From: a virus
Length of the DNA stretch: 21,481 bases
Strand: one strand, 5' to 3'
Virus record (IMG/VR): IMGVR_UViG_3300042547_000079
Coordinates: 1-21,481 of that record
Both the position numbers and the translations under genes were made by a program. Each line of letters opens with the position of its first letter. The first letter of the stretch is position 1. The notes under the pieces were generated by a model, which did no database searches, was not told the origin of the DNA, and worked only from the letters and a program-made list of their open reading frames with translations. Shown piece after piece: positions 1-21,481 of the stretch.

Positions 1-341
1 TTCTGTGTGCCGGTGCGAAACTCAAAGACGCCGCCAGTTGTGTCGAAGTTGTAATCAGAAGCCTGAACGGCGGACGGGTTGGCAGCCGAGCGAAGGATTG
101 GCGTGTTGTTGAGATAGACATCCTTCAACATCGCAATGTTGTATTCCGTCGTGCCAAGCGTGTAACCACTTGCCGATGGAAACCCTTGAATCTCACCTTC
201 ACAAAGAAGGTCGATGATCCGCGCTACCTGCCGTGAATCAAGGTTGTCCTTGGTGACATTTGCACTACCGCCACCACCGCCACCACCGCCTTTGCCACCA
301 CCACCACCGCCGCCAGCACCAGCGATTAAACGCTTCGTCAT
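1..341 (-). CDS. J: Host specificity protein J-like tail tip protein, N-terminal fragment (runs off window)
   Basis: The reading frame starts with ATG at 341 and stays open to base 1, so only about 113 N-terminal residues are visible. After MTKRLIAGAG comes a glycine-rich tract (residues about 8-24), then a stretch with the motif IIDLLCEGEIQGF and the later LKDVYLNNTPIL. This resembles the N-terminus of lambda gpJ and other TipJ proteins, where the 'DLICEGPIEG ... LNSTPVL' region begins the conserved hub. gpJ forms the central tail tip and receptor-binding fibre. The start overlaps the stop of the gpI-like gene by an ATGA junction (338-341), and the order M-L-K-I-J is that of lambda. The receptor-binding C-terminus lies outside the window, so host range cannot be judged from this part. 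Confidence 0.9.
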   Translation of the reverse strand, partial: MTKRLIAGAGGGGGGGKGGGGGGGGSANVTKDNLDSRQVARIIDLLCEGEIQGFPSASGYTLGTTEYNIAMLKDVYLNNTPILRSAANPSAVQASDYNFDTTGGVFEFRTGTQ

Positions 342-949
342 GACGTGACCTCTTCAGTGTTGATGCCAGCCGAAACGACAATACTTCCAGTGAACACTTC
401 GCCGTAAATAATCGGCACAGGCACGCCCTGACGCGAGACGTTCTGAATGCCGCTGAAGCTGTACGACTTGCGCGGGTCGTTGTCGCCGTCGGTGCCCTGT
501 TGGATTGTTGGCGTAGGGGTCAGCATTTGAGCGACGCCCCCCAATATCAAGCTGGCGCCGATGCCCACGCCGATCGACACGGCCTGAGGGCCAAGCGTGA
601 ACAGGCCGCCAGCCAGCGCAGCACCAGGCGCGAACAGCAGCGAGAATGCCACCAGCGCAACACCCGCCAAGATCTGCCCAACGCCCTCGGCGCCAGCGAT
701 CACCGGGACAATCCTGATCGGCTCCTGGCTGGCGACAGGGAAGTGCAAATGCTCTGGATGATCGACCAGATCAAGCTGATTGCGGCCCACGGTGACCTTG
801 TAATCGCCCTCTGACAGCACACCGCGCAGGTCAGGGAAGTTGGCAAGCAGGAACCGGATCGCCTCGGCCGGGGTTTTCACAGCAGCCTTAAAACTGCGCT
901 GCCCTAGATGCTTTGCCAGCTTGCCGTAAACCTTGATGACGCGGAACAT
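338..949 (-). CDS. I: Lambda gpI-like tail assembly protein
   Basis: The product is 203 aa. The N-terminal half (about residues 1-85, MFRVIKVYGKLAKHLG...) has the look of the beta-grasp domain of the Lambda_tail_I family. It is followed by a long hydrophobic, Gly/Ala-rich segment (about 85-148) typical of that family, and then a C-terminal part with a GVPVPIIYGEV motif that is also common in gpI proteins. In lambda, gpI is needed to assemble the tail tip complex but is not clearly retained in the virion. The gene lies between the gpK-like gene (start codon region 1 base away at 951) and the gpJ-like gene (ATGA overlap). The hydrophobic segment could be read as transmembrane helices, but family membership makes a tail tip role more likely. 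Confidence 0.88.
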   Translation of the reverse strand: MFRVIKVYGKLAKHLGQRSFKAAVKTPAEAIRFLLANFPDLRGVLSEGDYKVTVGRNQLDLVDHPEHLHFPVASQEPIRIVPVIAGAEGVGQILAGVALVAFSLLFAPGAALAGGLFTLGPQAVSIGVGIGASLILGGVAQMLTPTPTIQQGTDGDNDPRKSYSFSGIQNVSRQGVPVPIIYGEVFTGSIVVSAGINTEEVTS

Positions 950-950
950 C

Positions 951-1661
951 TCAACACCTGCTCCTGTGCCTGACGATCAAGCCTGTGCTCTTCTGATAGT
1001 AGCCACCCCAGATGTCACGGCTACTGAGCCGCCCACGCAAATGATGCAGGATGCGCTGCTCTCCCACATACACGGCCACATGGTTCAAGCCGGGCGACCC
1101 ATCAAGCTGCATCAGGATCGCGTCGCCATACTCAGGCTCATTGATGCCATGGTCTTCAAAGCCTGCCTCAGCGAAGCACCGCTCAAACATCGGGGCATTA
1201 TGAAACTCAAGCAGTGACGCAGGTCGCTCCCAATCCGGCAGGTCGAGCGTCATCTCCTCTTTGTACCAGTCCCGCACCAGCGTCCAGCAGTCGCTCACGC
1301 CCCACACCCATTCCCGCCCGATCAGCGGCGCCTGGTAACCCTCTGGCTCGATCTTGCACCACATCTCAGTGCCAGGGTTGCAGATGTGCCAGACCAGTCC
1401 AGACTTTTCGCAGGCCATGCGGTCGGCTTGGCTTGGCTGCGCAGGTGTCTGCGGGTGGCTGTGGAACACGGCGATCACCTCGCCAGCGTCCTCTGCAGCG
1501 GCGTAATCGTCAGGGTCAAGGATGAAGAAGTCTTTAGCGGGTGCCAGGTTCTTGCATGGCCAATACTGCTCGCGGCCTTTGATGACGACGACCAACCCGC
1601 ACGCCTCGCGTGGTGCATCCTTGAGCGCATGTTCCAGCGCGTAGTGCTTCCAGTGTGTCAT
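951..1661 (-). CDS. K: Lambda gpK-like tail tip protein with JAMM and NlpC/P60 domains
   Basis: The product is 236 aa with two peptidase-like domains. Residues about 1-110 form a JAB1/MPN (JAMM) domain: Glu19 in EACG and the metal-binding pattern H67-S-H69 ... S77-x-x-D80 are all present. Residues about 112-236 form an NlpC/P60 cysteine peptidase domain with Cys125 in VSDCWTLV and His194 in LNHVAVYVG; His206 or His207 could be the third polar residue. This architecture is that of lambda gpK, a tail tip component thought to help open peptidoglycan or process tail proteins. The gene overlaps the gpL-like gene by ATGA at 1658-1661. All catalytic residues look intact. Confidence 0.93.
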   Translation of the reverse strand: MTHWKHYALEHALKDAPREACGLVVVIKGREQYWPCKNLAPAKDFFILDPDDYAAAEDAGEVIAVFHSHPQTPAQPSQADRMACEKSGLVWHICNPGTEMWCKIEPEGYQAPLIGREWVWGVSDCWTLVRDWYKEEMTLDLPDWERPASLLEFHNAPMFERCFAEAGFEDHGINEPEYGDAILMQLDGSPGLNHVAVYVGEQRILHHLRGRLSSRDIWGGYYQKSTGLIVRHRSRC

Positions 1662-3202
1662 CCGTAGAAGGTACCAGCGCTTGGGAATGATCCAAAGGGT
1701 AAGTCGTTGAACTCACCAAAGCGTTTCCTGCATGAGCTGATCCGCTTGCCGCATACATCACGCAACGGGTCAACGGTGCCGGTCTGCACCAGAGGCTCAA
1801 CAGCGCTGGCGTAACTGGATGTCCAGAGCGGGGTGTTGGCGCCTGTGTACACAATGAGCTGACCGGTCGTCGTGATGCTTAGCCGGTTGTTGCTGTTGCC
1901 GCTGACGCCTGTGATCTCATACTGCGGGCCTGCCTCCGTCAATGTGCCCAGAGTTGGGTGATTATTTCTGAATGGGTTGCCGCTGCTCAGGGTCTTGGGC
2001 AGGTTGACCACCTCGCCCTGGTAATAGCTACCTGTTGAGCTGCTGATCGACTGGCTGCTGATGATATTCCATGCAAACGACTCGCCTGTGTAATGGTCAA
2101 CAGGCAGCGCAGCAGATGTGAAGGTGAACTGAACCGTGATTGTGCGACCGCTGACCGTGAACGTTTCTGTCTGCGTGTTGGTCAGTCCTGCGCTAGCAGG
2201 CGATGATCCGACGCACTCCCAACCAAAGCCACCAGAGCGGCCGGTCTGACCATCGGTTGGATACCAGCCAAGGAATGCCAAACCCGTTGGTGAAGCGGTG
2301 CCTACCGTGTTGCTGGCCCAGATCGCGCTGCTGCCGTTGTAGATGACAAGGTTGCCATCGGCCTGCATTGTGATCCGCCAAGTGCCGTCACCACGGTTCG
2401 TTCCAGTTTGCCAGACAGGCACGTTCGCCTTGTTGTAGACCACGAAGTTGCCATCGGCCTGCATGAGTGCCCGATACCAGCCGTTCGACGAAACGATTGC
2501 GTCGCCTTCATTCAGTGTCTCGTTGACGTTGAGCTGAGCGCCAAATGCGGTTGAGTTGAAATTGGTTGCAGGCGTGGCCCCTAAGGCGTTGTCGTACTCA
2601 TCAAAGTAGTTGGTGCCTGTGTAGCCGCATTCAGCGCTGCGATATTTCCATTGGCAAATGTTTGCGATCACCTGCCGTTTTGGTGCACGCACGCCAGCAA
2701 GGTCGAACACAGCCGCCAGCTCAAACTCAACAACATCCCTGTTCTCGACTGACTTGCGGTCGATGTAATAGATCTCGCGTGGCATCTCCTCGTCAGCCGG
2801 TACGCCATAGGGGTTGACGCCGCCAGTGAAGTTAACAGGGTCAAGAAACCTGCTCAGCGTGCGGATCCTGATCACCTTCGCGCCTGTCAGGTCATTGCCA
2901 ATCGTGAACTCGTTGACGCTCAGCAGCAGCGCTGAGATATTGCCGAGAAGGTTTGAGACGCGCACCTTCGGCCGTGGGAGCTGACCAGTGCCGTTATACT
3001 CAAAGCCCTCGACCTCGATCGGCAGTGCTTGGTATGGCTTGCCTTTCCAGATGATGTTTCCTGTTGGTGTAGCTTGATTGGCACCAGGGTGGAAGTAAAC
3101 GATCTCAGTCGTGCCGTGCAGCGAAGCGTCAAGATGCAACTCGAACAGCTCGATAATCGCGTAAGGGTTGGAGCTGAGCAGCTCCTGAAACATCTCGCTC
3201 AT
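1658..3202 (-). CDS. L: Lambda gpL-like minor tail protein carrying a bulb-lectin-like insertion
   Basis: The product is 514 aa, about twice the usual size of gpL (about 230 aa). Residues 1-200 match the gpL N-terminal region (LPRPKVRVSNL; DREIYYIDRK-like region around 142-150). The family has four conserved cysteines reported to hold an Fe-S cluster. Here C183 and C192 lie before a long insertion, and C484 and C491 (VCGKRISSCRKRFG) come after it. The insertion (about 205-478) contains two clear bulb-type mannose-lectin repeats, MQADGNFVVYN (247-257) and MQADGNLVIYN (279-289), each followed by a PVW or AIW strand, and a weaker third copy (LSITTTGQLIVYTG, 441-454). Between them (about 310-430) is a beta-rich stretch with a single extra cysteine, C330. 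Sugar binding at the tail tip is inference. Confidence 0.92.
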   Translation of the reverse strand: MSEMFQELLSSNPYAIIELFELHLDASLHGTTEIVYFHPGANQATPTGNIIWKGKPYQALPIEVEGFEYNGTGQLPRPKVRVSNLLGNISALLLSVNEFTIGNDLTGAKVIRIRTLSRFLDPVNFTGGVNPYGVPADEEMPREIYYIDRKSVENRDVVEFELAAVFDLAGVRAPKRQVIANICQWKYRSAECGYTGTNYFDEYDNALGATPATNFNSTAFGAQLNVNETLNEGDAIVSSNGWYRALMQADGNFVVYNKANVPVWQTGTNRGDGTWRITMQADGNLVIYNGSSAIWASNTVGTASPTGLAFLGWYPTDGQTGRSGGFGWECVGSSPASAGLTNTQTETFTVSGRTITVQFTFTSAALPVDHYTGESFAWNIISSQSISSSTGSYYQGEVVNLPKTLSSGNPFRNNHPTLGTLTEAGPQYEITGVSGNSNNRLSITTTGQLIVYTGANTPLWTSSYASAVEPLVQTGTVDPLRDVCGKRISSCRKRFGEFNDLPFGSFPSAGTFYG

Positions 3203-3540
3203 GGTTCAAACACCTGCACAAAGGTCGCGGTGATTGTCGCCCGGTTCAGATATGGAATGGTCTTGCTCCACTGCTGGCATATCCACTTGTAAGCGGTGGC
3301 CGAATCAGGTGGCGTCCAGTCGAATGCCTCTGCGCCAGCGCGCGATTCTAGGAATGTCTCAATCGTGTCTGCATTGGCCTCGGTAATGTTCTGCCATGTG
3401 AGGTCCCATTGCTTCGGGTCTTGGTTCAAGCCATACCGCAGCCGTTGGCTATAGCCATCACCAAACTGCACATTCCGCACCTTGGGTTGGCTGGTCTTTT
3501 GCGCGCCATACGACGGCGTGATCGCTGGAAAGGTAGCCAT
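3199..3540 (-). CDS. M: Lambda gpM-like minor tail protein
   Basis: The product is 113 aa, close to the usual length of the phage minor tail protein (gpM) family. It contains the family's FGDGYSQR motif (residues about 27-34), followed by WDLTWQNIT, and ends in a beta-strand-rich C-terminus. In lambda, gpM joins the tail tip below the tape measure. The stop overlaps the gpL-like start by ATGA (3199-3202), and its start overlaps the tape measure stop by one base (TAATG at 3538-3542). Position and sequence agree. Confidence 0.92.
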   Translation of the reverse strand: MATFPAITPSYGAQKTSQPKVRNVQFGDGYSQRLRYGLNQDPKQWDLTWQNITEANADTIETFLESRAGAEAFDWTPPDSATAYKWICQQWSKTIPYLNRATITATFVQVFEP

Positions 3541-5876
3541 TAGGCGAGTATCCCTCCTGGGCGCTTCTGTTTGATCAATTCTGCCTGCACAGCAGCAGCA
3601 ACAGCACGGCCAAGCTGTCCGCCCTGCCCTTGATCGCCTTGCACTTTACTGCCAGTTGCATCGACATTGACCACCACGTTCACACCACCGCCAAAGCTGC
3701 CAGTCGGTGCAATGCCGCCACTACGCCCTGGCATGAACAGCTCAGGGCCACGCTCGCCAACCACATACGGCTGCCCGGCACGGACGCTGCCACCCTTGGC
3801 GCGGAAGCCAAGGCCAATGGTGCTAAAAGGCGTTGACGTAAAATTACCCGACAGCATTGATGTGCTCAGCGCACTGCCGCTAACGCCTGAATACGAAAGC
3901 CCGCCAGCCTTAGGACCAAACAAGTTGCCGATAGCACTAATGGCTTTATTAATGATATAAATCTGAATCAATTGCTGTGCAATATCAACCAACACTCCTG
4001 ATGCTATGCGTCGCAAGCTAGCGCCAAAGCTCTCGCTGCCTTGAATCAGCGCATCGAACGCTGATGTCATGCCTTGACCGATGGTGACAGCAACGCCATC
4101 GGCCAACTCCTTGTGCTGCCTTTGCCCATCGGTTAGTTCAGCCTGCAAATTGACTTGCCTTTCAAGTGCAGCAATCTGGTTGACGGCACTTTCTTGCTGC
4201 AGTTCATTTAGCTCGCGCTGGACTTCGCGCTGATTGGCTACCAACGCCGTGTTGCCTTCATAAATAATGGCTTCTTGCGCCCTGATGTCTTTCTCCTTGG
4301 CCAACTCCTGCGCGTAGCGGTATTGAATGTCGAGCGCCTTTTGTTGGCCTTGTAAGCGCGCAACAAGTTGCTTGTCACCAGCCATCTCTGCAGCGGCAAT
4401 CTTGTCTTGCAACGTAGACCTGAGCTGCAATATCTGCCCCTCGGCTAGCCGATCCCGGATGACCTGACCGACGCGGGCCTGCTCCTTGGCGGCAGCCTCA
4501 GCCGCGCGCTCTGCTTCACGGGCGGCTTTATTGGCAGTGCCTTTGCCCTTTTTTGTATCTCTGCCGCCAAAATCACGCCCTTGCATCGAAAGACGAATTG
4601 GCACCTCCGGCCCAGCCGGTGCGTCGTACCCCTTGGCGCCTCTTTTGCGCGCGCCGATATTGGCGACGCCGCCAAGGATTGAAGCGCCACCAAGGGTCAT
4701 CACATCAAGCAACATAGCCAATCCTTTATTGCGTCCCATTTCATTGAATCTTCCAATTAACCCTCCAAGTCCGCTGTCGATGTTCGACACGCCAAGGCTT
4801 ACGCCACCCATAGCGCCAGCTAAAACTTCAAAACCAGATTTCAGGTCACCAACAAATCGTGTCGCCTCTTTAAGTGCTGCTGTTATCTGCTTGATGCTTC
4901 CTGTAACAATAGGAGCCACACTGCTAGCCACTTCAATCTTAAAATCTTCGAAAGCATTTTGCAAATCAACAATTCTCTGCTGCGGAGTGTCCAGCGACTC
5001 TGCTAATTTTTGCGCTCCTTCCGTTCGCACGCGGTCGAGCGCTCTGACAATAACATCAGCCGTAATCTTGCCTTCAGAGCCAAACTTTTTGATGCTGCCA
5101 ACATTTATGTCAAGCTCTTTTGCGATTGCCTGCGCAATCGTTGGCATCTGTTCAAGAACAGATCTAAGTTCATCGCCTTGTAGCGTGCCACTGCCTAAGC
5201 CTTGCGACAGTTGCAAGAATGCAGCAGAAGCTGCATCGGCACTAACTCCGCTTAGTTTGACGGCAGTGTTAAAACCTTCGTAAATTGCGTTGATTTCATT
5301 CAGTTGGAAACCAACAGGTCTCAATCTTGTATAAATATCTGCAACTGCATTGGCTGCTTGAGTCTGCGAAAGTCCAAACGTATCGGCTGCATTCTGAGCA
5401 GACTGCAAGACTAGGCGGTAATCGTCAAAGCCTTGGCTAACTAATTTGATGCGGCTTTGTGCTGCATTAGCAGCATTGGCTGCATCAAGAAATGATGTTG
5501 CAATGCGTTGCGCGTTGAATGCCGCTGCACCAATGGCGAGGCCTGCCAGGGCACTAGCGGCTTCGTTGGTTGCGCGGTTTGCGCCTTGCAACCTAGCTTC
5601 ATATTCTGCAATCTGCTTGCCAGCTTTTTGATATAGTGCACCACCAATCTGAACTTTGCTCTGGACTTCTCGCAATGCAGCGATCTGCTGACGGATTGCT
5701 GCTTCTGTATTGGCTACTTTTGCGCCGAAAACAGATTGAACCTGTCCGGCAGTTGCAAAAGCAGACTTTAATTTTTGAGTCGCAGTCTCGGCTTGAGCAG
5801 ATGCCCGCATGGCATCCCGCAGCGCATTAACCGCCTGCCGCGCATCAACCCTTAACTCAACGTTCGAGACTGCCAT
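3540..5876 (-). CDS. H: Tape measure protein (lambda gpH-like)
   Basis: The product is 778 aa. Residues about 1-120 are helical and Ala/Gln rich. About 130-340 match the conserved tape measure domain (FGLSQTQAANAVADIYTRLRP, ALGSG/LGSGTLQGDEL, PTIAQAIAKEL, GKITADVIVRAL). About 450-600 is a long charged helical or coiled-coil segment rich in Glu, Ala, Arg and Gln. A hydrophobic stretch near 640-670 could cross the host membrane during DNA delivery. The C-terminus has the GERGPELFMPGRSGG signature common in gpH-like proteins. It sets tail length; using the usual rule of about 1.5 angstrom per residue, a tail near 115-120 nm is expected. It follows the G-T chaperone by 9 bases. The N-terminal half of the gene is visibly richer in A+T than its neighbours. 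Confidence 0.95.
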   Translation of the reverse strand: MAVSNVELRVDARQAVNALRDAMRASAQAETATQKLKSAFATAGQVQSVFGAKVANTEAAIRQQIAALREVQSKVQIGGALYQKAGKQIAEYEARLQGANRATNEAASALAGLAIGAAAFNAQRIATSFLDAANAANAAQSRIKLVSQGFDDYRLVLQSAQNAADTFGLSQTQAANAVADIYTRLRPVGFQLNEINAIYEGFNTAVKLSGVSADAASAAFLQLSQGLGSGTLQGDELRSVLEQMPTIAQAIAKELDINVGSIKKFGSEGKITADVIVRALDRVRTEGAQKLAESLDTPQQRIVDLQNAFEDFKIEVASSVAPIVTGSIKQITAALKEATRFVGDLKSGFEVLAGAMGGVSLGVSNIDSGLGGLIGRFNEMGRNKGLAMLLDVMTLGGASILGGVANIGARKRGAKGYDAPAGPEVPIRLSMQGRDFGGRDTKKGKGTANKAAREAERAAEAAAKEQARVGQVIRDRLAEGQILQLRSTLQDKIAAAEMAGDKQLVARLQGQQKALDIQYRYAQELAKEKDIRAQEAIIYEGNTALVANQREVQRELNELQQESAVNQIAALERQVNLQAELTDGQRQHKELADGVAVTIGQGMTSAFDALIQGSESFGASLRRIASGVLVDIAQQLIQIYIINKAISAIGNLFGPKAGGLSYSGVSGSALSTSMLSGNFTSTPFSTIGLGFRAKGGSVRAGQPYVVGERGPELFMPGRSGGIAPTGSFGGGVNVVVNVDATGSKVQGDQGQGGQLGRAVAAAVQAELIKQKRPGGILA

Positions 5877-5885
5877 GGCGTCAGT

Positions 5886-6412
5886 TTACCTACGACGAGC
5901 CTTGTCCATCGCTTCTTTCTCGCGTTCGCCTTTGATTTCGTAAAACGCCGCAAAATGGACGAACTCAGCATCGGTCAGCTCAGTCCGCAACCGGCTGACC
6001 GTCATGCCAAGCTCAGTAGCCAGGAAGAACTCAAAAAAGAGCCAACTGTCCTGGCCTAGCCTTTTTTTGCTTCCTCAAGGCCAGCATCACCGCCAAGGCC
6101 AAACAAGAATAGCTCCAGTTCGTTCAGCACGCGCTCGGGCAGCTCGCGTTGCAGTTTGGCCGCATCAGCCGCTGCAAATGCCTTGCTGCCGTCTTCTAGC
6201 TCAGCAATCTGGCACAGCATATAGGTGCTGATTTCCAGCGCCTCATCGGACCCTGCCATCGTGGTGGCAAGTTTGCGATCGGCGCGGGTGATCGGCTTAA
6301 AGTAAAGGTCCAGCACCGTATCGCCAGCATCGTTCTTGATGCTGAACTTACGGCGCTGGTTCAGGTCAAATGCACCGGCGAGCAAGTCAACCGGGCGTTG
6401 CGTGGCGGGCAT
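5886..6412 (-). CDS. GT: Tail assembly chaperone, long frameshifted form (lambda gpGT-like)
   Basis: A -1 ribosomal frameshift at the A7 run (6068-6062) would fuse residues 1-117 of the short form to 58 residues in the -1 frame, ending at TAA 5886-5888, for a total of about 175 aa. The extension reads RLGQDSWLFFEFFLATELGM, then TVSRLRTELTDAEFVHFAAF, ending in KARRR. Its 'LGMTVSRLRTEL-xxAEFVHFAAFY' pattern matches what the T parts of G-T proteins usually look like. It fills the otherwise empty 180 bases between the short form's stop and the tape measure start. In lambda, the T domain recruits the tail tube protein to the gpG-coated tape measure. An independent start inside the extension (ATG near 6003) is possible but has no clear ribosome binding site. 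Confidence 0.85.
6056..6412 (-). CDS. G: Tail assembly chaperone, short form (lambda gpG-like)
   Basis: The product is 118 aa and ends in EEAKKG at a TAG codon at 6056. The protein is acidic and largely helical, with a folded N-terminal part (RKFSIKNDAGDTVLDLYFKP) typical of tail assembly chaperones that coat the tape measure before tube polymerisation. It starts with ATG at 6412, overlapping the stop of the upstream tail tube gene by one base (TAATG). The stop follows a run of seven A residues on the coding strand, where a -1 shift gives the long form described separately. Position between the tail tube and tape measure genes is diagnostic. Confidence 0.88.
   Translation of the reverse strand: MPATQRPVDLLAGAFDLNQRRKFSIKNDAGDTVLDLYFKPITRADRKLATTMAGSDEALEISTYMLCQIAELEDGSKAFAAADAAKLQRELPERVLNELELFLFGLGGDAGLEEAKKG
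6062..6068 (-). promoter_or_regulatory. -1 programmed frameshift slippery site (A AAA AAA)
   Basis: On the coding strand the zero frame reads GCA AAA AAA GGC TAG, which contains the heptamer A AAA AAA in the frame needed for -1 slippage. The stop codon of the short chaperone form follows six bases after the heptamer. Continuing in -1 gives the T-like extension. Confidence 0.83.
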
Positions 6413-6831
6413 TAGATGCTGAGGGTGAGAGTTCCGCTGGAGACGAAGTTAATCGTAACGATCTCAAGCTCGCCAACAGTAGCGGAATATTCAGAGCTTG
6501 TCACCACGATGGTGCCGGTGATCTTTTTGCCGCCGGTCTCATCCAGATACAACTCAACCGCTGCGTCGGCCTCGTCGGTGGTCTGGTTGGCATCCTTGAT
6601 AAGGTCCAGCTTGTCGCCAGCGCCTGGGGCGTCGTACATCACCTCGATGGTGCCCGATCCGCTGATCAGGCCACCCACGTTGGCACGGTAAGTGGCGCCC
6701 TGGGAGGTCACGTCCAGTGACTCCTTCTCAACGGTCATGCTCCAAGACCGCACTGCAGCGATCTCGGACAGGCCGCCACTGCCAGCCTTGTCAAAAAAGA
6801 CCGTGCCTTGTTGCCCGCGATAAAAAGCCAT
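6412..6831 (-). CDS. Major tail tube protein, copy 2 (promoter-distal)
   Basis: The product is 139 aa and begins MAFYRGQQGTVFF. By hand alignment it is about 60% identical to the product of the gene just upstream, with the longest identical block GATYRANVGGLISGSGT and a conserved EYSATVGE region near the C-terminus. This family of about 140-residue, beta-rich proteins forms the tail tube in many siphoviruses; a placement directly before the tail chaperones supports this. No Ig-like C-terminal domain is present. Start ATG at 6831 is separated from the upstream copy's stop by two bases. Which copy forms most of the tube, or whether both do, cannot be told from sequence. Confidence 0.85.
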   Translation of the reverse strand: MAFYRGQQGTVFFDKAGSGGLSEIAAVRSWSMTVEKESLDVTSQGATYRANVGGLISGSGTIEVMYDAPGAGDKLDLIKDANQTTDEADAAVELYLDETGGKKITGTIVVTSSEYSATVGELEIVTINFVSSGTLTLSI

Positions 6832-6833
6832 GA

Positions 6834-7250
6834 TCAGATGTCCAGGGTGATGGCGCCGTTGGTGACGAAGTTCATGGTAATGACTTCGATTTCACCCACG
6901 GTAGCCGAGTATTCAGCAGAGGTGATCACGCCATCAAAGCTGATCTTCTTGGTGCCGGTGGTGTCCAGGAACAGTTCAAACAACGCAAGCCCCTCATCGC
7001 TTGCGGTGTTGACGTGCTCAATGAACACGTTGGTCTCGTCGCTGCTACTGGCGGTATACAGCACTTCAACAGTGCCGCTACCGCTAATCAGTCCGCCGAC
7101 ATTGGCGCGATAGGTGGCGCCCAGTGCAGTGGTGTCAAGCGATTCCTTTTCAACGGTCAGCGACCACGACCGGGTGCTGGTGATTGTTGCAGCGGTTGAA
7201 CCAGCATCGTCGAACTTGACGCTGCCTTGCTGCCCTCGGTAAAAAGCCAT
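6834..7250 (-). CDS. Major tail tube protein, copy 1 (promoter-proximal)
   Basis: The product is 138 aa (MAFYRGQQGSVKFDDAG...), a tandem paralogue of the next gene. Differences cluster in residues about 18-28 and 66-95, which likely are loops, while the tube-forming strands (RSWS-x-TVEKESLD, GATYRANVGG) are conserved. It follows the tail terminator gene with only two bases between stop and start. Two tube-like genes in tandem may make a mixed tube, a specialised ring near the tip or neck, or act as alternative tube proteins; these are inferences. Confidence 0.85.
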   Translation of the reverse strand: MAFYRGQQGSVKFDDAGSTAATITSTRSWSLTVEKESLDTTALGATYRANVGGLISGSGTVEVLYTASSSDETNVFIEHVNTASDEGLALFELFLDTTGTKKISFDGVITSAEYSATVGEIEVITMNFVTNGAITLDI

Positions 7251-7252
7251 GG

Positions 7253-7678
7253 CTAGAGATCCTCGAAGGTTTCAAAGGTCAATCTGACCTGTGTTTGGAA
7301 GAAACCCTCCGGTGCTGGCGCAGCCACTACCTCGGGTCCGATCGGCGGGTCAAAATGAACGCCGCTGACTATGGCTCTATTGTAAAGGTCCCGGATGCGT
7401 TTTCCAATCGTCAAGTTAGCGCCAGGTCCGACGCCTTTAGGTGTGAAGATATTGATTGCCACCACACCGATCACGCTGTTGCTGCTGCCGGTTGTGCCGC
7501 CCATGGTCAGGTAATCATTAGCGCCAAAGCTGACCAGGCACTGCACCCATGAGCTATTGGGCGTCGGTACATAAGGCTGGTTATGGAACACCACAGGGAT
7601 TGCGGGCACTAACGCCAGTTCGGTGGCAAGCCGGGCCTCGATGGTGGCGCGGATGGTGTTGAGGTTCGCAGCAGCCAT
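7253..7678 (-). CDS. Tail terminator-like protein (lambda gpU role, DUF4128-like)
   Basis: The product is 141 aa. It starts with a helix (NLNTIRATIEARLATELALV), then has an alpha/beta pattern with VVFHNQPYVPTPNSSWVQCLV, a central GVVAINIFTPKGVGPG strand and a helix (IGKRIRDLYNRAIV), ending in QTQVRLTFETF. This order matches tail terminator proteins, which cap the tube after it reaches the tape measure length and bind the head connector. The gene lies between the gpZ-like neck gene (TGATG overlap at 7676-7680) and the tail tube genes, as expected. The assignment to the DUF4128 family is from memory of its usual pattern. Confidence 0.82.
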   Translation of the reverse strand: MAAANLNTIRATIEARLATELALVPAIPVVFHNQPYVPTPNSSWVQCLVSFGANDYLTMGGTTGSSNSVIGVVAINIFTPKGVGPGANLTIGKRIRDLYNRAIVSGVHFDPPIGPEVVAAPAPEGFFQTQVRLTFETFEDL

Positions 7679-8118
7679 CAGCCTTGCCTCCTGATGCGCT
7701 CCCAGTTCTGGTCTACGAAACGTTGCATCTCACGGGCTGTGCGGTCCACCCATCCTGCCGGTGCCTGCGGGCTGTGGCCTTGCGCCAGCGGCTCGGCATA
7801 TGGCAGGTTGTTGTGAACGCTGTAATAGTTGCCTACGCGTTCTTGGCCGTAGCCAAGTCTTTGAATAGGTAGCACCTCTTGAGTGCTCCTGCCGCGTTTG
7901 GATGTCTTGAAAGTTTTACCTGTATCGAACTGCCCTTCCGGCGCAATGCCTCCAGGCGCTGCATTTTCACCAACCTGCCAACTGGCGCGGAACCTGCCAG
8001 TGTCAACCGGGCTGGCTTGCTTAAGCCTGCTGTCAGTTTCCAGCACCGTTACGCGCAGCAGTGTTTCAAGCTGGCCGCCCATATATTTGCCAATATCGCG
8101 GATGGGCAGGTTGCTCAT
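7678..8118 (-). CDS. Neck / tail completion protein (HK97 gp10 or lambda gpZ-like)
   Basis: The product is 146 aa. It shows the family's marks: PVDTGRFRASW (residues about 36-46), followed by a variable charged loop, then NNLPYAEPLAQGHSPQAPAGWVDR (near 103-126, here described by its PYAEPL and GHS-QAPAGWV parts), and an amphipathic C-terminal helix. Proteins of this type join the head-tail interface and are needed for tail completion. The start overlaps the head closure gene's stop by ATGA (8115-8118). Confidence 0.85.
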   Translation of the reverse strand: MSNLPIRDIGKYMGGQLETLLRVTVLETDSRLKQASPVDTGRFRASWQVGENAAPGGIAPEGQFDTGKTFKTSKRGRSTQEVLPIQRLGYGQERVGNYYSVHNNLPYAEPLAQGHSPQAPAGWVDRTAREMQRFVDQNWERIRRQG

Positions 8119-8471
8119 GCTCTTAGGATTAGCTCGTAGGTGATCGCGGTGTTGTCCTGCTCGATCGTTTGGACACGGATGACCTGATGCACCACGCTGT
8201 TGATCAGCACTTTGTCAACCGTGGTCGGCGCTGTGCTCAGATCCGCGGCTGCAATGATCAGCCGCTTATCGCCAGCCTGCACCAACTCATTCACTTCGCG
8301 GATATTGACATCTTCTAGCACGCCCCGAACGGTCGTATCTGTATTGGTCTCGGCAATGGTGCCCGTTGCGGGGTCGTAGCTGCCAGTTGCGACGCGACGG
8401 ATAGTTGCAACACCGCCAAAGCGTGCCATCAGCTTGCTGGCAACCTTGCGTAGCGGACTAGCTAGTGCCAT
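8115..8471 (-). CDS. Head closure (stopper)-like protein
   Basis: The product is 118 aa. After a basic N-terminal helix (SPLRKVASKLMARFGG) it is mainly beta strands, with SYDPATGTIAETNTDTTVRG (residues about 31-50) and a RLIIAAADL strand followed by a VHQVIRVQTIE strand. That pattern fits the small beta-barrel head-tail connector or stopper proteins that retain packaged DNA. The overlap with both neighbours (TGATG upstream, ATGA downstream) and its place just before the gpZ-like gene support this. Sequence alone gives only a family-level match. Confidence 0.72.
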   Translation of the reverse strand: MALASPLRKVASKLMARFGGVATIRRVATGSYDPATGTIAETNTDTTVRGVLEDVNIREVNELVQAGDKRLIIAAADLSTAPTTVDKVLINSVVHQVIRVQTIEQDNTAITYELILRA

Positions 8472-9004
8472 CAGGCAACCTGCACTGCTGTAAGGATAAT
8501 GCCAGGAATGGAAGGATGAGCTGGTCCCGATGGCGAGGATGGAAGCGATTGGATGCTAGCGGCTACGTCTGTGGTAGACCAGATCAATTCCAAGTAATCA
8601 TTAGCGGCAAGTTTTAGAACATAGTTCACGCAACCAATAACGTGGCCATCAACGCTGCCATGCCTTGCAATGATGCTGAACTTGCTGTCGCTAGCCGGCA
8701 CGTTGCCAGCGTCACCTTCATTGTTCTTGCGCAGCCAGATATTGATGTCGTGAATCGAGCTGCTTGTGTTCACAAACTGGACAGAGTAAGTGACGCTGTA
8801 AACGCCTGCCCTAGAAAAGGTGACTCGTGAGCCAGAAACAATGCTTATCCCACGGCTATCAGCATCCGTTGAATTGATGCCAACTGAATAGGCAGTGTTG
8901 GCAGCCGCTGCAATCTGCTGAGTCGTGTCGTAAAACGATCCCCACAGCATTTGGTTGCGGACTGTATCAAGACCACTTGTGAACGGATTGAGCTTAAAGG
9001 CCAT
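8471..9004 (-). CDS. Virion structural protein, C1q/TNF-like jelly-roll candidate
   Basis: The product is 177 aa. A short N-terminal anchor (AFKLNPFTSGLDTV) is followed by an about 150-residue beta-rich domain: TAYSVGINST, RVTFSRAGVYSVTYSVQFVN, then GCVNYVLKLAANDYLELIWS and a final GIILTAVQVA strand. The 'F-x-x-AGVYxVxYSVQF ... L-x-ANDYLEL' pattern recalls C1q-like jelly rolls seen in phage decoration or fibre proteins. A GGAG ribosome binding site lies seven bases before ATG 9004. It sits in a small block of structural genes between the adaptor and the head closure gene, so a surface or neck decoration role is plausible. Exact function is unknown. Confidence 0.7.
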   Translation of the reverse strand: MAFKLNPFTSGLDTVRNQMLWGSFYDTTQQIAAAANTAYSVGINSTDADSRGISIVSGSRVTFSRAGVYSVTYSVQFVNTSSSIHDINIWLRKNNEGDAGNVPASDSKFSIIARHGSVDGHVIGCVNYVLKLAANDYLELIWSTTDVAASIQSLPSSPSGPAHPSIPGIILTAVQVA

Positions 9005-9007
9005 TGC

Positions 9008-9217
9008 TCAGCTCCGAACAACGGTAAGCAGATTATTGTTGCCGTCGTAGGTCATTGTCAGCACTGCTACGGTTTTGCCGCTTGTGCCGCCACGTTTGTA
9101 CGTTGCAGTCAGCAAGTTGTTCGCGCCGTCGTATGTATTGACAATGCAATCATGCGTAGGGATCTCGAGCCCGTCGCGGGCAACAGCATCACCGCCACCG
9201 GGGAGAACGTAAGCCAT
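9008..9217 (-). CDS. Small virion-associated protein with two YDG-NNLLT repeats
   Basis: The product is 69 aa. Its second half contains two copies of a TYDG-x-NNLLT motif (near residues 28-36 and 56-64) separated by a TYKRGGTSGKT loop; the pattern resembles a minimal beta-hairpin pair. An N-terminal PGGGDAVARDGLEIPTHDC stretch contains the only cysteine. The start overlaps the upstream stop in a TGATG junction, so it is probably translated together with its neighbours. It was not recognised. Its position among structural genes suggests a virion component. Confidence 0.65.
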   Translation of the reverse strand: MAYVLPGGGDAVARDGLEIPTHDCIVNTYDGANNLLTATYKRGGTSGKTVAVLTMTYDGNNNLLTVVRS

Positions 9218-9444
9218 CAGATCCTGTAAGCGATGATTTTGCCGCTAGCCAGCGTGACGCTTGTGAACACGCCTTCGATAAAATCGCCCTTGCCAAGTGG
9301 AACCGACGTAAAAGCGTTACCGGTTGCGTTCTGAACTGTGGCAGTGCTGATCACAGCATCAGCCACGGCATACAGCTTAAAAAACCTGCCGGTGTGTGCA
9401 GCCGTGTCGCTGATGTACTCAAAGCCAATGCTGTAGTCGTCCAT
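9217..9444 (-). CDS. Small structural protein of unknown function
   Basis: The product is 75 aa and mostly short beta strands (FFKLYAVADAVIST, VPLGKGDFIEGVFTSVTLASGKIIAYRI). A strong AGGAG lies six bases before ATG 9444, which fixes the start. It is the first of three small structural genes (9444 to 8471), all with good ribosome binding or stop-start coupling. The compact GKGDFIEGVFTSVTL-x-SGKIIAY pattern recalls small virion proteins of phages with similar layout, for example baseplate or capsid accessory proteins. No function can be named. Confidence 0.65.
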   Translation of the reverse strand: MDDYSIGFEYISDTAAHTGRFFKLYAVADAVISTATVQNATGNAFTSVPLGKGDFIEGVFTSVTLASGKIIAYRI

Positions 9445-9446
9445 GA

Positions 9447-10010
9447 TCAGCTCCTGCGGATAGCGACGTTGCCCGGTCCACTGATTCTAAGGCCAGTTAG
9501 ATAACGCTCCATAATCGGCGGCACCTTGTCCGCACCAACGGCGCCGTAGCCGAGATTTGGCGTCACGTCAAGGCTGCCGATCTTTACGTTTTTGTAGTCT
9601 TCCAGCCCGCTCAGGCCGAGCCCGTCTGGGTTGTTGTGCAGGTACGTTGCCAGCACTACTTGCGCATATTGCACCTGCGTTGGGATCTCGGTGTCAGTAA
9701 AGTAATCCGTCGTGATGCGGAACGGAAAGCCAACCGCATAGGTGTTGATATAGGTGTCAGGCTTGCGCACACCAGTACGCGGCCACTGCAGCGCCTGCGT
9801 ATCGGTCGCTCGTGCACCAAGGAACCGCTCGCGGTCTAGCCGTTGCGTTGCGGTAAACAGCGCTCGGTTCTTCTGGTCAGTCGTGGCTGATGCCCATGCC
9901 GTGACATCAGCATCCTGCACAAAACCATCAATGATCGCTTGCGCTGCTGCCAGCGTTAGGTAACTGTTTGCGTCGGCCGCGCCTGGCGTGGCCACGATTG
10001 TGATTGCCAT
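9447..10010 (-). CDS. Head-tail adaptor protein (DnaT-like / gp6-type connector)
   Basis: The product is 187 aa. It has the typical adaptor pattern: an N-terminal ANSYLTLAAAQAIIDGF helix, a helix with NRALFTATQRLDRERFLGARA, then QALQWPRTGV (residues about 73-82), and a C-terminal region with VPPIMERYL. Proteins described in databases as DnaT-like phage proteins carry these features and occupy the site of the HK97 gp6 or SPP1 gp15 adaptor under the portal. Downstream genes encode structural and connector proteins. Its first 83 bases overlap the end of the small ORF upstream. Confidence 0.82.
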   Translation of the reverse strand: MAITIVATPGAADANSYLTLAAAQAIIDGFVQDADVTAWASATTDQKNRALFTATQRLDRERFLGARATDTQALQWPRTGVRKPDTYINTYAVGFPFRITTDYFTDTEIPTQVQYAQVVLATYLHNNPDGLGLSGLEDYKNVKIGSLDVTPNLGYGAVGADKVPPIMERYLTGLRISGPGNVAIRRS

Positions 10011-10116
10011 CGTCAGGCTCCGGTATGTCTAGTTTAGGCTCTGGCATAGAAAGAGAGGCCACCTCCGCAGAGGCAGCCTCACGATCACGCAGTCGCCGGA
10101 AAGCGAACAGCCCCAT
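9928..10116 (-). CDS. Small charged protein of unknown function
   Basis: The product is 62 aa: MGLFAFRRLRDREAASAEVA, an acidic proline-rich middle (PEPKLDIPEPDDG) and a basic C-terminus (RGHARRGRRK). Its ATG at 10116 overlaps the stop of the preceding structural gene (TGATG), which supports translation. Its last 83 bases overlap the adaptor gene in another frame, and that part of the protein may be shaped by the other frame. Short proteins with a similar MGLFAFRR start are found beside adaptors in related phages by my recollection. Function is unknown; it could be a scaffold-like or virion accessory peptide. Confidence 0.55.
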   Translation of the reverse strand: MGLFAFRRLRDREAASAEVASLSMPEPKLDIPEPDDGNHNRGHARRGRRKQLPNAGSSASDH

Positions 10117-10535
10117 CAGACGCGCTCAAGCAGCACGGTGATGATCACACCAGCCAGAGCAGTGGTGGTGCCGGTAACGTCCAGAGACAGACGATCGCCA
10201 GCCTCCAAGGTCAGGTTGGCGGTGGTGCTGGTCAGTTCACCAGAATCGGCAGCATCGAACTTCTGCTCAGTCAGAGCAGTGCCCTTGAAGTCGATCTTGG
10301 TGGAACCGAGCAGGTCATCACCAGCAGTGGCAGCCTCGGTGCCTTGGCAACGACGGATCGTGCCAGAAACAGCAGAGCCGTCACTGCCGGCGGTGGCGTG
10401 CACCTCGCGGATGCCAACCACTTCGCACTTCACCGGAGCGGTGAAGAACTGCACATCGGCCACCGAAGAGGCGATGTAGTGGGTAGCAACGATGTACTGC
10501 TCGGTGGACAGTTCAAACTGGGAAGGTTGTGCCAT
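10116..10535 (-). CDS. Probable head decoration / virion structural protein
   Basis: The product is 139 aa, beta rich with few charged patches (VADVQFFTAPVKCEVVGIRE near the N-terminus, LEAGDRLSLDVTGTTTALAG near the C-terminus). It follows the major capsid gene with 11 bases between them and has a strong GAGGT ribosome binding site (10548-10544) eight bases before ATG 10535, which fits high expression. Gene position directly after the capsid gene is that of head decoration proteins such as lambda gpD. The sequence is not recognisably gpD-like, so the role is inferred from position and fold-like pattern. Confidence 0.62.
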   Translation of the reverse strand: MAQPSQFELSTEQYIVATHYIASSVADVQFFTAPVKCEVVGIREVHATAGSDGSAVSGTIRRCQGTEAATAGDDLLGSTKIDFKGTALTEQKFDAADSGELTSTTANLTLEAGDRLSLDVTGTTTALAGVIITVLLERV

Positions 10536-10546
10536 GGTTAGTTACC

Positions 10547-11578
10547 TCAATCAAAGTTGGAGGTGTTGGTGGCGCGCACGATGCCGAGGTTCTTCAGCTC
10601 GTACACCTTCGACCAGTTGCCGACGGTTTCCAGTTGAGCGCGGGTCGGGTTGACCGTGGTCACGCCCCACTTAGCACCAACGGGGTGGTAGCAGTAGTGC
10701 AGGTCGATCGACATGGCATCGCTCTTGGCAAGGATGTCACGGTCTGTTTCGGTCTGCATTGCGAGCTGCTCACCGCTGGCCACTGCTCCTTGGGTGAAGA
10801 AGTAGGTGGCGTACTCGGTCGAGCTGCCGCTGCCGTCGGTTTGGACATCATCCGAAACCAAAACTCGCAGGCCCATGTAGGTGGGGACTGTGGGATTGCC
10901 GTAAGCGCCAGCAATGCTGCCGCCTACGAAGTCGGTGACGCTGGAGGTCAGACGTGCGTCGGTCTCGGTCACGTAATCAATAGCGCGACGCTCAACCAGG
11001 TCGTAGTAGACCTTGGAGTGCATACACACAGCAGCCAGTTTATCGCCTTGGTCGCCCAGCAGGCTGCGGGCTTCGGCAACGTGGCGGGGGCTCAGCGTGG
11101 TGGGGGTGTCGCCAGACTCGCCGTCAATGGTCAGGCCAAAGAAAGCAGCAGAACTGGAGGTAGAACCCAGACTACCGAACACACCGGCCAGGCAGGACAG
11201 CAGGTCCTTTTGACGCTGGTTAGCAACGTAATCAGCGATCTTGGCGCCAATAGCAGCCATGGGGTCAGCGCCAGCAGCAAGTGCTGCGAGGTCGCGGGCC
11301 TCAAAGGCGCGGCCACGGTGCAGGATCACGCCGACTTGCTTATCAGCGGTGATTTTGCCGGGGGTCAGCGAGGTGCTGTCGGTCAGCACTTCGAAGTCGC
11401 CGGACAGGTTGGCTTTCCAAAAAGGGACATTGATAAAGTCACCACCCTCTTGAGCATTCAGCTCCGCCAGAGGTTGCACCACACCGGAAGCCAGGAAGGC
11501 ATCGCGCTGGGTGGTCTGCTCAATGACGTAAGGCGTAAATACCTCTGGGATGATGATGTCAGAGCGAAGGGTCGCCAT
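10547..11578 (-). CDS. Major capsid protein (HK97 fold, Gp13-like family)
   Basis: The product is 343 aa. Characteristic parts in order: IIIPEVFTPYVIEQT (residues about 8-22), FLASGVVQPL, GGDFINVPFW, LTPGKITADKQVGVILHRG, ARDLAALAAGADPMAAIGAK, an HSKVYYDLV segment, and a C-terminal HPVGAKWG with NPTRAQLE. These match the Gp13-like capsid family with a probable HK97 fold. The scaffold gene lies upstream, and no separate protease gene is present. The coding strand has a GAG about seven bases before ATG 11578. The complementary strand contains a long open frame caused by codon bias. Confidence 0.93.
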   Translation of the reverse strand: MATLRSDIIIPEVFTPYVIEQTTQRDAFLASGVVQPLAELNAQEGGDFINVPFWKANLSGDFEVLTDSTSLTPGKITADKQVGVILHRGRAFEARDLAALAAGADPMAAIGAKIADYVANQRQKDLLSCLAGVFGSLGSTSSSAAFFGLTIDGESGDTPTTLSPRHVAEARSLLGDQGDKLAAVCMHSKVYYDLVERRAIDYVTETDARLTSSVTDFVGGSIAGAYGNPTVPTYMGLRVLVSDDVQTDGSGSSTEYATYFFTQGAVASGEQLAMQTETDRDILAKSDAMSIDLHYCYHPVGAKWGVTTVNPTRAQLETVGNWSKVYELKNLGIVRATNTSNFD

Positions 11579-11603
11579 GATTCATCTCGGGGGAATGGTT
11601 TAC

Positions 11604-11627
11604 GGTGTGGGCGCAGCCCAATGCACC
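11604..11627 (-). promoter_or_regulatory. Possible stem-loop in the capsid gene leader
   Basis: In the 71-base gap between scaffold and capsid genes the transcript can form GGTG-(CATT)-GGGC-TGC-GCCC-(A)-CACC. It has a GC-rich four-pair core and an outer four-pair stem. There is no U run after it, so it is not a standard terminator. It could protect the capsid message from decay or be a processing site. Confidence 0.3.
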
Positions 11628-11649
11628 AGCGCAGCCGGTTGCAAATAGC

Positions 11650-12321
11650 TTAGCGGTTGGCTGTTGCTTTCATGCGGTCATACAGGTCACGGTCTGTACG
11701 AAACAGCCGTGCCTGTTCGGTCAAGTTGAATGTATCCCTGTTGAACGGATTGGTCATCCCGGCAGGGATTCCTCCAGTGCTAGCGCCTGCTGATGGTGCA
11801 CCGCTGCCCTGCGGTTTGGGTTGCTTCTGCATCCAGCTTGGCAGCGTCTTGGCCCATTCGCTAACGGGTGTGCGCTGGTAGCCATCGACCACGACGACAG
11901 TGCCATCAGGGTCGCGCTCGATCTGATCGGCGCTCAGCTTGGTCTTTAGCACCATGTCCGGGTCGTGCACGATGTCGGCCAATGCCGTTACCGCTGGTGT
12001 GACAAGTTCCAGCTCACGCACGCGTGATTCAAGCTCTGCAATGCGCTTGTCCTTTTCTGCTGTCGCCTCGCGGAACTGCACCTCTAGGGCTTGCCGTGCC
12101 TCTTGGTATTTGCCTTGAGATTCGAGCTGCTGCTGTTCATGGTTCCTTTTGAACTCCAGCAGCTCATCGACATTGACGCCATCAGGCAGCTTGGGTGCTT
12201 TGGATTTTGCTGCGCGCAGCTCAGCAATCAGCTCTTGGTTTTTGCGCTCCAGTGCCTCAACACTGCGTTGCAAGTCAACCTCAGTAGCCGCAGGCTCTGG
12301 GGTTTGTGTTTCATCAGACAT
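11650..12321 (-). CDS. Capsid scaffolding protein
   Basis: The product is 223 aa, acidic and largely helical. Residues about 14-42 and 52-112 are predicted-looking coiled coils rich in Glu, Gln, Arg and Lys (EALERKNQELIAELRAAK; EKDKRIAELESRVREL). A low-complexity Gly/Ala/Ser/Pro linker (about 170-190) leads to a short C-terminal part (NLTEQARLFRTDRDLYDRM). This layout, just upstream of the capsid gene, is typical of scaffold proteins that are removed from the prohead. The upstream gene on the same strand is 242 bases away, because a plus-strand gene intervenes; no good ribosome binding site is seen before ATG 12321. Confidence 0.85.
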   Translation of the reverse strand: MSDETQTPEPAATEVDLQRSVEALERKNQELIAELRAAKSKAPKLPDGVNVDELLEFKRNHEQQQLESQGKYQEARQALEVQFREATAEKDKRIAELESRVRELELVTPAVTALADIVHDPDMVLKTKLSADQIERDPDGTVVVVDGYQRTPVSEWAKTLPSWMQKQPKPQGSGAPSAGASTGGIPAGMTNPFNRDTFNLTEQARLFRTDRDLYDRMKATANR

Positions 12322-12324
12322 GGA

Positions 12325-12339
12325 TAAGCCGCAGGCTTA
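12325..12339. promoter_or_regulatory. Perfect inverted repeat between divergent genes
   Basis: TAAGCC-GCA-GGCTTA forms a six-pair stem with a three-base loop. It lies in the 45 bases between the scaffold start (minus, 12321) and the plus-strand gene start (12367). Lack of a U run argues against a terminator. A protein-binding site, or a hairpin that affects scaffold translation, is possible. Confidence 0.35.
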
Positions 12340-12366
12340 ATTACGCTGCCATCGTAATGGCGCGGT

Positions 12367-12600
12367 GTGATCGTGTCAAAGCGTGAATGGGACACACCTG
12401 TGCGGGAACCGTGGAACCCGCTGATTAAGCAGTGCCTTGATGCAGTGGACCGGCATGAGGAGCTGTACCGCAGCACCGGCAACGGATGGCACGCCGCCAA
12501 GGCGCAAGACCTGCGGTGGTATGTGGCTGAGCTGAAGGATTGGATTCACGCGCAGGAGCGTGTCACCATTTCGCCTTATCCGCCCAGAACGCAGCACTGA
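12367..12600 (+). CDS. Small helical protein of unknown function, only plus-strand gene
   Basis: The product is 77 aa. It starts with GTG at 12367 (another GTG at 12373 is possible; an in-frame TAA is just upstream at 12355). Sequence: KREWDTPVREPWNPLIKQCL, then DAVDRHEELY, a GNGWHAAKAQDLRWYV helix and LKDWIHAQERV. The regular pattern of aromatic and charged residues looks like a real two- or three-helix protein, and similar small proteins with a 'LRxYVxxLKxWIHxQE' ending occur in cyanophages by my recollection. The opposite strand here gives only an unlikely frame. Its last 38 bases overlap the end of the convergent minus-strand gene. It would need its own promoter; no clear one is seen in the short upstream gap. 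Confidence 0.72.
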   Translation: MIVSKREWDTPVREPWNPLIKQCLDAVDRHEELYRSTGNGWHAAKAQDLRWYVAELKDWIHAQERVTISPYPPRTQH

Positions 12601-12835
12601 GCTTACCCTTGGCGATATTGGCCGCATGGCGTGCCTTAAATGATGCCCGTCTTGCTTTGTCTGCTGCCGATTCTCCTTTTCGTGCTGGTGAGCCAGACAC
12701 GCCCTGCTGACCGAACCTGATCAGCTTGACGGTGTCACCTTCTTTGGCCAGCACCGCATGGGATTTGGTCGGATGGTTTGGCGTGCGCTTGGGTTTGTTG
12801 TAACCCTCGAACTGCTCGCCGCGATAGGTGATCAT
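12563..12835 (-). CDS. Conserved small basic phage protein of unknown function
   Basis: The product is 90 aa. An N-terminal ITYRGEQFEGYNKPKRTP and a VKLIRFGQQGVSGSP segment precede a basic C-terminus: ESAADKARRASFKARHA, then IAKGKLSAAFWADKAKW. That last motif is common in small basic proteins encoded by cyanophages and other environmental phages, often near structural genes. Start ATG 12835 overlaps the stop of the next small gene (ATGA). The high Lys/Arg content suggests nucleic acid or capsid-interior contact, but function is unknown. Confidence 0.8.
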   Translation of the reverse strand: MITYRGEQFEGYNKPKRTPNHPTKSHAVLAKEGDTVKLIRFGQQGVSGSPARKGESAADKARRASFKARHAANIAKGKLSAAFWADKAKW

Positions 12836-12996
12836 CGCTTTGGTTTTCGCTTTTTGGCAGTCTTAGCGGCTGCCTTAAATGCGGCAGCCGTTGGACGGCC
12901 CTTCTCGCCCTTGCGCGCCATGCGTTCGTCGCTGCCAGATTCAATCCGCTCGCGCTTGGCGCGGATATTGGCATAAAGGCCAGGTTTCTTTGCCAT
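12832..12996 (-). CDS. Small basic protein (54 aa)
   Basis: ATG at 12996 gives 54 residues: [20 protein letters not shown], then GSDERMARKGEKGRPTAAAF, then KAAAKTAKKRKPKR. The 'KKPGLYANIxAKRxRI-xSGS-xxxMxxxGxKGxPT' pattern is a recurring small phage protein family, which supports a real gene despite the short length. It overlaps its neighbours on both sides (TGATG at 12994-12998 and ATGA at 12832-12835). Function is unknown; it is strongly basic and could bind DNA or the capsid interior. Confidence 0.78.
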   Translation of the reverse strand: MAKKPGLYANIRAKRERIESGSDERMARKGEKGRPTAAAFKAAAKTAKKRKPKR

Positions 12997-13139
12997 CACT
13001 TCTTGCCCTTTGGCTTGCGGGACTTGCCAGCTTTGGACAGCGCAATGGCAATGGCTTGCTTTTGCGGTTTGCCTGCTTTCATCTCAGCCTTGATGTTGGC
13101 CGAGATGGTCTTCTGTGAACTACCTTTTTTCAGGGGCAC
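12996..13139 (-). CDS. Small basic protein (47 aa), [13 protein letters not shown] family
   Basis: GTG at 13139 gives [20 protein letters not shown], then [20 protein letters not shown], then RKPKGKK. The motif '[30 protein letters not shown]' is a very widespread small phage protein, so this is likely a gene. The start lies inside the last 20 bases of the head morphogenesis gene, with an AGG about six bases before it. The stop overlaps the next ATG. Function is unknown. Confidence 0.82.
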
Positions 13140-14334
13140 CGTACCTAGCGCGGAGATGCTCCAAGGTTAGCTCTGACCCGTCATCACGCACCAGCTTGGC
13201 TAGCGCGTTCTGCGGTCCGTACTTTTCTGACAGCTTGTCAAAGTAGGCAACCTTGCCAGCGCCAAGCGCTTTTGCCTTAGTCGGCAGGTCTTGCTTAGCC
13301 AGCCACTGCCCGTAGGATTCATTCGCAGGCACCTGTCCCCCCTGGCTAGCACGGGTGCCTGCTGGTGGCGGCGTGAAACCTAGCTCGTCGTAGTCAATGA
13401 CCGGAATGGTCGTGCTGCGGCAGTTGAAGTGCTGCGGTGGTGTCGGGCCTTTGCCGTATTCAAACGTCTTGCCGTCCAACGCCCGGCAGATTGCGCTGGT
13501 GCGCGTGTCGAGCGTGGCGACGTACCTGTATTTCTTGGTGATGTCTTGATTAGCCTCATACACCTGCTGGCTGGCGCTGTTGGCCACTTGGTTAATGCTG
13601 GTGCGCACCAGAGTGACGATCTGATTGTCGGCCACTGCTGTGGCTTGACCCCCTGCTGCGACAAGCTGCCGCACGTTACGTGCACGCTCGCCAAACTCAA
13701 GGTTGCCGATCAACCGCTTTGCAATGGCAGGCGTGGGTTCGCCGGTCAGCAGCCCTTGCCGCACCACTTGCGAGAACCGCTCTGCCTGATCGACGGCGAT
13801 GCCCCTGAATGCCTTGGTAACTGTCTCGCCATTGGGCAGCGTGATTGTTGCGCCCTTGGCAGCGGTCAGATTGAATACGCCAGTGCCGGCCTGCTGCGCT
13901 AGGGCCTCTGCGCCATAGACCGACTTGAACAGGTCATCGCTTAGCGCGACCACGTTGAGCTGTGTCGGGTCGGTCGTGACCACAGACTGCGCAAATTGCG
14001 GGCTGATCTCTACGGTGTTTACGGCGTCACGAGCGCCAGCCGGTAGCGCCTTGCGTAGCTGATCTGCCACGAACTCAGACTGCAGCTCAGCGATGCCCTG
14101 CAGCTCGGTGGCTGTGATCTCCGTTGCATCACCTGCCCAGGTTGCAAGCGAGTCCTTTAGTTGCGCCAAAATGCCACGCAACCTTGCAGCCTTGACCGGT
14201 GCGGCTAGGTCGTCGATCGTGCGCAGTTGGTTAACGCTATCGATGATGATGTCGTTGTAAGCATTGATGATCCGCCGCGCAACGCTATTGCTAAAGCGGT
14301 TCAGGTCAATGGCATTGCGGTATAACGCTTCCAT
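13120..14334 (-). CDS. Phage head morphogenesis protein (Mu F / SPP1 gp7-like)
   Basis: The product is 404 aa. The N-terminal 230 residues are mainly helical. The conserved C-terminal domain is at about 240-315: [39 protein letters not shown], and [15 protein letters not shown]. The likely zinc-binding C283 ... H302-x-x-C305 pattern of the family is intact. SPP1 gp7 and Mu F are minor head proteins that associate with the portal and affect DNA delivery. The gene follows the portal and a small ORF, its usual place. The stop lies inside the next small gene. Confidence 0.9.
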
Positions 14335-14543
14335 CAGACAATGCCTAACTGGTCAGGTTTGTATTGCGACCGGATGCTGACATTAGCGCCGCGCTTTAAT
14401 GCACCCTGCACCGCTGCAGCGAAGGCGTCGTAACCGTTCTGGCCGTCTTCCATAATGCGCAGCTCGTCCACTTCATCGGCTTTGCCGTCTTTGTACCACG
14501 TCAGTCGTATCACCGCCAGCACTTCATCTGGCAGTTTGCACAT
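14334..14543 (-). CDS. Small protein of unknown function after the portal
   Basis: From ATG 14543 the product is 69 aa: MCKLPDEVLAVIRLTWYKDG, then a GQNGYDAFAAAVQGALKRGA segment and NVSIRSQYKPDQL. An AGGAG at 14560-14556, 12 bases before this ATG, and the portal stop at 14551 favour this start. The frame is open to ATG 14651 (105 aa) or ATG 14585 (83 aa), but those starts would overlap the portal's C-terminal coding region by 35-101 bases. The gene overlaps the head morphogenesis gene start by TGATG. An alpha/beta pattern is apparent; no family was recognised. Confidence 0.65.
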   Translation of the reverse strand: MCKLPDEVLAVIRLTWYKDGKADEVDELRIMEDGQNGYDAFAAAVQGALKRGANVSIRSQYKPDQLGIV

Positions 14544-14550
14544 GGTGTAA

Positions 14551-15996
14551 TCAAGCTCCTGCTTCCTGGGCTTCTTCGGCTCCATCCAGATCATCAGGTC
14601 CACTAGCCAGTCTGTCAGCTTGTCCAGCAGACGGTAGATCAAGCCCCGCATTGGATGTGGCCTCCAGCTCCTCGTCTACATCAAAGTTATCGCCCAGCAC
14701 ATCGCCTTCGGCAAGTTCGGTCAGCAGCGTTTCTTGGCTGATGGTGCCAGCGGTGTACAACGACAGCAGAGCCTGGATGTCCTGCGGCTCAAGGCGTGCG
14801 CCAAGGAAATCGCGGTTGACGTAAGCGCTACCGGCAGCGGTTGCATTGCCGAGATATTGCGCGTGCCACTGCAGGCAGTTGTCGATCATGTCCTGCATAT
14901 TCTGCGCAATCACCATCATGGTGCTGTCGCCTTGGCTGCGGTCGATGCGCTTAGCCTCGGCGGTCTCGGCGCTTAGCTTCTGGCCCAGCACGGCCGACAG
15001 GCCTAGCTCGTTGATCTGCAACGCAAGCTGCTCAAGCCTGCGGAACTGCGCTTCAAAGCTACGGCCAGCAGGCTCGATGTACTCGGCGCGGCCTTCGGCT
15101 GGGAATGCAATCGCCTCGCCAGGCCCTGCTGATACCTCTTCGGCGCTGGACGGGAAGCCATAAAACGCCAGCATCGGCACGGCTGAAATGTGCAGTTGGT
15201 TGTCAAGGTCCGACTGCACCTGGTAGGTCTTCAGGTTCAGCTCGGCGATGTCCTCAAGTGGTGGGCGTGACTCCATGAAGCCATGCCGCTGCGCATAGGC
15301 GATGCTGAACGGGATCTGGCTAAGGCTGGTGCGGCCTTCATCGACGACGGTGAACTCACCGCTGTCTTGTTTGCGGTGGATGCGGTACTCACCAGGCGTC
15401 AAGACACGGATCTGCTGGACTGCCTTCTCGTTAAAGTCGCCATCTGGCACTGTGACCACCTCAGCCAGCCGCAACTGGGTCAGCACCTGCCTGCCTTCTT
15501 GCGTCTCGGTGCGCCAGCCAAGGATCTGCCGGGGTGTGTAGGTCACCCAATAGGGTCTACCCCCATTAGCAGGTGCATCCACCAATGTACCAATGTGGCC
15601 ATACCTGACCATTTTGCGCGCTGCTTCATAGGTCCAAACATTGAGGTCATTGCCTTGCAGGTCTACGTCGAACAGTTGCTCGCGGATCACGTCGGCGGTG
15701 TCATCCAGCCTGACTGGTTTGCGGGTCAGCATCCCGGCCAGCATCCGCTCAAGACGGATGTAGTACGGCGGGCATACGCTACGGGCTAGGCGGTTGTCGT
15801 AGGACTCGTCCAGCTCGCGTGGTTCTTGCGGCAGGTACCGGCGATGCTTTTTACGCATCCCATAGGTGCCTTGTAGCAGGTCTTCAATCAGGATCCAATG
15901 CGGCTCTTGGGCGTACCAAGACGTATTGGGGTCATTGACTTTTGAGACGGTGCGCTGCGCTAGCGGCCGGTCATAAAAATTGAAGCCGGTATACAC
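14551..15996 (-). CDS. Portal protein (DUF4055-type)
   Basis: The product is 481 aa, starting at GTG 15996; no in-frame ATG exists before the upstream TAG at 16027. The N-terminal portion has the family's YLPQEPRELDESYDNRLARS segment, followed by a MLAGMLTRKPVRL helix and AARKMVRYGHIGTLVDAP. A central region resembles the wing and stem (DIAELNLKTYQVQSDLDNQL, GPGEAIAFPA), then LSAETAEAKRIDRSQGDSTM. Proteins of the DUF4055 family act as portals in siphoviruses and podoviruses. It lies after the large terminase and before the head morphogenesis protein, the standard order. The end is acidic (PDDLDGAEEAQEAGA). Confidence 0.9.
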   Translation of the reverse strand: MYTGFNFYDRPLAQRTVSKVNDPNTSWYAQEPHWILIEDLLQGTYGMRKKHRRYLPQEPRELDESYDNRLARSVCPPYYIRLERMLAGMLTRKPVRLDDTADVIREQLFDVDLQGNDLNVWTYEAARKMVRYGHIGTLVDAPANGGRPYWVTYTPRQILGWRTETQEGRQVLTQLRLAEVVTVPDGDFNEKAVQQIRVLTPGEYRIHRKQDSGEFTVVDEGRTSLSQIPFSIAYAQRHGFMESRPPLEDIAELNLKTYQVQSDLDNQLHISAVPMLAFYGFPSSAEEVSAGPGEAIAFPAEGRAEYIEPAGRSFEAQFRRLEQLALQINELGLSAVLGQKLSAETAEAKRIDRSQGDSTMMVIAQNMQDMIDNCLQWHAQYLGNATAAGSAYVNRDFLGARLEPQDIQALLSLYTAGTISQETLLTELAEGDVLGDNFDVDEELEATSNAGLDLPSAGQADRLASGPDDLDGAEEAQEAGA

Positions 15997-16026
15997 AGCG
16001 GCACCGCCATTAACAGTGCCGTCAGT

Positions 16027-16158
16027 CTAAGGTTTCAGGTTCTGATGGCACGCGGGGTGGTTGTGGTGTGCCTTGTAGCCGCTGTCCTGACCAGCGACGT
16101 ACACCATTGCCAGCAGCACGATGGCTGCAACGGCGTTTATGAAACGATTGTTGATCAT
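16027..16158 (-). CDS. Small single-pass membrane protein
   Basis: ATG at 16158 gives 43 residues: MINNRFINAVAAIVLLAMVY, VAGQDSGYKAHHNHPACHQN, LKP. One hydrophobic helix spans about residues 6-22; the C-terminal part is polar with three His residues and one Cys. The frame is open upstream to 16209, but that extension lacks a helix-like N-terminus. The gene fills the space between the large terminase stop (16231) and the portal. No clear ribosome binding site was seen. It could be a holin-like or membrane accessory protein, but there is no endolysin next to it. Confidence 0.5.
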   Translation of the reverse strand: MINNRFINAVAAIVLLAMVYVAGQDSGYKAHHNHPACHQNLKP

Positions 16159-16230
16159 GGTTGGAATGGTAAAGGGTCGGCCTCGTCGGCCGTGAGCACA
16201 AGATACCACCTAGCGCCGCCGTGGTCAACC

Positions 16231-17580
16231 CTAGTAGAGCCTGACGCCTGTGCCTCGGCCAGCGCCAGCGTGTAGCGGGTTGAACTCACGCCAGACCAGG
16301 TACCCAAGCGCGTCGTTCATGTGGTCAAAGCCAGCATCCTTGTCCGGCTCGCCTTTGTCGGTGTAGCACTGCAGCTCCAGGCACTCGATGACACGCTTGC
16401 AGTGCTGCACGACCTGCAACCTGACTTGCCCTTTGCCGTTTTCCAGCAGAGCTTGAACGGCAGCCACCCGATCACGGACGGGAGGGTTGCTGCGTGGTGA
16501 CTGGTTCGACATGCCGTAGGACTCAAGAATCTGAATGTCGGTCTGGCTGGCGTTGGTGCTGCGGCTGCCACCGCTGGCGTCTGGGTAGATGTACACCTGC
16601 TGCTGTGGGTGCCGCCTGCGGATCTCTTGCGCCAAGGCGTCGGTGTCATGGGCGCCTGCAATCTCATCGATGACTAGCAGGCCACTGCCAAGTCGGACAG
16701 CGATCACAGCGGACATGTTGCCCACGTTGAAGTCAATGCCAACCCTGATTGGCTCGCGGCTGATGTCCGGCACTGTGGCGGTGACATGCTTGGCCCGGTC
16801 GAACCTGTCATACACCTGCCCGGTTGTCAGGTTGACGAATTCGCCGTCGAGGTACGCCCGCAGCAGGCTGGGATCGTAATTGGCTTCCAGCCGCTCGATG
16901 AAGTCCGGCGGTAGGTGCGGGTTGTCCGCCGTGCGCATCTTGATTAGATGCCGGTCTGGCCGCTGCTTAGCCTCGTCGCTGCCGAATGTGTTCCACATCC
17001 AGCGGAACCCCTCTGGCGTCGATGCAGCGCCAAACTGCCGGACATTGCCGGACCGCAAACGGCCAAGGATCTTTGGGAATGCCTTATTGGCAATGCTTGG
17101 CGTCACGGTGTCGATCTCATCCGCCAACACCCAGGCGAGGTTCAAGCCGATAATGCGGCTCCAGTTTTCAAAGCTGCGGCACAGGATTTTTGTATCACCG
17201 CCCGGCAGGTGCAGCATGTACTCAGGCAGTGGGCTAGCCCTGAACGTGTACGGGATGTCATACGCCTCTAGAAACGCTTCAAAGTCCGTTTGCCAAATAT
17301 CCCGGATCAGCGGACCTGTCGGCTCCATGACGCAGCCGATAAAGCCCTGGTTTACTGCCGCCAACATCACCGCTTTAGCGCACAGCGCCCTGGTCTTGCC
17401 AGCGCCGTAGCCCGCGCTGATACCAAGGATCTGCGTTGCTGTGTCATCCACAAACGCAAGCTGCCCAGGGTGTAGGTCGTTGCGGATACGGGCAACCAGA
17501 TCGCCTGTGTCCTCTGGCGTCTGCTGCTGCATGAACGCAAGCAGCGGCACTGGTTCGCAGATGCCGCTGACGATGCTCAC
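16231..17580 (-). CDS. terL: Terminase large subunit
   Basis: The product is 449 aa. The ATPase domain shows Walker A AGYGAGKT (residues 56-63), Walker B WVLADE (150-155, D154/E155) and a coupling motif FGAASTPEG (183-191). The nuclease domain has GIDFN (D283), VIDE (D305) and a C-terminal HMNDALGYLVW segment (D423), giving the usual acidic metal-binding set. The protein cuts and pumps phage DNA into the prohead together with the small terminase and portal. The start is GTG at 17580, with AAGG about five bases before it and GTGA overlap with the preceding 41-residue gene. Confidence 0.95.
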   Translation of the reverse strand: MSIVSGICEPVPLLAFMQQQTPEDTGDLVARIRNDLHPGQLAFVDDTATQILGISAGYGAGKTRALCAKAVMLAAVNQGFIGCVMEPTGPLIRDIWQTDFEAFLEAYDIPYTFRASPLPEYMLHLPGGDTKILCRSFENWSRIIGLNLAWVLADEIDTVTPSIANKAFPKILGRLRSGNVRQFGAASTPEGFRWMWNTFGSDEAKQRPDRHLIKMRTADNPHLPPDFIERLEANYDPSLLRAYLDGEFVNLTTGQVYDRFDRAKHVTATVPDISREPIRVGIDFNVGNMSAVIAVRLGSGLLVIDEIAGAHDTDALAQEIRRRHPQQQVYIYPDASGGSRSTNASQTDIQILESYGMSNQSPRSNPPVRDRVAAVQALLENGKGQVRLQVVQHCKRVIECLELQCYTDKGEPDKDAGFDHMNDALGYLVWREFNPLHAGAGRGTGVRLY

Positions 17581-17702
17581 AAAACCTTGCGGACAGTTGT
17601 CTTGGCGCTGCCGTCAGGCTTAACAGCAATGCGATGCAGGATGCGCGGCTCGTCGCCTTTGGGTTTAAGCAACCTACCGACAGCGGTAACTTCAGGCTTC
17701 AT
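17577..17702 (-). CDS. Micro-gene, 41-aa protein before the large terminase
   Basis: ATG at 17702 gives MKPEVTAVGRLLKPKGDEPR, ILHRIAVKPDGSAKTTVRKV, L. It begins 11 bases before the stop of the upstream small gene and ends in TTGTGA that overlaps the GTG start of the large terminase, so translational coupling is likely. The protein is basic with an apparent strand-turn-strand pattern (RILHRIAVKPDGSAKTTVRKV). It was not recognised with certainty. Its place inside a gap with no other open frame, and its close overlaps, support a real gene. Confidence 0.65.
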   Translation of the reverse strand: MKPEVTAVGRLLKPKGDEPRILHRIAVKPDGSAKTTVRKVL

Positions 17703-17826
17703 CAGCGTCGTCGAAAATAGTTTCCAGCAGCTCAGCCTTAACAATCTCAAGGCAGCCGATCAGTTCAGCGGCTGACAGCTCAGAGTCATTCATCGCCTGA
17801 GCGACTGCAGCAAGGAAGTCTTCCAT
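17692..17826 (-). CDS. Small acidic helical protein (44 aa)
   Basis: ATG at 17826 gives MEDFLAAVAQAMNDSELSAA, ELIGCLEIVKAELLETIFDD, ADEA. It is acidic and entirely helical in pattern. The 'MEDFLxAVxxAMNDSELSAAELIGxLEIVKAEL' pattern is a common small phage protein in my recollection. The frame is open to 17958, but that part would overlap the basic gene's end and is not similar to the family. It lies between the basic protein gene and the 41-residue micro-gene. Function unknown; its acidic nature beside the very basic neighbour is notable. Confidence 0.65.
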   Translation of the reverse strand: MEDFLAAVAQAMNDSELSAAELIGCLEIVKAELLETIFDDADEA

Positions 17827-17851
17827 GGTGTGACGTGGTGTCGGTTGGAGC

Positions 17852-18838
17852 TTAGCGCATCCCACGAGGTAAGCGGAAGCCTCGCGTACGCTTTCCGGCT
17901 TTTCCTTGGTTTTGCAAAACTTTTTCTGCCGTTGCTTTTGGATTCTTGTAAAACTCAAGCGCCCTGGTTGCCGTGCGTGCTTTTTTAGTCCCTTTTGCAG
18001 GGTTCATAGTTCGACGGCCGAACTTATCTCTTGCGGTACCAGCAGCTTTATTTGCTAGCGCCTTACCAGAGCGTTGAGCTGCTTTCGATGGAGCGGCCAG
18101 GCGAGAAGCCATGGGCTTGAATGCGGGAGACCTACGAGCACTACTCAAAAACCCAACAGTCGCATCAGAAATCTCTGGGCGGCGGGCACCTTGATAAGTA
18201 GCAAGTGCCTTTGCGCGAGTTCTTGCTGTTTGACGCCCTTTCCTACCTTGATTATTCGAAGGCAGCGCGCCAGCTCTGTTGACTCGGCGGACAAATGCAG
18301 CTTTGCGGTTGACAGTGTTTCTAACATCTTTGTTTTTGCTAATTGCGCCGGACATAGGCGCCTTAGAGGCTTTTAATAACTTGTCTTTAGCTTGAACTGG
18401 AAACTGCGCTCTAACCTCTCTTCTTTGCTGCAGCTTTGATGCAGTAAGATTGCTCGCTCTGTTAAGCTCCTTAGTTATGGCTTCTTTTTGCGCTTGTGTT
18501 TTGTTTCCTGAAAACAAAGATGCTCTAATTCTATTTTCACGATTGTAAGCCTTATTAAAATCTTGCTTTGCACGACGATCGGCTTTCTTGGCAGGATTTA
18601 GGCGTGCTCCGAGTTTTGATGTCGTTGCAGCGGGCTTGCTAGCAGCTTTTGCCTTAATCGCCCCTGGCTTCAGCCCCTTCGGTTTACCGATTGTGCCCTT
18701 AGGTGCGGCCGATGCCTGCATGGTCTGCGTTGCACGCTTCTTGCCGCTGGCAGTCTTAAGCCGTCCGCCACGAGCAGTGGCGCCTGCACCCTTTGGAGCA
18801 AACCTGCCTCGGTTATCTCGTGCGTACTTGCGTGCCAT
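17852..18838 (-). CDS. Extremely basic protein of unknown function, 328 aa
   Basis: By hand count about 85 of 328 residues are Lys or Arg against about 14 Asp or Glu. It begins MARKYARDNRGRFAPKGAGA, an N-terminus that resembles small basic phage proteins, and continues as an Ala/Lys/Arg-rich, weakly ordered chain to GFRLPRGMR. Only a few segments look folded (near 95-160 and 215-240). It lies 28 bases after the small terminase stop and before the terminase large subunit cluster. The middle of the gene (about 18400-18590) is richer in A+T than its surroundings. A DNA-binding, DNA-condensing or ejected internal head protein is possible, but this is inference from charge and position. Confidence 0.75.
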   Translation of the reverse strand: MARKYARDNRGRFAPKGAGATARGGRLKTASGKKRATQTMQASAAPKGTIGKPKGLKPGAIKAKAASKPAATTSKLGARLNPAKKADRRAKQDFNKAYNRENRIRASLFSGNKTQAQKEAITKELNRASNLTASKLQQRREVRAQFPVQAKDKLLKASKAPMSGAISKNKDVRNTVNRKAAFVRRVNRAGALPSNNQGRKGRQTARTRAKALATYQGARRPEISDATVGFLSSARRSPAFKPMASRLAAPSKAAQRSGKALANKAAGTARDKFGRRTMNPAKGTKKARTATRALEFYKNPKATAEKVLQNQGKAGKRTRGFRLPRGMR

Positions 18839-18866
18839 AGCTAGTGCTGCGATACAGGCAGGTTAA

Positions 18867-19190
18867 CTAGCTCATCTCAAACCGCAGCAGCCGGGCTTGG
18901 TCTTCAAGAGCCTTGATAGCAATGCCAAGATTGCCTTTGGTGTGCGCTTCGCGCTCATACTCTTGCAACCGCGCAATAGCGGCAACTAACCACTGCGGCC
19001 TTTCTAGCTCGGCATCAAGTTTCTGCAAATCTCTAGCCCTTGCAATATATGTTTCCGCTTGACGTTCACTAACATCCCAATTTTCCGCAGCATAGCGAAC
19101 AATTTGGGTTCTATTGTAAGCGCGCAAAAGAAGATCGTAAACGGTATTTATCCGTTGATCAATCTCTACGTTGGTGCTTTTGCGCGCCAT
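18867..19190 (-). CDS. terS: Terminase small subunit-like protein
   Basis: The product is 107 aa. A helix-turn-helix-like segment is visible at about residues 17-55 (YDLLLRAYNRTQIVRYAAEN followed by SERQAETYIARARDL), then a helical oligomerisation-like part (WLVAAIARLQEYEREAHTKG). This pattern is that of small terminase proteins that recognise the packaging start site. It directly follows the clamp gene (5 bases after its stop) and precedes the large subunit by three genes. The ATG at 19190 is preceded by a GGGGG run from the clamp end. Confidence 0.85.
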   Translation of the reverse strand: MARKSTNVEIDQRINTVYDLLLRAYNRTQIVRYAAENWDVSERQAETYIARARDLQKLDAELERPQWLVAAIARLQEYEREAHTKGNLGIAIKALEDQARLLRFEMS

Positions 19191-19195
19191 TTGTA

Positions 19196-20236
19196 TTACC
19201 CCCGGAGTTGGATTGGCATGATGAGATACGTCTGCTCTGTCATGCTAGTCGGCCTTAGCACGACCGGCGTTGTTGCACTATTGGCCGACAGTGTAACAGT
19301 CTCCGCTTGGCGCATGGCTTTAAGGCCATCAAGCAAGTAATGCACGTTGAACGCCCAGGTACCGGTGGCGGTGCCTTCGTAAGTGATCAGCTCCTTGCCG
19401 TTGTTGGCATCGGCTTGAGCGGTGATGGCCAATGCACCAGCGGTGGCAGCCAACTTGACGAAGGAGTTGTGTGCCTCTGCGATCAGAGCAACGCGCTCTA
19501 GGCAACGGGTAAAGCGGTGCCGGTCAAGGGTGATGGTGTGCTCAAAGCTGGCGGGCACCAGCGCTGCGACGTCAGGGTATTTGCCATCAAGGATGCGGCT
19601 GTAGATGGTGATGCCGTCGCCTGCGTCGATGACTGCCTGACCTGTTGCTGCTGCCACGGTGACGGTGCGGTCTTGCAGCAGCTTCATCGTGCTGGCGGGT
19701 AGCACCAGGTCGATGCCATCAGGCAGCGGTAGGGGCACGCGCATCATGCGGTGGCCGTCGGTGGCTTCCATGTAGCCGCCTGCCATGTGGATGCCCTGCA
19801 GGATCTGCTTACTAGCGTCGGTGCTGACGGCTGCCATACAGGCGCGCACACCAGCGGTCAGGTCCAGCTCAGCGCTAGGAGCCTCCACAACGGGCATGGC
19901 GGGGTAATCCGCTGCATCCTGCACCGCAAGCCCGTAAGAGCCGCTGGAGGCGCTCACAGCGCCGTCTGAGAGCGTCACAGGCTCGCCGTCGTCCATGCGG
20001 CTCACAAGGCCTGCCAGCAGCCGATACGGCAGCACCACGGTGCCAGCAGTGTCCACGGCTGCGGGGACAGTGACCGTGATGCCGAGTTCAAGGTTGAAGC
20101 CGGTAACGGTCATGGTTGCGCCATCAGCAGCAATCAGGCAGCAGCTCAGGATCGGGTGGCTGTTGCTGGTGCTGATCGCTGGGGCAATGGTGCGTAGCGC
20201 ATGGCTGAGGTCAGCCTGCGTGGTAATGAGTTTCAT
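19196..20236 (-). CDS. dnaN: DNA polymerase III beta subunit-like sliding clamp
   Basis: The product is 346 aa, slightly shorter than cellular beta clamps (about 366). All three clamp domains can be followed: SNSHPILSCCLI with TGFNLELGITV in domain 1, YMEATDGHRMMRVPLPLP (155-172) and SRILDGKYPDVAALVP (213-228) in domain 2, and a final TYLIMPIQLRG (336-346) in domain 3. The ATDGHR and YLIMP motifs correspond to the hydrophobic pocket that binds clamp-binding motifs of polymerases in the cellular protein. It would form a ring on DNA and hold a polymerase, host or phage. It overlaps the next upstream small gene by ATGA (20233-20236). Confidence 0.93.
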   Translation of the reverse strand: MKLITTQADLSHALRTIAPAISTSNSHPILSCCLIAADGATMTVTGFNLELGITVTVPAAVDTAGTVVLPYRLLAGLVSRMDDGEPVTLSDGAVSASSGSYGLAVQDAADYPAMPVVEAPSAELDLTAGVRACMAAVSTDASKQILQGIHMAGGYMEATDGHRMMRVPLPLPDGIDLVLPASTMKLLQDRTVTVAAATGQAVIDAGDGITIYSRILDGKYPDVAALVPASFEHTITLDRHRFTRCLERVALIAEAHNSFVKLAATAGALAITAQADANNGKELITYEGTATGTWAFNVHYLLDGLKAMRQAETVTLSANSATTPVVLRPTSMTEQTYLIMPIQLRG

Positions 20237-20433
20237 GTGGCGGCGGTGGTGAGAATTTCAATCAACCGGTCGTAATCGGCTGCAAAGGATGCGACCAGTT
20301 CAGCCGGGATTGGCTGCTGATCATCTTGGGCATTGTCGCGGATGGCAGCGGCATACGCAAGCGCGTGCTCCATGGTGTCATGGAGCCGGTTGATCACGGG
20401 TTGCTGCTTGGCTGCGATGTTGATGAGATCCAT
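20233..20433 (-). CDS. Small helical protein of unknown function
   Basis: The product from ATG 20433 is 66 aa: MDLINIAAKQQPVINRLHDT, then MEHALAYAAAIRDNAQDDQQ, PIPAELVASFAADYDRLIEI. Its 5' part overlaps the end of the ribbon-helix-helix gene by 40 bases; ATG 20373 (46 aa) would avoid the overlap, and neither start has a clear ribosome binding site. The ending overlaps the clamp start (ATGA), so translation of the clamp may depend on it. No family was recognised. Confidence 0.65.
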   Translation of the reverse strand: MDLINIAAKQQPVINRLHDTMEHALAYAAAIRDNAQDDQQPIPAELVASFAADYDRLIEILTTAAT

Positions 20434-20666
20434 GTGATGACATAAGCAACAAGTTGCTCAACCATGCGGCGTGGGATGTCCCCGCGCACATTGGCTAGCG
20501 CGTCAGACACTAGCCGGTGATAACGCGCCACGGTAAGCCCCATGTCGCAATTCGCAACAAGCGCCCGGCTACGGATCAACTCCGCGCGGCTGACGCCTGC
20601 CGCTGCGGCCTGCTGGTCGAGCGCCAGCAGGTCTGCAGGCTCAAAACGGACTTTGACTTCTTTCAT
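20394..20666 (-). CDS. Ribbon-helix-helix DNA-binding protein
   Basis: From ATG 20666 the product is 90 aa. Residues 1-36 have the fold's classic layout: a beta strand (MKEVKVRF), helix A (PADLLALDQQAAAA), a GVS turn, and helix B (RAELIRSRALV). This is the Arc/CopG/MetJ type, which works as a dimer and usually binds repeated operator sites. The remaining 54 residues are a helical C-terminal domain with DIPRRMVEQLVAYVITW. A longer frame begins with TTG at 20702, but ATG with GGTGA about six bases upstream is more likely. It lies directly downstream of the repeat-rich region and the candidate promoter. Confidence 0.85.
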   Translation of the reverse strand: MKEVKVRFEPADLLALDQQAAAAGVSRAELIRSRALVANCDMGLTVARYHRLVSDALANVRGDIPRRMVEQLVAYVITWISSTSQPSSNP

Positions 20667-20941
20667 CCAGTCACCGTAAGGCAGTTCCCCACCTACCTGC
20701 AAGGTGGGACGAGGTGGGGTACCGGCAAAACCCAGTCACAGAGCGGGAGTTCCCCACGTACCCTACCTAACCCCACTTATATCAAAACAAATAAAGGAAT
20801 AGAGGGACACAAAGGGGAACGTAGGGAAGTTTGAGACCGAGGTGGGACGTGGGACAGGTGGGGCACCTCCCCGACATCGCCTGCAGCGCAGCGCATCTGG
20901 GCGATTTCGAGGTGGGGTACCCGTCCTACCTAGGTGGGGTA
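20667..20941. other. Gene-free region, candidate origin and/or operator region
   Basis: No convincing gene is seen on either strand in these 275 bases. It holds repeated AGGTGGGG-type blocks at both ends, an A+T-rich core (about 20768-20818), an extended -10 promoter candidate and a hairpin (20876-20905, ATCGCC/GGCGAT with an inner CAG/CTG pair). Lying between a primase-helicase type ATPase gene and a regulator gene and followed by a clamp, it has the layout of a phage replication origin or a control region. The sequence does not decide between these. Confidence 0.55.
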
Positions 20942-20942
20942 C
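20687..20942. repeat. Cluster of AGGTGGGG-type direct and inverted repeats
   Basis: Direct copies on the plus strand: AGGTGGGAC at 20702-20710 and 20840-20848, AGGTGGGGTAC at 20712-20722, 20910-20920 and 20932-20942, AGGTGGGGCAC at 20856-20866. Inverted or degenerate copies: CCCCACCT at 20687-20694, CCCCACGTAC at 20752-20761, CCCTACCT at 20761-20768, CCCCACTT at 20771-20778 and CCTACCT at 20925-20931. The copy at 20856 extends to a palindrome, AGGTG-GGG-CACCT. Copies come in pairs 10-22 bases apart, which suits dimer binding on one face of DNA. Confidence 0.8.
20776..20784 (-). promoter_or_regulatory. Extended -10 promoter candidate upstream of the regulator gene
   Basis: On the minus strand the sequence is TG-A-TATAAG, a near-perfect extended -10 element in an AT-rich stretch. 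No good -35 hexamer lies 16-18 bases upstream, as expected for extended -10 promoters. A degenerate repeat copy (20771-20778) overlaps it, so binding there could block transcription. The resulting leader of about 100 bases before ATG 20666 contains three further repeat copies. Confidence 0.45.
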
Positions 20943-21481
20943 TACTTCCGGTAGACGTACGCCCTGCTTGACCCTTTGCCGCTGCGGTACCGCTTGTACC
21001 CGAGCCGCTTCAGCACATCCGCGACCTGCATCTGGTCCGCCTTGGTCTGCCGTTCTACTGGCTTCTTAATGGCCTCAGTAAGCAACTTTTCAGTGGTCAA
21101 ATCAATCTCCCCATGCTTGCGTAGCCAAGTCTCAATTTCCGCTTGCCACGGGTTATCGACCACATACGATTCGTTCTCCTCGGATAGTTTCACCTCGTAC
21201 TGCATTGGCAGTCTGCTGGTCTCACCTGCACGGTATGCAGCAACAGCAGCAGACCATATTGCGTCGCGCTCTAGCAATAGCGCGGCGGTGTCAATCTGGT
21301 CTGCTTGGGTCCTAGTGGTGGGTATAACCCAGAACCGGCGGTTGCCAGTTTCATCCACCAAAAAGCCGGTCGTGCGGTTAGTTGTACCGACGATGATGCC
21401 ACGCCTTGGGAATGCTTCAGTGGCCTTGCCATACGGCACGCGGAACATATCAACCGCCTGCGATAGAAACGCTTTGACCTG
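20942..21481 (-). CDS. VapE-type P-loop ATPase / primase-helicase, C-terminal fragment (runs off window)
   Basis: The frame is open to base 21481, so the gene's start lies outside; 179 C-terminal residues are visible, beginning QVKAFLSQAVDMFRVPYGKA. Diagnostic parts are FRVPYGKATEAFPRRGIIVG, TTNRTTGFLVDETGNRRFWV and IPTT, the conserved TTN-x-x-x-FLxDxTGNRRFW block of virulence-associated protein E (VapE) type ATPases. A downstream helical region and a winged-helix-like end (DVLKRLGYKRYRSGKGSSRA, YVYRK) follow. Such proteins are phage replicative helicases, often fused to a primase domain. The ATG at 21448 is internal. The stop codon falls inside the last AGGTGGGGTAC repeat copy. Confidence 0.88.
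   Translation of the reverse strand, partial: QVKAFLSQAVDMFRVPYGKATEAFPRRGIIVGTTNRTTGFLVDETGNRRFWVIPTTRTQADQIDTAALLLERDAIWSAAVAAYRAGETSRLPMQYEVKLSEENESYVVDNPWQAEIETWLRKHGEIDLTTEKLLTEAIKKPVERQTKADQMQVADVLKRLGYKRYRSGKGSSRAYVYRK

Follow-up and report, generated by a model that had tools for sequence, protein, structure and literature searches.

In phage T4, the leaders of the internal proteins are cleaved by the prohead protease at (I/L)xE. As these proteins are described in two accounts (PMC12373910, PMC3012670), they share only the N-terminal leader, which directs packaging; they are injected, and they inhibit different GmrSD enzymes. The polyvalent proteins are characterized in another account as multi-module proteins that are encoded near virion genes and are proposed to be injected (PMC5512222). 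Polymorphic toxin systems join a constant N-terminus to exchangeable C-terminal parts and have an adjacent immunity gene that co-varies with the payload.

Our results demonstrate that one gene in the window, the whole stretch of 21,481 nucleotides of the virus record IMGVR_UViG_3300042547_000079 that was analyzed here, belongs to a family in which a conserved N-terminal tag is fused to interchangeable basic modules. By analogy, this basic gene most likely works as the T4 internal proteins do, and we do not claim membership in that group. It is similar to the T4-type proteins Ip1-Ip3, as far as they are portrayed in the two accounts (PMC12373910, PMC3012670), in that it is an accessory gene at a hypervariable locus with a short constant N-terminal leader and otherwise unrelated payloads. 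The T4-type combination of conserved leader and non-homologous payloads is found in the tagged family, with no homology found between the leaders. In contrast to Ip1-Ip3, the tag is about 40 aa long, highly basic and devoid of (I/L)xE, no sequence relation was found, the payloads consist of shuffled modules, small partner genes are linked, and packaging and injection are predicted. The T4-type cleavage motif, searched for as [ILF]xE, is present in 0 of 53 tags, and of the 20 window ORFs compared with PHROGs, none was named as a separate prohead protease; the MuF-type protein does match phrog_595 (head maturation protease), but head morphogenesis families score better. With the polyvalent proteins, as outlined in PMC5512222, the family shares a multi-module build and a location near virion genes, and a tagged neighbor in L060 and L061 has a zinc-protease-like HEVAH motif. 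Unlike them, its basic modules have no recognized enzyme domain in the members scanned, where neither Pfam nor PHROGs gave any domain, let alone several enzymatic ones per chain. The constant N-terminus and exchangeable C-terminal parts are also reminiscent of polymorphic toxins; here, however, no toxin domain was found and the small neighbor, p44, does not co-vary with the payload.

An earlier note on this DNA had pointed to a 328-residue, extremely basic ORF with an A+T-rich middle, which split the terminase genes and had a small acidic 44-aa ORF immediately downstream. Composition bears out the first claim, with 85 K/R (26%) and 14 D/E (4%); the pI is 12.0, the net charge is roughly +70, and the acidic ORF is indeed where it was placed (Table 1). 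The A+T-rich middle is present but mild (GC of 53, 48 and 52% by thirds of the gene). As to the split of the terminase genes, the large subunit (TerL) is identified by Pfam and PHROGs, but the small subunit (TerS) by position only; its one good match, phrog_34910, is to a family without assigned function. The note had overlooked a 41-aa ORF, p41, which overlaps p44 by 11 nt and the start of the TerL gene by 4 nt. In the direction of transcription, the genes are arranged as VapE-type helicase, small ORFs, sliding clamp, 107-aa protein in the TerS position, basic gene, p44, p41, TerL, small ORF, portal, 105-aa ORF, MuF protein, small ORFs, scaffold and major capsid protein.

Table 1. Features of the window discussed in the text (positions in the window; all on the minus strand).
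Feature	Position	Strand	Basis or remark
Scaffolding protein	11650..12321	-	phrog_206
MuF-type head morphogenesis protein	13120..14334	-	Pfam and PHROG searches
Portal protein	14551..15996	-	phrog_145
Terminase large subunit (TerL)	16231..17580	-	Pfam Terminase_6N/6C, PHROG 2
p41, 41-aa ORF	17577..17702	-	Predicted C-terminal beta hairpin; linked to tag
p44, acidic 44-aa ORF	17692..17826	-	12 D/E, 1 K/R
Basic tagged payload protein, 328 aa	17852..18838	-	ATG start; architecture N-a-az
C-terminal GFRLPRGMR	17855..17881	-	Common to several different payloads
RAxxFY motif, residues 292-297	17948..17965	-	Type recurs in otherwise different modules
Predicted helical hairpin, start of module a, residues 82-145	18404..18595	-	Model; blocks 81-140 with mean pLDDT 83-95
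Constant N-terminal tag, residues 1-41	18716..18838	-	Sequence comparison; RDNRGRF and GATARGGRLKTASGKKRATQTM
Presumed terminase small subunit (TerS), 107 aa	18867..19190	-	Position

Open frames of up to 355 codons arose in 200 mononucleotide shuffles, so that the length of the basic ORF does not by itself prove it to be coding. It is coding, since comparisons with three relatives that have the same payload give dN/dS values of 0.07-0.15. An AlphaFold2 model of the protein (mean pLDDT 58.5, pTM 0.27) has one confident helical hairpin. The payload in the window consists of module a, in which this predicted hairpin is joined by a basic stretch modeled with low confidence, and of an az tail. The best BFVD hit in a structure search with this model had an E-value of 0.053, which is not meaningful at such a mean pLDDT.

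Relatives were collected by scanning IMG/VR with the whole protein (30 loci) and with its N-terminal 64 residues (best 80 of 128 relatives). The analyzed set comprises 85 locus entries (L numbers) on 83 contigs, with 68 distinct proteins; L029 and L067 are on the same contig, as are L031 and L092, and L035, a separate contig whose protein is that of L056, is excluded from counts. The motifs RD[NAS]xGRF and GATARGGRL[KR]T are found in 68 of 68 distinct proteins, a count that is not independent of the second scan, which selected partly on the tag. Beyond the tag, the proteins differ. After a module comparison by blastp without composition correction had been dropped for over-extended alignments, 29 HMMs were built on seeds that were picked by eye in the translations. 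One of them models the tag. The other 28, some of which are related, model payload modules; some overlap (az, ez, hz), so that module counts depend on the choice of seeds. The models cover 67% of residues, tag included, and about a third of residues are outside every model. Among 53 non-redundant complete proteins, window included, there are 207 HMM hits, 55 of them to the tag; the controls, three sets shuffled and one reversed, gave no hit. In nine of these proteins the tag is the only part recognized. The other 44 display 37 architectures, and 26 of the 28 modules are present in at least two proteins. Examples are N-f-g, N-f-e-ez, N-f-c-cz, N-r-f-g, N-g-e-ez, N-b-c-cz, N-b-d, N-h-r-k and N-h-r-ez, and modules q and b occur in either order (q-b-g vs b-q-l, L107/L109). 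Lengths range from 171 to 581 aa, and all 53 proteins have a net charge of +34 to +127. The motif [RK]Axx[FIY][YLIMF], which was picked post hoc, was seen 37 times vs 5.1 in shuffles, in 29 of the 53 proteins and nine module models.

The packaging genes diverge much more slowly than payloads are swapped. A comparison of TerL with payload across 56 loci, the window among them, gave nine pairs with TerL identities of at least 97%. Six of these are at 100% and evidently represent a single virus found in different samples or contigs; in five of them the whole payload is common to both members, and the truncated L081 belongs to the sixth. The pairs formed by L019, L026 and L036, with TerL DNA identities of 99.6, 98.7 and 98.4%, have no payload in common. 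Less than 25% of the payload is shared by 16 of the 18 pairs at 94-97% TerL identity and by 31 of 43 pairs at 90-94%, and the mean portal coverage in the bins at 90% or above is 1.00 where both portals are present. The reverse is also seen: L019 and L059 are 84.8% identical in TerL and 95% in the basic gene over its length, 9 of 174 pairs at 82-86% TerL identity share more than 90% of the payload, and dS between the window and L049 is 0.09 in the basic gene vs 0.50 in TerL. The exchange presumably occurs by recombination. Compared with L033 and L036, stretches of 450 nt in L032 and 411 nt in L039 are absent in frame, with the C-terminus kept. Some module junctions fall in Ala/Lys/Pro linkers with shared DNA, but AKP/KPA/SKP motifs are found at only 31 of 68 junctions, and the linker rule is weak.

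Each payload tested is nevertheless held by purifying selection as a specific sequence. Of 18 same-payload pairs that were chosen, one has an undefined dS; the other 17 give dN/dS values of 0.05-0.27 for the basic gene, the highest (0.27, L080/L091) coming from a pair near saturation that shares its payload only in part. TerL gave 0.03-0.24 in 15 of the same 18 pairs. The payloads, being under purifying selection, are thus not mere charge filler.

A same-strand head or packaging gene lies within 3 kb of the tagged gene in 73 of 83 contigs (tblastn). The ten contigs without such a neighbor are L061, L073, L074, L075, L076, L077, L093, L094, L095 and L104. PHROG matches place the basic gene between portal and MuF genes in L075, L082, L088 and L099. 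In L094, the tagged gene (7899-8978) is flanked by tail and tape measure genes, and p41 is 5.3 kb away on the opposite strand; in L077 the tagged gene adjoins an endolysin gene, and in L104 it is on the strand opposite to the portal and tail genes. The loci also contain 21 distinct ORFs, some of them near-identical copies, in which [KR]DxxG[RK]F is found close to the start and ATARGGRL is absent. Three of these (L142, L162:1610, L167) are the p41-neighbor gene itself, and others are beside MuF or between MuF and scaffold (L037, L056, L065, L091, L097 and L114, the last on the contig of L032). L055 and L073 have tagged genes that contain module v, which is also present in the half-tagged ORFs of L037, L065 and L174. 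Of 16 longer records, 7 (G002, G004, G005, G006, G009, G010, G016) have at least two separate tagged ORFs, fragments of a single ORF and a stop-containing frame being left out of the count, and L087 (4101-9743) has three tagged ORFs, two of them in tandem, and two p41 genes. A tagged 219-aa ORF next to the basic gene in L060 (6270-6926) and L061 (2820) has HEVAH and a downstream HEFVAE stretch. We take it to be a putative zinc protease; its only match, a weak one, is to a PHROG of unassigned function.

The partner genes were counted as near if they were within 1.5 kb upstream or 2 kb downstream of the tagged gene, in 80 contigs, three with too little downstream sequence being set aside and some contigs representing the same virus from different samples. 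By this measure, 73 of the 80 contigs have p41 near the tagged gene (63 downstream of it, 10 upstream), the exceptions being L072, L075, L076, L077, L093, L094 and L095, and 63 of the 80 have p44 near it. A reverse search that started from p41 (best 80 of 211 relatives) yielded 39 loci on contigs new to the analysis. In 33 of these the tag is beside p41, five of them (L142, L162, L163, L164, L167) having the RDxxGRF half only; the other six are cut by the contig edge, with part of a basic ORF in L113, L170 and L175 and with a contig start less than 280 nt from p41 in L122, L125 and L144. In the longer records (n = 16, 17-65 kb, all but one above 31 kb), which were chosen among those with the tag or p41, both were matched in 16 of 16, including those of L072, L077 and L094; the p41 match in G007 and G009 is of 15 residues (E ~1e-4). 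The sequence of p44 is identical in L019, L026 and L036 despite three different payloads, and between L049 and L042, whose payload is the same, it matches at 33 of 44 residues. In the ten pairs compared, p44 tracks the phage backbone, not the payload, and is therefore suited to serve the tag rather than a particular payload. This raises the possibility that p44 could be a general partner of tagged proteins.

No member of the family was found among the annotated phage records or bacterial genomes that were searched. The window protein (P0001), its N-terminus, the TerS-like protein, p41, p44, the longest member (L105) and the tagged HEVAH ORF had no tblastn match in 50,697 phage records, although the BLAST low-complexity filter may hide some. 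In GTDB genomes, 142 pattern stretches for the tag and seven for p41 were examined and none was confirmed. Pfam, PHROGs, NCBIfam, PADLOC and PDB gave no match indicating a function at the thresholds used for the members scanned; the window protein has one Pfam match that fails its cut-off (E 0.077), and p44 has two weak PHROG matches of unassigned function (E 0.006 and 0.015). Neither the basic gene nor p41 was found in the 13 kb around TerL of the four nearest cultured relatives, and the basic gene is thus dispensable in these phages. The tag, p41 and p44 were unmatched in the whole of KBS-S-2A, S-H1, MED4-117 and Syn5, in P-SSP7 minus its last 0.2 kb, in 100 of the 107.5 kb of P-SS2, and in 13 kb of MED4-184. 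Virion proteomics is available for P-SS2, according to PMC2784084, but offers no lever here because the first 100 kb of this phage have no N-terminal tag. In open-licence literature, the tag strings were unmatched, and titles and opening lines, on topics including shuffled disordered phage proteins and hypervariable cyanophage loci, revealed no paper describing the tagged family.

The reading that we favor, with a probability of about 0.5, is that a sorting tag brings exchangeable cargo into the phage head, in the manner of the T4 internal proteins but without a cleavage signal. The tag would be a signal recognized by the prohead, through scaffold, portal or MuF protein; p44 and p41 would act as general chaperones or adaptors for any tagged payload; and the basic protein would be packed with the DNA and probably enter the host alongside it. 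Payload turnover may then reflect selection by host factors, such as DNA-targeting defenses. Of the roles proposed in the earlier note, one in the head is favored by the position of the gene and by the tagged ORFs beside MuF and scaffold genes. The acidic protein as partner stands in so far as p44 is linked, but p41 is linked more often. Neutralization or organization of DNA fares less well: simple neutralization is weakened because payloads are swapped wholesale and yet each is under purifying selection. As a DNA-organizing packaging factor, the basic protein would bind or condense DNA, either in the head or at the terminase, and any basic sequence would do, which would explain why the modules vary. 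The high pI and K/R content, the largely unstructured low-confidence model, the adjoining terminase genes and the positive charge of all 53 proteins agree with this, but strong selection on each payload tested, recurrence of modules with conserved motifs, the wide range of lengths and absence around TerL in close cultured relatives make it unlikely.

It is doubtful, too, that the protein works outside the virion, as a late intracellular factor that binds host or phage nucleic acid or proteins and whose tag is an interaction motif for p41 or p44. Its linkage to these small genes and the carriers outside the head cluster would suit such a factor; the head or packaging neighbors in most contigs and the other tagged ORFs by MuF and scaffold genes would not. 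We consider it very improbable that the family is a low-complexity mosaic without specific function, drifting by recombination in repetitive linkers. Ala/Lys/Pro-rich linkers and the two in-frame losses are compatible with drift, but both losses retained frame and C-terminus, dN/dS is far below 1, shuffled and reversed sequences gave no module hits, and partner genes are frequent. It is just as improbable that the gene encodes a polymorphic toxin and p44 its cognate immunity protein. The constant N-terminus, variable C-terminus and small acidic neighbor call such systems to mind, yet no toxin domain is present in the members scanned, and cognate immunity as the role of p44 is rejected for its identity beside different payloads (L019/L026/L036) and its difference beside the same one (L049/L042).

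If cargo sorting by the tag is correct, the family would correspond, in picocyanophages, to the T4 internal proteins and would be assembled by shuffling of modules, the tag could be used for loading foreign cargo into these phage heads, and the variable modules would be a catalog of candidate inhibitors of cyanobacterial defenses that are hard to find by homology. More tentatively, picocyanophages might possess a combinatorial injected arsenal, made up of a universal head-sorting tag, two small partners dedicated to it and shuffled basic modules for anti-defense or host takeover that are joined by recombination, with payloads changing within less than 1% TerL divergence and with several tagged payloads in the genomes of some phages. 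Should the protein not belong to the virion after all, a gene of the packaging cluster whose content turns over faster than that of its neighbors still marks a strong, unexplained selective pressure.

The host is likely a picocyanobacterium, judging from the protein identity of TerL to that of Synechococcus phages S-H1 (80.5%) and KBS-S-2A (77%) and of Prochlorococcus phages MED4-117 and MED4-184 (74%). As to the genus, Synechococcus or Cyanobium would be a guess. The presumed TerS of the window has about 60-65% protein identity to its counterpart in phages with 91-98% identity in TerL, and seems to have been exchanged too. The small ORF between TerL and portal (16027-16209) is variable or unmatched among close relatives. 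A second tagged basic ORF, in most cases next to a MuF or scaffold gene, is present at each of L056:14070, L097:13900, L037:5988, L065:5142 and L174:5506. A long minus-strand ORF (1658-3202) has repeated QADGNxVxYN stretches, which by eye we take to be lectin-like. In MED4-117 (L004:9772-11031), the ORF after the MuF-type gene has a zinc-protease-like HEMGH motif, and in MED4-184 the HEMGH ORF and the MuF-type gene are fused as one ORF.
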